Assembly: GCA_002049495.1 (NCBI GenBank)
Contig: LLYS01000002.1
Coordinates: forward strand, 1 to 64,000
Reading direction: 5' to 3'
From: Epsilonproteobacteria bacterium tcs-49
GTDB taxonomy: Bacteria; Campylobacterota; Campylobacteria; Campylobacterales; Sulfurovaceae
DNA length: 64,000 bases
Shown: positions 1 to 64,000 of the stretch, one piece after another
Numbering within the stretch: the stretch's first letter is position 1
Layout: each line of letters starts with the position of its first letter
Translations under genes and position numbers: made by a program
Notes under the pieces: model-generated
Told to the model about the DNA's origin: nothing
Database searches by the model: none
The model's input: the letters and a program-made list of their open reading frames with translations, nothing else

Positions 1-41
1 TATCACGCATTCTCGCTATTACCAAACCTATATCTAACAAC

Positions 42-61
42 TATGTGTTAACAAACACATA
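42..61. other. Perfect hairpin in the spacer upstream of 5S rRNA
   Basis: An 8-bp perfect stem (TATGTGTT at 42-49 pairing with AACACATA at 54-61) closes a 4-base loop. It lies in the first 120 bases, which are A/T-rich, show no gene and do not resemble the 23S 3' end as I know it, so this is probably the spacer of an rRNA operon. A processing stem is possible; there is no T-run, so it is not a typical terminator. Confidence 0.35.
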
Positions 62-120
62 CACCACTCAAGCTGCTCGCAGCAGAGAGCAAAGCGTTAT
101 ACCCACATAACCCTTTCCTC

Positions 121-241
121 TCTCGCGGTGTCTCTAGAGCGGAGGCCATACCCGGTCCCATCCCGAACCCGGTAGTCAAGCTCCCCGTCGCCGATGATAC
201 TCACCCTCCTCAGGGTCGGAAAAGTAGGTCGACGCCGCGTT
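121..241 (+). rRNA. rrf: 5S ribosomal RNA
   Basis: This is the 5S rRNA of the large ribosomal subunit. The conserved loop region CCCATCCCGAAC is present at about 157-168, and the 3' part carries the typical GTAGGTCGACGCCGC end. The terminal stem forms between GCGGTGTC near the 5' end and GACGCCGC near the 3' end. Length is about 120 nt, as expected. The exact ends are uncertain by a few bases. It is followed 40 nt later by tRNA-Phe, so this is the distal end of an rRNA operon whose 16S and 23S genes would lie outside the window. Confidence 0.9.
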
Positions 242-261
242 GAGATTTATCCTCCAAATTA

Positions 262-270
262 TGATACAAT
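262..270 (+). promoter_or_regulatory. Extended -10 element for tRNA-Phe
   Basis: TG-A-TACAAT at 262-270 is an extended -10 element. It would start transcription near 277, three bases before the mature tRNA. No clear -35 is seen. The tRNA could also be co-transcribed with 5S. Confidence 0.4.
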
Positions 271-279
271 TACACGGTT

Positions 280-355
280 GGCTCGGTAGCTCAGTTGGTA
301 GAGCAAAGGACTGAAAATCCTTGTGTCGACGGTTCGATTCCGTCCCGCGCCACCA
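280..355 (+). tRNA. tRNA-Phe (anticodon GAA)
   Basis: A complete 76-nt tRNA with encoded CCA. D stem GCTC/GAGC, anticodon stem AAGGA/TCCTT with loop CTGAAAA (anticodon GAA), 5-nt variable loop and T stem GACGG/CCGTC with TTCGATT loop are all intact. The acceptor stem GGCTCGG/CCGCGCC has one mismatch: position 4 (T) faces position 69 (C). The other six pairs are Watson-Crick. The identity is clear; the mismatch is unusual and is listed as a finding. Confidence 0.96.
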
Positions 356-385
356 CTTTCCAAACCACTTCACGACGATAACTTT

Positions 386-394
386 TGATATAAT
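386..394 (+). promoter_or_regulatory. Extended -10 promoter for rimO-tilS
   Basis: TG-A-TATAAT at 386-394, 23 bases upstream of the rimO ATG, matches a sigma-70 extended -10 element perfectly. There is no good -35 box. A start near 401 would leave a short leader. Confidence 0.6.
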
Positions 395-417
395 TGCAAA
401 AAAACTTTAGGATATTG

Positions 418-1716
418 ATGAAACAACTCTATTTAGCAAGCCTGGGCTGTACGAAGAATCTGATCGATTCGGAAGTGATGCTGGGCAAACTTAAAGATTA
501 CACCGTTACCCAAAGTCCCGAAAATGCTGATCTTTTGCTGGTCAATACCTGCGGCTTCATCGAAAGCGCGAAACAGGAAAGCATCGAAACCATTTTGGAA
601 CTGCACGATCTTCGCAAAGAGGATTCCATTCTTGCCGTCAGCGGCTGTTTGAGCGAACGCTATAAGCAGCAGCTCCAGGAGGAGCTGAGTGAAGTAGATA
701 TCTTTACCGGGGTTGGGGATTACGACCGTATCGATGAGCTGGTCAAGCAAAAGCAGAACCGATTCAGTGAGAAAGTCTACCTGGCGGATGGAATTGAGGA
801 TCGGGTACTGACGGGTTCAAGCTATCACGCCTATATCAAGCTCAGCGAAGGCTGCAACCAAAAGTGTAGCTTCTGCGCCATTCCCGGCTTTAAAGGCAGG
901 CTGCAATCACGAAGCGTACAATCGGTGGTTGAGGAGGTCAAACGCCTTGTGCAACAGGGTATTTATGATTTCAGTTTCGTCTCCCAGGATAGCAGCTCCT
1001 TTGGCCGCGACCTCGGTAACAAAGAAGCGCTTATCGAGCTGATCCATGAGGTGGAAAAGATCGAGGGGGTCAAAAGTGCGCATATTCTTTACCTCTATCC
1101 AGCGACGACGACCAAAGCGATGATCGATGCGATCGCCGAATCCGACACCTTCCAAACCTACTACGATATGCCGATCCAGCATGTCGACGACGCAATGTTA
1201 AAAACGATGAGGCGCGGTTTGGGCGAGGAGCGCACCATGGAGCTTTTAAGCTATATGAAAAGCAAACCCGGCGCCTTTGTCCGCACGGGAGTGATCGTGG
1301 GGCACCCCGGAGAGGATGAGCGCAGCTTTGAAAAGCTGCAGCGCTACCTTCGGGAGTTCGGATTTGACCGCGTAAGTATTTTTGCCTATTCCGACGAGGA
1401 GGATACCGCAGCGTATGAGATGGAAAAAACCCTTTCGCCGGAACAGATCGAAATGATGACGTCACGCCTGGAGGAGACGCTGCAAACGGATTTGGAAAAG
1501 CTGGTGGGGCAAAGTTTTGATGCGGTGATCGAGGGGTATAGCAGCGAACACGATCTGCTTCTCACTGCACGTCCACTGCACTGGGCCTTTGAAATCGACG
1601 GGGAGGTGTTGATCAACGACACCGACGATCGCGATATCGAATTTGGCCAGATTTACAAGATCCATATTACCGAAGTCGTCGGGGAGTACCCCGTCGCAAA
1701 AGTGGTATGGAGTTAG
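418..1716 (+). CDS. rimO: Ribosomal protein S12 methylthiotransferase RimO
   Basis: Radical SAM enzyme that adds a methylthio group to an aspartate of ribosomal protein uS12. The 432-residue protein has the family layout. The N-terminal MTTase domain carries its three cluster cysteines at 11, 45 and 77. The radical SAM CxxxCxxC is at 146-150-153 within GCNQKCSFC, and a TRAM-like C-terminal part follows. The start at 418 begins directly with the conserved MKQLYLASLGC; an upstream in-frame start at 394 would add eight residues but falls inside the promoter. The 3' end overlaps tilS by 10 bp, so the two are probably translationally coupled. MiaB is the main alternative; the NTCGFI motif and length favour RimO. 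Confidence 0.92.
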   Translation: MKQLYLASLGCTKNLIDSEVMLGKLKDYTVTQSPENADLLLVNTCGFIESAKQESIETILELHDLRKEDSILAVSGCLSERYKQQLQEELSEVDIFTGVGDYDRIDELVKQKQNRFSEKVYLADGIEDRVLTGSSYHAYIKLSEGCNQKCSFCAIPGFKGRLQSRSVQSVVEEVKRLVQQGIYDFSFVSQDSSSFGRDLGNKEALIELIHEVEKIEGVKSAHILYLYPATTTKAMIDAIAESDTFQTYYDMPIQHVDDAMLKTMRRGLGEERTMELLSYMKSKPGAFVRTGVIVGHPGEDERSFEKLQRYLREFGFDRVSIFAYSDEEDTAAYEMEKTLSPEQIEMMTSRLEETLQTDLEKLVGQSFDAVIEGYSSEHDLLLTARPLHWAFEIDGEVLINDTDDRDIEFGQIYKIHITEVVGEYPVAKVVWS

Positions 1717-2696
1717 ACACCTCCCTGCTCAAAGGGGCGAAGAACCTGCTGGCGTTTTCCGCCGGCGTGGACTCCACCGCCCTGTTTTTTCTGCTTTGCG
1801 AAAACCGGATCGCTTTTGATCTGGCGATTGTGGATTACGGCATACGGCCCCAGAGTAAAGAGGAGGTCGCCTACGCCAGACAGCTTGCCGGAGAGTACGG
1901 CAAAACCTGCTTTGTCGCCGAGGCCCCCGGATTTGCAAAGAACTTTGAACATGAAGCGAGGAGCTACCGCTACGGGTTTTTCGACTCTTTGGTGAAGGAA
2001 CACGGGTATGAAAACCTTTTGACCGCCCACCAGCTCGATGACAGGCTGGAGTGGTTCCTGATGCGTTTTGCCAAGGGGGCGGGGCTGGACGAACTGCTGG
2101 GGATGGAGCCGGTGCAAAAGCGCAAGGGCTACCGCCTCGTCCGACCGCTTCTGCATTATCCCAAAAGCCGGTTGCGAGCGTACCTCGACGCCGGTGAGAA
2201 GCGCTACTTTCTTGACAGCAGCAACGGCGATCCCAAGTATGAGCGAAACTATTTTCGAAGCCGCTACAGTGAAGCGTTTTTACGGGAGTTTACAGCAGGT
2301 GTCCAAAAGAGTTTTTCCTATCTTGACGCAGACAGGAGGGTTTTAGCAGAAAGCTTTACACGGCTTTACCAAGAAAAACAGTTGGAGGTTTACACCTTTG
2401 ACACTTCCGTCAAGTCTTTGGCGGCGGCAAAGGCGCTCAAAGCAAGGGGGTACGTCCCAAGTGCGGCACAGCGCCGGGAGATCGCCGCGCACGATTCGCT
2501 GGTGATCGGCGACTACGCGCTGGGGTTTTATAAAAATCTGCTTTTTATCGCTCCCTATAGGCAAACCCCTATGCCAAAACGGTTCAAAGAGCGCTGCCGC
2601 AGGGCAAGAATCCCCAAACATATCCGCAGCTACTGCTATGTCGTGGAGATCGCCGTGGAAACCCTTTCTAAAAAGCTCTCCCGGGCGGTAACGTAG
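1707..2696 (+). CDS. tilS: tRNA(Ile)-lysidine synthase TilS
   Basis: ATP-dependent enzyme that converts C34 of the tRNA-Ile CAU anticodon to lysidine, so that the tRNA reads AUA. The N-type ATP-pyrophosphatase P-loop is FSAGVDS (residues 17-23), where the usual motif is SGGxDS. The following HQLDDRLEWFLMRF segment is typical of TilS. At 329 residues it is short compared with enterobacterial TilS (about 430) and lacks the large C-terminal domain. The start overlaps the end of rimO by 10 bp. The last 61 bp overlap the 3' end of addA on the other strand. Confidence 0.88.
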   Translation: MELDTSLLKGAKNLLAFSAGVDSTALFFLLCENRIAFDLAIVDYGIRPQSKEEVAYARQLAGEYGKTCFVAEAPGFAKNFEHEARSYRYGFFDSLVKEHGYENLLTAHQLDDRLEWFLMRFAKGAGLDELLGMEPVQKRKGYRLVRPLLHYPKSRLRAYLDAGEKRYFLDSSNGDPKYERNYFRSRYSEAFLREFTAGVQKSFSYLDADRRVLAESFTRLYQEKQLEVYTFDTSVKSLAAAKALKARGYVPSAAQRREIAAHDSLVIGDYALGFYKNLLFIAPYRQTPMPKRFKERCRRARIPKHIRSYCYVVEIAVETLSKKLSRAVT

Positions 2697-5323
2697 CAGA
2701 TGTAGCCTTCGCAGGGCTTCTCTCCCAGGTCGGTTATGATCTGCATATACTCCCCCACCTGGTTTTTGTGGTGGGCTTTGTCTTTTGTTGAAGTTTTATA
2801 ATCGATAATAACGTAGCGCTCCCGCGTTTCCAGAAGCATATCGATCTGTTTGAGCGCGCCCTTGTAGATGATCGGTTTTTCCTTATAGACCGTCGCGCCC
2901 CGAAGCAGCTTTTGAAACTGCGCATTTTCCAGCAGTTTTGCAGCGCGTTTTTCTATATCGGTCAGATCCACGCTTTCGCCAAAGCGGTTTTGTACGCAGC
3001 TCAGGGCCGCGGGCAGGGCCTTGGGATCAAAGTCTTGGAGCTGCTCCATGCAGTGGTGAAACGCCGTCCCGAAGCGGATTGCGCGCAGATCTTTCGCGCT
3101 TTCTTTCTCCTTTTCCGCACCTTTTTCCTGTAGTCCCAGATCCCGCAGCCGCAGTTGCATCGGTTCGGGTTTGGTCGCGGGTTTTTCGTCGGTAAATTCC
3201 AGGCTGCCTCTGGTGAGGGGTTCAAGCCCCAGGATGGAGAATTTGGAGTTTTTCTCCTTTGTCATGACAAAGAGATTGTCGCGCGCACGGGTAAGGGCGA
3301 CGTAGAGGGTGTGTTCCAAATCCTCCTGCTTCAGCGCCTTTTGCTGTTCGCGCACTTCTCGGTATTCGGGGTCGAAGTGTTCGCGGTTTTTAAAGCGGTA
3401 CCAAATATTTTCGATCCCCAGGCGGTGGTTTTCAAAGATGAGGGTACTGTTTTCGGGCTTGTCGCGGCTGGAAAAAGAGTCGGCGACGATGGTGTTGGCA
3501 AACTCCAAACCTTTGGATTTGTGCACCGTCATGATTTTGACGCCGTGCATCGATTGTACCACCGCGCTTTCATCGATATCCTCCTCCAGAAATTCGATGA
3601 TGTCGCCGTAACCGCTTGCGATCTCAAGCAGCCGCAAAATGTTCACGTCCCCGTCGAAGTAGCCGTATTTTTGTATCAATCGCCGCAGCACGTCAAAAGG
3701 CGCCATAGTGATGTCAAACTCCAGCTCCAGCTTGCCGTTTCGCTCGCCCCTGTGGTGGAAAAACTCCGCTTTGTGGATATCTTCTTTACCCACAAGGTAG
3801 CGCAGCGCGCTCAACAGCGCCGCGACTTTGGGGTTGTGGATCAGCTTTGAGGAGCTCTCCGTCACCGCGTCGATCCCTTTGCGGTACAGCTGTGCCTCCA
3901 CCTGCTGGGCATCTTTGTTTTGAAAAACCAGCACGGCGATCTCATCGGGGTCGCAGCCAAGGTCGAGCAGCTCCTCGACCTTGGCGATGACGCCTTCAAA
4001 GATACCCTCCTCCCCGTGGCGCTCCACACACACAAAGCCCCCCTTCCTTATGGGTTTTTGGGGGATAAACCCCTGCATAAAGCCGAAGTGTTCATTGACA
4101 AACTCCACGACGTTGGCGCAGCTGCGGAAGTTGTACTCCATCTGCTTTTTGACTATGGGATAGTGTTCGGCCACGTCGTAAAAGAGGTTTTTCTGTCCGC
4201 CCCGGAAGCGGTAGATCGATTGTTTTACGTCGCCTACGTAGAAAAAGGAGCGGAACTCCCCCTGACCTGTACCGCTTGTGATCTCGTCGATAAGGGGTTT
4301 AAAGATTTGAAACTGGATAAGCGAAGTATCTTGGAACTCGTCGATGAGGATGTGGCGGTACCTGCTGTCTAAGCGAAAGTACAGAAACTCTTTGTCGATG
4401 CTGTGCAGCAGCTCATACACCCGCAGCGTCACGTCGGTGAACTGCAGTCTTGTGGGGTTGAAGCGCGCGGTTTTGTAAAGGGAGTAAAAATGCATGATCG
4501 TCGCGAGCAGGAAGCGCTCCTTTTCCCGGGTATAGGCTTTCAACGCCTCTTTAAGCTCGAAAAACTCCCCGTCAAGTTCGGGACGGTGACACTTTTTGAA
4601 GTTGCGGTGTTCACCCAGGGAGTCTTTGGCCAGCCAGGTTTTTTGCGCGATCTCTTCAATGCTGTCAAAGCGCACCATCTTCAGAACCGTGTTGCTGGCG
4701 TCCTTGCAGGATTCGATCTGCTTTTTGATGCGCTCCATGGGTGCAAGTACCGCCTTTGAGCGGTCGCGGTAGGAAAGATCGTTATCAAGCGGGGGCAGGA
4801 TGGAATCGTTTTCATAAAGGGTGTTGAAAATCTCCAGGATATTGTTGAGTTTGGCATTTTCCATCTCGAAAAGTTTAATAAAGTCATCCATATTTTCGAT
4901 TTTGGCGAAGTAGCGCTCCAGCAGCTTTTTTTCATCCACTTTGGAGATGACGCCGAAGTTGGGGTCAAGTCCCGCTTCAAAGGCGAAACTGTGCAGCACC
5001 TGCGTAAAGAATTTATCGATATTGACAATGTGGGAGCGGCTTTGCAAAAAGCGCTGTTTGACCCGCTGCTTATCCGCCTCGATCCGGCTTTGGGGCAGTC
5101 CCGTCTCCTTGGCGACGAGTTCGAGCATCGTCGGGTCAAGTTCCGTCAGTGCCGAAACGATCCGTTCGCGCATCTCCGCCGCGGCTTTTTTGGTAAAGGT
5201 GACGGTGAGGATGCTCTCGGGGGCCTGATCCAGAAAAAGCAAGGAGAGGTAGCGGACGGTCAGCCGGAAGGTTTTCCCGCTGCCCGCACTGGCTTCATAA
5301 GCGACAAAGGGTTCAAAGGACAT
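2636..5323 (-). CDS. addA: AddA/RecB-like helicase-nuclease
   Basis: UvrD/Rep-type superfamily 1 helicase fused to a RecB-like nuclease, acting on double-strand ends for recombinational repair. In the 895-residue protein, Walker A is ASAGSGKT (11-18), the DEFQDT box is at 328-333, and the late helicase motif VALTRARDNL is present. The C-terminal PD-(D/E)xK nuclease shows D828 and D841-K843 (within IDYKTS). Campylobacter AddA proteins begin the same way (MSFEPF...ASAGSGKT). Its usual partner addB is not adjacent: the upstream neighbour is an unrelated lipoprotein gene on the other strand. The 3' end overlaps tilS by 61 bp, head-on. Confidence 0.88.
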   Translation of the reverse strand: MSFEPFVAYEASAGSGKTFRLTVRYLSLLFLDQAPESILTVTFTKKAAAEMRERIVSALTELDPTMLELVAKETGLPQSRIEADKQRVKQRFLQSRSHIVNIDKFFTQVLHSFAFEAGLDPNFGVISKVDEKKLLERYFAKIENMDDFIKLFEMENAKLNNILEIFNTLYENDSILPPLDNDLSYRDRSKAVLAPMERIKKQIESCKDASNTVLKMVRFDSIEEIAQKTWLAKDSLGEHRNFKKCHRPELDGEFFELKEALKAYTREKERFLLATIMHFYSLYKTARFNPTRLQFTDVTLRVYELLHSIDKEFLYFRLDSRYRHILIDEFQDTSLIQFQIFKPLIDEITSGTGQGEFRSFFYVGDVKQSIYRFRGGQKNLFYDVAEHYPIVKKQMEYNFRSCANVVEFVNEHFGFMQGFIPQKPIRKGGFVCVERHGEEGIFEGVIAKVEELLDLGCDPDEIAVLVFQNKDAQQVEAQLYRKGIDAVTESSSKLIHNPKVAALLSALRYLVGKEDIHKAEFFHHRGERNGKLELEFDITMAPFDVLRRLIQKYGYFDGDVNILRLLEIASGYGDIIEFLEEDIDESAVVQSMHGVKIMTVHKSKGLEFANTIVADSFSSRDKPENSTLIFENHRLGIENIWYRFKNREHFDPEYREVREQQKALKQEDLEHTLYVALTRARDNLFVMTKEKNSKFSILGLEPLTRGSLEFTDEKPATKPEPMQLRLRDLGLQEKGAEKEKESAKDLRAIRFGTAFHHCMEQLQDFDPKALPAALSCVQNRFGESVDLTDIEKRAAKLLENAQFQKLLRGATVYKEKPIIYKGALKQIDMLLETRERYVIIDYKTSTKDKAHHKNQVGEYMQIITDLGEKPCEGYICYVTARESFLERVSTAISTT

Positions 5324-5380
5324 GGCAGCTCCGTAGGGTTTTGAGTATGGGTAATTGTACCATAGGAGCGGTTTAGGTTA

Positions 5381-5389
5381 TGCTATACT
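5381..5389 (+). promoter_or_regulatory. Extended -10 element upstream of the lipoprotein gene
   Basis: TG-C-TATACT at 5381-5389 lies 32 bases upstream of the ATG at 5421. The spacing allows a leader with the strong AAAGGAG ribosome binding site. No -35 box is evident. Confidence 0.45.
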
Positions 5390-5420
5390 AAATTATCAGT
5401 TGGGTATAAAAGGAGAAAAA

Positions 5421-5939
5421 ATGACGGTGCGCTTGAAGCAGATGGTGTTGATAACGGCGATTTTTTTGCTTGGAGGATGCGCGGTACCTTTGGTACAGTA
5501 TGAAAAGAAAAGCGAAGTATTATCTTTGAAGATGGATAAAAAACAAAGATATAACGTGGCGCTGGATAAACCCGTTTACCAACCCCTGAGAGGGCAGTGT
5601 TTAAAATCCAGTTATATGATTACCGACAGTAATCATCCCCGTTACGGATACCTTTTTGCCACGCATATCTCCCTAAAAGGAGGGTGCCAGTGGAAAGGCC
5701 TGCTTGAGGGATATTTTATCAATGCTGCGAAGAAAGGCTTGAAAGCTACGGAGATAAAAAAGATAGGCGGCGAAGAGATAGGGCAATATAAATTTATACG
5801 CTACAGCGCGAAGATAGAGGGCAAGCGGGAAGGTTTTTATATCATCAATCTATGGGGAGCCGGAGAAAACACTTTTATTATCGACAGAAAAGGGGAGTTG
5901 ACACGCGAAATTAAGCAGCGGCTGCGGAATCTGCAGTAA
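5421..5939 (+). CDS. Hypothetical lipoprotein
   Basis: I do not recognise this 172-residue protein. Residues 1-20 form a lipoprotein signal peptide: basic N-terminus, hydrophobic stretch and lipobox LLGGC with the lipidated cysteine at 20. The mature part is mostly soluble and basic, with two further cysteines and no membrane segments. The start at 5421 is chosen because AAAAGGAG sits just upstream and it gives a proper signal peptide; a longer reading frame from 5355 would bury the signal. It stands alone between addA (divergent) and rplM, with its own likely promoter. Envelope location is inferred from the lipobox; function is unknown. Confidence 0.75.
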   Translation: MTVRLKQMVLITAIFLLGGCAVPLVQYEKKSEVLSLKMDKKQRYNVALDKPVYQPLRGQCLKSSYMITDSNHPRYGYLFATHISLKGGCQWKGLLEGYFINAAKKGLKATEIKKIGGEEIGQYKFIRYSAKIEGKREGFYIINLWGAGENTFIIDRKGELTREIKQRLRNLQ

Positions 5940-5996
5940 GAAGCCTCTAAAATCTTATATTTAACTGAATTTCAGTTGTTTTTAAGTATATGTGAG

Positions 5997-6002
5997 TACA
6001 AT
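5997..6002 (+). promoter_or_regulatory. Likely -10 box for rplM-rpsI
   Basis: TACAAT at 5997-6002, with a TTGTTT at 5976-5981 as a possible -35 (15-bp spacing), 34 bases upstream of rplM. Followed by TTGCGC, similar to the sequence after the rimO and rpsJ -10 boxes. Confidence 0.4.
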
Positions 6003-6035
6003 TGCGCTTAAATAATTCAAAAAGGGTGATTTCAC

Positions 6036-6458
6036 ATGAAATTTACAAAATCAGTAAAACCCTCAGAGGTTAAACGAGATTGGATTGTTGTAGATGCCAA
6101 AGGCAAAATCTTCGGTAGAGTTTTGACCGAGATCGCAACATATTTACGAGGTAAGCACAAACCCTCCTTCACTCCCCACGTTGACTGCGGTGACTACGTC
6201 GTCGTTATCAACGCAAAAGAGGTGGAGTTTTCGGGGACAAAGCTTGGAACAAAACAGTACCACAGACACACCGGTTACCTCGGTGGTCTTAAAAGCGAAA
6301 AGATGGAGGAGCTGCTTGAAGATAATCCTCAAAAGCTTTTCATGCTCGGTGCACGCGGTATGCTCCCAAAGACAAAACTTGGAAAATCTATGCTGAAAAA
6401 GCTGAAAGTATACCCAGGTAGCGAACATCCCCACACTGCACAGGTAAAAGGAAACTAA
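6036..6458 (+). CDS. rplM: 50S ribosomal protein L13
   Basis: Primary binder of 23S rRNA and an early assembly protein of the large subunit. The 140-residue product matches L13 over its full length, including [13 protein letters not shown] near the start, the [10 protein letters not shown] segment and the C-terminal [13 protein letters not shown]. It is followed by rpsI after one base, the conserved bacterial L13-S9 pair, so the two are one transcript. Confidence 0.97.
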
Positions 6459-6459
6459 G

Positions 6460-6849
6460 ATGAGTAAAACATACGCAACAGGCAGAAGAAAAAGAGCCAT
6501 CGCAAAAGTATGGCTGACTCCCGGAAGCGGAGAGATTACGGTAAACGGCATGAGCCTTGATCAGTGGCTCGGCGGACACGAGTCTTTGAAAACCTTGGTA
6601 AAACTTCCGTTGAAAGTTACCAAGCAGTTAGAAAGCGTGAATATTACGGCAAAAACGCTCGGCGGCGGATACTCCGCACAGGCTGACGCGACAAAGCTTG
6701 CGATCACCAAAGCGCTCGTAGCGTACGACGAAGAGTTCAGAAAAGTGGTCAAACCCCTCGGTCTTCTTACCCGTGACCCCAGAAAAGTGGAAAGAAAGAA
6801 ACCCGGGAAGAAAAAAGCGAGAAGAAGCCCTCAATTCTCAAAAAGATAA
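6460..6849 (+). CDS. rpsI: 30S ribosomal protein S9
   Basis: Small-subunit head protein whose C-terminal tail reaches the P-site tRNA. The 129-residue protein begins [14 protein letters not shown] and ends in the basic tail SPQFSKR, both hallmarks of S9. The gene starts one base after the rplM stop codon. Its stop codon lies within the first of two hairpins (6842-6884) that probably end the operon. Confidence 0.97.
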
Positions 6850-6884
6850 TCGTTATCTTTATCCGCAACCGGGGCTTCCCCGGT
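6842..6884 (+). terminator. Tandem hairpins at the end of rplM-rpsI
   Basis: Two stem-loops follow each other. AAAGATAA/TTATCTTT (6842-6849 and 6853-6860, loop TCG) includes the rpsI stop codon. ACCGGGG/CCCCGGT (6868-6874 and 6878-6884, 3-base loop) follows. The downstream sequence is A/T-rich but has no clean T-run, so termination efficiency is uncertain. Confidence 0.5.
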
Positions 6885-7004
6885 GCATATTTAAATTATT
6901 CTTAACAAAATACACTGTATATCACTCGGTAACTTTCCCTTAAAAAAATACTAAATTATCCCCATTTCATAAAAATCTTAATAATTTTCGGTTACACTTA
7001 ATGA

Positions 7005-7025
7005 TGATGCGTATCAATTGCATCA
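7005..7025. promoter_or_regulatory. Short inverted repeat upstream of the yceI-like gene
   Basis: TGATGC (7005-7010) and GCATCA (7020-7025) are separated by nine bases, 23 bases before the start codon. It could be an operator or a hairpin in the 5' leader. There is no further support. Confidence 0.25.
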
Positions 7026-7047
7026 ATCTTCGAGTAAGGAGTAACAG

Positions 7048-7632
7048 ATGTTAAAAAAATTACAAGCAGGCCTTTTGGGCATGGCACTTTTTGCCGGTTC
7101 ACTATTTTCGGCGGAGTTGATGGTAGATGATTCCCACTCGGAAGTAAAGTTTGAAGTCACACACTTGATGATCAGTACCGTAACGGGACAGTTCGGTGAG
7201 TATGACGGAGATATCGTTTTTGATCTTGATTCAAGAAATTTTAGCAAGTTTGATGCGACGGTGAATCCCGCCACCGTAAATACGGGAATTGAAAAACGGG
7301 ACAAACACTTGCGCAGTGCGGATTTTTTCCATGTGGAGAAGTATCCCAACCTCACGTTTAAAATGACCGATTACAGCCATAAGGGCAATATCGGAAAGAT
7401 GACCGGCGATCTTATGATCCACGGTGTCACAAAAAAAGTGACCCTTGATACCAAGGTAACGGGGATCATTAAAGACCTCCAGGGAAATACCAGAGTGGGG
7501 ATCGAACTGCGCGGTACGATCAACAGAAAAGATTTTGGTTTGAACTGGAATAAGGTTCTTGAGTTTGGCGGCGTAGCCGTAGGCGATGAGGTGCGGATTA
7601 TCGTCAACCTGGAAACGGTTGTTATCGAATAA
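7048..7632 (+). CDS. YceI-family periplasmic protein
   Basis: Secreted lipocalin-like beta-barrel protein of the YceI family, which binds isoprenoid-type lipids. Specific roles are known in few species. Residues 1-22 are a signal peptide ending FSA before ELMVDDSHS. The mature part has the family pattern of a histidine-serine start, SVTAT-like strands, the ERDKHLRSADFF-type segment (here IEKRDKHLRSADFFHVEKYP) and a final ...GDEVRIIVNLE. Length 194 is normal. It stands alone on the plus strand, and its last 11 bp overlap the end of murB on the other strand. Confidence 0.88.
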   Translation: MLKKLQAGLLGMALFAGSLFSAELMVDDSHSEVKFEVTHLMISTVTGQFGEYDGDIVFDLDSRNFSKFDATVNPATVNTGIEKRDKHLRSADFFHVEKYPNLTFKMTDYSHKGNIGKMTGDLMIHGVTKKVTLDTKVTGIIKDLQGNTRVGIELRGTINRKDFGLNWNKVLEFGGVAVGDEVRIIVNLETVVIE

Positions 7633-8398
7633 TCCGGATCTCCTCTACAAGTTCAATACCGAAGCGTTCGGCGACCCGCCGTTTTGCTTCTTCTATCAAC
7701 CAGAGGGCATCTGCGAAGCTGCCTTCTCCCGCGTTGATGAGAAAGTTCGCGTGTTTGTCGCTGAAGGCAAACCCGCCTCTTCTGTACCCCTTTAATCCCA
7801 CCGCTTCGATCAAGCGTCCGGCATAGTCTCCTGCGGGATTTTTAAAACAGCTGCCCGCACTGGGTTCTTTAGGCTGATTTGATCGCAGCCGCCGCAGTTT
7901 TTCCACGATAGTCGTATCAAAACCTTTTTCTTTGCGAAATACCGCTTCAAAGACGATACCGCCCAGTTCCGCATTGCGGTAGGTATGGGGAATCTTCTCT
8001 TTCTCAACGCAGCCGTGCCGGGTGCGCAGCCAAAGCAGCCGGTCAAAGATTTCCCACCCTTTCAATCCGGCGTTCATCTTGAGCAAGCCTCCCAAACACC
8101 CCGGCAAAGAGGCTAAAAATTCAAAACCGCCGAGATCGTGTTTTTTGCAGTAGCTCACGATCTTTCCGGAGGGCGTTGCCGCGCCGATCGTGAGGGTACG
8201 ATCATCTTCTTTGATATAGTCGAAATTTTTGGAAAGCTTCATCAGGTTTTTGGCTTCGGGGGCGACAAGGAGATTGTTTGCCGCTCCGATGATGGTATGG
8301 TCTTCGGGGATATCGGTTTCGTCGGTGATGTGAAAAACCTCCAGCACGGGGCCGCACTTGATGCTGGAGTATTTGGAAAAATCGATAGTTTTTTTCAT
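7622..8398 (-). CDS. murB: UDP-N-acetylenolpyruvoylglucosamine reductase MurB
   Basis: FAD enzyme that reduces the enolpyruvyl group to lactyl, giving UDP-N-acetylmuramate for peptidoglycan. The FAD-binding PP-loop region has the GAANNLLV segment. SLPGCLGG and the active-site serine motif SAGSCFKNP are clear, and the C-terminal GIELVEEIRIIR is typical. At 258 residues it is a short MurB, as in Campylobacter and Helicobacter. It begins immediately after the fliQ stop codon, the fliQ-murB order I know from Campylobacterota. It belongs to the mqnD-fliQ-murB transcript and overlaps the yceI-like gene by 11 bp. Confidence 0.92.
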   Translation of the reverse strand: MKKTIDFSKYSSIKCGPVLEVFHITDETDIPEDHTIIGAANNLLVAPEAKNLMKLSKNFDYIKEDDRTLTIGAATPSGKIVSYCKKHDLGGFEFLASLPGCLGGLLKMNAGLKGWEIFDRLLWLRTRHGCVEKEKIPHTYRNAELGGIVFEAVFRKEKGFDTTIVEKLRRLRSNQPKEPSAGSCFKNPAGDYAGRLIEAVGLKGYRRGGFAFSDKHANFLINAGEGSFADALWLIEEAKRRVAERFGIELVEEIRIIR

Positions 8399-8662
8399 TT
8401 AGCCCGTGATCGTTTTTATCTGGCTCCACAGCGTCGTGGTAAAATCCATCACGTGTCCGAGCATCCAGGGCATCAGTACGATCAAAACCACTCCTACGAT
8501 CAGAATTTTCGGGATAAAGCTCAGCGTCATCTCATTGATCTGCGTGGTGGCTTGGAAGATACTGATCGAAAGTCCGGCGATAAGCCCCGCCATGAGCATC
8601 GGCAGTGCCAGCAGCAGGGTCAGGTGCATGGTTTCCAGACCGATTTCAATATATTTTTCCAT
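8399..8662 (-). CDS. fliQ: Flagellar export apparatus protein FliQ
   Basis: Small inner-membrane component of the flagellar type III export gate, working with FliP and FliR. The 87-residue protein has two membrane segments (about 16-38 and 50-75) and the family signatures ALPMLMAGLIAGL and FQATTQINEMTLSFIPKI. No other flagellar gene is in the window. The placement between mqnD and murB is a scattered flagellar arrangement common in this phylum. Its presence suggests a flagellated cell, consistent with the chemoreceptor at 39.8 kb. Confidence 0.94.
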   Translation of the reverse strand: MEKYIEIGLETMHLTLLLALPMLMAGLIAGLSISIFQATTQINEMTLSFIPKILIVGVVLIVLMPWMLGHVMDFTTTLWSQIKTITG

Positions 8663-8671
8663 ATGTTGCTC

Positions 8672-9541
8672 CTAACTAAACCGCAACTCTTTATATTCGC
8701 GCGGGAGGGTATAATCCTCGGCACTGATGGGCATATCGTACAAGCCGTTCTCATACCCCAGGGCAAAAAGTTTGTTCAGGGCTTCATACTGCTTTTCGTT
8801 GAGGGTGACGGAGTTGTCGTTGGCGTAAAGATCCAGATACTTGTCCAACTCCTGTTCATCGATACGTACCAGGCCGCGTTCTAGCAGCATCTTCGCCAAG
8901 GTGCGGCGGTTGCGGTTTGCCACGTCCACGGCCTTGGTCAATACGTCTTCATATTCGATCGCTCTGTTTAGGGGCAGGGAGCGGCGGATCGCCATCCCCC
9001 CAAGGGGCAGCGGGAGCTGCTCGTCGCCGGAAAGCTCGGTCCAGATCTCCCACAGCTCCCTTTCCACTTCCAGGCGCTCATCGAAGTTGAGGATACTTTC
9101 GTGGATCAGCACGCCCGCGTCCACTTCGCCGTCAAGGACCGCTTGTTCGATTTCGAGGAAGTTTTTATATACCGGGCGCGCTTCGGGATAAGCGATACGA
9201 AAAAGCAGGGCGTTGGTGGTGTACTCGCCGCTGAGGGCGACTTTGAAGTTACGTTTGAGCTTTTTTCCCTTTTGCTTGATCAGTTTGGGACCGTACCCCT
9301 CTCCAAAGCTAACCGCCGTGCTCAGCAGGGCGTAATCGTCTTTGATATAGGGGTAGAGTCCAAAGCTGATCGCGCTGATATCGTATTCCCCCTCCAGCGC
9401 TTTTTGATTCAGGGTTTCGATATCCAGTCCGATGTTGTCAAACTCTACACTTTGGGGCTGTACCCAGCCGAATTTGATGGCGTAGTACATGAAGATATCG
9501 TCCGCATCGGGGGAGTGGGCAATGGTGAGTTTTTTTCGCAT
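8672..9541 (-). CDS. mqnD: Futalosine-pathway menaquinone enzyme, MqnD type
   Basis: Periplasmic-binding-protein fold enzyme of the futalosine route to menaquinone. MqnD converts cyclic dehypoxanthine futalosine to 1,4-dihydroxy-6-naphthoate; MqnA of the same fold acts on chorismate. The 289-residue protein opens with IAHSPDADDIFMYYAI, matching the SPxxDxF region of MqnD. It also has GVLIHES and PLPLGGMAIRR, as in MqnD relatives. It has no signal peptide, as expected for a cytosolic enzyme rather than a transporter binding protein. It is the first gene of a minus-strand unit with fliQ and murB. MqnA is the alternative; I favour MqnD. Confidence 0.75.
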   Translation of the reverse strand: MRKKLTIAHSPDADDIFMYYAIKFGWVQPQSVEFDNIGLDIETLNQKALEGEYDISAISFGLYPYIKDDYALLSTAVSFGEGYGPKLIKQKGKKLKRNFKVALSGEYTTNALLFRIAYPEARPVYKNFLEIEQAVLDGEVDAGVLIHESILNFDERLEVERELWEIWTELSGDEQLPLPLGGMAIRRSLPLNRAIEYEDVLTKAVDVANRNRRTLAKMLLERGLVRIDEQELDKYLDLYANDNSVTLNEKQYEALNKLFALGYENGLYDMPISAEDYTLPREYKELRFS

Positions 9542-9589
9542 CGGGATAAACCTTGTCTGTTATAAAAATTTCCAATCTTAACTGGTGTA

Positions 9590-9598
9590 ATTATAACA
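9590..9598 (-). promoter_or_regulatory. Extended -10 promoter for mqnD-fliQ-murB
   Basis: On the minus strand TG-T-TATAAT reads from 9598 to 9590, about 50 bases before the mqnD start codon. The element sits in a small palindrome (GTGT...ACAC). No -35 is obvious. Confidence 0.5.
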
Positions 9599-9649
9599 CA
9601 AGATTGCAAGATCCCGCCCGAAGCCCGTAGCCGGGGGGAGACCCGGAGG

Positions 9650-10237
9650 TTACAGGAAGTTGTTCCGCAGGGTCCGTTCTAAAGCGTCGAGTTCACTTTG
9701 CAGGTCCATATCCCCTTTGTAAACGTCAAACACCGCATGGCTTTGAAGCTGTTTCGCCCCGCAGAATTGAAAAATCTTATGCACCGAGAAGTTGGCCTGA
9801 TCCAGGCTCAGCCCCTCAAAAAACCCCTCGGGATTGGAGAATTCGCTTTTGGGGCAGTTGTACGTCAGCGAAAGCATATAATCGCGCCCTTGCAGCAAGC
9901 CGCCGCTGCCGTATTTTTTGGAAGCGTCTTCCCGGCTGCGCCCGTCGCCCGCGTAGAGTTTTCCCTGGTTGGAGGTAAGCACTTCGTCAAAATACTTTTT
10001 CGCGATCCAGGGGACGCTCATCCAGTAAACGGGGTATTGGAAAAAGATATGATCCGCATCGAGAATCTTTTGCGCTTCTTCGTCGATGTCGTAACCGTTT
10101 TCGATCACCGTATGGGTGACGGAGAAACCGTTTTGGGTAAAGAAGCGTTCGGCACCGTCGATGAGAGACTGCGTCAAGTTGCCCTCGGCAAAACCGGGAT
10201 ACTTTTGGTGGGCGTTGATAATAAGTACCTTTTGCAT
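9650..10237 (-). CDS. mdaB: MdaB-like NAD(P)H quinone oxidoreductase
   Basis: Flavodoxin-fold flavoprotein that reduces quinones by two electrons and is linked to oxidative stress protection in Helicobacter. The 195-residue protein begins MQKVLIINAHQKYPGFAEGNL. It has the HIFFQYPVYWMSVPW segment and the RDYMLSLTYNCP region typical of MdaB. The start at 10237 follows a strong AAGGAG; an in-frame start 15 codons earlier lacks this. It is a single gene, with divergent recA upstream. NQO1/KefF-type reductases are the nearest alternative families. Confidence 0.85.
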   Translation of the reverse strand: MQKVLIINAHQKYPGFAEGNLTQSLIDGAERFFTQNGFSVTHTVIENGYDIDEEAQKILDADHIFFQYPVYWMSVPWIAKKYFDEVLTSNQGKLYAGDGRSREDASKKYGSGGLLQGRDYMLSLTYNCPKSEFSNPEGFFEGLSLDQANFSVHKIFQFCGAKQLQSHAVFDVYKGDMDLQSELDALERTLRNNFL

Positions 10238-10471
10238 CGCTATACTCCTTTTAATTCTGAAAGTAGGACTGCTATGAAGCATGGTAACACAACGTACTTA
10301 AATTTTCTTTTCCGATTATGGAGTGTAATTGCGGTGTAACCGTAAAAGAAGATAATAGCGGCGCTGTCCGCAGCATTTGCAGCCGGGAAGATATCAATCT
10401 AAAATTTATCTTCTATTGGATAAAATATGATATTAACTCTATAAACTCAAATTCAAAAAAGGTCATGCAAA

Positions 10472-11512
10472 ATGGATAGCAATAAGCAAAAAGCCCTCGA
10501 TATGGCAATGAAGCAGATCGACAAAGCGTTTGGCAAGGGAACGCTGCAGCGATTGGGCGACAAAAAGATCGAACCGATCGCGTCGATCAGCACCGGTTCC
10601 ATCGGATTGGATATGGCTTTGGGCGTTGGCGGCGTACCCAAAGGCCGTGTCGTGGAGGTATACGGACCGGAAAGCTCGGGGAAAACCACGTTGGCGCTGC
10701 AGGTGATCGCCGAAGCGCAGAAAAAGGGTGACACCTGCGCCTTTATCGACGCGGAACACGCCCTGGACGTCTATTACGCGAAAAACCTCGGAGTGGATGT
10801 GGAAAACCTTTTGGTTTCCCAGCCCGATTACGGGGAGCAGGCGCTGGATATCCTCGAAACACTCGCTCGAAGCGGGGCGGTGGATCTGATCGTCGTGGAT
10901 TCCGTAGCGGCACTGACGCCAAAAAGTGAGATCGAAGGGGAGATGGGTGATACCCACGTGGGCCTTCAAGCCAGACTGATGAGTCAAGCGCTGCGAAAAC
11001 TCACCGGAATCATGAGCAAGATGAACACCACCGTGATCTTTATCAACCAGATCCGTATGAAGATCGGTTCCATGGGCTACGGCAGTCCCGAAACCACTAC
11101 CGGCGGAAATGCGCTGAAGTTTTACTGCTCCGTGCGGATCGACGTGCGGCGGATCGCTTCTTTGAAACAAAGCGATGAGCAGATCGGTAACCGTGTGCGG
11201 GCCAAGGTGATTAAAAACAAGGTCGCGCCTCCTTTTCGACAGGCGGAGTTTGACATCATGTTCGGTGAAGGGATCAGCAAAGAGGGCGAGCTGATCGATT
11301 ACGGCGTAAATCTCGATATCGTGGATAAAAGCGGCGCGTGGTTCAGCTACGAGGATAAAAAGCTCGGACAGGGGAAAGAGAAAGCCAAGGCGCATCTCAA
11401 AGAAAACCCCGAAGTCGCTCAGGAGATCGAGGAGAAAGTGAAAAACGAGATGGGGATCAACAAGATGCTGGAGATGGATCAAGACGAAATCAACACCAGC
11501 GACGATAATTAA
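10472..11512 (+). CDS. recA: Recombinase RecA
   Basis: DNA strand-exchange protein and co-protease of the SOS response. The 346-residue protein has Walker [10 protein letters not shown] at 65-73, the [14 protein letters not shown] Walker B region and the DNA-binding loop regions ending in GGNALKFY. The C-terminus is acidic ([15 protein letters not shown]), as usual. A weak extended -10-like TGATATTAA at 10428-10436 lies upstream. I see no obvious LexA box. Eno follows after 74 bp, with a small hairpin between them. Confidence 0.98.
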
Positions 11513-11526
11513 TAAACGAAACGAAG

Positions 11527-11543
11527 AAACGGCTTTGCCGTTT
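11527..11543 (+). terminator. Small hairpin between recA and eno
   Basis: AAACGGC (11527-11533) pairs with GCCGTTT (11537-11543) around a 3-base loop, 15 bases after recA. The T-run is only four bases and partly in the stem. It could attenuate transcription from recA into eno or protect the recA mRNA end. Confidence 0.4.
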
Positions 11544-11586
11544 TCGGAGTGGAGCTGAAGTATGAAAAAAACAGTAAAGGAATCAA

Positions 11587-12849
11587 ATGGTTTTTATCGA
11601 TGATGTAAGAGCGGATGAGGTACTTGACAGCCGGGGTAACCCCACGGTTCGAGCGACGGTAACACTGAGTGACGGCACCGTTGAAAACGCGATCGTTCCC
11701 AGCGGAGCGAGCACGGGAAGCAAGGAGGCGCTGGAGCTTCGAGACGGCGGAGACCGGATGATGGGCAAAGGGGTACTCCAAGCGATCGAAAACGTCAACG
11801 TTTCCATCGCCGACGAGTTAATCGGGATCAGTCCTTTCAATCAGGCGGAGATCGACGGAATCATGAAAGAGCTTGACGGGACGGAAAACTACTCCAACCT
11901 CGGTGCCAATGCGGTTCTTGGGGTTTCCATGGCCGTTGCCAGAGCCGCGGCCTCCTCTTTGGGGCTGCCGCTGTACCGCTACCTGGGCGGTGCCAACGCC
12001 AGAGCGCTTCCGGTACCGATGTTTAATATCATCAACGGCGGGAGCCACGCCAACAACTCCGTGGATTTTCAAGAGTATATGATTATGCCCGTGGGCTTTG
12101 ACAATTTCGACGAAGCGCTCCAAGCCGCTGCGGAGGTGTACCACCACCTCAAAAAGATCATCGCCGGGATGGGTGAAAGCACCGCATTGGGCGACGAGGG
12201 CGGTTTTGCACCGAATTTGAAAGACAACGAGGAACCGATCAAAGTGATCATCGAAGCGATCCAAAGCGCGGGATACGACACCGATCGGATCAAGATCGCC
12301 ATGGACGTGGCAAGCAGCGAGTTTTACGACGACGGTCGTTATGAACTTGCCGGAGAGGGTAGAAGCCTCAGCAGCGAAGAGATGGCGCAGTATCTCAAAG
12401 AGTTGTGCGACAAGCATCCCATCGTTTCCATCGAAGACGGTTTGGACGAAAACGACTGGGAGGGTTGGAAGAAGCTTACAGAACTCGTCGGTGACAGTGT
12501 GCAGCTTGTGGGGGACGATCTGTTCGTAACCAATAAAAAGATCCTGGCCGAGGGGATCGAAAAGGGGATCGCCAACTCCATTTTGATCAAGCCCAACCAG
12601 ATCGGAAGCGTCAGCGAAACGATGGAAACGGTACGGTTGGCGCAAAGAAACGGCTACACCTGCGTTATGAGTCACAGAAGCGGCGAAAGCGAAGATGCTT
12701 TTATCGCGGACTTCGCGGTAGCGCTCAATACCGGCGAAATCAAAACCGGTGCCACCGCGCGCGGGGAGAGAAACGCCAAGTACAACAGGCTTCTGGAGAT
12801 CATGGGAGAGTTGGGAACCTATGAGTATCTGGGCAAAGAGCTGTTTTAA
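11587..12849 (+). CDS. eno: Enolase
   Basis: Glycolytic and gluconeogenic enzyme interconverting 2-phosphoglycerate and phosphoenolpyruvate, with magnesium. Full length at 420 residues. The N-terminal SRGNPTV and GASTG loops, the [10 protein letters not shown] metal-ligand segment, VGDDLFVTN, the catalytic-lysine region LIKPNQIG and the SHRSGE signature are all intact. It follows recA in the same orientation and precedes the FtsB-like gene, the order I know from Campylobacter. Confidence 0.98.
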
Positions 12850-12869
12850 AAAGCATCCTTGCAAGATAA

Positions 12870-12887
12870 GCCCGGAGCTTTCCGGGC
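12870..12887 (+). other. GC-rich hairpin before the FtsB-like gene
   Basis: GCCCGGA (12870-12876) pairs with TCCGGGC (12881-12887), loop GCTT. It lies 20 bases after eno and just ahead of the ribosome binding site of the next gene. There is no T-run, so it is more likely an RNA-stability or translation element than a terminator. Confidence 0.4.
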
Positions 12888-12902
12888 GTGGGGAGAGTAG
12901 TT

Positions 12903-13175
12903 ATGCAAGAGCATGAGATCGCCTTTGAAACGGGCCGGGGCCCGAAATCTTTTTTTGGAATTTCCTATAAGAAACTGGTCGCGATTATCGCGATCGTCGT
13001 ATGTATAGGCATCTATATCGGGATTTTGCTTTTTGGGGAAAACTCCGTGACGCAGTACTTTAAGCTGCAGGAACAAAAGCAGCAGTACCGCCAGCAGGTG
13101 CTGTCTTTGCAAAAGGAAAATGCGAAGTTGCAAAAAGAGTATTTCGAACTAAAAGAGGTGCAGCCGCAAGAGTAA
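12903..13175 (+). CDS. FtsB/DivIC-like septum formation initiator
   Basis: Small bitopic division protein. The family (FtsB in Gram-negatives, DivIC in Gram-positives) links FtsL and FtsQ in the divisome. The 90-residue product has a cytoplasmic start of about 23 residues, one membrane helix at roughly 24-45 and a coiled coil at about 52-85 rich in Q, K, E and L. The start at 12903 has GGGGAGAG upstream; an in-frame GTG 15 bases earlier would lie inside the hairpin region. It sits between eno and the AMIN-domain gene, as in other Campylobacterota. The assignment rests on topology and position rather than a strong motif. Confidence 0.7.
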   Translation: MQEHEIAFETGRGPKSFFGISYKKLVAIIAIVVCIGIYIGILLFGENSVTQYFKLQEQKQQYRQQVLSLQKENAKLQKEYFELKEVQPQE

Positions 13176-13202
13176 ATCAAACCGCCGCCGCGGAAAAGAG
13201 GA

Positions 13203-13802
13203 ATGAAGATGAGAATCGTACTACTAGCACTGCTTTGCATAGGGTTGCTTGAAGCCCGGGAAAACCCTTTCAAACCGATGGTTGAAACCCAGCAGATGCC
13301 CGTAACCGACAACACCCCCACCGTAAAAAAAGATTTTCAAAGCCGGGAGATTCAACTGCCAAACGGGGCAAAGATATTGAAATTTATCGATCTGTACTAC
13401 CAGGACAGTACGGGGGAGGTGCGCAAAAAAACGGTGACCATCGACCAAAAGATCGACTGGCATCTCCCCCTGCGCCTTTCCCACCAGAAAAAGCAAGAAA
13501 GCGTGCAAAAGCGGTATGAACCGATCGCGGGGACGGCGATTGTGCAAAAGGGAAGTTCCGTAATTATCGAAACCGCCGACAAACTGCTGCGCAACTTCCA
13601 TCTGGCCGATCCGTTTAAGGTGATTCTCGATTTTAAAAGCGGCAAAAGTTTTTATACCAAGAGCGTTTCTATGAAGCCGCCTTTCAAAAAGGCGGTGATC
13701 GGCGATCACCGGGAGTATTATCGCGTCGTATTCGAACTTGATGCGGTCTATGAGTATGAGCTCAGACAAACGGCGCAAGGAGTTGTTCTTGAATTTGAAT
13801 AA
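13203..13802 (+). CDS. AMIN-domain periplasmic protein
   Basis: Exported protein with an AMIN domain, a beta-rich module that binds peptidoglycan or targets envelope proteins to the septum or to pores. Of 199 residues, about the first 18 form a signal peptide (ending LLEARE). The C-terminal half carries the AMIN pattern: DKLLRNFHLADPFKVILDFK, then ...YRVVFELD...GVVLEFE. A second ATG at 13209 has better spacing from the AAGAGG ribosome binding site, so the true start may be two codons in. It overlaps aroK by 14 bp. The neighbouring FtsB-like gene supports a cell-envelope role. Confidence 0.75.
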   Translation: MKMRIVLLALLCIGLLEARENPFKPMVETQQMPVTDNTPTVKKDFQSREIQLPNGAKILKFIDLYYQDSTGEVRKKTVTIDQKIDWHLPLRLSHQKKQESVQKRYEPIAGTAIVQKGSSVIIETADKLLRNFHLADPFKVILDFKSGKSFYTKSVSMKPPFKKAVIGDHREYYRVVFELDAVYEYELRQTAQGVVLEFE

Positions 13803-14283
13803 TATTATCCTCATCGGCTTTATGGGGTGCGGTAAAACCTCCATCGCCCGTGCGCTTTCCAAGCGTTTGGGGTACTATTTTATCGATACGGACGTGCTGA
13901 TCGAAAACTATGAGGGCAAGGAGATCGTTAAAATTTTTGCCAAACACGGGGAGGGGTACTTCCGGGATTTGGAGCGGCTTACCTTTACCTGGATGAAGGG
14001 TTCTTTGCTCAACAGCGTCGTGGCCACCGGCGGCGGGTTTGTTAAAAGTGTTTCCGAGCTGAGTCCGCTGGGGAAAGTGGTGTTTATCGACCTGAGTCTG
14101 GAGGAGGTGAAAAAGCGCCTGGATATCAAAGAGACCGATAAGCGCCCTTTGGCTAAAAGCGAAGACTTGAAACAGCTGTTCCAAAGCCGCTACCGGCTCT
14201 ACAAAGACGCCGCCGATATCATAATCGATGCCGATGAGAAGGGGATTGAGGAGATTTTGGATGAGATAGAGGCGGCACTGTGA
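13789..14283 (+). CDS. aroK: Shikimate kinase
   Basis: Phosphorylates shikimate at the 3-hydroxyl in the route to chorismate. P-loop GFMGCGKTS is near the start. It is followed by the IDTD motif for shikimate and magnesium, the GGG (ATGGGFV) substrate motif and the lid region with RPLA. I choose a TTG start at 13789 because AAGGAG lies seven bases upstream and the protein then begins right before the first beta strand. Upstream in-frame starts (13738, 13741) would add about 16 polar residues inside the AMIN gene. The end overlaps folB by 4 bp (GTGA). Confidence 0.9.
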   Translation: MNLNNIILIGFMGCGKTSIARALSKRLGYYFIDTDVLIENYEGKEIVKIFAKHGEGYFRDLERLTFTWMKGSLLNSVVATGGGFVKSVSELSPLGKVVFIDLSLEEVKKRLDIKETDKRPLAKSEDLKQLFQSRYRLYKDAADIIIDADEKGIEEILDEIEAAL

Positions 14284-14600
14284 CGATCCATATCCAAAAG
14301 CTGCGCTTTGAAACGATCATCGGGATTTTGGACTTTGAGCGTATCACCCCCCAACGGGTAGAGATCGATTGCGCTTTGGAGTATGAACGGGGTTTTGTGG
14401 ATTACGCGCAGGTGGTCCAACTCATCAAACGGGAGATGGATAAAAACCGTTTTGAATTGATCGAGGAAGCTCTTGAAACGTTGGCACGGGAGATTAAAAG
14501 CCGTTATGAGGACGTATCGCGGCTGGAGTTAAAGATCATGAAACCCGATATCATGGAAGATTGTGAAGTGGGAGTTTCAAAAAAGTTTAATTTTTGCTGA
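14280..14600 (+). CDS. folB: Dihydroneopterin aldolase-like protein FolB
   Basis: Folate-pathway enzyme that cleaves dihydroneopterin to 6-hydroxymethyl-dihydropterin. The 106-residue product begins TIHIQKLRFETIIGILDFER, the conserved G-x-x-xxER substrate region. It includes the FELIEEALETLAREI helix with the active-site glutamate. It starts with GTG overlapping the aroK stop. The divergent C-terminal lysine region (KIMKP) is still recognisable. In Campylobacter a folB gene precedes the cosR gene, as here. Confidence 0.82.
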   Translation: MTIHIQKLRFETIIGILDFERITPQRVEIDCALEYERGFVDYAQVVQLIKREMDKNRFELIEEALETLAREIKSRYEDVSRLELKIMKPDIMEDCEVGVSKKFNFC

Positions 14601-14605
14601 AATTA

Positions 14606-14614
14606 TGATATAAT
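14606..14614 (+). promoter_or_regulatory. Extended -10 promoter for the cosR-type regulator
   Basis: TG-A-TATAAT at 14606-14614 starts six bases after the folB stop codon and lies 41 bases upstream of the regulator start. It is the same nonamer as at rimO and at 56425, so the regulator can be transcribed independently of the aroK-folB unit. Confidence 0.6.
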
Positions 14615-14654
14615 GCAAATAAATTTTACGCAAATATAAAAGCAGAGGTGTTTT

Positions 14655-15329
14655 ATGAGAATACTTTTAATAGAGGATGAAATCACACTCAATAGAACTT
14701 TGGTCGAGGGGCTTAAAGAGTTCGGCTACCAAAGCGACGTTGCCGAAAGTCTGAGTGACGGAGAGTACTATCTGGATGTGAGAAATTATGATCTTGTATT
14801 GATGGATTGGATGCTGCCCGACGGTAACGGGGTGGATATCATCCCCAAAATTCGCCAAAGCGCTCCGAAAACGGCCATCGTTGTCATCTCTGCAAAAGAT
14901 GATAAAGAGAGCGAAATCCAGGCACTGCAAGCCGGTGCGGACGATTATATCCGCAAACCTTTCGATTTTGAAGTTTTGATCGCAAGATTGGAAGCCAGGC
15001 TTCGTCTCGGCGGCAGCAACATTATCGAAATCGGCGATCTCGTGATCAATCCCGAAGAGGAGAAGATTACGTATAAAAACAAAGACGTGGAGCTCAAGGG
15101 CAAACCCTTTGAAGTGTTGACGCACCTGGCCAAGCACAGAGATCAGATCGTTTCCAAAGAGCAGCTTCTTGATGCTATCTGGGAAGAACCGGAGCTGGTA
15201 ACGCCAAACGTGATCGAGGTTGCGATCAATCAGATTCGCCAAAAGATGGATAAACCGCTCAATATCGCGACTATCGAAACCGTCAGAAGACGAGGCTACC
15301 GGTTTTGCTTTCCCAAAAAGAAAGCTTAA
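14655..15329 (+). CDS. cosR: CosR/HsrA-type OmpR-family response regulator
   Basis: DNA-binding response regulator of the essential CosR (Campylobacter) / HsrA (Helicobacter) group, which controls oxidative-stress and metabolic genes. The receiver domain (1-120) has a complete phosphorylation site: acidic E7, D8 and E9, phosphoacceptor D51, switch S79 and K101. This is unlike Helicobacter HsrA, which as I recall lacks the aspartate. The C-terminal winged helix (about 125-224) is nearly the CosR/HsrA sequence, with KGKPFEVLTHLA and ETVRRRGYRFCFP. It has its own extended -10 promoter. The next gene, a histidine kinase, overlaps it by 25 bp, while CosR and HsrA are orphans elsewhere. Confidence 0.92.
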   Translation: MRILLIEDEITLNRTLVEGLKEFGYQSDVAESLSDGEYYLDVRNYDLVLMDWMLPDGNGVDIIPKIRQSAPKTAIVVISAKDDKESEIQALQAGADDYIRKPFDFEVLIARLEARLRLGGSNIIEIGDLVINPEEEKITYKNKDVELKGKPFEVLTHLAKHRDQIVSKEQLLDAIWEEPELVTPNVIEVAINQIRQKMDKPLNIATIETVRRRGYRFCFPKKKA

Positions 15330-16555
15330 GACACAAGTTTCTCCTGTGGCTGACGGCAGCGATCGTTTTACTGCTGCTGCTGCTGCTGTCTTTCGCGATT
15401 TTTTATATCCACACCAACAACCGGATTACACAAAACCTCAATAACCGCCTTGATAACGTTGCGCAGCAGTTGATCAAAGAAAGCGACGACAGATTGTTTC
15501 ACCTGGCCGAGTCTTTCGGCGTTCGGGTGAGCATCGTAGCGCACTGTGAGGATGACGGGCTGTTTGAAAAGCAGGAGCGCTACTATCTGCGCAAAAGTTA
15601 CAAATATCAGGGGGTTTTTATGACGGTGGTCATGGATGTGACCAATACCAAAAAACTCGAAGCCGATATGCTCAATGCGATTATGCTGCTGGTGATTTTG
15701 ACTACCGTAGCGATCCTGACCTACGTGGGCTATTTGACCAACACCTTTTTACAACCCATCTTCCAACTCTCCAATAAACTCTCCGATATGAATGAAAACT
15801 ATATGAAAGCGATCGATATCGACAATCTGCCCGAAGAGTTCAAGTCGCTGGGGAAATCGATCAATTCGCTGGTAAACCGTATCCAAAACTATATCAAATA
15901 CCAAAAAGAGCTTTTTACCGGTGTTTCGCACGAGCTGAAAACCCCCCTTGCGGTACTCAAGACGAAAAACCAGGTGGTGCTGATCAAAGATCGCGACAGG
16001 GAGAAGTATAAGCAGACACTGAAAGAAAACAATAAAATTATCGACGAAGTCAACAGCATGGTCACCACCGTCTTGGAGTTCGGCCGGCAGGAATCGGCGC
16101 AGTTTGAAGCCGCGCAGGAGATCGACCTGATGGATTTTTTCCGAAAAAAGATCGACAATTTCAAAGTGATCACCCACGACAAGACGATCATTGAAAAGGT
16201 TCCCGAACAGAGTCTTTATCTGGAGATCCAACCCACCCTGCTCAATCAAATCTTTCAAAACCTGATGCAAAACGCGATCAAGTTTGCCAAAGAAACGATC
16301 ACCGTTTCAATCATCGTCCATCCGGAGCGGGTGATCGTCGAAATCGTGGATGACGGCGAAGGGATCGAGGAGGGGATCGGTATCTTCGCCCCCTTCAAGC
16401 GCTCCAGCAGCTCCCAGGGAATAGGCCTTGGACTCTATCTCGCAAAAAGTGCCGCAAACGCCATAGGTGCCCATATCGATATCAAAAACGGTGCCAAAGG
16501 CGGTGCGAAAGCGACTATCGAAATTGACAAATCCCCATCGTGTAAGCTTACTTAA
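15305..16555 (+). CDS. Sensor histidine kinase adjacent to the CosR-type regulator
   Basis: Membrane sensor kinase of 416 residues. TM1 is at about 12-35 and TM2 at about 123-145, enclosing a sensor segment of some 85 residues. A linker and the dimerisation domain with the phospho-accepting H209 (GVSHELKTPLAVL) follow. The ATPase domain carries the N box (NLMQNAIKFA), a G1 box (DDGEGI) and G2 (GIGLGLYLAK). The start is a TTG inside the end of the regulator gene, giving a 25-bp overlap; it lacks a strong ribosome binding site, so coupling is likely. It is the obvious partner of the upstream regulator. The signal sensed cannot be read from the sequence. Confidence 0.9.
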   Translation: MLSQKESLRHKFLLWLTAAIVLLLLLLLSFAIFYIHTNNRITQNLNNRLDNVAQQLIKESDDRLFHLAESFGVRVSIVAHCEDDGLFEKQERYYLRKSYKYQGVFMTVVMDVTNTKKLEADMLNAIMLLVILTTVAILTYVGYLTNTFLQPIFQLSNKLSDMNENYMKAIDIDNLPEEFKSLGKSINSLVNRIQNYIKYQKELFTGVSHELKTPLAVLKTKNQVVLIKDRDREKYKQTLKENNKIIDEVNSMVTTVLEFGRQESAQFEAAQEIDLMDFFRKKIDNFKVITHDKTIIEKVPEQSLYLEIQPTLLNQIFQNLMQNAIKFAKETITVSIIVHPERVIVEIVDDGEGIEEGIGIFAPFKRSSSSQGIGLGLYLAKSAANAIGAHIDIKNGAKGGAKATIEIDKSPSCKLT

Positions 16556-16650
16556 AGTATATATTAGATAAAAATGCGTTTCAGTCACAAAAAACGTGAG
16601 CAATGATACTGTGATGAAGTTCATACAAATCAATCATTTAGGATGGGAAA

Positions 16651-16902
16651 ATGGCACTATATATCAACGAGGAGTGCATCGCGTGCGACGCGTGCATCGA
16701 CGAATGCCCCACGGGAGCAATAGAGGAGGGTGATCCGATCTACTTCATAGACCCCGATAGCTGTACGGAGTGTTACGGATTTTACGATGAACCCTCATGT
16801 ATCGCCGTTTGCCCGGTGGATTGTATCGCGATCGACCCGGACAATACGGAAACTCCCGCGGAGTTGAAGTTTAAGTATCAAAAGTTGATGGAAGAAGAGT
16901 AG
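16651..16902 (+). CDS. 2[4Fe-4S] ferredoxin, Allochromatium (Alvin) type
   Basis: Small cytosolic electron carrier of 83 residues. The first cluster motif CxxCxxC...C uses C9, C12, C15 and C19. The second has C38, C41, C50 and C54, with the eight-residue spacing between the second and third cysteines and a C-terminal helix that define Alvin-type ferredoxins. One extra cysteine is at 58. The ribosome binding site and start are clear. It ends one base before ppx, so the two are co-transcribed. Campylobacter carries a homologous ferredoxin (fdxB) directly after cosR; here the histidine kinase lies between. Confidence 0.92.
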   Translation: MALYINEECIACDACIDECPTGAIEEGDPIYFIDPDSCTECYGFYDEPSCIAVCPVDCIAIDPDNTETPAELKFKYQKLMEEE

Positions 16903-18327
16903 ATGGCAAAAAAGACGGCTGTGATCGATATCGGTTCGAACTCCTGCCGAATGGTGGTGTTTGAAAAGACCAGCCGTTTTGGTTTCAGACTGCTTCAAGA
17001 GATCAAATCCAAAGTCCGCATCAGTGAAGGGGCGTACGAAAACGAAGGCTATTTGCAAAAAGAGCCCATGCGGCGTGCATACGTGGCGCTGAGGGATTTT
17101 TTGCAAATAGCGCATACCCACGGGGTGCGAAAGACCCTTTGCGTCGCTACGTCGGCGCTGAGGGACGCTCCCAACTCGGGAGATTTTCTACGCAGCGTAG
17201 AGCGGGAACTGGGATTGAAGATCAAAGTCATCGACGGGGCGCGGGAAGCGTATCTGGGAGGTGTTGCCGCGGCCAACCTGCTGCCGCTGCAAAAGCGTGC
17301 GGTTACGGTGGATATCGGCGGCGGTTCTACCGAGTTTGCACTTATCGAAAACGCGAAGGTACTCCAATGCCGCTCTTTGGACGTGGGGACCGTACGGGTC
17401 AAGGAGCTGTTTTTTGACAAGGGGCAGTTTGAAGCGGGGTTTGCCTATATCAAAAAACAGTTGGAGCGGTTGGATTTCCATGCCCGGCAGGTGGTCGCCA
17501 TAGGCGGGACGGCGCGGGCGATCTCCAAATCGATGATGAAGACCCAGGAGTACCCCCTGGATAAACTCCACGGTTTTGCCTACGGCGTACGGGAGCAGAT
17601 GCCCTTTATCCAAGAGATCTTTGACGCGGGCGAAAAGCGTTTGAAAAAGCTCAAAGTCAAAGCCGACCGCGTTGATACGATCAAATCCGGTTCGGCGATC
17701 TTTATGAGCGTATTGGAACATTTGGACGCTTCCCAGGTGATCACCAGCGGGGTGGGGGTTCGTGAAGGGGTTTATCTGACCGATCTGCTGCGCCGCAGCA
17801 ACCACCGGTTTCCCGCAAATTTCAATCCCAGCATTAAAACCATGTGCGACAAGTACTACGAAAACAAAGAGCACGTGGCCATTACAAAGCGTGCCCGGGC
17901 GCTGTATGCGTTGCTGCGCGTCTATTTCGACGTGGACGGAGCCTATGAGCGTATTTTGGAGACGGCGGCAAAACTCTCGCACGTAGGACGTTACATCAAT
18001 ATATACAAATTCAATAAACTGGGTGAAGCGATGATTTTAAACGAGCTGAACTACGGCTTTACCCATAAAGAGATCGTCACGATCGCCTCTTTGGTCCGCT
18101 ACAGTAAAAACAAGTTGCCGCCTAGGGAGTATAATGAGCTTCATCCCCCCTATGAGCAGCTGTGCTGGCTGAGTTTTATCATCAGCTTGAGCGTTAAGCT
18201 CAACGGCAACAGCAGCTTTGAGCTCAAAAGCGGCAAACTGCATATCCGATGCGATTACGTGATCGCGCAGGAGCTTGAAAACCTCCAGCCCCCCGAGGGA
18301 TTTGAGTTTTTTTACACGATCGTGTGA
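16903..18327 (+). CDS. ppx: Ppx/GppA-family phosphatase
   Basis: Exopolyphosphatase or guanosine pentaphosphatase of the ASKHA fold; the substrate (polyphosphate or pppGpp) cannot be decided from sequence alone. In the 474-residue protein the first phosphate motif is DIGSNSCRMVV (9-19) and the second DIGGGSTEF. An adenosine-region AIGGTARA follows, and then a C-terminal HD-like helical part. It starts immediately after the ferredoxin gene. Ferredoxin plus Ppx/GppA next to the CosR regulator is an arrangement I recall from Campylobacter. It ends directly against the convergent small membrane protein. Confidence 0.88.
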   Translation: MAKKTAVIDIGSNSCRMVVFEKTSRFGFRLLQEIKSKVRISEGAYENEGYLQKEPMRRAYVALRDFLQIAHTHGVRKTLCVATSALRDAPNSGDFLRSVERELGLKIKVIDGAREAYLGGVAAANLLPLQKRAVTVDIGGGSTEFALIENAKVLQCRSLDVGTVRVKELFFDKGQFEAGFAYIKKQLERLDFHARQVVAIGGTARAISKSMMKTQEYPLDKLHGFAYGVREQMPFIQEIFDAGEKRLKKLKVKADRVDTIKSGSAIFMSVLEHLDASQVITSGVGVREGVYLTDLLRRSNHRFPANFNPSIKTMCDKYYENKEHVAITKRARALYALLRVYFDVDGAYERILETAAKLSHVGRYINIYKFNKLGEAMILNELNYGFTHKEIVTIASLVRYSKNKLPPREYNELHPPYEQLCWLSFIISLSVKLNGNSSFELKSGKLHIRCDYVIAQELENLQPPEGFEFFYTIV

Positions 18328-18642
18328 TTAAACCTGCACCCGGAGGGTGTGGGGTCTTTGCAGATAGAGATAGTACAGGATATAGAGAAAAAAGCTCAAA
18401 AGTAAAAATCCCAGACTGAAAATTTTACGCTTTCCCGTGATCGCCGTTTCCTCCCTGGTAACCGAGTATCCGTTTTGCCGCAGCAGGCGCTCGATACGCT
18501 CCCGCTTTTCCTGTTTTGAAAGGTTGCCGTCTTTGAGGGTAGCTGCGATAAAATCGTTCAATACCTTTTTATAGCTGCGCATATGGCGCCGTTCGAAAAA
18601 GATGATCACCAGTCCGATAAGGGGGATTAAAAGCAGTGTCAT
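18328..18642 (-). CDS. Hypothetical small membrane protein
   Basis: I do not recognise this 104-residue protein. It has a hydrophobic N-terminal segment (about 2-16) and a second near the C-terminus (about 73-93). A charged middle rich in K, R and E suggests a helical hairpin on one side of the membrane. It overlaps the end of the upstream secreted nuclease-like gene by 4 bp, so it is probably translated together with it. Its stop codon abuts the stop of ppx on the other strand. No cysteines or known motifs are visible. Function unknown. Confidence 0.65.
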   Translation of the reverse strand: MTLLLIPLIGLVIIFFERRHMRSYKKVLNDFIAATLKDGNLSKQEKRERIERLLRQNGYSVTREETAITGKRKIFSLGFLLLSFFLYILYYLYLQRPHTLRVQV

Positions 18643-20072
18643 GGGATTATTACCTCCGATGAGTGGGTTACGAGCAGTTGCACCGTGCCCTTGTAGCGGT
18701 GTATTCTAACATCTTTTAATATGATTGCGGTAGCGCGGCGGGGTTTTTTCGTTTTATCCCTGAAGTAAACGGGCAGGGAGCCGCCCTCATAGTAAAAACG
18801 ACCGCTTTCATATCTGCCCCGAAGCGAAAAGATCACTTCATGTATGAGTTCGGGGTCGTTCAAATCCTTCCCTCGGGGGTCAAGGTACAGCGGGGCGGTC
18901 GGGGCGGTGCCGTGACGGCGCAGCGGAGTATACCTTTTGATTTCGCGTACCCCGTGATAATTGCCGGTTTCGTAAACGAGCAGATCGTAGCGGTACCCCT
19001 TTTTCAAAGCGTTGTCCGGTTCATAGATGTAGATCGCTTTTGAACCCTGCTTTTTAATGACAGCCCCGTAGCGGTCCCTTTGCAAAACGACCACCTTTTC
19101 GAGGCGTTTAGGCAAGCGTGTGGAGGTTTTATAAAGCGCATCTATAGGTACGGTACCGTAGCCCTCCGGAAGCGCTTTTTGCTCAAAGGCCCCGGTGTGG
19201 AAGCGGGCGTAAACGGGCAGATGGTCGGAGTAGCTTTTATTGATACGTTTACCCTTGATCAAAAATTCCGGTTTGAAGACTGCAAAACTGTTATCCGTGT
19301 AGCTTAACCCTTTCCGGTCAAAGAGGGTTGCCGGCAGGAGGATCGCATCAAGGGTTTGGGGCCGACCCCGGTAAAAGTAGGAGAAACGCTGCCGCAAAGG
19401 CAGTTCAAGCCACAGGTTGTAGTGCGTGGAGAGCCGCAGTTGGCTTTGGGTCAGGGGGATCTTGTTTTGCTGCGTGCGTAAAATATCGCCGATACCGGAG
19501 GGTCGATCGGCAAAACCCGTATCGTAGTTGCTGTTAAAATCCCCCAGCAGGATATACTCCCGGGAGGGATCCAGTTCTTTTCTCAAGGCTTTGGCGTAGG
19601 CGATCCGCTCCTTTTCGGGGCCGCGCCGCGATCTCCAGTGGTTGTTAAACAGCTCCAGGGTATGCTCCTGTACGGAAACCCTGATCTGTAAAATATTGCG
19701 GGAGGCTTCAGGCACTTTGATTTCGCGTGTGTATGTAATGGGAAAGCGGGAGAGGAACCCAAGCTGTATGGCGGAGTCTTCCATGGAGGTCACCGCAAAG
19801 TGCGGGTAGCCGCAGCGCTGTGCCAATTTGTGAACAACGCCGCGGTTCTCCACCTCCTGCAAGGCGACGATATCCGCATCGAGTTTTTGTAAAACATGAA
19901 CGATTTTGTCAAGTTTCTGTTTATAACTGTGCCCACTCCAGTTCCTTTGGAAGTCCGGGTATTCGCTCCCCTGAACGGTTCCGTCAAAGAGGTTGAACAG
20001 GTTGTAGCTGGCGACGCTGAAGCTCTGCGCAAAGAGCCAAAGGGGCAGGAGAAGGCAAAGATATATCTTCAT
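18639..20072 (-). CDS. Secreted endonuclease/exonuclease/phosphatase-family protein
   Basis: Exported protein of 477 residues with an N-terminal EEP (DNase I/exonuclease III-like) domain. Residues 1-17 are a signal peptide (ending LFAQS). The catalytic set is visible: ASYNLFNLFD, LQEVEN with the metal-binding glutamate, LFNNHWRS with the active-site histidine, LLGDFNSN and a final SDHLPVYARF. A C-terminal region from about residue 300 looks like an OB-fold (alternating strands, VVVLQRDRYGAVI...AIYIYEP...LVYETG), as seen in extracellular nucleases of the ExeM type. A role in degrading external DNA is plausible, but a phospho-lipid or other phosphoester substrate is not excluded. Confidence 0.8.
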   Translation of the reverse strand: MKIYLCLLLPLWLFAQSFSVASYNLFNLFDGTVQGSEYPDFQRNWSGHSYKQKLDKIVHVLQKLDADIVALQEVENRGVVHKLAQRCGYPHFAVTSMEDSAIQLGFLSRFPITYTREIKVPEASRNILQIRVSVQEHTLELFNNHWRSRRGPEKERIAYAKALRKELDPSREYILLGDFNSNYDTGFADRPSGIGDILRTQQNKIPLTQSQLRLSTHYNLWLELPLRQRFSYFYRGRPQTLDAILLPATLFDRKGLSYTDNSFAVFKPEFLIKGKRINKSYSDHLPVYARFHTGAFEQKALPEGYGTVPIDALYKTSTRLPKRLEKVVVLQRDRYGAVIKKQGSKAIYIYEPDNALKKGYRYDLLVYETGNYHGVREIKRYTPLRRHGTAPTAPLYLDPRGKDLNDPELIHEVIFSLRGRYESGRFYYEGGSLPVYFRDKTKKPRRATAIILKDVRIHRYKGTVQLLVTHSSEVIIP

Positions 20073-20111
20073 AGGAGATCAAAGGCGGAAGGATCCGCCT
20101 TTGAGGAGAGG

Positions 20112-21602
20112 TTAATATCTGTATCTGATATATGCTCTGAAGTTGCTTGCTTCGCTGACGGGGTCACCCATCCCGGAAGCGTACATATTTTCAGGTGTCA
20201 TAGGCGTACCGGAACCGCCGAAGAACATATCGCTGCCCGTGTAGTCGTAGTTGATACGGGTATAGCGAAGCTGCATATCGACGTTTTTCCCTACGAGGGG
20301 CTTGGTCCAGTAAACCTCATAGGCATCGCCGCGCGCGGCAAGCTTGGAACCGATCATCGTATCTTCCCCGTAGGTAAAGCTTCTCCACCATTTCGTTCCG
20401 TGGTTGTATTCAACCCCCAATCTTCCGTCGTCGGTAAGGAGGCAGGGCATCTGTACACCGAGGTAAACGGAGTTACCGGTTTTCTTTTCGGTAGTACCGA
20501 GCATACCCAGATTCTGGTTACCCATCGCCGTATTGGTTACCGCGGTAGCTCTTGGGTCGGTTTTACTGATCGCAACGGATGCAAATGCTTTGGTTTGACC
20601 CCAGAAACCGAAGATATCGTCCCCGATCCCGTTTGCTACGAAAGTAAGCGCACCGCCGGTCATGTCACCCACGTCCTGGAAACCGGCGTGGAAGTTGGTC
20701 ATATCGCGTACACCCAGCAGGTTACTCGCGTAAAAACCGTTAAGCGTCGCGCTGTACTGACCGTCGTCGTAAAGCTTGGAGATAAAGCCGATCATATCCA
20801 TATCGGGCGTATCAAGATTGGATGCGTAGGAATCGTTGGTTCCGGCAGGTGTTCCCGTTTGGAAATCAACAGGCGTGTAAACATACTTCCCGTTGGCGTT
20901 GGAGTAGCCTCTTCCCAGACAGATTTTGAAAGCAAAGCCGGGAATGCTGGTGACTTTATCGAGTTTGAAGTTAAAGGACGCTCCGTCAAACTCCATATTG
21001 ATATTGTGTGCCAGCGGCGACGCTTCTTCATCATCTTCCCGGAGATTTCCCGCCGTACCGTTGAGTGATGGTCTTCGGCCGATACTCGCGGTATAGCCCA
21101 CGTCACCCATTTCGCCGAAGTATACGAAGTACGCTTCACGCAACCGCACCACGTTGTCATCGGGTGTAACCGTACCGAACCAGTCGTAGTTGTTAAAGCC
21201 GTTGGTCGCGGTCATGTTGTTGTGTCCAAACACTTTGTTTACGGCAAGTTTTCCCTTAAAGATCAAATCATCCATGGGTTGTTGCGCCATTGTCAAAAGC
21301 AGTCTGTTTGAAAGAAGGCCGCTGGTTGGTTCTAAACCGCTGGCGGTTTTGTAGTTGATGGAGTCATAGCTTGATCGCAGATCCACACCGAACTTGATGT
21401 TATCCGCGGCATCGTGTGCCTTGACTTCATTGAAGCTTTTTTTCAAACGCTTCTGTTTTTTGTCACTTTTTTCCTGAGCTTTTTTCAGGGTTTGAAGCTC
21501 CTGTTTGAGGCTGTTGATCTGTTGTACCAACTCTTCCGTCGTTACGGCGGAAGCAGATACGGACATGGCAACAGCAGCAGAAAGTGCTACAATTTTCTTC
21601 AT
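20112..21602 (-). CDS. DUF3373-family outer-membrane porin-like protein
   Basis: Predicted outer-membrane beta-barrel of 496 residues, of the DUF3373 type abundant in Campylobacterota. It has a signal peptide of about 20 residues (ending SASA). A short coiled coil follows (about 22-62, QQINSLKQELQTLKKAQEK), probably a trimeric stalk or peptidoglycan-facing segment. Then come alternating amphipathic strands and a C-terminal ...FRAYIRYRY ending in an aromatic, as needed for barrel insertion. Codon use and length suggest high expression. The substrate is unknown. It is a single gene; the EEP gene starts 40 bp downstream. Confidence 0.82.
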   Translation of the reverse strand: MKKIVALSAAVAMSVSASAVTTEELVQQINSLKQELQTLKKAQEKSDKKQKRLKKSFNEVKAHDAADNIKFGVDLRSSYDSINYKTASGLEPTSGLLSNRLLLTMAQQPMDDLIFKGKLAVNKVFGHNNMTATNGFNNYDWFGTVTPDDNVVRLREAYFVYFGEMGDVGYTASIGRRPSLNGTAGNLREDDEEASPLAHNINMEFDGASFNFKLDKVTSIPGFAFKICLGRGYSNANGKYVYTPVDFQTGTPAGTNDSYASNLDTPDMDMIGFISKLYDDGQYSATLNGFYASNLLGVRDMTNFHAGFQDVGDMTGGALTFVANGIGDDIFGFWGQTKAFASVAISKTDPRATAVTNTAMGNQNLGMLGTTEKKTGNSVYLGVQMPCLLTDDGRLGVEYNHGTKWWRSFTYGEDTMIGSKLAARGDAYEVYWTKPLVGKNVDMQLRYTRINYDYTGSDMFFGGSGTPMTPENMYASGMGDPVSEASNFRAYIRYRY

Positions 21603-21768
21603 ACCTTATCCTTTTTATAGAAAATCTCACTATAAATAATAGCAAAAAAACATATAAGAAAAGCCTATTTCCGGACGTAAATTAAAGAAAAAAAGTGATA
21701 TAAGTAGAAGTTATAATGATGTAAACAGAGAATTATCTCTGTTTACATAGATAGTATCGCCGAAGCGA

Positions 21769-22095
21769 TTAGCAAGAGGGAACGTTCCCGCTGTCGTTAG
21801 CAAACTTGTAGCTGAAATCGTAAAGGTGCTCAAGGAATTTTGCAGGTACGGCATCACCGCTGGGTACGCCGGGGCAGATTTTTGCCATTTCGTTTGCGAA
21901 TTCACCGTCGTCCATGAGTGTTTCCCACTCGTCTTGAGAGTGCTTCGCCGCAAATTTCGCACCTGTCATACCGCATGCTTTTTTATATTTTTTAGAGTAG
22001 ATCGTTTTACCAAGATCTGCGTCCGCCGTAGCCGTAGTAGCTGCTACGCCTAGACCGAGTAGTGCTGCGATAGCTAGTTTTGAAACTGTTTTCAT
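21769..22095 (-). CDS. Periplasmic cytochrome-c-like protein lacking the haem motif
   Basis: Exported 108-residue protein with a signal peptide of about 24 residues (ending ATADA). The mature part begins DLGKTIYSKKYKKACGMTGAK, which resembles the start of a small class I cytochrome c. It has a single C41 followed by GMTG instead of CxxCH, so covalent haem attachment is not expected. Other cysteines are C74 (KICPG) and C108, the last residue, suggesting a disulfide. I recall similar proteins in sulfur-oxidising Campylobacterota. A clear AGGAG precedes the start. It is divergent from the flavin reductase and upstream of the porin. Function unknown. Confidence 0.65.
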   Translation of the reverse strand: MKTVSKLAIAALLGLGVAATTATADADLGKTIYSKKYKKACGMTGAKFAAKHSQDEWETLMDDGEFANEMAKICPGVPSGDAVPAKFLEHLYDFSYKFANDSGNVPSC

Positions 22096-22261
22096 CGTAT
22101 CTCCTAAGTGTAAATTTTTTTCATTTTATCAGGTTTAAAATAAAACTATAATAAAAAATGATCCCGCTATCGGTGAAATCATACAAATGCGGCGAGAGAT
22201 TACCGTAGGTAACAAAAATCGAGCCTTTAGCGGCTGAGGGTAGGGGGCTAAACCCCGGTTG

Positions 22262-22270
22262 TGCTACAAT
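22262..22270 (+). promoter_or_regulatory. Extended -10 promoter for the flavin disulfide reductase
   Basis: TG-C-TACAAT at 22262-22270, 32 bases upstream of the ATG at 22303. Two short G/C-rich stem-loops (about 22222-22235 and 22244-22256) lie just upstream in the divergent intergenic region, where nothing else is seen. Confidence 0.5.
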
Positions 22271-22302
22271 GTTTCCACGACGAAAGAGTAAAAGGAGCGG
22301 GA

Positions 22303-23670
22303 ATGAGATCGGTCAAAGTGGCGGTTATCGGTGCCGGTTCGGCGGGGTTGTATGCCGTTTCGGAGATAAAGAAGCAAACGGAGGACTTCGTGTTGATCAA
22401 CGACGGTCCCTACGGTACCACCTGCGCGAGAGTGGGGTGCATGCCCTCCAAAGCGCTGCTGCACTTTGCCGGCATGGTGCACGGGAGTAAAAATTTTTTC
22501 GATTCTCCGGGCGGTTTTTCCCGCGAAGAGGTACTGAAGCAGGTGCGCAGTTACCGGGATATGTTCGTCAAAGCCAATATAGAAGGCGGCGTAAAAGCGT
22601 TGGGGGAGCGGGTAATAGATGCGAAGGTCAGATTTATCGATGAAAAAACCCTGCGTGCGGGCAGGGAAACGATCAGGGCGGAAAGGATCGTTATCGCCAC
22701 GGGTTCGACCCCCGTTATGCATCAAGAGTGGAGTGAACTGGGGGAGCGGGTGCTCACCAGCGACCGCTTTTTCGAGCAGCGCACCCTGCCGGAAAAAGCG
22801 GCCGTTTTAGGCGGCGGCGCGATCGGTCTGGAGCTGGGACAGGCGATGGCGCGGCTGGGTACGGAGGTGACGCTTATCCATTCAAAAAACGCCCTTGGCG
22901 GGATAGAGGATGAACGGGTCAACGAAGCGTTGGTGAAGCGACTGGAAAAGGAGATGCTGTTGTGGCGGGGAGAGCATGCCCGCCTTAAAAAGCATGAAAA
23001 AGGCGTTGCGGTATCGGCGGGGGAAAAGAGCGTCGTCGTCGACGGGGTGGTCGCCGCGATCGGACGCAAACCCAATCTGGAGGGGCTGGGGCTTGAAGAG
23101 ATCGGCGTACCTTTGGATAGAAGGGGTATCCCCCGCTATGACTGCCAAACCATGCGCATCGAAGGGACGAATATCTATCTTGCCGGCGACGTCAACGCCG
23201 ACGTCCCCCTTTTGCACGAAGCGGGGGACGAGGGGCGCATCGCGGGATACAACGCCGCCGGAACCCCGCGTACCTTTGTCAGAAAGCATCCCTTTGCGAT
23301 CGTGTTTTGCGAGCCGGGTATCGCTTTGATAGGGCAGAGGGCATCGCAGATCAAAGAACCCTTCGTAACGGTGCATTACGACTTTTCCAAGCAGGGGCGC
23401 GCGATTATGACGGAAAAGGCGTACGGGGTAAGCTGCCTGCACGTGCGAAAAAGCGACGGCGGGGTCTTGGGGGCGGAGCTTGTGGGGCCGGGTGCCGAGC
23501 ATTTGGGCCATCTGCTTGCCTGGTCGATGGAGCAAAGACTTACGATCTACCGTTTGCTGGAGTTTCCCTTTTACCACCCTACCTATGAGGAGGGGTTGCA
23601 GGAGTTGCTGCTTGCCGCGGTGAAAAAGCTCGAAATAAATAAAGACGGGATCTTAACCGTCCGGGGATAG
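22303..23670 (+). CDS. Class I pyridine nucleotide-disulfide oxidoreductase (Lpd/Gor/MerA family)
   Basis: FAD and NAD(P)H-binding dithiol reductase of 455 residues. The first GxGxxG is at 10-15 and the redox-active CxxxxC is C41-C46 in CARVGCMPSK. The NAD(P)-binding GGGAIGLELG and an AGDVN FAD motif are present. The C-terminal interface domain has HPTYEEGL in place of the classical HxHPTxxE. There is no lipoyl or mercury-binding domain. Substrate is therefore open: dihydrolipoamide, another disulfide or a quinone-like acceptor. The start at 22303 follows AAAGGAG; a longer frame from 22261 would begin inside the promoter. Its end overlaps recQ by 18 bp, convergent. Confidence 0.85.
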   Translation: MRSVKVAVIGAGSAGLYAVSEIKKQTEDFVLINDGPYGTTCARVGCMPSKALLHFAGMVHGSKNFFDSPGGFSREEVLKQVRSYRDMFVKANIEGGVKALGERVIDAKVRFIDEKTLRAGRETIRAERIVIATGSTPVMHQEWSELGERVLTSDRFFEQRTLPEKAAVLGGGAIGLELGQAMARLGTEVTLIHSKNALGGIEDERVNEALVKRLEKEMLLWRGEHARLKKHEKGVAVSAGEKSVVVDGVVAAIGRKPNLEGLGLEEIGVPLDRRGIPRYDCQTMRIEGTNIYLAGDVNADVPLLHEAGDEGRIAGYNAAGTPRTFVRKHPFAIVFCEPGIALIGQRASQIKEPFVTVHYDFSKQGRAIMTEKAYGVSCLHVRKSDGGVLGAELVGPGAEHLGHLLAWSMEQRLTIYRLLEFPFYHPTYEEGLQELLLAAVKKLEINKDGILTVRG

Positions 23671-25446
23671 ATCTTTTTTGGCCAACTCCTGGCACAGCTG
23701 TAAAAATTTTTTGCCGTAGCGTTTGAACTTCACTTCTCCCACCCCCGTGATAGAGAGCATCTGCAGCTTGTTCTGGGGGAGAAATTCACTCATCTCCAGC
23801 AGGCTCTTATCGTTAAACACCACAAAAGCGGGGACGTTCTGCTCGTCGGCGAGCTCCTTGCGCAGGGTTTTAAGCGCTTCAAAGGCGGGGTTGTCGCTTT
23901 TTTGGATTTGAAACTCTTTTGTACTTTGCAACCGCTCTTTGTCGATGTGCAGGGATCGCTCCCCCTTCAAAAGCGCTGCGCTTTTGAAGGTAAGCTTTAG
24001 CGCGGCGAATTCGCCCAGTTCCAAAAGCTCCTTTTCAAAAAGTCTGTCGATCACCGCTTCCCAAACCTTTTTGGGCACCTCTTTGCCGATGGAATAGACG
24101 CTGAGTCTGTCGTGTCCCAACTCCAAAAGCCGTTTGTTTTGCGAGCCGCGCAGAATATCGATGATATGGTTTTGCCCGAAGCGCTGGCCGCTGCGATAGA
24201 TCGCCGAGAGCAGCATCTGCGCTTTTGTCGTGACCTCTTCATACTCGATTTCGCCGCGCAGGCAGTTGTCGCACAGGGTTTCGCACGGGTCAATGGCATC
24301 GTCGAAATAAGCGGCGAGCCGGCGGTGGCGGCATTCGCCGCATGCGGCAAAAAGCGCCGCTTTTTTGAGTTTTTCCAGCTGGGTATTTTGGTATGTGCTT
24401 TGCCGATCTTCCAGAATGCGGGAGCGGCGGTTGATCTCATCGCCCTTTTTATACAGCAGCAGCGTATGCGCATCCGCTCCGTCACGCCCCGCGCGCCCGA
24501 TCTCTTGGTAATACCCCTCTAACGTCCGGGGCAAAGAGGTGTGTACGACGTAGCGGATATTGCTTTTATCGATCCCCATTCCAAAAGCCACCGTAGCGAC
24601 GACGATATCCACGTCATCGTAGATAAACGCCCTTTGGATCTTTAATCGCTCCTGGCGCTCCAGACCCGCATGGTACGCCAGGGCGTTAAAACCCGCGTCT
24701 TGTAGATAGGTTGCGAGTTCCTCCGTCTCCTTTCGGGTATGGGCGTAGATGATGCCCCGCTCCTTTTCAAAGCGGCGCACGAACTCCTTGACCTGCATCC
24801 TGCCGTTGCCCGTACGTAGCCGGACGTTGAGGTGCAGATTCTCCCGCCGGGCTTTGGCGCGCAGCTGCACCGCTTCTTCTATGCCCAGCAGATTGAGGAT
24901 ATCCCTTTGTACCTTGCGCGTCGCCGTGGCGGTAAAAGCCGCGACGGGGGTGTCGGGGAAGCGCTGCTTGAGCAGATCCAGCCTGCGGTAATCGCCGCGG
25001 AACTCATGCCCCCATTCGCTCAGGCAGTGGGCTTCGTCGATAACGAAGAAGTTGCGCTTGATCTGCGCAAGCATCTGCACAAAACTTTCCGAACCCAGCC
25101 GCTCCGGAGCGACATAGAGAAACTTGAGCTTCCCGTTATAGATATCGCTGTAGACGGTTTTTATCTCTTCGGCGTTTTGCTGGGAACTGACCATCGCCGC
25201 GGCGATACCGTTTGCCCGCAGGGCTTGGACCTGATCGTGCATCAGCGCGATAAGCGGCGAAATTACCACCGTCACCCCCTCTAGCATCAGGCCGGGCAGT
25301 TGAAAACAGAGCGATTTGCCCCCGCCCGTGGGCAGGATCATGAGCAGATCGCGCCCTTGCAGCAGTGCATCGACGGCTTCTTCCTGCAGCGGACGGAAGG
25401 TGTCGAAACCGAAATATTCCCGCAGCAGCTGCCGTTTTTCACTCAC
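23653..25446 (-). CDS. recQ: ATP-dependent DNA helicase RecQ
   Basis: 3'-5' superfamily 2 helicase for recombination and fork repair. The 597-residue protein has Walker A PTGGGKS, the DEAH box (VIDEAHCLSEWGHEFR), motif VI QEIGRAGRDG and the RecQ zinc-binding cysteines (CGECRHRR and CETLCDNC). The winged-helix RQC region and an HRDC domain in the last 80 or so residues follow. It is the last gene of a minus-strand group after gyrB, the GGDEF/EAL gene, queF and mtfA, overlapping mtfA by 8 bp. Confidence 0.95.
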   Translation of the reverse strand: MSEKRQLLREYFGFDTFRPLQEEAVDALLQGRDLLMILPTGGGKSLCFQLPGLMLEGVTVVISPLIALMHDQVQALRANGIAAAMVSSQQNAEEIKTVYSDIYNGKLKFLYVAPERLGSESFVQMLAQIKRNFFVIDEAHCLSEWGHEFRGDYRRLDLLKQRFPDTPVAAFTATATRKVQRDILNLLGIEEAVQLRAKARRENLHLNVRLRTGNGRMQVKEFVRRFEKERGIIYAHTRKETEELATYLQDAGFNALAYHAGLERQERLKIQRAFIYDDVDIVVATVAFGMGIDKSNIRYVVHTSLPRTLEGYYQEIGRAGRDGADAHTLLLYKKGDEINRRSRILEDRQSTYQNTQLEKLKKAALFAACGECRHRRLAAYFDDAIDPCETLCDNCLRGEIEYEEVTTKAQMLLSAIYRSGQRFGQNHIIDILRGSQNKRLLELGHDRLSVYSIGKEVPKKVWEAVIDRLFEKELLELGEFAALKLTFKSAALLKGERSLHIDKERLQSTKEFQIQKSDNPAFEALKTLRKELADEQNVPAFVVFNDKSLLEMSEFLPQNKLQMLSITGVGEVKFKRYGKKFLQLCQELAKKDLSPDG

Positions 25447-26284
25447 GGGAGGCTCCTTGCAGCAGCTTGTCGGGATCGAGTTTGTAAAAACGCCGCAACT
25501 CTTTGTATATTTTGGGAAATTTCCGGTGCAGCGCCCGGGGGTTTTGGAAAAACAGCTCCGTCGCCACGGCGAAGAACTCCGCCTCGCTTACGCCCGCGTA
25601 GGCGCCGAAGAGTTTGTAGCGTCCCCAGAAACGGTTTGCAAATCTTTTTTTGCGCACCTTGTCGTAGACGCTGAACATATCCTTTGCCCACGCGTCGTAA
25701 AGGGAGTGCTCCATAGGAGGGACCCCGTCCGCCGCGCCGCTGGCAAAATCCAGCTCGTGGGCAAATTCGTGGATGATAACGTTGTGATCGCGAAGCTGCA
25801 GCGCCTGTTTCTTACCGCTGTGCCACGAGACGATCACCGCGCTGCCGTCGCTTTGTCCCTGCAGAACCTGCTTTTGCAGGGTGTGGACGCCCCCGTAGGA
25901 TTTAATTTCATCGATAATATACTCATAGGGGTAGATATAGATCGTTTGCAGGTTGTCGTAGCGGCGGCCGTTGCCCAGGGTCAGCAAGCAGGCGAAAAAA
26001 GCGACGGTGACCTTCATACGCTCCGTCACCTCCGTATGGGCTCCGATCCACTCCTTTTCGTTGATAAAAAGCATCATTTCAAAATGCAGTTTGGGCAGCA
26101 GCTTCTCAGGCAGGCTGCGGTAATAAGGTAGTGAGCGCAGGATCTCTTCGTAGCGCTTTGGCAAAGGCTGCTTTTGCAACCTTTTTACCAGCAGGATATG
26201 CTTGGTATAAAGCAGGGTTTGATAAAACAGAAACAGTCCCAAAAAGCCCAGCAGGACTTGGATAAGCAGAAGTTGGTAGGGCAA
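25439..26284 (-). CDS. mtfA: MtfA-like zinc peptidase (M90 family)
   Basis: Zinc-dependent peptidase related to MtfA, which in E. coli binds the Mlc repressor. The 281-residue protein carries the HEFAHELD signature, followed by a downstream glutamate region (EFFAVATELFF) that supplies the third ligand. Unlike E. coli MtfA it begins with a hydrophobic segment (about 4-27) that would anchor it in the membrane. The FGAYAGVSEAEFFA segment is typical. Starts eight bases after queF and overlaps recQ by 8 bp, so it is in the gyrB-recQ minus-strand group. Confidence 0.85.
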   Translation of the reverse strand: MPYQLLLIQVLLGFLGLFLFYQTLLYTKHILLVKRLQKQPLPKRYEEILRSLPYYRSLPEKLLPKLHFEMMLFINEKEWIGAHTEVTERMKVTVAFFACLLTLGNGRRYDNLQTIYIYPYEYIIDEIKSYGGVHTLQKQVLQGQSDGSAVIVSWHSGKKQALQLRDHNVIIHEFAHELDFASGAADGVPPMEHSLYDAWAKDMFSVYDKVRKKRFANRFWGRYKLFGAYAGVSEAEFFAVATELFFQNPRALHRKFPKIYKELRRFYKLDPDKLLQGASRE

Positions 26285-26292
26285 AAGCGACC

Positions 26293-26691
26293 TTACGCAC
26301 CGTCGCTTCGCAGGGACACTTTGTCGCTGTCGATTTCGACGACGGTGTGCACGTTGCCGCGGGGTTCGAAATCCGCCGTGATCTTCATCCAGCGCGGGCG
26401 CAGCTTTTCATAGAGCGTATCGTAGATCTCATTGGCCGCGTTCTCGTGGGAGATGTAGCGGTTTGCGAAGGTGTTGATGTAGAGTTTGATCGCTTTGAGT
26501 TCCACGACAAGGTCGTTGGGGATATACTCCAACCTGATCGTCGCGAAATCCGGATAGCCGCTTCTGGGGCACTTGGACATGAACTCTGGCAGCTCGATTT
26601 TGATGAGGTAATCTTTCTTATTGTCGTTGGGCCAGTAGTGTTCATCTTGCGTGATGTCAAAGTCGTTGATCTCTTGTTCGCCGTATTTCAT
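26293..26691 (-). CDS. queF: NADPH-dependent 7-cyano-7-deazaguanine reductase QueF
   Basis: Reduces preQ0 to preQ1 in queuosine synthesis. This is the short, single-domain type (132 residues). The catalytic cysteine is C41 in SKCPRSGYPDF, with D48 nearby. The QueF signature ELKAIKLY lies at 64-71, followed by the conserved YISHENAANEIYD. Only one base separates it from the preceding GGDEF/EAL gene. The other queuosine genes are not in the window. Confidence 0.95.
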   Translation of the reverse strand: MKYGEQEINDFDITQDEHYWPNDNKKDYLIKIELPEFMSKCPRSGYPDFATIRLEYIPNDLVVELKAIKLYINTFANRYISHENAANEIYDTLYEKLRPRWMKITADFEPRGNVHTVVEIDSDKVSLRSDGA

Positions 26692-26692
26692 A

Positions 26693-28108
26693 TTATTCCT
26701 TTAATAAATCGTTTTGACTGTAGAGTTTGCCGATGATAAAACCCTGGATGTGATCCACGTCCAACTCCCTGGCCTCTTCGGCCTGCCAGGGTTTGTCGAT
26801 CCATTTGAGCACGGTTTCAACCTCCATCTCTTTGCACATCTTGACAAAGGCTTTAAGAGTCGTGCGGTAGGAGGGGTCTTTGAGGTGGCTGCTAAACTCC
26901 TTGTCAAACTGCACGATATCGATGGGCAGCTGCTTAATATACTCCAGCGAAGCGTTCATCGCCCCGAAGTTGTCCAGACACAGCCGCAGCCCAAAGCCTT
27001 TGAGGCGCGTAAGCGTCTTTTTGTATTTGGCGATATCGTGATACACCTTGTTTTCGTACAGTTCGATCACGAAGCGCTCCGCAGCCGCGCCGCGGCGTTC
27101 GATGGTTTCAAACAGTTCGTTGGCGAACTCCTCGTTGCGCAGGGAGAAAGGCGATATGTTAAAACTCAGCGCAAAGCCCTCCTTTTGTCGCATGATTTTT
27201 GCAAGGGCGTCGGTGATCCCCAGATCAAAGGTTTGTTCCATATCCAGCCGGTTGATAACGGGGATATACTTTTTCGCGGGCAGCTTGCCAAAGCTATCCG
27301 TGCGCAGTTTGATGATCGCTTCATAGAGGGCGACCTCCCCGTTTTGAATGGTTTTGATGGGTTTGAAGCGAAAATCAAAATCTTTCCGTTTCGCCGCGTC
27401 GATGATCTCCTGTTCAAAAGCCGAAAGGTTTTTGATATCCTGGATACTGACCGAGCGGCGGGTATCTTTGGATGCTTTTTGGTGCACCGTATCGTAGAGG
27501 TGTTCGATGGTTTTGGCGATATCGTCTATACTCAGACTCACCGCGCTGTGCAGTTCGATATCCAGTTCACACAGACTGGTGGTTTTGTGCTGGAACTCCG
27601 TCAGCAGTTTTTGCATCTGCTCGGGGGTCAGGGTGGAGCCGATGATAAAATCCGCCCCCTGAAAGCGCCCGATCAGCGGCCGATCCCCACGGCTTTGCAA
27701 AAAGGAATCCAGCGTATCCGCGAAGCGCTGGAGGATATAATCCCCCCGCTCGTAACCGTAGTGGTTGTTGATTTCGTACACGTTTTTTATCTGGATCAGC
27801 GAGATGGAGTTTAACAGCTGCTTCTTTTGGTACTGCCGCAGCTCCCCGTGGATACTTTCACGGTTGAACGTCTTGGTCAGTGGATCGATGATGGAACTGC
27901 TGTCGCTTTGGTTGATCAGATAAAAGATATAGTATACGATCGTGATGATACTCACGCTTAAAAAGGTGGCTTTAAAGACCAGATCGTTTAAAGCCGCGGG
28001 CAGAGTAAAAAGTACGACCGTAGTAATCAGCAGTAAAAAGATAGGCACACCCATCCGCAGGGCAAGAAGAAATCTCCTTGTCCTATCTTTTTTCATCGCG
28101 TATGACAT
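26693..28108 (-). CDS. Membrane GGDEF/EAL protein with degenerate catalytic motifs
   Basis: A 471-residue protein with two N-terminal membrane helices (about 17-40 and 45-66), a GGDEF-fold domain (about 74-200) and an EAL-fold domain (about 230-465). The GGDEF signature reads QGADF (150-154), so diguanylate cyclase activity is unlikely. In the EAL domain the EAL motif reads EAI (264-266), the usual DDFGTG is DNFGAM, and the later glutamate motifs are replaced (KWID where EGVE is expected). Phosphodiesterase activity is therefore also doubtful. A c-di-GMP-binding or protein-interaction role is more likely. It lies 36 bp after gyrB and one base before queF. Confidence 0.85.
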   Translation of the reverse strand: MSYAMKKDRTRRFLLALRMGVPIFLLLITTVVLFTLPAALNDLVFKATFLSVSIITIVYYIFYLINQSDSSSIIDPLTKTFNRESIHGELRQYQKKQLLNSISLIQIKNVYEINNHYGYERGDYILQRFADTLDSFLQSRGDRPLIGRFQGADFIIGSTLTPEQMQKLLTEFQHKTTSLCELDIELHSAVSLSIDDIAKTIEHLYDTVHQKASKDTRRSVSIQDIKNLSAFEQEIIDAAKRKDFDFRFKPIKTIQNGEVALYEAIIKLRTDSFGKLPAKKYIPVINRLDMEQTFDLGITDALAKIMRQKEGFALSFNISPFSLRNEEFANELFETIERRGAAAERFVIELYENKVYHDIAKYKKTLTRLKGFGLRLCLDNFGAMNASLEYIKQLPIDIVQFDKEFSSHLKDPSYRTTLKAFVKMCKEMEVETVLKWIDKPWQAEEARELDVDHIQGFIIGKLYSQNDLLKE

Positions 28109-28144
28109 GGCGGCCTTTCTGAAAGCAGGTGTGTAAAACCCGGA

Positions 28145-30502
<2,358 letters not shown>

Positions 30503-30589
30503 TTAGAATTAGTTGCAATTTTTCAAGTTATTTTACCCAAGTTATGGTATAGTTTCGTTTAAATTTGATGAGAAAGGGGGTGATGTCAA

Positions 30590-30802
30590 GTGCCCGGTGT
30601 TAAAGTTGGTTCCAACGAATCTTTCGAACAAGCGTATCGAAAGTTTAAAAAACAAACCGATAGGAACTTGATTGTCACTGAGAAGAGACAAAGAAGATTC
30701 TATGAGCCTGCAACTGAGATTCGCAAGAAGCAAAAGATTGCAGCGCGTAAAAAGATGCTGAAAAAGCTCTACATGATGCGAAGATACGAATCAAGACTGT
30801 AG
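30590..30802 (+). CDS. rpsU: 30S ribosomal protein S21
   Basis: Small basic protein of the small-subunit platform, next to the anti-Shine-Dalgarno region. The 70-residue product begins [20 protein letters not shown] and has the characteristic RRFYE and KKQK...ARKKMLKKL basic helix. The start codon is GTG, preceded by a strong AAAGGGGGTGAT ribosome binding site. It is a single gene divergent from gyrB. Confidence 0.97.
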
Positions 30803-30815
30803 TCTCTTCAAACCT

Positions 30816-30839
30816 TGCGGTCGCCTTTGGGCGGCCGCA
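30816..30839 (+). terminator. Hairpin after rpsU
   Basis: TGCGGTCGCC (30816-30825) pairs with GGCGGCCGCA (30830-30839), ten pairs with one G-T, loop of four. It starts 13 bases after the rpsU stop. The following sequence has no T-run, so it is a probable but imperfect terminator. Confidence 0.5.
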
Positions 30840-30997
30840 CAGTACTTTCCGCTCCCGATTCCGCAACCTTCCCCCAAAAAAATTGCAACGTAAAACGGTA
30901 AATATGAGACCTTTTTGAGCCGTGATATACATTTTTTATATTATTATGGTAAAATGGTAACAAAATGATACTATTTTTTTAAATTCAGGTTGCATTA

Positions 30998-32206
30998 ATG
31001 ATGGATCAGGTCAAAGATTTAAAAATCCTCTATGTCGAAGACGACGCTACCATGCGGAAAATGTTTGAGCAGGTATTGAAAAAAGTGGTCGAAGTCATCT
31101 ATCTGGCCAAAGACGGCAAAGAGGGTTTAAAAATCTTTGAACAAGGCGGGATCGATATCATTATCACCGATATCAGTATGCCCGAGATGAACGGCCTGGA
31201 GATGGCTGAACATATCCGCAAAAGCGACCCCAATATCCCCATTATCGTCACCTCCTCCTACAGCGAAAGCAAGTACCTGCTTGAAGCGATCGACCGCGAC
31301 GTGACCAGCTATATGCTCAAACCCATCAGTTACGACCTGCTGCGTAAAAAGATCGAGCAGGTAGCCCACTCGGTGTTTTTGGAAAAGCGCCTGGAGCGCA
31401 ACCGCAAAGTGATGCAAAGTGCCATCGACGTGTATGAGGGGTTGGTGGTCGAGATCGTGGCCGATGGGATCGAGTTTGCCAACAGGCACTGTCTGGAAGT
31501 GTTTGATCTGGGGCGAAAACCCACGTTTAAAGAGTTTTCACTGTTTTTCAATACCGAGGATATCGTTGCCCAGGTGGAAGCGCTGCCTGAAAACGACCGC
31601 CTTATCAAAGGGGTCAACGGCCGAAGTTACAGGGTCAATCCCAGCCGTATCGACGAGCAGACGCTGCTGCTTATTATGAATGACGTCACCGAGATGGTAC
31701 AGCGTACCGACGAGTTGGAGCGCGAATCCCTCACCGACGCGCTGACGGGGATTTACAACCGCAAAAAATTCGACCGCTCCCTGATCTATTTTAGAGAATC
31801 TTTGCTTCGCTACAACATCAAGTTTTCGGTTATTTTGTTTGATATCGACCACTTTAAGCGCATCAACGACACCTTCGGCCACGCCGTGGGCGACAGCGTG
31901 CTGAAGCAGTTGACCCAGACGGTGCAGACAAGTATCCGTACCACCGACGTTTTCGCCCGTTGGGGGGGAGAGGAGTTTGTTTTGCTGCTGCCCGAGACCG
32001 ACGCTTACAACGCGGAAACGGTGGCGCAGAATTTGAAAAATCTGATCAAGATCCAGCGCTACGAGGAGGTGGGGCGGATTACTTGCAGTTTCGGGGTGGC
32101 GCAGTACAAAGCAGATCGCAGTTTGGAGGATTTTTTCAAACAGCTTGACGGCGCGCTTTACGAAGCCAAGGAAGCGGGCAGGGACCGGGTGGTACGCGTA
32201 CGCTGA
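30998..32206 (+). CDS. Response regulator with PAS-like middle and GGDEF domain (diguanylate cyclase)
   Basis: Soluble 402-residue protein. The receiver domain (about 6-122) has acidic residues E14-D16, phosphoacceptor D58 and K108. A PAS-like segment (about 135-235) follows. The GGDEF domain at the C-terminus has an intact GGEEF active site (323-327) and an inhibitory I-site RTTD (314-317), correctly five residues upstream, so an active and product-regulated c-di-GMP synthase is expected. Two ATG codons in tandem (30998, 31001) are possible starts. No histidine kinase is adjacent. It lies 54 bp ahead of pyrC in the same orientation but pyrC appears to have its own promoter. Confidence 0.9.
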   Translation: MMDQVKDLKILYVEDDATMRKMFEQVLKKVVEVIYLAKDGKEGLKIFEQGGIDIIITDISMPEMNGLEMAEHIRKSDPNIPIIVTSSYSESKYLLEAIDRDVTSYMLKPISYDLLRKKIEQVAHSVFLEKRLERNRKVMQSAIDVYEGLVVEIVADGIEFANRHCLEVFDLGRKPTFKEFSLFFNTEDIVAQVEALPENDRLIKGVNGRSYRVNPSRIDEQTLLLIMNDVTEMVQRTDELERESLTDALTGIYNRKKFDRSLIYFRESLLRYNIKFSVILFDIDHFKRINDTFGHAVGDSVLKQLTQTVQTSIRTTDVFARWGGEEFVLLLPETDAYNAETVAQNLKNLIKIQRYEEVGRITCSFGVAQYKADRSLEDFFKQLDGALYEAKEAGRDRVVRVR

Positions 32207-32212
32207 AAATTG

Positions 32213-32221
32213 TGGTAAAAT
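32213..32221 (+). promoter_or_regulatory. Extended -10 element for pyrC
   Basis: TG-G-TAAAAT at 32213-32221, 39 bases before the pyrC ATG and starting seven bases after the preceding stop codon. Confidence 0.4.
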
Positions 32222-32259
32222 TGCATAAAAATTACGCCCCCGCGGCGAAAGGATAGTTT

Positions 32260-33255
32260 ATGCAGCTACAACTCCACACTCCTCTGGATATGCACCTGCA
32301 CCTGCGCCAGGGCGAGATGCTTCAAAACATCGCAAAATGCAGCAGCGATTTTTTCAGCGGCGCGATCATCATGCCAAATACGGTACCGCCGGTCACCACC
32401 AAAGAGCAGCTGCTTGGGTATAAGCGGGAGATTTTGAACAACACGAGCGGGTTTACCCCCTATATGACGCTATTTTTCAAAAACGATTACGATAAAACCT
32501 TTTTGCAAAGCGTGCGCGACGAACTTACCGCGATCAAACTCTACCCCGCCGGGATCACCACCAACAGCGAAGGCGGGGTCAGCGGGTTTGGAATCGAAGA
32601 GCTTGAACCCACGCTGCAGGCGATGAGCGAGCTGGGGATACCCCTGTGCATCCACGGCGAGAGCGACGGCTTCGTGATGGACCGCGAGGCGGAGTTCATG
32701 CCCATCTACGAATCGATCGCGAAAAACTTTCCCGACCTGACGATCATCATGGAACATATCACCACCAAAGCGGCGGTGGAGACGCTGCAAAAGTATGACA
32801 ACCTTTTTGCGACCATTACGCTGCACCACCTCTATATCACCCTGGACGACGTAGCGGGCGGGATGCTGCAGCCGCACCTGTTTTGCAAACCCATCGCCAA
32901 GCGCCCCGAGGACAAGGCGGCACTGCAAAGCGTCGCTTTCAGCGGGCATGAAAAGGTGATGTTCGGCAGCGATTCCGCGCCCCATCCCAGAGATAAAAAA
33001 GAGAGCTGCGGTTGTGCGGCGGGGGTTTTTACCGCACCCGTAGCGCTTCCCGCACTGGCGCAGATCTTTGAGCAAAACGGCGCGCTGGATAAGCTGCAAG
33101 CCTTTATCGGCGACAACGCCCGGCGTATCTACGGCGTACAGGCACCGGAAAAAACGGTCACGCTGGAGAAAAAACCCTTTGAAGTGGCCCAAACCTACGG
33201 CGGCGTGGTGCCGATGTTTGCGGGGCAGACCCTGGAGTGGAGCGTCGTGCAGTGA
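32260..33255 (+). CDS. pyrC: Dihydroorotase PyrC
   Basis: Zinc amidohydrolase closing the dihydroorotate ring in pyrimidine synthesis. The 331-residue protein is of the E. coli PyrC (type II) group. Metal ligands are in DMHLHLR (H12, H14), the carboxylated-lysine motif is AIKLYPAGITTNS, and further histidines are in IHGE and MEHITT. The catalytic aspartate is in GSDSAPH. It overlaps the following transporter by 4 bp (GTGA), suggesting coupling. Confidence 0.96.
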   Translation: MQLQLHTPLDMHLHLRQGEMLQNIAKCSSDFFSGAIIMPNTVPPVTTKEQLLGYKREILNNTSGFTPYMTLFFKNDYDKTFLQSVRDELTAIKLYPAGITTNSEGGVSGFGIEELEPTLQAMSELGIPLCIHGESDGFVMDREAEFMPIYESIAKNFPDLTIIMEHITTKAAVETLQKYDNLFATITLHHLYITLDDVAGGMLQPHLFCKPIAKRPEDKAALQSVAFSGHEKVMFGSDSAPHPRDKKESCGCAAGVFTAPVALPALAQIFEQNGALDKLQAFIGDNARRIYGVQAPEKTVTLEKKPFEVAQTYGGVVPMFAGQTLEWSVVQ

Positions 33256-34349
33256 TCTTTTCGCTGGGGGCGTTTTACTTTTTCTACTTTGCCGTTATCG
33301 GCGTGTATGTGATCTTTATGCCCCAGATCAGTAAATCGGTGGGCTACAGCCCCTTTGAGGTGGGGGTACTGTTTGCATCGGCGCCCCTGATGCGCTTTAT
33401 CGTTCCCTTTTTTTTCCGCAGGCACTTCGAACTGACCCACCGGGTGTTCAACCTGTCGCTGCTGACCGCGTTTTTGGCGGTGTCGTCTTTTTTTATCACT
33501 ATCGAAAATTTTTATCTTTTTCTACTCTCCAATCTGCTTTTTGGCGCTACGCTTTCGCTTTCGCTGCCCTATGTGGAGGCGGCAAGCCTTGAGATCGTTT
33601 CAAAACAGCGCTACGGCAAGGTGCGCCTTTTTGGTTCCGTGGGGTTTATGATCATCGCGCTGCTACTGGGCAAGTTTCTCTCAAGCCCCACCCAGGCGAT
33701 CGGGTATCTGGCGGGGACCACCTTTTTTACCATGGTCTTTGGCATGGCGATCATCCACCTGCAAAAAAAGCACAGCATCGCTTCAAAGTCAGAGGAGGGG
33801 GAGTTTTCCCTGCTGCGCTTCTGGCCCTTTTGGGTCAGCGCGTTTTTGATGCAGCTGAGTTTCGGCGGATTTTACCAGTTTTTTACCATCTACGAAAGCG
33901 ATATGGGGGTGAGTTTGGAGGTGATCAGCTGGATGTGGAGTTTTGGCGTATTGTGTGAAATCGTGATGCTGTATTTTCAGGGTCCGCTGCTGCGCAAAAA
34001 CCTGTTGACGCTTTTGCAGCTGACGGTGCTGCTGACGGCGATTCGCTGGATGATTCTGTTTCTTTTCCCCGAGCAGCTGTGGGTGGTGTTTGCGTCCCAA
34101 AGCATCCACGCTTTCAGTTTCGCACTGTACCATACCGCGGCGATCAGTTACGTCTTTATGCTCTATAGCGACAAAAAGCTTGCCCAGCAGTTTTTCCTGG
34201 GCATCGCTTTCGGGCTGGGGGCCTTTGTGGGTTCTATCACCGCCGGGGCGATGTATGGGGAGTATCTGTTCTTGTTTGAATCGCTGGTGGCCTTTGCGGC
34301 CTTTGCGATTTTGTTTAAACAGAAGCGCTTTGAACTAAGGGGCGCTTAG
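33252..34349 (+). CDS. Major facilitator superfamily transporter
   Basis: Inner-membrane protein of about 365 residues with roughly 11-12 hydrophobic segments. It resembles the MFS group that includes HcaT/LacY-like permeases: YGKVRLFGSVGF after helix 4 is the typical loop motif (here replacing G-x-x-x-D-R-x-G-R-R). The substrate is unknown. The chosen GTG at 33252 overlaps the pyrC stop as GTGA and has GGAG nine bases upstream; a GTG at 33237 is the alternative. The coupling to pyrC suggests a link to nucleobase metabolism, but this is inference. Its end overlaps the DUF748 gene by 15 bp within an inverted repeat. Confidence 0.82.
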   Translation: MIFSLGAFYFFYFAVIGVYVIFMPQISKSVGYSPFEVGVLFASAPLMRFIVPFFFRRHFELTHRVFNLSLLTAFLAVSSFFITIENFYLFLLSNLLFGATLSLSLPYVEAASLEIVSKQRYGKVRLFGSVGFMIIALLLGKFLSSPTQAIGYLAGTTFFTMVFGMAIIHLQKKHSIASKSEEGEFSLLRFWPFWVSAFLMQLSFGGFYQFFTIYESDMGVSLEVISWMWSFGVLCEIVMLYFQGPLLRKNLLTLLQLTVLLTAIRWMILFLFPEQLWVVFASQSIHAFSFALYHTAAISYVFMLYSDKKLAQQFFLGIAFGLGAFVGSITAGAMYGEYLFLFESLVAFAAFAILFKQKRFELRGA

Positions 34350-34356
34350 TTCAAAG
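34328..34356. terminator. Inverted repeat spanning both stop codons of a convergent pair
   Basis: An 11-bp perfect stem, 34328-34338 pairing with 34346-34356, encloses a 7-base loop. It contains the stop codons of the MFS gene (34347-34349) and of the DUF748 gene (34335-34337 on the minus strand). It works identically on both strands and so may end both transcripts, though no T-run follows on either side. Confidence 0.55.
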
Positions 34357-37001
34357 GTGGCCTTCAGGCTGTTTTCCCGGGGCGTATCGCAGATAGCTAC
34401 GCGCTCGGGGGCGGCTCCCATCTCAAGAAGATAGGCTTTGATATTCTCCGCCCGCTGCCGGGCAAGCTTTTCGATGCGGGCTTTGGAAACGGGGAAAGTT
34501 TTTTGCAAAGCCTCTTGCAGCAGGGCTTTGTAGCGCTCTTCATTGATCGTTGCGTTTTGCTCCTGTGCCTCTTTTCGCAACGCTTCAAGCGCTATCTTTT
34601 CTCCCTGGGCCAGGGCTTCAAGATCGATCAAAACCGGCTTCTCGGGCAGTGTTTGCTGCAGCATAGCCGCTTGTAAAGCGGCGGTATCCGCCTGCTTGTG
34701 GAGCGCACCGCAGATACTCAGATGCAGCTGTTTCCGCTTTTTCAGCGCTTCAAGCAGCAGATCGAGCTTTTCTTGCTGTTTACGCGTTAAGGCCGCCTCT
34801 CCGGCGGCGAACTCAAGATAGCGCAGCTCCTGCGCATCCATTCCCAAAACGGAGCCAAGGAGGGTAAAGGGGGACGCGGCGGCTTTGGTGACGATATTCA
34901 TCAGTGCCTGAACAACGACGCCGCTGACACTGAAATCGGGATCGTCGACACGGTTGCTTAGGCTCAGATCCAGCGAAATTTGTTTATTGAGATCTTGCAA
35001 AAGGGCGATAGCCAGCCCCGTGGGGAGAGAATCTGCTCCCGATTCATTTTCATAGGGCGAAAGGACCAGTTCGTCGATAAGCAACTCGTTCTTGGCTTGA
35101 AGCAGGGAATCTTTCAGGGTATAGCGCATATCCACGGTGAGCTTTCCCTTCTCGATCTTTTGGCCGATCCCTTTGTAGCTGTAGCCTGAAAGGTTTTGCA
35201 GGTTGAAACGGTCAAGTTTTGCTTCTACGGTGGTGTTTTTCAAAGGGGCGAACGCTTCGGTTGAGATGCGGGCATCAAGCTTTGCAAAGGAGTTGATCAG
35301 CGCTTGCAACTCCATGGCGCTGAGCTTTCCTTTGCCCAGAGCACCGCTGTGGAGTACGATTTCGGTTACGTCAAGCCGCGAGGGCGGGGCCGTGGAAAGA
35401 TCTTGGAAATGTATCTCCCCGTCGGCAACACGGATATCATCGATAGCGATATCTGCGGATCGGCCTTTTGTTTCTTTCGCCTTGGGGGCGTTTTGTTTGG
35501 GAGGTTTGGTGAGTCGTGAAAGATTGGTCGCGCCGTTTTTATCTTTATAGATATAAAAGCGCGGTTGTTTCAAGGTGATCTTTTGGGGATTGAGCAATCG
35601 CTTTTTGTGTTCGTAGCGCAACCGGTCGATACGGAGTTCTTCGAGGGTGAGCAGCTTTTGCCGCGCCGCGCCGTTTCGCAGGGCAAAATCCCTGAGCGTG
35701 ATCAGGGTATCGCCGCGCAGGTCCAAAGACTCCTTGCTCTCCAGGGCGAGACTCCCCTCCGCCCACACTTTTCCCGAGGCGATCTCGAGGTTTGTCGCAG
35801 GTTGCAGGTAGGGCGTATAGGGAGCCAGGGCTACGCTTTGGAGAAGGAAGTCGCCCTCAAACCGTTTTGGGGGCAGGGCAAACTCGCCGTTAAACGCGAC
35901 GCTTCCTCCGGAGTTTAGCGTCGCGTTTCCCTCAAGCCCGAACGGATCGTTGAGCCCAAAGCCCTCCACCCGCAGCGCCGCTTTGTCCATGCGGTGGATG
36001 AAAGCGGGCTGCAAAGTCCGGTCAAAAAATGCCGTTTGTTCAAACCGGGTATGCATAGTACCCGTTTTCAGAGCAAGCGCTTTGTTTTGCAGCTTCATAT
36101 GGAAAGTGTCCAGATCAAAACCGATCTTTTGCGCCCTAAGCAGGGCCGAACCGTTTTGCTCCAGCCCCAGTGCGTCAAGCTTTCCCCGGAGTTTTGAAAG
36201 CGACACTTCCAGCCCCCCGTTGTGGCGCATCCGCAGATCGGTTTTGTACTCCAGCGTACCGCTTGTCAAAGTAGCGGGCAGCTGCCGCTGTATATAGGTG
36301 TGCACATTGGAAAGATCGACCTTGCGGTGGTTGATCCGGGTTTCGAGATTAAAAGGGTTAAGCGACAACCTGCCCCGCAGCTCCAGCACCCCCAACTCCC
36401 CGAGGTTAAAACGCGCGAGGGTGCTGCTGTTGTCGTTTTGCAGCGTTGAAAAGTTTTCCCCTTCGTAGCTGATGGGACCGAAGGTTTTACGGTATGGTGT
36501 CTGTTGGGAACTGTCGCTGAAGGTGGTGCGCAGTTTCGTGATGGAGAGTTTGTCTATCACCAAGCCAAAGATGCCGTTTCCCGCCTCCTGTTGAGGGGGA
36601 GCTTTCTCCGTTTCGGGGGCGAAAATCCGGCTGTAGTTAAGCTGTGCCTCTGCATCCAGAGCCGGGTAGAGGTGCAACCTCTCAACCGTGACGCTTTGAA
36701 GGTGGAGGTAGCCTTTAAAGATCGAATCAAGCTCCAGGTCGGCATGGAGGTAGGGGAGTGTAAGCAACTCTTTGCCTCCGGCGTCTTTTAACGAAAGCTG
36801 TTGAAAACTAAGGAAAAACGTATAGGGATTAAAGTACACTTTCTGTATCTGCATCCTCACCCCGAAGCGCTCATGCAGCTGCTTGGCCCCCTGGGTTTTG
36901 AGCAGATAGGGCAGGGCGAAAAACCCCAGGGCGGTATAGAGGATGACGATCAGCATCAGCCAGGTACGTTTTAAGCGCAGATAGGGAAGAACTGTTTTCA
37001 T
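34335..37001 (-). CDS. AsmA-like DUF748 envelope protein
   Basis: Large protein (888 residues) with one N-terminal membrane helix (about 12-35) and a long periplasmic part of repeating beta strands, typical of the AsmA/TamB/YhdP-like DUF748 family. Such proteins form grooved bridges implicated in lipid transport between membranes. Segments such as ADIAIDDIRVADGEIHFQD and SGYSYKGIGQKIEKGKLTVD match DUF748. The C-terminal end has a helical OmpA-like flavour (RQRAENIKAYLLEMGAAPERV). It is a single gene divergent from the phospholipase gene, which fits a shared role in outer-membrane lipid upkeep, though that link is my inference. Confidence 0.82.
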   Translation of the reverse strand: MKTVLPYLRLKRTWLMLIVILYTALGFFALPYLLKTQGAKQLHERFGVRMQIQKVYFNPYTFFLSFQQLSLKDAGGKELLTLPYLHADLELDSIFKGYLHLQSVTVERLHLYPALDAEAQLNYSRIFAPETEKAPPQQEAGNGIFGLVIDKLSITKLRTTFSDSSQQTPYRKTFGPISYEGENFSTLQNDNSSTLARFNLGELGVLELRGRLSLNPFNLETRINHRKVDLSNVHTYIQRQLPATLTSGTLEYKTDLRMRHNGGLEVSLSKLRGKLDALGLEQNGSALLRAQKIGFDLDTFHMKLQNKALALKTGTMHTRFEQTAFFDRTLQPAFIHRMDKAALRVEGFGLNDPFGLEGNATLNSGGSVAFNGEFALPPKRFEGDFLLQSVALAPYTPYLQPATNLEIASGKVWAEGSLALESKESLDLRGDTLITLRDFALRNGAARQKLLTLEELRIDRLRYEHKKRLLNPQKITLKQPRFYIYKDKNGATNLSRLTKPPKQNAPKAKETKGRSADIAIDDIRVADGEIHFQDLSTAPPSRLDVTEIVLHSGALGKGKLSAMELQALINSFAKLDARISTEAFAPLKNTTVEAKLDRFNLQNLSGYSYKGIGQKIEKGKLTVDMRYTLKDSLLQAKNELLIDELVLSPYENESGADSLPTGLAIALLQDLNKQISLDLSLSNRVDDPDFSVSGVVVQALMNIVTKAAASPFTLLGSVLGMDAQELRYLEFAAGEAALTRKQQEKLDLLLEALKKRKQLHLSICGALHKQADTAALQAAMLQQTLPEKPVLIDLEALAQGEKIALEALRKEAQEQNATINEERYKALLQEALQKTFPVSKARIEKLARQRAENIKAYLLEMGAAPERVAICDTPRENSLKATFELSAP

Positions 37002-37109
37002 GGCACACCCGTGTTCGTAAGATTATAAGGCCACCTTTAAAAACTCTATGATCCGCACAGGGTTTTTAGAGGTGGCCATAATCCATTATAGCATAGAGAG
37101 GATACAAAG

Positions 37110-38156
37110 GTGAAACTTTTATGGCTACCGGGCATAGCGATTGTTTTTGCATGGGCGCAACCGATACCGCAGGAGTTGCAAAGCCGCGCGGCCGGCGGTG
37201 ACAAGCAGGCCCAGATCGATTTGGCCAAAGGGTATGAGCGCGAGGGCAGGATCGAAAAAGCGATGTATTGGTATAAGCAGGCCGCGCTGAACGGGAAAAA
37301 ACCGGAACCTGCCCCCGCCCCGATGCACAGCGACAAACCCTACCAGCAGCGCGTAGTGGAAAAAACCACCCACATGCTGCGCGAAGTCAAAGACCCGGAA
37401 TCTTCAAAATCGCTACTTCAAATGATCACGGCGGATTTCGGGCTGTACCCCTATAAGCAAAACTATATCCTACCCTACAGTTACGACTTTAAACAAAAGA
37501 GTGATCGCCGACAGAAAGAGACGGTACTGCAAATCAGTGTGCAGATGCCTCTGGTGGATAATTATTTCGGATTTGACGAAGTGATTTCGGCGGGGTATAC
37601 CCAAAAGTCGTGGTGGCAAACCTATGCGGGTTCCAAGCCTTTTCGCGAAACCAACCACTCCCCGGAACTTTTTATGACGCTGCCTACCCCCGCTTTTTCT
37701 CCCCTGCAGGTTGCGAAGTTTGGACTCAAGCACAGCTCCAACGGCCGCAGCGGGTTGGAATCGCGCTCCTGGAACAGCTTTTATACCAGCGGGTACTTCC
37801 AGTTTGAAAATATCTTTTTACGCTTAAGCGGCTGGTACCGCTTTCCCGAAAGCGGCAGCGACCCCAACGATCCTACCGATGACGATAATCCGGATCTGAT
37901 CGATTACTACGGCGACGGGGAGGTGGAGCTGCAGTATCTGTACGGGTCCCATATCTTCAGCGCCACATGGCGCTACGCTTTAGACGGGCTTGATCGCGGG
38001 GCCTATGAGTTGCAGTGGAGTTTTCCCGTGGATTTTCTGCTGAGTTCGGATAAGGTGTACGGGGTTGTGAACTATTTTAACGGCTACGGGGAGAGTTTGA
38101 TCGATTATAACCGCAAAGTGGAGCGCATCGGCATCGGGTTGCAGCTTTCGCGCTAA
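37110..38156 (+). CDS. pldA: Outer-membrane phospholipase A with N-terminal Sel1-like repeat
   Basis: Exported 348-residue protein. After a signal peptide of about 16 residues there is one Sel1-like repeat (about 22-62, QSRAAGGDKQAQIDLAKGYE onward to AMYWYKQAALNG). A linker and an OMPLA beta-barrel (about 105-348) follow. The catalytic triad is intact: H208 and S210 in KHSSNGRSG, and N222 in SRSWNSFY, the same spacing as H142, S144 and N156 of E. coli OMPLA. The start is GTG after GAGAGGA. Classical PldA lacks the Sel1 repeat. The barrel should hydrolyse phospholipids that reach the outer leaflet when the membrane is damaged. Confidence 0.9.
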   Translation: MKLLWLPGIAIVFAWAQPIPQELQSRAAGGDKQAQIDLAKGYEREGRIEKAMYWYKQAALNGKKPEPAPAPMHSDKPYQQRVVEKTTHMLREVKDPESSKSLLQMITADFGLYPYKQNYILPYSYDFKQKSDRRQKETVLQISVQMPLVDNYFGFDEVISAGYTQKSWWQTYAGSKPFRETNHSPELFMTLPTPAFSPLQVAKFGLKHSSNGRSGLESRSWNSFYTSGYFQFENIFLRLSGWYRFPESGSDPNDPTDDDNPDLIDYYGDGEVELQYLYGSHIFSATWRYALDGLDRGAYELQWSFPVDFLLSSDKVYGVVNYFNGYGESLIDYNRKVERIGIGLQLSR

Positions 38157-38159
38157 GCG

Positions 38160-38504
38160 CTACTTGAACTTCCAACCCCGCTTTTGCAGCGTCCCTTTGA
38201 TACGCTCTTTGAGTTCGCCCTGCAGCTCCAGCCATTCGCCGTTTATCGCGCCGCCGCACCCCAGCGTACTTTTGAGCTTTTTCAGCAGCGCTTTTTTCTC
38301 CTTGTCCGCCAGGTAGAAGCGCCCGACGCGGGTGACGGGCTTGCCGTTTCTGCGCTCAAAGGTAAAGACCAGCCGGTGCCGCTCTTTTGGCAGAGTTTCG
38401 CCGCCGCTTTGCTCCTGTTGCTTTTGCTGCTTCTTTTTGGCACTTTTTTTCGCCCCCTGCAGCTCCAGCTCCTCCTCGTCGAGGTTGGCTCCCATCTCAA
38501 ACAT
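38160..38504 (-). CDS. SUI1/eIF1-like translation factor (YciH family)
   Basis: A 114-residue protein whose C-terminal half is a SUI1 domain: KLKSTLGCGGAINGEWLELQ, then ERIKGTLQKRGWKFK, matching the beta-alpha pattern of YciH and eIF1. The N-terminal part is charged and lysine/glutamine-rich (about 18-33), probably disordered. YciH-type proteins influence start-codon choice or stress translation in bacteria; the exact role here is not known. The ATG shares one base with the purT stop (TAATG), so it is translationally coupled to purT. Confidence 0.82.
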   Translation of the reverse strand: MFEMGANLDEEELELQGAKKSAKKKQQKQQEQSGGETLPKERHRLVFTFERRNGKPVTRVGRFYLADKEKKALLKKLKSTLGCGGAINGEWLELQGELKERIKGTLQKRGWKFK

Positions 38505-39667
38505 TATTTATCATCCATCTTTTCAACGATTGCAAGGGCTCTGGCTTTGGCTTTTTCCACCTCGTCCTGCACCAGCGTTACGGCCATACGGCGTCCGACG
38601 TGGCTTTCGGGTTTGCCGAAGATGCGGACGAAGCTGTCGGCAGCGAAGGCATCGTCGGGGACGACGATAACGGGGTTTTTGCTTTCGTTTTTGGCTTTGT
38701 ACGCCCCGCTGGCGCCGGGACCGTGGGTGGTGAAATCCAGCGGCAGCCCCAAAACGGCGCGCAGGTGCAGGGCAAATTCGCTCTGTCCCTGGGTGATGAG
38801 CGTAACCATTCCCGTATCATGGGGGCGGGGACTGACTTCGCTGAAGTAGACTTCATCATCTTTGATAAACAGCTCCACTCCGAAGATTCCCCGACCGCCC
38901 AAGCCGTCGGTGACGGTTTTGGCCATCGCTTTTGCTTTTTCCAGTGCGGTATCGCTCATGGGCATGGGTTGCCAGGAGAGGATATAATCCCCGTCTTGCT
39001 GTTTGTGGCCGATGGGGTCGCAGAAGACGGTTTGGCTTTCGTGCCGCGCGGTCAGCAGCGTGATTTCATAATCAAATTGCACAAACTCTTCGACGATCAA
39101 TTCGCTGGCGTCTCCTCTGGCCTCTTTGGCGAGCTCCCAAGAGCTTTGCAGCTCCTGCGCGCTTTTGGCGATGCTTTGGCCGTGTCCCGAGCTGCTCATC
39201 ACCGGTTTGATCACGCAGGGAAAGCCGATCTCTTCGGCGGCGATTTTGAGCGCTTCAAAACTGTCCACAAAGCGGTATTTGCTTGTGAGCAATCCCAACT
39301 CCTCCGCGGCGAAGCGGCGGATGTTTTTGCGGTTCATGGTTTTATTGACCGCTTTGGCGTTGGGGATGACGTTGAAACCTTTTTGTTCCGTGGCCAGCAG
39401 CGCGTCGATGTTGAGCGCCTCGATCTCGGGGAGGATGTAATCGGGCCGTTTTTGCTCGATCAGCGCCAAAAGCGCATCGTAGTTTTGCATATCGATAACG
39501 ACCGCTTCGTTGGCGACCAGGTGCGCCGGCGCGTTTTCATATTTATCTACCGCGATCACCTCGATGCCCAGACGCTGCGCTTCCAAAGCGACCTCTTTGC
39601 CCAGTTCGCCGCTTCCAAGCAGCATGATCTTTGTGCTGTTTTTCCCCAAAGGAGTGGTAAAGTCCAT
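38504..39667 (-). CDS. purT: Formate-dependent phosphoribosylglycinamide formyltransferase PurT
   Basis: ATP-grasp enzyme that formylates GAR with formate rather than 10-formyltetrahydrofolate, in purine synthesis. The 387-residue protein starts with the [17 protein letters not shown] nucleotide-binding fold, followed by the ATP-grasp core with [16 protein letters not shown] and [11 protein letters not shown], all typical of PurT. The gene is followed by the SUI1-family gene with a one-base overlap. PurF is encoded at 59.3 kb. Whether the organism also has the folate-dependent PurN cannot be seen here. Confidence 0.95.
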
Positions 39668-39809
39668 TAAAAATCCTCATCACTTTTTTTCGCTATTGTA
39701 CCATAACCGCGGTAAGGTTTTTGTGTTGCCACTGTTACGTATTCACACAAAAAAACTCCGAAAAAAGAAGTCTTATTTATAACTTTTATAAAAAAAAGTA
39801 AAGTTACTG

Positions 39810-39815
39810 TATAAT
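39810..39815 (+). promoter_or_regulatory. -10 box for the chemoreceptor gene
   Basis: TATAAT at 39810-39815, with TG directly before it, 34 bases upstream of the start codon. The upstream stretch is A/T-rich. No flagellar sigma-28 or sigma-54 element was recognised. Confidence 0.45.
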
Positions 39816-39849
39816 CTAAGGAAGTCACAACTTAATAAGAAGGAAAGAG

Positions 39850-41442
39850 ATGTCATCGTTATCTATCCGGGGCAAGGGAAATCTGCTTACGGCATTCGTT
39901 ATCGTCGGGTTTATCGCAAACTTTCTGATCGTATACAATACGTTTAGTTCCGCAAAGCAGGAGTACCAAAAGCTCGAATCGGTTTTGAACCAGGAGAGCG
40001 TGCTCAAATCGCTTATGGTAGGGGGGCTGCTTTTTAACTCCTCCCGGCAGGTGGCCAGCAGCCATATTACGAAGCAAAAGGCCAAGGATACGATGGCGTC
40101 GGCGATCAAGCAGCTTGAAAGCTTTTCCAAAGAGTTGCAGGCTCTCAACCCCTCCACCCACGCAAAGCTTGCACCCAAAATAGCGGCGTTTAGCGCCCAC
40201 GCCAAGACGCTGCACGCGACTGTGGAGAAAAATACCGTTCCCGAAGCCAAGGAGGGGGCGAAATCGCTGCAGCTGTGGCGGGATTTGAAGTTTGCCGTGA
40301 TGGATGAAGCCAAAAAGGTGAAAAAACAGGCGGCTGCGGAGAAGGAAAACTTCAACGCGCTGCTAAACAGTTCCGAAGCGTTTATCGGGATCTTTTCCCT
40401 GGTCGGATTGCTGGTCTTTTCCGCTTTCGTCTTTTTTATTATCCGAAGTATTGTCACTCCGATCAACGGGGTTAACCGGGTGGCTTCCGACCTCGCGACG
40501 GGAGAGGGGGACTTGACCAAACGGCTGCGTATCCACAGCGGCGACGAGATCGGGCAAAGCTGCGGCAATATCAATACCTTTATCGAAAAGATCCAAACCC
40601 TCGTAAGCGAGTCCAAAAAACTTTCCTCGGAAAACGCTTCCATCTCTCACGAACTCTCCGTCACTTCCAACAACGTGGGTAAAAGCGTGGAGAAATCCAC
40701 CTCCGTTATCGACAGCGCGACGCACAAGGCCGAAAGCATCACCGCCGAGATCAAAAATGCCGTAGAGGAGGCAAAAAGCAGCAAAGAGGGGATTTTACAG
40801 GCAAGCCGGGATCTGGATATCGCCAAAAACGAGATCGTTTCGCTTACCTCGAAGGTTCAAGACAGCGCGCACGTGGAAACGGAGTTGGCCGATCGTATGC
40901 AATCGCTTTCCAGTGAAGCGGAGCAGGTAAAAAGCGTCCTTGAAGTGATCAGCGATATCGCCGATCAAACCAACCTGCTCGCCCTCAACGCCGCCATCGA
41001 AGCCGCCCGCGCCGGAGAACACGGCAGAGGTTTCGCCGTCGTGGCCGACGAGGTACGAAAACTGGCCGAACGCACCCAGAAATCCCTGGTCGAGATCAAC
41101 TCCACCATCAGCGTCATCGTGCAATCAATCAACGACGCAAGCGAGCAGATGAGCGGTAATTCGCAGCAGGTCCAGGAGCTTTCCGATGTGGCCGGAGGCG
41201 TAGAACAGCGCATCGGCGAAGCGGTGGGGAAAGTGATGGATGCGGTTCACGACAGCGATAAAACGGTCAATAACTTTATCAACACCGGAAAAAGTATCGA
41301 ACAGATCGTCGAGCAGGTGGAACAGATCAACAAAATCTCCGCCACAAACGCCCGAAGCGTCGAAGAGATCGCCGGGGCGGCGGATCACCTGGGCAACCTG
41401 ACCGAGAGCCTCAACAGCAAACTCGACCAGTTCAAAACCTAA
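39850..41442 (+). CDS. Methyl-accepting chemotaxis protein
   Basis: Transmembrane chemoreceptor of 530 residues. TM1 is at about 11-29. A helical periplasmic sensor of about 150 residues follows, with few features beyond a four-helix-bundle look. TM2 is at about 180-200 and HAMP at about 202-255. The cytoplasmic signalling domain contains the conserved hairpin tip [19 protein letters not shown] and [15 protein letters not shown]. There is no C-terminal pentapeptide for CheR tethering. The ligand is unknown. A single gene whose end overlaps the convergent AAA ATPase by 4 bp. Confidence 0.93.
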
Positions 41443-42461
41443 TCCTCCACGATCGCCCACTCGTAAAAGGGCAGCGCTTCACACCGCAGACCGCCCACCG
41501 TAAAGCTAAAGTGACTGCTGACGGTGATGATGCGCACCGCTTCGATCCCTTGCTTTTTATACTGGGAAAAAAACTTTTGTACCCGCACCCAGCTGGCTTC
41601 TTCGCTGGCGAAGGGTTCGATGCTGTAAAGGGTATTTCCCACCGTATACTTGTTCAACTCCCCGTAAAAGGGCTGCAAACTTTTTTTGATCATCTCGTTG
41701 ACGATGAGGTTTTGAAAGATACCGATAAAGCTTGTATGCAGACTCAGGGCGTTGATAAAACCGTGGTTGTAGATAAAAAGTTTCTTTTGCGCTTTGGGGG
41801 CATCCTTTTTGGGGATAAAAAAGATGTAGTGCTCTTCTTGCAGCCGCTCCATCGTTTTATAGAGCCAATCTTTGGAGATTCTGCAGTGCTGCTTCATCGC
41901 CAGATAGATCTGATTGACGCTGACCGCACGGCCGGCCAAGGAGCATAGATGGCAAAACAGCTGCAGGGTGTTGCTATCAAAACTCGCCCTGGCTACCAGC
42001 TGGTAATTATATCCGCCGGTACCGCGTTTGAGGTAGGTGTTGAAGCTTTGCGTGGGGCTTTTTTGCGTCGTGGCCAGATACTCTTCAAAATCAAAATGCA
42101 GGATCCTTTGGGGGGTGAAGCCGGGGAGGCTGAACCTTTGGCGCGAAGTGAGGATACACTGCCCCGAAAAGTCGGGCAGAGCAAAGGAGAAATCGTAATT
42201 TTCTATCGCCAGCAGGGTGATATTTTCCTCTTTGAGGAAGGTTTGCAGCGGGATTGTTTCGATATGATCCACCCGCAGATCCTCCAGATCCAGATAGAGA
42301 AAGTTTGCTTCGCTTTGGAGCAGATGATCGATAAGCAGATAGCTTTTGCCGCAGCCCTTGGGGCCGTAGAGCAGGGTGTTCTCCGAACCCAGAGAGCATT
42401 TTCGGGGGACGAACCCCTTGATCCGGGGCGGATTTTCGTAAAAATGTTCCAAAATATCCAT
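41439..42461 (-). CDS. AAA ATPase of the AAA_14/DUF4143 type
   Basis: A 340-residue ATP-binding protein. Walker A GPKGCGKS lies near residue 33-40, Walker B-like [11 protein letters not shown] near 80, and a sensor-like ILTSRQ follows. After the ATPase core comes a winged-helix part ([18 protein letters not shown]) and a C-terminal region containing [14 protein letters not shown], the layout of AAA_14 plus DUF4143 proteins. These are widespread but of unclear function. The start at 42461 has AAGGAC upstream and gives [13 protein letters not shown]; an upstream in-frame start would add 11 residues. It lies between the chemoreceptor and the ribosomal cluster, in the opposite orientation. Confidence 0.75.
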
Positions 42462-42511
42462 TCTTGTCCTTTTTAGAAGGAAACATATTTTCAATTTTAG
42501 CTAAAAAAGTA

Positions 42512-42540
42512 TTGAAAAGCAACATCCGTTTATGTATAAT
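42512..42540 (+). promoter_or_regulatory. Promoter of the S10 ribosomal operon
   Basis: TTGAAA (42512-42517) and TATAAT (42535-42540) are 17 bp apart, a near-consensus sigma-70 promoter and the best -35/-10 pair in the window. The leader to rpsJ is about 50 nt and contains a small hairpin, GTCAG/CTGAC at 42559-42573. Confidence 0.75.
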
Positions 42541-42597
42541 TGCGGTTCCTGATTATATGTCAGGCAATCTGACGAGTTCTTTATAAGGAAAAACACA

Positions 42598-42909
42598 ATG
42601 GAAAAAATTCGACTTAAGCTTAAAGCTTATGATCATCGTGTCTTAGACAGATCTGTCTCTTCAATCATCGATGCTGCGAAGAGAACAGGCGCTGAGATCA
42701 AGGGTCCGATCCCTATGCCTACAAAGAAAAAGAGATACACGGTTCTCAAAGGCCCACACGTAAACAAAGATGCGCGTGAGCAGTTCGAGATCAGAGTTCA
42801 CGGAAGACTTATCGATATAGTTTCTGCAACTCCGGAGACAGTTGATTCATTGATGAAACTGGATTTAGCACCGGAAGTAGACGTAGAAGTTAGATCGTTA
42901 GACAAGTAA
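42598..42909 (+). CDS. rpsJ: 30S ribosomal protein S10
   Basis: Small-subunit protein that also acts as NusE in transcription antitermination. The 103-residue product has the S10 signatures [13 protein letters not shown] near the start and [20 protein letters not shown] in the middle. It is the first gene of the long ribosomal cluster, after a strong promoter. Confidence 0.98.
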
Positions 42910-42919
42910 GGAGTAGTTG

Positions 42920-43498
42920 ATGGAATTTTTAGTAGAAAAAATCGGTATGAGCAGAACTGTTGACGTACCAAGCGTTCCTGTAACACTTCTTAAACTTAAA
43001 GACGTGAAGGTGTGCGAAGTCTCTGAGGACGGTACGGCGATCGTTGCTTACCAAAGCGGTAAGAAGAGCAACAAGGCTATCGAAGGCCAGCAGAAGAAGT
43101 ACAACCTTGATAAGAGTTTTAACAAGTTTAAAACGATCAAAGTTGCAAACACTGAAGCCGGAGATATCGACACGAGCTCTTTGGAGGAAGCGAAAGAGTT
43201 GAAAACGACTTTTACTTCCAAAGGTAGAGGTTACACCGGTGTTATGAAGCGCCACAACTTCGGCGGCGGTCCAAAAAGCCACGGTTCACGTTTCCACAGA
43301 AGAGTGGGTTCAATCGGTATGGCCGAATTCCCCGGTCGTGTACAACCAGGTCAAAAAATGCCCGGTCAGTACGGAAACGCAACGGTAACGGTTAAAAACA
43401 CGGTTGTTTCCTACGACGGAGAAAACGGTGTTATCGCAGTGAAAGGTTCAATCCCAGGAGCAAACGGTGCTATGGGTGTAATAAAGGTTGTTAAATGA
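42920..43498 (+). CDS. rplC: 50S ribosomal protein L3
   Basis: Large-subunit assembly initiator near the peptidyl-transferase centre. The 192-residue product has the L3 motif [14 protein letters not shown] and the MPGQYGN region. The ATG at 42920 follows TAAGGAG; a TTG one codon earlier is possible but less likely. It overlaps rplD by 4 bp. Confidence 0.97.
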
Positions 43499-44106
43499 AT
43501 GCAGTAGTATTAAACGAAAAATTGGAAAAAAGCGGTGACGTAGCATTGCCCGAGAGCTTTGCAAACATCCACCCGCACAACTTGTATCTTTACGTAAAGT
43601 CCTACGCCGCAGGCGTAAGAGCAAATACTGCCAGCACGAAAACACGAAGTGAAGTGAGCGGCGGCGGTAAAAAACCGTGGCAGCAAAAGGGCGGCGGTAG
43701 AGCAAGAGCCGGTAGTACAAGATCACCTATCTTCGTAGGCGGTGGCGTAGTATTCGGTCCAAAACCAAACAGAAACTATGACCAGAAGGTCAACAAGAAG
43801 CAGAAGAAACTTGCGCTTAAACACGCACTTGCGGAAAAAGCGGCAAACGGGAAACTCTTTATCACCGACAGTTGTGTCGTTGAGAGCGGGAAGACCAAAG
43901 ATGCGGCTGCAGTGGTAAAAGCGACAGGCGCAAAAGACGCTCTAATCGTAAAAGAGTTAATTGACGATAAAACATACTTGGCATTTAGAAATTTGAAAAA
44001 CGCGTACGTTGTTGAAGCAAATGAACTGAATGCTTATCTAGCGGCAGCATACACTTCCATCGTAATGGAAAAAGCTGTTTGGGAAAAATTAACAAACGAG
44101 GGCTAA
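43495..44106 (+). CDS. rplD: 50S ribosomal protein L4
   Basis: Exit-tunnel protein; in E. coli it also represses the S10 operon. The 203-residue product contains the L4 loop ([20 protein letters not shown]) that reaches into the tunnel, followed by [16 protein letters not shown]. It overlaps rplC by 4 bp and is followed by rplW after one base. Confidence 0.97.
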
Positions 44107-44107
44107 G

Positions 44108-44389
44108 ATGGCAGATATAACAGATATTAAAGCAATTCTTTACACAGAAAAAACACTGAACCTTCAAGAGGACGGTGTGATTGTCGTACAAACTAGTCCT
44201 AAGATGACGAAAAACAGTCTTAAGCAGGTTTTCAAAGAGTATTTCGATATTAAACCATTGAAAGTCAACTCTTTAAGACAAAACGGTAAAGTAAAGAGAT
44301 TTAGAGGACGAGAGGGCAAAAGAGCTGATTTCAAAAAGTTCTACGTAACCTTGCCTGAAGATGCGAACATTGAAAGCTTAGCGGTATAA
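44108..44389 (+). CDS. rplW: 50S ribosomal protein L23
   Basis: Protein at the tunnel exit that docks trigger factor and the signal recognition particle. The 93-residue product has the L23 pattern: [15 protein letters not shown], the [19 protein letters not shown] core and [19 protein letters not shown]. One base after rplD. Confidence 0.96.
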
Positions 44390-44398
44390 GGATAGATA

Positions 44399-45235
44399 AT
44401 GGCGATTAAACACTATAAACCAACGTCACCGGGTAGAAGATATATCACCAACGTAGACAGCGGCGATATCACTTCCAAACCCACGGTGAGAAAGTTATTG
44501 AAAAAGCTTCCCGTAACCTCGGGGAGAAACAATAACGGTAGAATCACCTCCAGACACAAAGAGGGCGGTGCGAAGAAGCTTTACAGAATCATCGATTTCA
44601 AAAGAGACAAGTTCGGTGTTCCGGGTAAAGTAGCTACCGTTGAGTACGATCCGTACAGAAACTGCAGAATCTGCCTTGTCAACTATGCCGACGGCGAGAA
44701 AAGATATATCATCAAACCCGAGGGTGTAAACGTAGGCGACAGCGTAGAAGCTGCGGAAAGCGGTCTTGATATCGTTCCGGGCAATGCGATGAAGATCAAA
44801 AACATCCCCGTAGGTACGATCATCCACAACATCGAGATGAAACCCGGTAAAGGCGGACAGCTTGTGCGAAGTGCAGGCGGATACGCGCAGATCGCGGGTC
44901 GTGAAAAGAAATACGTTTCCGTAAGACTCCCCAGCGGAGAGATGAGATACGTACTCGGTGAGTGTATGGCGACTGTCGGAACCGTAGGAAATGCGGAATT
45001 TGCTAACATCGTCGGCGGTAAAGCGGGACGAAGCAGACACCAAGGGAAGCGCCCTCAAACCAGAGGTAGTGCGATGAACCCGATCGATCACCCGCACGGT
45101 GGTGGTGAAGGGAAGAAGAACTCGGGTCGCCACCCTGTTACACCTTGGGGTATGCCTACGAAAGGTTTCAAAACTCGTAAGAAAAAAGCGAGTGATAAAC
45201 TAATCATCTCTAGAAGAAAAAATAGAAAGAGGTAA
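44399..45235 (+). CDS. rplB: 50S ribosomal protein L2
   Basis: Large-subunit protein needed for subunit joining and peptidyl transfer. The 278-residue product is full length, with the [17 protein letters not shown] segment and the C-terminal [13 protein letters not shown] motif containing the conserved histidine. Confidence 0.98.
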
Positions 45236-45238
45236 ACG

Positions 45239-45514
45239 ATGGCTAGATCAGTAAAAAAGGGTCCATTCGTTGATGACCATTTGATAAAAAAAGTGACAAA
45301 AGCGAAAGAGGAAAAGTCAAGAAAGCCCATTAAAACATGGTCAAGAAGATCCGTGATCCTTCCTGACATGATCGGGTTGACTTTTAACGTACACAACGGG
45401 AGAGATTTCGTCCCCGTACACGTATCGGAGAACCACGTTGGCTATAAGTTCGGAGAGTTCGCTCCAAGCAGAACGTTCAAGGGCCACAAGGGTTCCGTAC
45501 AAAAGAAAGGTTAG
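45239..45514 (+). CDS. rpsS: 30S ribosomal protein S19
   Basis: Small-subunit head protein near the A site. The 91-residue product starts [15 protein letters not shown] and contains [20 protein letters not shown] and the HKLGEFAPTR-like segment (here [15 protein letters not shown]). Three bases after rplB. Confidence 0.98.
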
Positions 45515-45526
45515 GGGGTAATCTAA

Positions 45527-45844
45527 ATGAGTAAAGCAACATTGAAATTTACAAGACTATCACCTACCAAAGCAAGACTCGTTGCAAGAGAGATCCAGGG
45601 AATGAACGGTGAGCTTGCCCTTGCTACGTTGGAGTTTATGCCCAACAAAGCGGCAAAGATCATCTCAAAAGTACTGGCTTCCGCGATTGCAAACGGTGAT
45701 TTTGAGCCTGAAGAGGTGACAGTGACTTCTTGTACAATCGATAAGGGTCCATCTTTGAAAAGATTCAGACCACGAGCAAGAGGTAGAGCTAGTAGAATAC
45801 TAAAACCGACTTCGCACGTAAACGTGCAAGTTGCAAAGATTTAA
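45527..45844 (+). CDS. rplV: 50S ribosomal protein L22
   Basis: Tunnel-lining protein. The 105-residue product has [32 protein letters not shown] and the C-terminal [15 protein letters not shown] region that forms the tunnel beta-hairpin. Confidence 0.97.
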
Positions 45845-45853
45845 GGAAACTTA

Positions 45854-46546
45854 ATGGGACAAAAAGTTAATCCAATAGGTATAAGACTAGGAATCAACAG
45901 AAACTGGGAGTCAAGATGGTTTCCAAAGAAGGAAAGAACGCCCGAGTTTTTGGCTGAAGACGACAAGATCAGAAAGTTCTTGAAAAAAGAGTTGTACTAT
46001 GCGGGTGTGAGCAACATCATCATCGAAAGAACGGCGAAGAAGTTGCGCGTATCTATCGTTTCCGCAAGACCCGGGATCATTATCGGGAAAAAAGGTGCGG
46101 ATATCGAGAAGCTGAAAACACGTTTGCAAAAACTTGTAAACAAAGATGTTTCACTCAACATCAAAGAGGAGAAAAAACCTCAGGCTTCAGCACAACTTGC
46201 AGCGGAAAACGTTGCGATCTCGCTTGAGAGACGTGTGGCGTTCAGACGTGCGATGAAGAAGGTGATCCAGGGCGCGATGAAAAGCGGTGCCAAAGGGATC
46301 AAGGTTTCTGTTGCGGGAAGACTTGGTGGTGCCGACATGGCAAGAACCGAGTGGTACAGAGAGGGACGCGTTCCTCTACAAACGCTAAGAGCGAAGCTTG
46401 ACTACGGGTACGCGGAAGCTCATACCACATACGGGATCATCGGTGTCAAAGTATGGATCTTCAAAGGTGAAGTACTGCAAAAGGGTATCCAGCAAGAACC
46501 AGCAGAAAAGAAAAGAAGAAAACCTACAAGAAGAAGAGGTAAGTAA
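45854..46546 (+). CDS. rpsC: 30S ribosomal protein S3
   Basis: Small-subunit protein at the mRNA entry. The 230-residue product starts [19 protein letters not shown]. It has the KH-domain [15 protein letters not shown], the [11 protein letters not shown] segment and the C-terminal [16 protein letters not shown]. The tail is lysine/arginine-rich. Ends two bases before rplP. Confidence 0.98.
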
Positions 46547-46548
46547 TC

Positions 46549-46974
46549 ATGATGATGCCAAAGAGAACAAAATACAGAAAGCAGCAGAAGGGGCGGAATA
46601 AAGGGAAATCCTTTAGAGCGAACCAACTGGAGTTCGGTACGATCGGTATCAAAGCCGTAACGCGCGGAAGAATCAACTCCCGCCAAATCGAAGCTGCCAG
46701 AATTGCTATGACAAGAAAGTTAAACAGAGAGGGGAAATCCTGGCTGAGAGTATTTCCCGACAAGCCTCTTACTAAAAAGCCTTTGGAAACAAGAATGGGT
46801 AAAGGTAAAGGTTCTGTAGAAGAGTGGGTTATGAATATCAAACCCGGAAGAATTATTTATGAGGTAGCCGGTGTGGATCACGCGGTAGCGAGAGAAGCGC
46901 TGACTTTGGCTATGCATAAATTACCTTTTAAGGTGAAAATCGTAAGTAACGAGGATAGTCATGAAATATACTGA
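46549..46974 (+). CDS. rplP: 50S ribosomal protein L16
   Basis: Large-subunit protein near the A-site tRNA and the GTPase centre. The 141-residue product reads [19 protein letters not shown], close to the usual MLMPKR start, so 46549 is chosen among three tandem ATG codons. [20 protein letters not shown] is the signature. The 3' end overlaps rpmC by 14 bp. Confidence 0.97.
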
Positions 46975-47152
46975 GATTACAGAGAAAAGTGTAGACGAAC
47001 TGAATAAGTTACTCAAAGAGAAAAAACTGGAACTTTTCACGCTCAAGGCGAAGCTCAAAACCATGCAGCTTCAAGACAGCAGTGAAATTCGAAAAACAAG
47101 AAAAGATATTGCGAGAATCAGCACGGCGATCAGTGCTGCAAACGCAAACTAA
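46961..47152 (+). CDS. rpmC: 50S ribosomal protein L29
   Basis: Small two-helix protein at the tunnel exit. The 63-residue product has the L29 pattern: a [21 protein letters not shown] first helix and an [16 protein letters not shown] second helix. The start overlaps the last 14 bp of rplP. Confidence 0.95.
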
Positions 47153-47165
47153 AAAGGGTATAACG

Positions 47166-47417
47166 ATGCCAAAAAGACAAATTCAGGGAACTGTTGTAAA
47201 AAAAGCAGGTGAAAAAACCGCTACAGTTTTGGTTGAAAGAAAGGTTTTGCATCCAAGATACCATAAAACCGTTAAACGATTTAAAAAGTATCTTGTGCAT
47301 GATGAGGAGTCTACGACAAACGTAGGCGACGTGGTTACTGCTATCGAGTGCAGACCGCTATCAAAGAGAAAGTCCTTTAGACTTGTTGAAGTAGTTGAAA
47401 CAGGAGAGGGCAAATGA
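47166..47417 (+). CDS. rpsQ: 30S ribosomal protein S17
   Basis: Early-assembly small-subunit protein with an OB-fold. The 83-residue product starts [21 protein letters not shown] and contains the [18 protein letters not shown] signature. An open frame continues 28 codons upstream inside rpmC, but the start at 47166 is the homologous one and has AAAGGG upstream. Overlaps rplN by 4 bp. Confidence 0.97.
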
Positions 47418-47782
47418 TCCAGGGTTTTACGAGATTAAACGTAGCTGACAACAGCGGTGCAAAAGAGATTATGTGTATCAAAGTTTTAGGCGGTTCTAAA
47501 AGACGATACGCATCAGTTGGTGACGTGATCACGGCTTCCGTGAAAAAAGCCCTCCCGGACGGAAAAGTCAAAAAGGGACAGGTTGTCAAAGCGGTGATCG
47601 TACGGACACACAAAGAGGTGCAAAGAGAGAACGGTTCTATCATTAGATTCGATGATAACGCGGCCGTGATCCTTGATGGTAAAAAAGATCCGATCGGGAC
47701 GAGAATCTTCGGTCCGGTTGCCAGAGAGGTTCGTTACGCGAACTTCATGAAGATCGTATCCCTTGCTCCGGAGGTATTGTAA
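47414..47782 (+). CDS. rplN: 50S ribosomal protein L14
   Basis: Subunit-interface protein of the large subunit. The 122-residue product starts [18 protein letters not shown] and has the [20 protein letters not shown] and [20 protein letters not shown] signatures. Shares 4 bp with rpsQ and one base with rplX. Confidence 0.98.
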
Positions 47783-48009
47783 TGGCACTTAAGATCAAAA
47801 AAGGTGATAAGGTAGTTGTTATCGCCGGTGACGATAAGGGTAAAGAGGGGGAAGTACTCCAGGTTTTACCGAAGAAGGATGCGGTTGTCGTATCCGGATG
47901 CAAAACGGTAAAAAAGAGTGTTAAACCCACTGAGAAAAACCCCGAAGGCGGATATCAGGATAAAGAGATGCCTATTCATATATCAAATGTGAAGAAAGTA
48001 GAGGCGTAG
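47782..48009 (+). CDS. rplX: 50S ribosomal protein L24
   Basis: Assembly-initiating large-subunit protein with a KOW motif. The 75-residue product has [20 protein letters not shown] at the start and the conserved [18 protein letters not shown] at the end. This is a short L24, as in other Campylobacterota. Confidence 0.96.
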
Positions 48010-48011
48010 TG

Positions 48012-48551
48012 ATGAGTTTGAAGCAAAAATATAATGAACTTGTTCCCGCATTGAACGAAAAGTGCGGCGTAAAAAACGTAATGCAGACTCCAAGAGTTGA
48101 AAAAGTGGTTATCAGCGTGGGCGTCGGTGAGCTTGGCAAGGATAAAAAGATCCTCCAAAGCGTTGTGGACACCATCAGCCTCATCGCGGGGCAAAAAGCG
48201 CTCGTAACCGACGCTCGGAAAAGTATCGCGGGCTTTAAAGCCAGAGAGGGTATGCCAAGCGGTGTAAAAGTAACGCTAAGAGGTGCGAATATGTACAACT
48301 TCTTAGAAAAGCTTATCTCCATCGCGCTTCCCCGGGTAAAAGACTTCAGAGGCGTGTCTGCGAAAGGTTTTGACGGTAGAGGGAACTATAACTTTGGTCT
48401 TGACGAGCAGCTTATGTTCCCCGAAGTTGTGTACGACGACATCTTGGTTACACACGGTATGAATATCACGATAGTTACAAGCACTGAGGACGACAAAGAA
48501 GCTTATACCCTTCTTGAGATGCTTGGACTACCATTTGCAAAAGGAAGATAG
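48012..48551 (+). CDS. rplE: 50S ribosomal protein L5
   Basis: Binds 5S rRNA in the central protuberance. The 179-residue product starts [17 protein letters not shown] and contains [20 protein letters not shown] and the [19 protein letters not shown] signature. I take the ATG at 48012; the GTG just before it (48009) overlaps the rplX stop and could also be used. Confidence 0.97.
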
Positions 48552-48737
48552 ATGGCAAAAAAATCTATGATTGCAAAAGCAAAGAGAAAAGCAAAATTCT
48601 CCACAAGAGCATACACCAGATGTAGCATTTGTGGCAGACCTCACTCGGTGTACAGAGATTTTGGACTTTGCAGAGTTTGCTTGAGAAAAATGGCTAACGA
48701 GGGGAAGATCCCCGGTATGCGTAAAGCTAGCTGGTAA
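48552..48737 (+). CDS. rpsN: 30S ribosomal protein S14, zinc-binding type
   Basis: Short S14 (61 residues) of the zinc-ribbon class: CSIC and CRVC pairs (within RCSICGRPH and GLCRVCLRK) provide four ligands. The C-terminal [16 protein letters not shown] is typical. It begins immediately after the rplE stop codon. No zinc-free paralogue is in the window. Confidence 0.97.
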
Positions 48738-48749
48738 GGAGTTTAGGAA

Positions 48750-49145
48750 ATGATGACAGATGTAGTAGCTGATTCACTAGCTAGAATTAAAAATGCGGCG
48801 AACAGAAGACTCGACACCACCGAGTTGATGTTTTCAAACACGGTTGAGTCTATTGTTAAGATTTTGATCGACAAAGGGTACCTTGAAAGTTACAAGATTA
48901 ACGAAAAAGGGAACATTAAAACGATTGCTACAACACTTAAGTATGATGATAACGGTAGAAGCCTTATTACAGAACTTAAGAAGATTTCAAAACCCGGTAG
49001 AAGAGTTTACAAGGGTGCAAAAGAGATCAAAAGTTTCAAAAACGGATACGGTTCGTATATCGTTTCTACCTCCAAAGGTGTTATGGCCAATGACGACGCG
49101 TACAAAAACAATGTAGGCGGCGAAGTACTTTGTAGTATCTGGTAA
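48750..49145 (+). CDS. rpsH: 30S ribosomal protein S8
   Basis: Binds 16S rRNA helix 21 and in E. coli controls the spc operon. The 131-residue product has VADSLARIKNAANRR, the SKPGRRVYKG segment and the C-terminal ISTSKGVM-like motif (here IVSTSKGVMANDDAYKNNVG). Two tandem ATG codons (48750, 48753) are possible; the second gives the canonical MTDVVAD. Confidence 0.97.
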   Translation: MMTDVVADSLARIKNAANRRLDTTELMFSNTVESIVKILIDKGYLESYKINEKGNIKTIATTLKYDDNGRSLITELKKISKPGRRVYKGAKEIKSFKNGYGSYIVSTSKGVMANDDAYKNNVGGEVLCSIW

Positions 49146-49157
49146 AGGATAAAGATA

Positions 49158-49697
49158 ATGTCTAGAATTGGTAAAAGACCTGTAACGATTGCAAAGGGAA
49201 TCGATTGCAAAGTTGAGGGAACGAAACTGATCGTAACAAAAGGAAAGATCACCGAAGAGCTTGAAACGCACGGCAGAGTCGGCATCAAAGCCGAAGAGGG
49301 CGTAGTGAATTTCGAACTCGTCGGTGACGACAAGCAGTCAAGATCCTACTGGGGAACGTACAGAGCACTGTTTGCAAACATCATCGAAGGGCTTGACAAA
49401 GGTTTCTCAAAATCTTTGGAGTTCAACGGTGTCGGTTACAGAGCACAGGTAAAGGGCAAAGTTTTGAACCTGCAGCTTGGGTATTCTCACGATATTAACT
49501 ATGATATCCCCGAGGGGATCGAGATCGCTGTTGAGAAAAACACGATCACTATCAAGGGACATAACAAGCAACAAGTCGGACAGGTTGCTGCTGAGATTAG
49601 AGAGATGAGACCGCCTGAGCCGTACAAAGGCAAAGGTATTAAGTACTCTGACGAAGTTATCGTCAGAAAAGCCGGTAAAGCAGCAGCAAGCAGTTAG
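49158..49697 (+). CDS. rplF: 50S ribosomal protein L6
   Basis: Large-subunit protein near the sarcin-ricin loop. The 179-residue product starts [19 protein letters not shown]. The tandem L6 fold is intact and ends with [24 protein letters not shown], the family signature. Confidence 0.98.
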
Positions 49698-49706
49698 GAG
49701 TAGGGA

Positions 49707-50063
49707 ATGAATAGAGCTATTCAAAAAAACAGAAGCATTAAAAGAGCACAGCGAAAAGCTAGAGTGCGAAAAAACATCACGGGAACGGAAGCAAAACCCA
49801 GAGTAAGCGTGTATAAGTCCAACAAGAACTTTACCGCGCAGGCTATCGATGATGTAAAAGGGCACACTCTAGCTGCGGTCGACGGTGCAAAGCTTGGGAA
49901 TAAAAACAGCGTAGAGGGTGTAACCGAAACGGCAAAAGCGTTCGCGGAAGCACTCAAGGCAAAAGAGATCACGGAAGTGGTATATGACCGTAACGGATAC
50001 CTTTACCACGGCGTGGTGAAAGCTTTTGCAGATGCACTCAGAGACAACGGCATTAAGCTATAA
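49707..50063 (+). CDS. rplR: 50S ribosomal protein L18
   Basis: Binds 5S rRNA. The 118-residue product has the basic N-terminus ([18 protein letters not shown]), [20 protein letters not shown] and the C-terminal [20 protein letters not shown] signature. Confidence 0.97.
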
Positions 50064-50073
50064 AGGGAAGTTG

Positions 50074-50517
50074 ATGGAAAGTATCAATAGAGAAGATTTT
50101 GAAGAAGTTGTAGTTGATATCGGTCGTGTTGTAAAAGTTGTAAAAGGCGGTAGAAACTTCCGTTTTACGGCTTTGGTTGTTGTTGGGAATAAAAACGGCA
50201 TGGTCGGTTTCGGTACCGGTAAAGCCAAAGAGGTTCCCGACGCGATGAGAAAAGCGACGGACGAAGCGTACAAAAACTTGGTAAACGTAAACTTGAAAGG
50301 AACGACGATCGCTCACGACATCGAGCACAAGTTCTGCTCAAGCAAGATCCTTTTGAAACCTGCCAGTGAGGGTACGGGGGTTATCGCGGGCGGTTCCGCA
50401 AGACCCGTAATCGAACTTGCCGGGATCAAAGATATCTTGACAAAGTCATTGGGTTCAAACAATCCGAACAACTTGGTTCGAGCGACGTTTGAAGCGCTAA
50501 CACGATTAAAGGGGTAA
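50074..50517 (+). CDS. rpsE: 30S ribosomal protein S5
   Basis: Decoding-fidelity protein. The 147-residue product has the N-terminal domain [20 protein letters not shown] and the C-terminal [19 protein letters not shown]. The open frame extends 16 codons upstream into rplR, but 50074 is chosen from the AAGGGAAG ribosome binding site and homology. The next gene, rplO, follows at once; no rpmD (L30) lies between. Confidence 0.97.
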
Positions 50518-50520
50518 GTG

Positions 50521-50922
50521 ATGGCATTACATAATTTACAGCCTGCACCCGGATCCATCTCCAACAGAAAAAGAGTTGGTAGAGGTGCCGGCAGCGGATG
50601 GGGAAAAACCTCAACCAGAGGACAAAAAGGGCAAAAGTCGCGAACGGGCTACAAAGTGAAGTTCGGTTTCGAGGGTGGCCAACAGCCGCTTCAGAAGCGA
50701 TTGCCTAAAATCGGTTTTACCTCCAAAAGAGTAAAACCCTACGTCATCAACGTAGAAAAAGTAACAGCGGTATGCGAGCTTGATGAGATCACGGTAGAAT
50801 CCATCAAAAGCGTACACAATATCAAAGGAAGCTTCAGCAAGATCAAGCTAATCGGTAAGGGAGCTAAAGATTTGGCTTCTAAAATCAAAGATAGCAACAT
50901 CGTTACAAGCGGACAAAAATAA
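50521..50922 (+). CDS. rplO: 50S ribosomal protein L15
   Basis: Late-assembly large-subunit protein. The 133-residue product has [20 protein letters not shown], the [21 protein letters not shown] signature and the C-terminal globular part. The ATG at 50521 is preferred over the GTG directly before it. The stop shares one base with the secY start (TAATG). Confidence 0.97.
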
Positions 50923-52184
50923 TGAATAAAGCACTTACAACGAAGATCTTAATTACATTAGGATTTATTTTTGCTTACAGAGTACTGGCCTACGTGCCCG
51001 TACCTGGAGTAGATGTAAGTGTCATCAAAGACTTTTTTGACAGCAACGCCAGTAATGCACTGGGACTGGCAAATATGTTCAGCGGTAATGCCGTAGAGAG
51101 ACTCAGTATTATCTCTTTGGGGATTATGCCCTACATTACGGCCTCCATTATTATGGAGCTGCTTGCCGCAACCTTCCCGGCGCTCGGTCAAATGAAAAAA
51201 GAGCGCGACGGTATGCAAAAATATATGCAGATCATCCGTTACACCACCATTGTTATCACCGTTATTCAAGCGATCGGTGTATCCGTGGGGCTGCAGAGCC
51301 TTACCGGTAAATCCGGCCAAAGCGCGGTGATGATCGATCCCAATATGTTTATTCTGCTGGCCGTGATCTCCATGCTTGCGGGTACGATGCTGCTCATGTG
51401 GATCGGCGAACAGATTACGCAAAAGGGTATCGGTAACGGGATCAGTTTGATCATTTTTGCGGGTATCGTTTCGGGGATTCCAAGCGCGATCGGCGGCAGT
51501 GTAGACCTGCTTAACAGCGGCGAACTCAGCTTCCCGACCATGCTGGCGATCCTGGCGATCATTTTGCTTACCATCGGCTTTATCATCTACGTGGAACTGG
51601 GGGAGCGACGAATCCCAATCAGTTACCAAAAGAAGGTGATGATGCAAAACCAGAACAAAAGAGTGATGAACTATGTTCCCATCAAGGTGAACCTGGCGGG
51701 GGTTATCCCTCCCATTTTCGCCAGTGCGGTATTGATGTTCCCCTCTACCGTTTTGCAGGCAAGCGACAACCCGACCGTCCAGTTTATCGCGGATCTTTTG
51801 AACCCCAACGGGTATTTCTTTAACTTTTTGATGTTTATCTTCGTAATCTTCTTTGCGTACTTTTATGCATCGATCGTTTTCAGTGCAAAAGATATCGCCG
51901 ATAACCTGAAAAAACAGGGCGGTTTCATCCCCGGTGTTCGTGCGGGTGTGCATACAAAAGAGTTTATCAATGACACTGCAAGTAAGTTGACCCTTTTCGG
52001 TTCTATCTACCTGGGTCTCATCTCTACACTGCCCTGGGTACTGGTCAAGGGAATGGGCGTACCGTTTTATTTCGGCGGCACCGCCGTACTGATCGTAGTA
52101 CAGGTTGCTTTGGATACCATGCGAAAGGTTGAAGCGCAGATGTATATGAACAAATACGATAATATGGGATCGGTTGGTCTGTAA
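50922..52184 (+). CDS. secY: Protein translocase subunit SecY
   Basis: Central channel of the Sec translocon, working with SecE and SecG. The 420-residue protein has ten predicted membrane helices. The plug region has GIMPYITASIIMELL, the long cytoplasmic loop carries ERRIPISYQKKV, and GGTAVLIVVQVALDTMRKVEAQM is at the end, the SecY signatures. One-base overlaps with rplO and map show translational coupling. Confidence 0.98.
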   Translation: MNKALTTKILITLGFIFAYRVLAYVPVPGVDVSVIKDFFDSNASNALGLANMFSGNAVERLSIISLGIMPYITASIIMELLAATFPALGQMKKERDGMQKYMQIIRYTTIVITVIQAIGVSVGLQSLTGKSGQSAVMIDPNMFILLAVISMLAGTMLLMWIGEQITQKGIGNGISLIIFAGIVSGIPSAIGGSVDLLNSGELSFPTMLAILAIILLTIGFIIYVELGERRIPISYQKKVMMQNQNKRVMNYVPIKVNLAGVIPPIFASAVLMFPSTVLQASDNPTVQFIADLLNPNGYFFNFLMFIFVIFFAYFYASIVFSAKDIADNLKKQGGFIPGVRAGVHTKEFINDTASKLTLFGSIYLGLISTLPWVLVKGMGVPFYFGGTAVLIVVQVALDTMRKVEAQMYMNKYDNMGSVGL

Positions 52185-52945
52185 TGGCTATTTCGTTAAA
52201 AAGCAAAGATGAGATAGAGAAACTGCACCGAGCCAACGTTATCGTCGCCCAGACACTCCAGTACTTACAAGAGCAAACCAAGCCCGGCATCACGCTCAAA
52301 GAGCTCGACGCCATGGGCGAGGAGTTCATACGATCCAAGGGGGCAACGCCCTCTTTTAAGGGATTGTACGGCTTTACGGGCTCGGTTTGCACCTCCGTCA
52401 ACGAAGTCGTGATCCACGGCATCCCCACAGATTACGCTGTTCAAGAGGGTGACCTGCTCAGCCTCGATATCGGCACGAAGCTCGAGGGCTGGTGCGGCGA
52501 TGCGGCGGTGACGTACGGGGTAGGCGAGATCGGCACTACAGATCAAACCCTGATCGATTGTGCGAAGGGGGCGTTGGAACATGCTATCGAGATCATCAAG
52601 CCCGGCTTGCGCTTTAAAGAGCTCAGCCACGAGATCGAAAGCTATATTCACTCCAAAGGCTTCGTACCCCTGACCGGGTTTTGCGGACACGGGATCGGCA
52701 AGTCTCCCCACGAGGAGCCCGAGATCCCCAACTATTTGGAGCACGGCAGCCCCAAAAGCGGCCCCAAGATCAAAAACGGCATGGTATTCTGCCTCGAGCC
52801 GATGATCTGTCAAAAGTTGGGAACTCCCAAGATCTTGGAAGATGAGTGGTCGGTAGTGAGTGAGGACGGGTTAAGAACCAGTCATTACGAGCATACCGTA
52901 GCAGTAGTGGATAATAAAGCAAAGGTTTTATCTAAGGTTGAATAA
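52184..52945 (+). CDS. map: Methionine aminopeptidase, type I
   Basis: Removes the initiator methionine from nascent proteins. The 253-residue protein has the five metal ligands in order: two aspartates ([16 protein letters not shown]), a histidine ([12 protein letters not shown]), and two glutamates (CLEPMI and HYEHTVAV). Substrate-binding H and the GTGHG-like motif fit type I. It is coupled to secY (TAATG) and to infA (TAATG). Confidence 0.96.
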
Positions 52946-53163
52946 TGGCAAAAGATGATGTAATTGAGATTGACGGTGAAGTAACGGAAGCGTTGCCCAA
53001 TGCGATGTTTAAGGTAAAGCTTGACAACGGGCATACTATTTTGGCGCACCTTTCGGGAAAGATGCGGATGAACTATATCAAAATCCTTCCCGGAGACAAA
53101 GTGAAGATTGAACTGACTCCATACAGTTTGGATAAGGGACGAATCACCTTTAGATACAAGTAG
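52945..53163 (+). CDS. infA: Translation initiation factor IF-1
   Basis: OB-fold factor that binds the A site during initiation. The 72-residue protein has the canonical sequence pattern: [42 protein letters not shown] and the C-terminal [13 protein letters not shown]. Its last codons and stop form the 5' arm of a terminator hairpin. Confidence 0.98.
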
Positions 53164-53195
53164 AAAGCGGCACTAGCTTCTACTTGTATCTTTTA
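53154..53195 (+). terminator. Intrinsic terminator overlapping the infA stop codon
   Basis: ATACAAGTAGAAAGC (53154-53168) pairs with GCTTCTACTTGTAT (53176-53189): fourteen pairs with one bulged A, 7-base loop, followed by CTTTTAATTA. The stop codon of infA lies inside the 5' arm. It separates the S10-spc part from the alpha operon. Confidence 0.8.
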
Positions 53196-53219
53196 ATTAA
53201 GAATTAAGTAAAAATTTTA

Positions 53220-53225
53220 TATAAT
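53220..53225 (+). promoter_or_regulatory. Possible first promoter of the alpha operon (-10)
   Basis: TATAAT at 53220-53225, A/T-rich upstream, beginning 25 bases after the terminator. Transcripts from here would have a leader of over 200 nt. Confidence 0.35.
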
Positions 53226-53390
53226 TCGATCTCCCGATAAACTATGAGAAGAAGTTTTTAATAATGGACACCGATTATTAGAAATTTGGTTTTAACAATC
53301 TCAAAAAACCTTCGGGTACACGGTGTATCGGTCGCAATACATACATTTCCCCAATAATATATTGTGCTAAGTGCTTATGTATATGTGACG

Positions 53391-53413
53391 TATAATGTTC
53401 TGCCCTACGGCAG
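53391..53413 (+). promoter_or_regulatory. Probable promoter -10 and leader hairpin of the alpha operon
   Basis: TATAAT at 53391-53396, 57 bases before rpmJ, is followed at once by a small stem-loop CTGCC/GGCAG (about 53400-53413). The rest of the 290-bp gap shows several short inverted repeats but no gene. In other bacteria S4 autoregulates this operon through a leader structure; whether that applies here is open. Confidence 0.45.
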
Positions 53414-53452
53414 CAGCAGAAGTAACAGGGCCCTGCCCATATAGGAGATATT

Positions 53453-53566
53453 ATGAAAGTAAGAGCTTCAGTAAAGAAGATGTGTGATGACTGTAAAGTT
53501 ATCAAGCGTAAGGGTATCGTAAGAGTAATTTGTAAAAACCCGAAACATAAACAGAGACAAGGATAA
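53453..53566 (+). CDS. rpmJ: 50S ribosomal protein L36, zinc-binding type
   Basis: The smallest ribosomal protein here, 37 residues: [20 protein letters not shown] followed by [17 protein letters not shown]. The zinc ligands are C11, C14, C27 and H32. A TAGGAG ribosome binding site precedes the ATG. It is the first gene of the alpha operon and ends two bases before rpsM. Confidence 0.97.
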
Positions 53567-53568
53567 TC

Positions 53569-53931
53569 ATGGCTAGGATTGCAGGTGTTGATTTACCAAA
53601 GAAAAAAAGAGTAGAGTACGCGCTTACGTATATCTACGGAATCGGTTTGACCACGTCCAGAAAGATTTTGGATGCGACAAGTATCGATTACAACAAGAGA
53701 GTTCACGAGCTTAGCGAGTCTGAAGTAGCAGCGATCCGTAACGAGATTCAGGCAAGCCACATGGTAGAGGGTGATTTGAGAAAGAAAGTCGCTCTTGATA
53801 TCAAAGCGCTGATGAGCCTTGGAAACTACAGAGGATTGAGACACAGAAGAGGGTTACCCGTAAGAGGTCAAAAAACAAAAACCAATGCGAGAACTCGTAA
53901 AGGTAAAAAGAAAACAGTAGGTTCTGCGTAA
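53569..53931 (+). CDS. rpsM: 30S ribosomal protein S13
   Basis: Small-subunit head protein contacting the P-site tRNA and the L5 bridge. The 120-residue product starts [20 protein letters not shown] and has [20 protein letters not shown] near the C-terminus, followed by [13 protein letters not shown]. Confidence 0.98.
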
Positions 53932-53945
53932 ACGAAAGGTAATTG

Positions 53946-54335
53946 ATGGCAAAAGCAAGAAAAACAAAAAAAAGAGTTAAAAAGAATATAGCTCAGGGTG
54001 TTGTTTATGTTGCAGCAACTTTTAACAACACGGTTATCACCGTAACCGACAACGCCGGAAACGTACTTGCGTGGAGCAGTGCGGGCGCACTTGGCTTCAA
54101 AGGGAGCAAGAAATCAACTCCGTTTGCTGCGCAGGAAGCTGTAGAGGACTGCATGGCAAAAGCGATGGAGCACGGGATCAAAGAGGTCGGTATCAAGGTA
54201 CAGGGACCGGGATCCGGTAGAGAGACTGCGGTTAAAGCAGTAGGCGCGATCGAGGGGATCAGAGTAACATCTTTGAAAGATATCACCCCATTACCGCACA
54301 ACGGTTGTAGACCTCCTAAAAGAAGAAGAGTATAA
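53946..54335 (+). CDS. rpsK: 30S ribosomal protein S11
   Basis: Platform protein near the E site. The product (129 residues from the ATG at 53946) has [20 protein letters not shown], the [12 protein letters not shown] signature and the C-terminal [17 protein letters not shown] one codon upstream is an unlikely alternative start. Confidence 0.98.
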
Positions 54336-54344
54336 GGATTTTTA

Positions 54345-54971
54345 ATGGCTAGATATAGAGGACCAGTAGAAAAAATTGAAAGAAGACTTGGTGTTGATCT
54401 AGGTTTAAAGGGAGAGCGAAGACTTGCGGGTAAAAGCGCATTTGAAAAAAGACCTTATGCTCCCGGACAACACGGTCAAAGACGTACAAAGATCAGTGAT
54501 TACGGACTTCAGCTAAGAGAGAAGCAAAAAGCGAAATATATGTACGGGATCAGCGAAAAGCAGATGGTACGTGCGTATAAAGAAGCGGATTCAAAAGACG
54601 GAAACACCGGTAACATCATGATCCAGCTTCTTGAGCAAAGACTTGACAACGTCGTATACAGAATGGGGTTTGCAAGTACGAGAAACTTCGCGAGACAGTT
54701 GACGACGCACGGGCACATCATGGTAGACGGCAAGCGTGTAAACGTTCCCTCCTTCAGAGTAAAGCCCGGACAGAAAGTGGAAGTCAAAGAGAAAAGCAAA
54801 AGCAACCCGCAGGTTGTTAGAGCACTTGAATTGACTGCTCAAACAGGTTTGGCCGAGTGGGTTGACGTGGATAAGGACAAAGTGTTCGGTATCTTCACGA
54901 GAATTCCAGAAAGAGAGGAAATCTCTATTCCGGTTGAGGAAAGATTGATCGTCGAGCTATACTCTAAATAA
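54345..54971 (+). CDS. rpsD: 30S ribosomal protein S4
   Basis: Primary 16S rRNA binder. The 208-residue product starts [16 protein letters not shown], lacking the zinc-binding cysteines of some S4 proteins. It has the S4 RNA-binding domain [20 protein letters not shown] and [17 protein letters not shown]. In several bacteria S4 represses its own operon. Confidence 0.98.
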
Positions 54972-54996
54972 TCTCTAAGATAAAAGGTGAACCCAT

Positions 54997-55998
54997 ATGA
55001 AAGCTATTAAAACATCACCATATATTCCAACGGAAGTTGAAATTAAAGAAGATGGAAAAAACAGAGCGATTGTCCAAGCGTATCCCTTCGAGTCGGGATA
55101 CGGAATTACCGTCGCTCACCCCTTAAGAAGACTTATCCTGGGAAGCAGCGTCGGATACGCTCCGGTGGCTGTGAAGATCGAGGGTGCGACACACGAATTC
55201 GATACCATCAGAGGTATGCACGAAGACGTGGCCGTCTTTATCCTGAATTTGAAAAATATCAGATTCAAGATCAAGGGGGATCTTGATACCATGACCTTAG
55301 AGTATAGCTTCAGCGGACAAAGAGAGGTTTGCGGTAACGATCTTGAAAACGAGCACGTCGAAGTGGTGAACCCCGAAGCGTTTTTGGCAAGCTTGAACGA
55401 GGATGCGCAGCTGAACTTCAGCGTCATCGTCAGCAAAGGGATGGGATACGTTCCCAGTGAAGAGCTTCGTGAGGAAACACCCAAAGACTACATCCCCGTA
55501 GACGCTTTCTTTACACCGGTTAAAAAAGCGAACTACAAGATCGAAAACGTTCTTGTGGAGGATAATCCCAACTACGAAAAAGTGGTTTTCGAAGTGGAAA
55601 CGGACGGCCAGATCGAGCCCTCCGCATCCATCGCCAACGCTTTGGAAGTGCTGCATAAGCAGATGTCGGTTTTCGGTAACGTACTCGATATCGATATCTC
55701 CAAGGCAAAATCGGAAGCTGAAGTGGATGAGAAAGTGCTTGAATTCTTGACCAAATCTTTGGATGAGCTGGATCTTACCGTTCGAAGCTTCAACTGTCTG
55801 GACAAAGCCGATATCAAATATATCGGTCAATTGGTGATGATGAACGAAGCGGAGCTTAAAGACGTGAAAAACCTCGGGAAGAAATCCCTGGACGAGATCA
55901 AGTCAAGATTGGAAGAGGTAGGCTATCCGGTGGAAGAGCGCCTGGATGAGAATGTAAGAAAAAGCTTGGTTAAAAAGCTAGAACAATTAAACGCGTAA
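54997..55998 (+). CDS. rpoA: DNA-directed RNA polymerase subunit alpha
   Basis: Assembly platform of RNA polymerase and target for activators. The 333-residue protein has the N-terminal dimerisation domain ([20 protein letters not shown]) and a flexible linker. The C-terminal domain (about 255-330) shows the helix-hairpin-helix [20 protein letters not shown] used for UP-element and activator contact. Sits between rpsD and rplQ as usual. Confidence 0.98.
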
Positions 55999-56008
55999 AG
56001 GATATACA

Positions 56009-56359
56009 GTGAGACATAAGCACGGATACAGAAAATTAAATCGTAAGTCTCAGCATAGAGCGGCACTGCTTAAAAACCTTACTATTTCGCTGATTGAGCA
56101 CGGTAGAATCGAAACTACTCTGGCTAAGGCGAAAGAGCTCAGAGGTTTTGCTGAAAAACTTATCACGAAAGCCGGAAAGGGTGATTTCAACGCACACAGA
56201 GCGGTATTTGCCGTACTGCAGGACAAAGAGATCACAAATAAACTTGTAAACGAAGTGGCCCCCGAGTACAAAGAGCGTAACGGCGGCTACACGAGAGTGA
56301 TCAAAACCCGACAAAGAAGAGGCGACGCCTCTCCTATGGCGATTATCGAGCTCGTATAA
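56009..56359 (+). CDS. rplQ: 50S ribosomal protein L17
   Basis: Large-subunit protein at the tunnel exit. The 116-residue product starts [20 protein letters not shown] with a GTG start codon and contains the [16 protein letters not shown] signature. Last gene of the ribosomal cluster, followed by a terminator. Confidence 0.97.
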
Positions 56360-56369
56360 GCTCCTTTTG

Positions 56370-56394
56370 AAGCAGGGGGATTTTCCCTTTGCTT
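56370..56394 (+). terminator. Terminator of the alpha operon
   Basis: AAGCAGGGGGA (56370-56380) pairs with TCCCTTTGCTT (56384-56394), eleven pairs including two G-T, 3-base loop, starting 11 bases after the rplQ stop. Only a short T-rich tail follows. Confidence 0.65.
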
Positions 56395-56424
56395 TATCTA
56401 CTCAATTCCCTCTTTATAAAAACC

Positions 56425-56433
56425 TGATATAAT
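56425..56433 (+). promoter_or_regulatory. Extended -10 promoter for the thioesterase-DUF502-mscS operon
   Basis: TG-A-TATAAT at 56425-56433, 40 bases upstream of the ATG, identical to the elements at rimO and cosR. Confidence 0.55.
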
Positions 56434-56472
56434 TTTTCTTAACAACTATTTTATTTTCCCAAAAGGGCTTCT

Positions 56473-56862
56473 ATGTTCAAAGAGCAGTTTCAGCAAAAGG
56501 ACCGTTTGGCCAACTACCTGGGGATGGAGCTGGTAGCGGCAGAAGGCGGCAGGGCAGAGGCGCGCATGGCCGTAAACAGCCATCATCTCAACGGTGCGGA
56601 CGTGGTGCACGGCGGTGCTATCTTCTCCTTGGCGGATTTTGCTTTTGCGGCGGCGTCAAACAGCGAAGGAACCCTGTCGCTGGCGATCAATTGCAGCATC
56701 AACTTTACCAAAGCTGGTAAAGAGGGCGATACGCTTATCGCAAAGGCTTCCAAGCAGAGTGAAAGTGGTAAACTGGGCAGTTACCGCGTGGATGTGACAA
56801 ACGGCAGCGGGGAAACGGTGGCACTGTTTCAAGGCAGCGTTTATAAAAAGGGGCAGCGATGA
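56473..56862 (+). CDS. PaaI-type hotdog-fold thioesterase
   Basis: Acyl-CoA thioesterase-like protein of 129 residues. The hotdog-fold core includes the active-site segment NGADVVHGGAIFSLADFAFA, typical of PaaI-family enzymes with the catalytic HGG and a downstream aspartate. The substrate is not evident. It overlaps the DUF502 gene by 4 bp, the first of a three-gene unit with DUF502 and mscS. Confidence 0.85.
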   Translation: MFKEQFQQKDRLANYLGMELVAAEGGRAEARMAVNSHHLNGADVVHGGAIFSLADFAFAAASNSEGTLSLAINCSINFTKAGKEGDTLIAKASKQSESGKLGSYRVDVTNGSGETVALFQGSVYKKGQR

Positions 56863-57527
56863 TCGATCTTTTACGGCAATACTTCAAAGGCGGCTGGAAA
56901 CATTTTCTCAAAGTAAGTCTCGAGGGGATCTTTTGGCTGGCACCCATCGTCGCCATCTTGGCGGTGGTGTTTTGGCTCTACGGCAAGATCGATGCTTTAG
57001 TCGCTTTTTTGTTTCACGCCGTGGGGCTAAATCCGCAAAACAACATCTTTCTCTGGACGCTGCTGGGCGTCGCGCTGCTGGCACTTATCGCTTACGCCGT
57101 AGGCCACTTCATGGAGACGCGTTTTGGATATTTGACGGAAAAGCTTTTTTCCAAAATTCCGGGTTTTAAAACGATCAAGGATCTGGTAGGGATCTTTAAC
57201 TCCTCCAAAGCAGGAGAGAAAAAGGTACTTGTCGTAGCGATCAAAGGCTTTGCGTCGCAGGGGTACAATATCGGCTTGATGTATTCGCAAAAGGAAAGCA
57301 TTATCAAAGACCACTACACCGTCGTGCTTTCACAAACCCCGATCCCCAACGGCGGTTATATGTTTGAAGTGCATAAAGACGACATCTACGTCATCGAGGA
57401 AGCGACTTTTGATCACAATCTGCAGTATCTGCTTTCCATGGGGGTTAAAAGCATGAGTGAAATCGTCAAGATCCAACCCCGAAGCATGGAGGAGATGACA
57501 CCGCTGCAAAGGTATATCGGTGGCTAA
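56859..57527 (+). CDS. DUF502-family membrane protein
   Basis: A 222-residue inner-membrane protein with two helices, about 20-45 and 62-85, followed by a soluble domain. The KTIKDLVGIFNSSK segment and PNGGYMFEVHKDDIYVIE match DUF502. The function of the family is not established. It is overlapped by the thioesterase gene (4 bp) and by mscS (8 bp), so all three are co-translated. Confidence 0.82.
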   Translation: MIDLLRQYFKGGWKHFLKVSLEGIFWLAPIVAILAVVFWLYGKIDALVAFLFHAVGLNPQNNIFLWTLLGVALLALIAYAVGHFMETRFGYLTEKLFSKIPGFKTIKDLVGIFNSSKAGEKKVLVVAIKGFASQGYNIGLMYSQKESIIKDHYTVVLSQTPIPNGGYMFEVHKDDIYVIEEATFDHNLQYLLSMGVKSMSEIVKIQPRSMEEMTPLQRYIGG

Positions 57528-58374
57528 AGGTATCGGTATCGAAAAGCAGGTGAGCCAAGAGATTGAGCAGTTTCAAAGCCTCTACGATACGGTGATAGAG
57601 TTTTTCGTCACCTACAGCTTTCAAATCCTGGGGGCGCTGCTTATCATCGCCCTGGGCTGGTATGTTTCCAAAAAGCTGGCCAAATACGTAGAGCGTATTT
57701 GCCGCAAGTATGAGCTTGACGTCACCCTGACGAAGTATTTGGGCAACATCGTACGGCTGTTTATCTTCGTCGCCGCGGTGATCATCGCCCTGGGCAAGGT
57801 GGGCATCTCCATCACCCCCTTTGTCGCCGCTATCGGTGCGGCATCGCTGGGGGCGGGGCTCGCGCTGCAGGGGATGCTGGCCAACTACGGCGCGGGGCTT
57901 TCGATCATCCTGACGCGCCCCTTTGCGGTGGGCAATACCATCACCGTCGAAGGGGTTTCGGGCGTGGTAGAGGATATCCAGCTGGGGTATACGCTGCTGG
58001 CTACCGAAGACGGCGAACTGATCACTATCCCCAATAAACATATCATCGGGGAAGTACTGGTCAACTCCTTTGAGTACAAGATCGTCGAAAGTACGGTGGG
58101 GATCGATTACAAAGATGATCCAAAGCTAGCCGTAGCGGCTATCGAGGAGGTCCTTTCCGCCTTTGACCCCAAAGAGATCTCCATGGAGCTTAAAAGCCAG
58201 ATCGGAATCAAGGGTTTCGGGGATTTTGCCCTGGAGATCGAGTACCGTTACTGGGCGGCGACGAAAACCTACTTTGAAGTGCAGTACAGGGTCAATATGG
58301 CGATCTATGAAGCGTTCAAGGTCAGGGGGATCACCATCCCTTTCCCTACGCACAACCTGGTGCGTAAAGCTTAG
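57520..58374 (+). CDS. mscS: MscS-family mechanosensitive channel
   Basis: Small-conductance mechanosensitive channel of 284 residues. Three membrane segments are seen (about 30-50, 72-92 and 98-125). The third contains the pore-lining glycine/alanine pattern GAASLGAGLALQGMLANYGAG, followed by the beta domain with RPFAVGNTITVEGVSGVVEDI and ITIPNKHI. The start is GTG, inside the end of the DUF502 gene. It releases solutes under hypo-osmotic shock. Ends overlapping the radical SAM gene by 4 bp, convergent. Confidence 0.93.
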   Translation: MAKGIGIEKQVSQEIEQFQSLYDTVIEFFVTYSFQILGALLIIALGWYVSKKLAKYVERICRKYELDVTLTKYLGNIVRLFIFVAAVIIALGKVGISITPFVAAIGAASLGAGLALQGMLANYGAGLSIILTRPFAVGNTITVEGVSGVVEDIQLGYTLLATEDGELITIPNKHIIGEVLVNSFEYKIVESTVGIDYKDDPKLAVAAIEEVLSAFDPKEISMELKSQIGIKGFGDFALEIEYRYWAATKTYFEVQYRVNMAIYEAFKVRGITIPFPTHNLVRKA

Positions 58375-59321
58375 TAGATATACCCCGCTTTTTTCAAAGC
58401 CGCGCGGATATCGCGCATCTGCGTATAGTTGTCGCGGCACCATAACGGAGCGATGAGTGAAGGATCGTCAAACCCCGCGCTGACGCGCTGGACGCTGATG
58501 TGCTCGGGCTTCATCTTGATCGCTTCGACCAGCACCTTTAGGTAATCCTGCTTGCCGATGGGTGCAAACTCACCGTTTTTATACTGGTGCGCAAGCAGCG
58601 TGTTGTCCACCACATAGAGGGGATGGTACTTGACGGAGTCGATCCCCAGTTCATAGGATACGCGTGTGCTTTCAAGCATCATCTCCTTTGTTTCGCCGGG
58701 CAGGCCGTAGATCAGGTGTCCGCACACTTTCAAGCCGCGCTTTTTGGTTTTTGCGATCCACTCTTTGACGTTGGTGAAGTCGTGGCCGCGGTTGATGCGC
58801 TGCAGGGTTTCATCGTAGATCGATTGGATGCCGTACTCCAGCCACAGCTCCGTTTGCCTGTCCAACGCCTGCAGATAATCCAGCGTCTCTTCGGTGATGC
58901 TGTCCGTCCGCGTACCGATACTGAGCCCTACGGCGTCCTCAAGCTCCAAAGCCCTTTCATAAAGCGCTTTGAGCGTTTCAAAGGGAGCGTAGGAGTTGGT
59001 AAAAGATTGGAAATAGACGATAAATTTTTTTGCCCCGTACTTTTCCTGCAGGTGCGCTTTGGTTCGGTAGTACTGCGCTTCAAGCTGGGCGAGCTGTCGA
59101 TCCAGGTGGGGGTTTTGCTTTTGGGGGTGGAGATAAAACCGTTTATCGCTTTTGCCTATATTGGGACTGAACGAATCGTTAAGGCAGAAACTGCAGCCGC
59201 CCTTGGCCGCGGTTCCGTCGATGTTGGGGCAGGTAAAGCCCGAGATGCTGATCGGTACTTTGTACACTTTCGTACGGAACTTTCTGCGCAGGTACCTGCC
59301 AAAGGTGAAAACTTTTTTCAT
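58371..59321 (-). CDS. TIGR01212/YhcC-like radical SAM protein
   Basis: Radical SAM protein of 316 residues from the group of E. coli YhcC, whose reaction is not known. The cluster motif is an unusual long type: C (FTCPNIDG), then KGGCSFC, giving three cysteines with a widely separated first. YFQSFTNSYAP, LSIGTRTDSI and LEYGIQSIYDETLQRINRGHD are family hallmarks. Last gene of the minus-strand group after purF, three bases downstream of it. Confidence 0.88.
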   Translation of the reverse strand: MKKVFTFGRYLRRKFRTKVYKVPISISGFTCPNIDGTAAKGGCSFCLNDSFSPNIGKSDKRFYLHPQKQNPHLDRQLAQLEAQYYRTKAHLQEKYGAKKFIVYFQSFTNSYAPFETLKALYERALELEDAVGLSIGTRTDSITEETLDYLQALDRQTELWLEYGIQSIYDETLQRINRGHDFTNVKEWIAKTKKRGLKVCGHLIYGLPGETKEMMLESTRVSYELGIDSVKYHPLYVVDNTLLAHQYKNGEFAPIGKQDYLKVLVEAIKMKPEHISVQRVSAGFDDPSLIAPLWCRDNYTQMRDIRAALKKAGYIY

Positions 59322-59324
59322 ATA

Positions 59325-60659
59325 CTAATCGATAAAGTAGTTTCCATCAAAACTAACCAGCGAGTAGTTTTGATCCTTTCCTAAACTCTCTACCAAACCG
59401 TCTATGGACAGAAAGCCCAGACTGTCGGCTTGTACTTTTTGACAAATCTGCTCCAGGCTCATGTTGGCGCTGATAAGCTCTTCGTAGCTCGGGGTGTCGA
59501 TTCCGTAGCGGCAGGGGTGTTTGATCTGCGGGGACGCCAGGCGCATATGCACCTCTTTGGCTCCCGCATCTTTAAGCATCTTCACGATCTGGTTGGCCGT
59601 GGTACCGCGCACGAGCGAATCGTCCACGATGGCGATGCGTTTGCCCTTGATCAAATTCTGGATGGGGGAAAGTTTGAGCTTTACCTTCAAATCCCGGATC
59701 TCCTGGGTAGGTTCGATGAAGGTTCGGCCCACGTAGTGGTTGCGCACGATCCCCATCTCAAAGGGTACGCCCAGCCCCTTCGCGTATCCCTTGGCCGAAG
59801 CCACGCCGCTGTCGGGAACGGGCAGGACCAGATCCACGTCGCAGGGTTGCTCTTTCGCCAGAATTTCACCCATTTTCAAGCGGGTTTCATAGACGTTTTT
59901 GCCGTCGATGACGCTGTCGGGTCTGGCAAAGTAGATATATTCAAACGCACAGGGCCTGAAATCGGGTTCGCCGAACTGGATACTGGTGGGTTCTTGCCCC
60001 TTTTCAAAGATCAGCATCTCTCCGGGGCGAACGTCGCGGATAAACTCCGCTCCCACAAGGTCAAAGGCACAGGTTTCACTGGCGATCATGTAGCCGCCGT
60101 CGGGGAGCTTCGCCATGCTCAGCGGGCGTACGCCGTAGCGGTCGCGGATGACGAACATTTTGCTGCGGCTTTGGATGAGCAGGTTATACGCCCCCTTGAT
60201 CCGGTCGATCGTCTCCATGATGCGATCTTGCAAACTCTCCTTTTTGCTCTTGGCGATCAGGTGGATGATATTTTCCGTATCCATAAAGGATTGAAAGATG
60301 GCACCCTTATCGATCAAATCCTGGCGTACTTCGTTTTTATTGACCAGGTTGCCGTTGTGGACCACGGAGATCTCTCCCAGGCTGTATCTGGCAAATACCG
60401 GTTGCGCGTCGAGGATAGAATCGTCGCCCGCTGTGGAGTAGCGGTTGTGCCCTACGGCCATATCGCCCCTGAGGACGTTAAACGCCTCCTCGTCAAAAAC
60501 TTCCGTGACGAGCCCTTTGCCTTTGATCGTGTGAAGCTTCTCGTTTTCACTTGTCGTAATTCCCGTGGCTTCCTGTCCCCGGTGCTGCATGGCAAACAGA
60601 CCGTAATACGCCAATTTCGACGCGCGGGGGGAATCAAATACGCCTACTACTGCACACAT
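59325..60659 (-). CDS. purF: Amidophosphoribosyltransferase PurF
   Basis: First committed enzyme of purine synthesis, making phosphoribosylamine from PRPP and glutamine. The 444-residue protein begins MCAVVGVFD with the nucleophile C2 of the Ntn-type glutaminase. It has HRGQEATGI, AVGHNRYSTAG and the PRPP-binding loop RIAIVDDSLVRGTT. No cysteine cluster typical of the Fe-S-containing PurF is evident at the C-terminus. Two bases separate it from dapB upstream. Confidence 0.96.
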   Translation of the reverse strand: MCAVVGVFDSPRASKLAYYGLFAMQHRGQEATGITTSENEKLHTIKGKGLVTEVFDEEAFNVLRGDMAVGHNRYSTAGDDSILDAQPVFARYSLGEISVVHNGNLVNKNEVRQDLIDKGAIFQSFMDTENIIHLIAKSKKESLQDRIMETIDRIKGAYNLLIQSRSKMFVIRDRYGVRPLSMAKLPDGGYMIASETCAFDLVGAEFIRDVRPGEMLIFEKGQEPTSIQFGEPDFRPCAFEYIYFARPDSVIDGKNVYETRLKMGEILAKEQPCDVDLVLPVPDSGVASAKGYAKGLGVPFEMGIVRNHYVGRTFIEPTQEIRDLKVKLKLSPIQNLIKGKRIAIVDDSLVRGTTANQIVKMLKDAGAKEVHMRLASPQIKHPCRYGIDTPSYEELISANMSLEQICQKVQADSLGFLSIDGLVESLGKDQNYSLVSFDGNYFID

Positions 60660-60660
60660 G

Positions 60661-61431
60661 TTATATTCCTAAACAGTCGTTCATACTGTATAAACCGTTG
60701 TCCTGGTTTACCAGCCATTTGGCAACCTTGATCGCACCTTTGGCAAAGGTGTCGCGGCTGGTCGCGGTGTGGGAGAGTTCGATAAACTCCCCGTCGTTAT
60801 AAAAACCGACGGTATGCTTACCCACGATATCTCCGCCGCGCAGGCTCATTACCGCGATCTCATCCTTGCTGCGCTCGCCGATATGGCCGCTTCTGCCGCT
60901 GACGCGTACCTCGTCGAGATCGAGATCACGCCCCTTGGCCGCGTGTTCTGCCAGGGTCAAAGCAGTGCCGCTGGGGGCATCCACTTTGTGCTTATGGTGC
61001 ATTTCAACGATTTCGATATCAAACTCGTCAAGTTTGCCCGAGACGTCCTGTACCAGCTTTTTCAGCAAGGCGATGCCCAGGCTCATGTTGGTGGCGTAGA
61101 GTACGGGCATCTTTTTTGAAGCCTCTTCGATGAGATTCATCTGGTGCTCGTTCAAGCCCGTCGTCGCGATCACAAGCGGTCTGGGGTGGGAGTTGATCGC
61201 CTCTTCAAGCATCTTCTCCGTCGCTTCGGGAAGGGAGAAGTCGATCACCACGTCACACCCTTCAAGCATCGTTTCAATTTTATTGGTCACAAGCGCGGAT
61301 CCGGGAACGGAAAAATCCAGCTCCTCGCGCACGAAGATCGATCCGATATCGGCTTGCTCATCTGCTTTTAAAAGGTCGACGATCCGTCGTCCCACACGTC
61401 CCGTCGCACCGAATACTCCTACATTTACCAT
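60661..61431 (-). CDS. dapB: 4-hydroxy-tetrahydrodipicolinate reductase DapB
   Basis: NAD(P)H reductase in lysine and meso-diaminopimelate synthesis, which also feeds peptidoglycan. The 256-residue protein has the Rossmann motif VFGATGRVGR near the start. The active-site segment EMHHKHKVDAPSGTAL contains the catalytic histidines and lysine. It sits three bases after trxB and two before purF, so the group is one transcript. Confidence 0.96.
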   Translation of the reverse strand: MVNVGVFGATGRVGRRIVDLLKADEQADIGSIFVREELDFSVPGSALVTNKIETMLEGCDVVIDFSLPEATEKMLEEAINSHPRPLVIATTGLNEHQMNLIEEASKKMPVLYATNMSLGIALLKKLVQDVSGKLDEFDIEIVEMHHKHKVDAPSGTALTLAEHAAKGRDLDLDEVRVSGRSGHIGERSKDEIAVMSLRGGDIVGKHTVGFYNDGEFIELSHTATSRDTFAKGAIKVAKWLVNQDNGLYSMNDCLGI

Positions 61432-61434
61432 CGT

Positions 61435-62358
61435 TTAATGTCCTTCTACGTAACTGATTGCCGATAGTGCCGCCGTCGCGCCGTCGCCGGCTGCGCACAC
61501 TACCTGTTTTGCAGCGTCCTCACGAACGTCGCCGGCTGCGAAAAGTCCGTCTACCGAGGTGCGCATCTTCAGATCCACTCTCACTTCTCCCCAGTTGTTC
61601 ACGTCACACAGGAAACCGCCTTCGTTCTTGAGTACACTATTGTTGACATCATACCCAACGAAGATAAAAATCCCCATAGCATCTACATCTACACTGCCCT
61701 CTTTAGTTTCCACTTTTACTCCGGTCACGCCCATCTTGTCGCCGACGATCTCTTCGACGGTGGATTCAAGGAGCAGTTCGATCTTGTCGTTTTCCTTGAC
61801 GCGTTCGATCGTCGCCGGGCTGGCGCGGAAACCGTCTCTTCTGTGTACGAGGGTGACTTTGGAGCAGATTTTTGCCAGGTAGAGAGCTTCCTCCAGTGCC
61901 GTATCGCCGCCGCCTACGACGACGACCTCTTTCTCTTTATAAAAGAAACCGTCGCAGGTCGCGCAGTAGCTCACACCCTTGCCCGTAAACTCCTCCTCAC
62001 CTTTGAGCCCCGCTTTTCTGGGGTTGCTGCCGGTGCATACGAGCACGCTTTTGGCTTCGACCGTTTCGCTGCCGGTGTCGAGCAAAAAGGTATCGCCGTC
62101 TTTGGAAATCTTCTGGATCTCGACCATCTCATGCTTCAAGCCGAATCTCTGGCACTGCTCGGGCCATTTTTCCATCAGTTCGATCCCGCTGACCACGTCG
62201 CTGACGCCGGGGTAGTTTTCGATTTCGCTGCTTTGGGTGATCTGGCCGCCGGGCATCCCCTTTTCAAACATAACTACGTTTTTTAAACCGCCGCGCGTGG
62301 CATAGAGTCCCGCGGTCAAGCCTGCCGGCCCGCCGCCTACGATTGCTAAATCTAACAT
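61435..62358 (-). CDS. trxB: Thioredoxin reductase
   Basis: FAD/NADPH enzyme that reduces thioredoxin. The 307-residue protein has the FAD motif [14 protein letters not shown] and the redox-active CATC in [11 protein letters not shown]. The NADPH motif [12 protein letters not shown] and a closing [11 protein letters not shown] are present. It is close to trxA (62.8 kb) with a hypothetical gene between, in one minus-strand run. Confidence 0.96.
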
Positions 62359-62367
62359 CTGTCTCTC

Positions 62368-62817
62368 CTAGTTCAGGGTGTATAGCTGGCTGTCCTGCTT
62401 ATACAGCCCCTGATCGTTGATTTTTTTGATTAGAAAAAAAGTTGGAACTTCCCTGACGGCAAACCTATGGATAAGTTTAAGCATCGTATTAGTGCCTGCC
62501 GTCAAGAAAGTGACATCTCCCTCTTTGCCGCGTTTTTGCAAAAAGATATCGATGGCGATCACGGGGACGCCGATCTCTCTTTTTTCCAGAATTTTATCAA
62601 AATTTTTCATTTTTGAACTATAGATGATCACTCCGTACCGCTGCTTATGCGGAATAAAGATATCATTTTTGCCGTACAGGACGGTTTTTTTAAAGTCGAA
62701 AAAATTATATTGAGAAAATTTGAAATTATAGTAAGCAAAGGCCGATGCGATCATCGCAGCCCCGAAAAAAGAGGAGAAAACCAGAGAAAGAGAAAATCTG
62801 CCGTTTCTCCTTCTCAT
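62368..62817 (-). CDS. Hypothetical membrane-anchored protein with a thioredoxin-like end
   Basis: A 149-residue protein I cannot name. It has an N-terminal membrane helix (about 8-30) and an exported or cytosolic domain. The domain has strand segments YGVIIYSSK and VPVIAIDIF, and ends with VREVPTFFLIKK, which resembles the cis-proline strand of thioredoxins (RSIPTIIFM in the neighbouring TrxA). It contains no cysteine at all, so it cannot be a thiol oxidoreductase. The gene lies between trxB (9 bp) and trxA (7 bp) in the same orientation, so a link with the thioredoxin system is plausible but unproven. Confidence 0.6.
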   Translation of the reverse strand: MRRRNGRFSLSLVFSSFFGAAMIASAFAYYNFKFSQYNFFDFKKTVLYGKNDIFIPHKQRYGVIIYSSKMKNFDKILEKREIGVPVIAIDIFLQKRGKEGDVTFLTAGTNTMLKLIHRFAVREVPTFFLIKKINDQGLYKQDSQLYTLN

Positions 62818-62824
62818 CGGCTGT

Positions 62825-63145
62825 TTAGCCTAGCAATGCGTCGATTTTTTCGGCAAGTGCCTGTTTGGAGGACGCTCCCACCATCTGATCGGCAACTTCG
62901 CCATCTTTCATGAAGATGATCGTAGGGATACTTCTGACGCCGAACTTGACCGCCAATTCCTGCTCTTCGTCGGTGTTGACTTTACAAATTTTCGCTTTTC
63001 CTTCGTAATCGGCCGCCAACTCTTCGATTACCGGTGAAAGCATTCTACAAGGTCCGCACCACGGTGCCCAGAAATCTACCAGTGCGACACCCTCTTTTGT
63101 GGTATCTTCGAAATTTGCTGCAGTTAAATCGATATATTTACCCAT
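62825..63145 (-). CDS. trxA: Thioredoxin
   Basis: Small thiol-disulfide reductant of 106 residues. The active site is WCGPC (C30 and C33) within DFWAPWCGPCRML, and the cis-proline segment is RSIPTIIFM. No signal peptide, so cytosolic. It is the first gene of the minus-strand group with the hypothetical gene, trxB, dapB, purF and the radical SAM gene. It is a likely electron donor, for example for ribonucleotide reductase and peroxiredoxins, but no such partner is in the window. Confidence 0.97.
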   Translation of the reverse strand: MGKYIDLTAANFEDTTKEGVALVDFWAPWCGPCRMLSPVIEELAADYEGKAKICKVNTDEEQELAVKFGVRSIPTIIFMKDGEVADQMVGASSKQALAEKIDALLG

Positions 63146-63345
63146 CTTTGAAATCCTTTTTTTGTTAGATATGCCAAATTATACTCCGTATAAACTTAAA
63201 CTGACGTTAGATAAAGAAGTATTTAGGACTAATTTTATCTTAAATATTTTTCTGCTACAATTTTTCCGAAGCACGGCCAGATTGAGCCGCTGCGACCTAT
63301 TAAAGTTTTAGCAAACGGGTAAGATCAATTATAAAAGGATAAACC

Positions 63346-63717
63346 ATGATGATGGAACAGATGCCGCAACCGGCATATTACATTTTTAAGTGCCAGCAGT
63401 CGGCTCCTCCGGGGATGCCCAAACCAAGCTGTGTGACCCCTGAAAGCCAGGACCTTTTCCAGTATATGGCGGGCAAACTGATGGAAAAAGGGATTGTGCA
63501 AACGGTGCAGCCGGTACAGACAAGCTGTCTGAACAGATGCCAGCAGGGACCGGTCATGCTTATAGAACCGGGTCACCATATGTATGTAAATTTAGATAAA
63601 GAAAAAATTGATAAAATTATAGATCAACATTTAATAGGCGGAGAGCCTGTAAGCGAATACCTGATTTCCGAGCAGATGTGGGGCGAACCCATCGATCCCA
63701 AAGAGGTCGCTCGGTAA
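63346..63717 (+). CDS. Thioredoxin-like 2Fe-2S ferredoxin-domain protein
   Basis: A 123-residue soluble protein with four cysteines in the spacing of thioredoxin-fold 2Fe-2S ferredoxins: C16 and C29, then C61 and C65 (TSCLNRCQQGP). This matches the family known from NuoE and Aquifex ferredoxin. The final part binds no further cofactor visible in the sequence. The start has AAAGGA upstream; a second ATG is one codon downstream. It lies 42 bp before panD in the same orientation. Partner enzymes are unknown. Confidence 0.8.
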   Translation: MMMEQMPQPAYYIFKCQQSAPPGMPKPSCVTPESQDLFQYMAGKLMEKGIVQTVQPVQTSCLNRCQQGPVMLIEPGHHMYVNLDKEKIDKIIDQHLIGGEPVSEYLISEQMWGEPIDPKEVAR

Positions 63718-63759
63718 GGTACGCAATAAAGATGAAGCAGGAATAAAGGAAATACAATC

Positions 63760-64000
63760 ATGACAGTCGAGATGCTATACAGCAAGATCCACAGAGCCAC
63801 CGTAACCGATGCGAATCTCAATTACGTCGGCTCTATTACCGTAGATGAAGAGCTGCTAGAAGCATCGAAGCTGCGAGTCGGGCAGAAAGTAGAGATTGTA
63901 AATATCAACAACGGGGAGCGCTTTAGTACCTATACGATCAAAGGTCCCCGCGGCAATAAAGATATCTGTCTCAACGGCGCTGCGGCCAGAAAGGTGCAGC
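63760..64000 (+). CDS. panD: Aspartate 1-decarboxylase PanD (partial at window end)
   Basis: Pyruvoyl enzyme that makes beta-alanine for pantothenate and coenzyme A. The frame from the ATG at 63760 is open to the window end and encodes the first 80 residues. It starts [19 protein letters not shown]. The self-cleavage site G24-S25 lies in [10 protein letters not shown], where cleavage creates the pyruvoyl group. [12 protein letters not shown] and NGAAARKV are family signatures. The 3' end of about 35 codons lies outside. The start follows AAAGGA. Confidence 0.93.

Follow-up and report, generated by a model that had tools for sequence, protein, structure and literature searches.

A perfect inverted repeat across the overlapping stop codons of convergent MFS and DUF748 genes in a Sulfurovaceae bacterium, and its possible origin by template switching

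Intrinsic terminators carry a U-tract, to which those that work in both directions between convergent genes add an A-tract on the opposite side of the stem; in E. coli, intrinsic terminators between convergent genes are described as often bidirectional (PMC7566282, which cites Ju, Li and Liu 2019 on bidirectional terminators). Under the name of I-shaped terminators, hairpins that lack a U-tract are also discussed (PMC7406221, PMC12288462), and a general statement in PMC7815308 combines Rho-dependent termination with 3' to 5' exonuclease trimming. Template switching is documented as a maker of perfect hairpins (PMC8794818) and creates inverted repeats or perfects existing ones (PMC8794818, PMC6649704). 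For E. coli, PMC6060812 describes inverted repeats that lie close to stops and the ends of genes, and also relates the finding of Ladoukakis and Eyre-Walker that small inverted repeats are rarer in ORFs than in randomised controls.

The window analysed here is a stretch of 64,000 nucleotides from Epsilonproteobacteria bacterium tcs-49 (GenBank assembly GCA_002049495.1, contig LLYS01000002.1), in which an MFS transporter gene and a DUF748 gene meet tail to tail (Table 1). Positions 34328-34356 form a perfect inverted repeat. The initial annotation had given it a stem of 11 bp and a loop of 7 nt; its perfection stands, and the measured values are a 12-bp stem and a 5-nt loop, with arms that are 100% complementary. 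The symmetric hairpin over both stop codons and the 15-bp overlap described there were both confirmed. Repeat and overlap share one centre, which makes the two TAG stops mirror images of each other. The tripeptide FEL near the end of both proteins had been regarded as forced by the symmetry; the mirrored FEL is present, but symmetry alone is insufficient, and both proteins have FEL because the repeat is symmetric and the two reading frames are mirrored as well. The DUF748 protein showed a weak OmpA-like C-terminus with a score under the cut-off. A search for the arm sequence with up to one mismatch revealed no other copy in the window. A repeated element was rejected, as the 91-bp junction matches itself alone in its own genome in both orientations. 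A known RNA family was rejected as well: in 33900-34800, Rfam gave a single match at E up to 1, to a miRNA family (E 0.33), far under its gathering score and placed beside the repeat rather than on it.

Table 1. Positions of the inverted repeat, the two genes it joins and further convergent junctions with centred stems in the same genome
Feature	Position	Strand	Stem (bp)	Details
Left arm, CTTTGAACTAAG	34328..34339			FEL codons in the MFS frame; minus-strand DUF748 stop inside
Loop, 5 nt	34340..34344			GGGCG on the plus strand
Right arm, CTTAGTTCAAAG	34345..34356			MFS TAG stop inside; DUF748 FEL codons (minus strand)
Tail-to-tail ORF overlap, 15 bp	34335..34349			Centre 34342, same as that of the repeat
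MFS transporter gene	33237..34349	+		PF12832 MFS_1_like, E 1.3e-44; C-terminus FELRGA
DUF748 gene	34335..37001	-		PF05359, E 9.1e-157; C-terminus FELSAP
LysR regulator / MetE	C1:366101		10	Stem centre 1 nt off
No Pfam match / histidine kinase	C1:124182		9	EQA ends both proteins
Cation efflux / SIS-domain protein	C4:41559		9	EE ends both proteins
Tll0287-like / DnaJ domain	C2:45850		7	K ends both proteins
LMWPc phosphatase / DUF6858	C6:30875		6	Q ends both proteins

Compared with the described systems, the repeat resembles each in part. Like the bidirectional intrinsic terminators of PMC7566282, it is a symmetric tail-to-tail hairpin that both transcripts could use; unlike them, it has neither U-tract nor A-tract and lies in coding sequence over the stops instead of between the genes. 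It has in common with the E. coli repeats described in PMC6060812 a repeat of at least 8 bp with a spacer of at most 8 bp near a stop or gene end, but those are mostly parts of intrinsic terminators and the U-tract is missing here. With the I-shaped hairpins in PMC12288462 and PMC7406221 it shares a stem-loop near a stop codon and no U-tract, yet it runs in frame across the stop and belongs to two genes, and termination by it is only putative. The palindromes that PMC8794818 and PMC6649704 treat as products of template switching or find in coding sequence share with it a perfect stem, a short loop and a coding location, and such stems are in excess in this genome; the present repeat differs in that it joins the ends of two genes and mirrors their stops, and no sister sequence shows the event.

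Folding of the 49-nt RNA was predicted at -18.7 kcal/mol on the plus and -16.9 kcal/mol on the minus strand (z -2.8 and -3.9), a value that 1/200 and 0/200 shuffles, respectively, reached. At 101 nt the z-scores were weaker (-1.7 and -2.0), with 6/200 shuffles as good on each strand. The convergent junction therefore holds a stable hairpin, a perfect 12-bp stem centred on the overlap, which by these predictions can form in both mRNAs. Among 20,000 random gene-interior points one had a perfect stem of at least 12 bp centred within 2 nt, and the query stem was the longest among 112 close convergent junctions sampled in this genome.

To judge how often unrelated C-terminal codon strings would be mirrored by luck around overlapping stops, we permuted the partners among the junctions, which preserves the codon bias of the C-termini, and excluded the pairs that mirrored stops supply for free. 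Mirrored TAG stops alone yield up to 3 such pairs, and 3 of the 12 pairs of the query stem are of this kind, a share that favours coincidence. Beyond the overlap the query still has an exact outward run of 7 bp, and this argues against it. Outward runs of at least 6 bp with at most one mismatch were found at 5/112 junctions against 0.36 expected, a number reached in 0/3000 permutations; without the query 4/111 were left against 0.35 expected (1/3000 permutations). Support for luck comes from the exact runs. Their excess is weak once the query is removed, with runs of at least 4 bp at 3/111 junctions (reached by 172/3000 permutations), of at least 5 bp at 2/111 against 0.26 expected (87/3000) and of at least 6 bp at 1/111 (338/3000); exact runs of at least 6 bp still average 0.13 among the 112 permuted junctions, and short runs of at least 2 bp showed no excess (4/85 against 6.4 when permuted). 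The inverted repeat is real, and on this evidence a chance origin is unlikely.

The initial annotation had proposed a bidirectional terminator. This proposal is supported in part: the symmetric hairpin at a convergent junction is there, but the U-tract and the mirrored A-tract are absent. The 8 bases past the stem are GTGGCCTT on the plus strand and CGCTTCTG on the minus strand, and the stem is flanked by CAGAAGCG and GTGGCCTT, with no U-tract after the stem and no A-tract before it. Around either end of the stem the longest T run is 2 on both strands. The stem is also not G+C-rich, having G-C pairs at only 4 of its 12 positions. A canonical bidirectional, Rho-independent terminator would account for the symmetric 12-bp hairpin and has a precedent in the two-way terminators of convergent E. 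coli genes (PMC7566282). In a simple scan for terminator-like sites, the repeat is listed on the minus strand only. This listing carries little weight, as the scan returned 20 sites in 10 kb and shuffles gave 16.0 +/- 4.6. Taken with the short T runs and the few G-C pairs, this leaves the canonical terminator as an improbable reading, the last of the four considered here; any terminator function is putative, and the evidence disfavours the classical form. In lacking a U-tract the hairpin is no exception in this genome, since among 39 non-coding hairpins after stops a T run of at least 4 was found in 10 and was absent in 29. The U-tract as a criterion discriminates only weakly in this genome.

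A stem-loop at a stop codon without a U-tract is the feature of I-shaped hairpins, and it is present here. Selection may have shaped a bidirectional 3'-end hairpin in coding sequence that ends or protects both mRNAs, either by U-less (I-shaped) termination or by Rho termination downstream and exonuclease trimming back to the stem. Genes for Rho and PNPase are both present in the genome, so Rho-dependent termination followed by 3' to 5' trimming is possible, and trimming would presumably halt at the query stem. Published discussion of hairpins without a U-tract as I-shaped terminators (PMC7406221, PMC12288462) is in favour of such a hairpin. Against it, transcripts with U-less hairpins are described as shorter-lived by half-life than those with a U-tract (PMC7406221), and a ribosome at either stop would probably cover most of the stem.

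The wider evidence on selection comes from a survey of 1,491,606 bp (67%) of the same genome, with genes from a home-made codon-usage caller. It contains 142 convergent pairs, 112 of them within 40 bp, and 61 of the 142 overlap (49/106 in the first sample and 12/36 in the held-out sample, both of this genome). Tail-to-tail overlap is thus common here; in two relatives it was seen in 9/42 (G041) and 6/35 (G019) pairs. At 4/112 junctions (4/85 in the first set, 0/27 in the held-out set) a perfect stem of at least 8 bp had its centre no more than 2 nt from the junction, against 24/40,000 gene-interior control points (11/20,000 and 13/20,000) and 1/657 tandem junctions (1/465 and 0/192). This enrichment speaks for selection, as does the mean folding energy, which at 85 junctions is lower than at tandem junctions.

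Other results of the survey weigh against selection. The idea of a hairpin at every convergent junction of this genome was rejected, as a centred stem of at least 8 bp is lacking at 108/112. The held-out set comprises 27 junctions, for which the test was fixed before the sequence was seen, and it has no centred stem of this length; because about 1.3 would be expected at the earlier rate, this does not exclude a class of such junctions. Taken alone, the held-out set gives no confirmation with the one-mismatch runs of at least 6 bp either (1/27 against 0.11 expected, 326/3000 permutations). Samples of 400 kb each from the relatives G041 and G019 contained no junction-centred stem of at least 7 bp, and so none of at least 8 bp, at 28 and 18 junctions, respectively. 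When any position within 25 nt of the junction was allowed, stems of at least 8 bp were about equally frequent in the relatives (2/28 in G041 and 1/18 in G019) and here (6/85); exact centring is therefore what differs. Folding energy differs slightly from that of gene interiors in this genome (p 0.02) but not in G041 (p 0.51) or G019 (p 0.96). Considering both sides, we regard a selected U-less hairpin as possible, ahead of coincidence but behind an origin by strand switching.

Relatives were searched for both genes. Among the genomes searched, this one alone represents its genus. A protein search for DUF748 returned no hit in 59 other genomes of the same family, among which the junction has no orthologue; in the same order, 9 of 39 genomes had the protein. 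A profile search with PF05359 in 398 genomes of the order gave matches in 197, of which 147 were above the cut-off, and weak matches in three genomes of the same family (G011, G318 and G402; best E 3.5e-7). Loss or lateral gain of the DUF748 gene is possible given this distribution. For the MFS gene, 39 loci of relatives were collected (L004-L042), 38 of which cover the MFS end; none of the 38 has a DUF748 match beside it in the kept flank of 851 to 3,988 bases downstream. A MobA-like nucleotidyltransferase gene (PF12804, as in L033:3938-4510) comes next after the MFS gene, on the same strand, in 24 of these 38. In the window, the DUF748 gene occupies this MobA-like place on the opposite strand.

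Conversely, 29 flanks at the 3' end of DUF748 genes were read (9 loci and 20 loci), and an MFS match stood beside the gene only in G075 and G106, both of genus g27. A run of N spoils the junction of G106, which leaves G075, a genome of another family, as the only other case in which a tail-to-tail junction of MFS and DUF748 genes could be read. There the two genes converge (L096:1671-4646 on the plus and 4636-5772 on the minus strand) and overlap by 11 bp, and the junction shows no hairpin and no perfect stem longer than 4 bp. Because this pair overlaps without a stem, the MFS/DUF748 arrangement does not need the hairpin.

The reading we tentatively prefer, with a probability of roughly 0.4, is that the inverted repeat was made by template switching, that it persisted because constraint at the junction is weak, and that its role as a U-less 3' hairpin is modest at best. 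We place it before a selected U-less hairpin, coincidence and the canonical terminator, in this order. Strand-switch replication, by template switching or by quasi-palindrome correction, would be the most likely source of the repeat. An inverted copy of the end of one gene, for which the constrained last strand of DUF748 and its surroundings are the most plausible donor, would have been placed in the MFS tail, which varies freely; alternatively, an imperfect palindrome already present may have been made perfect. We propose that both genes end symmetrically with FEL because such a copy would bring the mirrored TAG along, and that the repeat persists because constraint on C-terminal tails is weak. 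Relatives of DUF748 finish in a strand-like stretch (KLEL, RLEI, KLEI and the like) with which its FEL aligns, and the tails of MFS proteins are variable among relatives. On this basis the DUF748 arm is the likelier original, though the argument is a thin one from few aligned residues. If the repeat has a role, a U-less 3' hairpin that acts as a pause, or as a barrier to exonucleases once Rho has ended transcription, is more likely than a classical intrinsic terminator.

Perfect stems within genes are relevant to this origin. Their numbers in called genes were 179, 48, 19, 8 and 5 for at least 8, 9, 10, 11 and 12 bp, respectively, with the query among the last five, against means of 152.32, 38.84, 10.69, 2.83 and 0.57 in 100 synonymous-codon shuffles; the observed counts were reached by 0, 6, 0, 0 and 0 of the 100 shuffles, and all of these coding counts depend on the home-made gene caller. 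Perfect arms with a short spacer thus exceed the shuffled expectation in this genome, with 5 stems of at least 12 bp where 0.57 are expected. Template switching fits because the excess of coding stems rises with stem length, a pattern with which selection is also compatible. A coding excess is not general, as ORFs of E. coli are reported to hold fewer small inverted repeats than controls (PMC6060812). Against template switching, selection for a 3' hairpin could account just as well for the enriched centred stems, and mutation by itself does not predict that they cluster precisely at convergent junctions, except where weak constraint and mirrored stops promote this; nor does any ancestral or sister sequence show the copying event.

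Including the query, six junction-centred stems of at least 6 bp were found in this genome (Table 1), and in five of them the stem centre is the exact midpoint of the two stops. One copying event that carried a stop codon along would explain this position. In the same five pairs the two proteins have common residues at or near their ends (FEL, EQA, EE, K and Q); these would be expected from such an event and are consistent with a single copying event making both ends. The 8 bases past the stem contain 0 to 4 T on either strand at all six junctions. A partly targeted search of open-access titles and abstracts found no mirrored C-termini of convergent bacterial genes. What is new here is a small set of mirror-ended convergent pairs, and more genomes are needed before a class is named.

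Strand-switch copying might have created such mirror-ended pairs repeatedly at tail-to-tail junctions of this lineage, which we consider doubtful. The final codons and stop of one gene, copied in inverted orientation, would come to serve as those of its neighbour, and a single event would leave unrelated proteins with identical C-terminal residues and both mRNAs with the same 3' hairpin. Candidates besides the query are the pairs at C1:124182, C4:41559, C2:45850 and C6:30875, the last two with one shared end residue each. The cation-efflux match of the C4 pair was absent at the isomerase loci of 29 relatives, and the 168-aa protein of C1:124182 had no match among 79 other genomes of the family. 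Relatives of GmhA sometimes have acidic tails (AFE, AFEI, NFQDEEE); matching end residues can therefore be a coincidence.

To our knowledge, RNA 3' ends have been little mapped in this bacterial group. If the mirrored junctions are made by template switching, converging genes have a one-step route to matching ends, overlapping stops and a common 3' hairpin, which would help to explain the origin of compact tail-to-tail overlaps. If they are selected, a U-less signal for the 3' ends of both transcripts is being formed out of coding sequence itself. Three further perfect 12-bp stems lie within called genes of the same contig, at 3956-3985 and 23964-23990 in the window and at C10:227545-227575 outside it.
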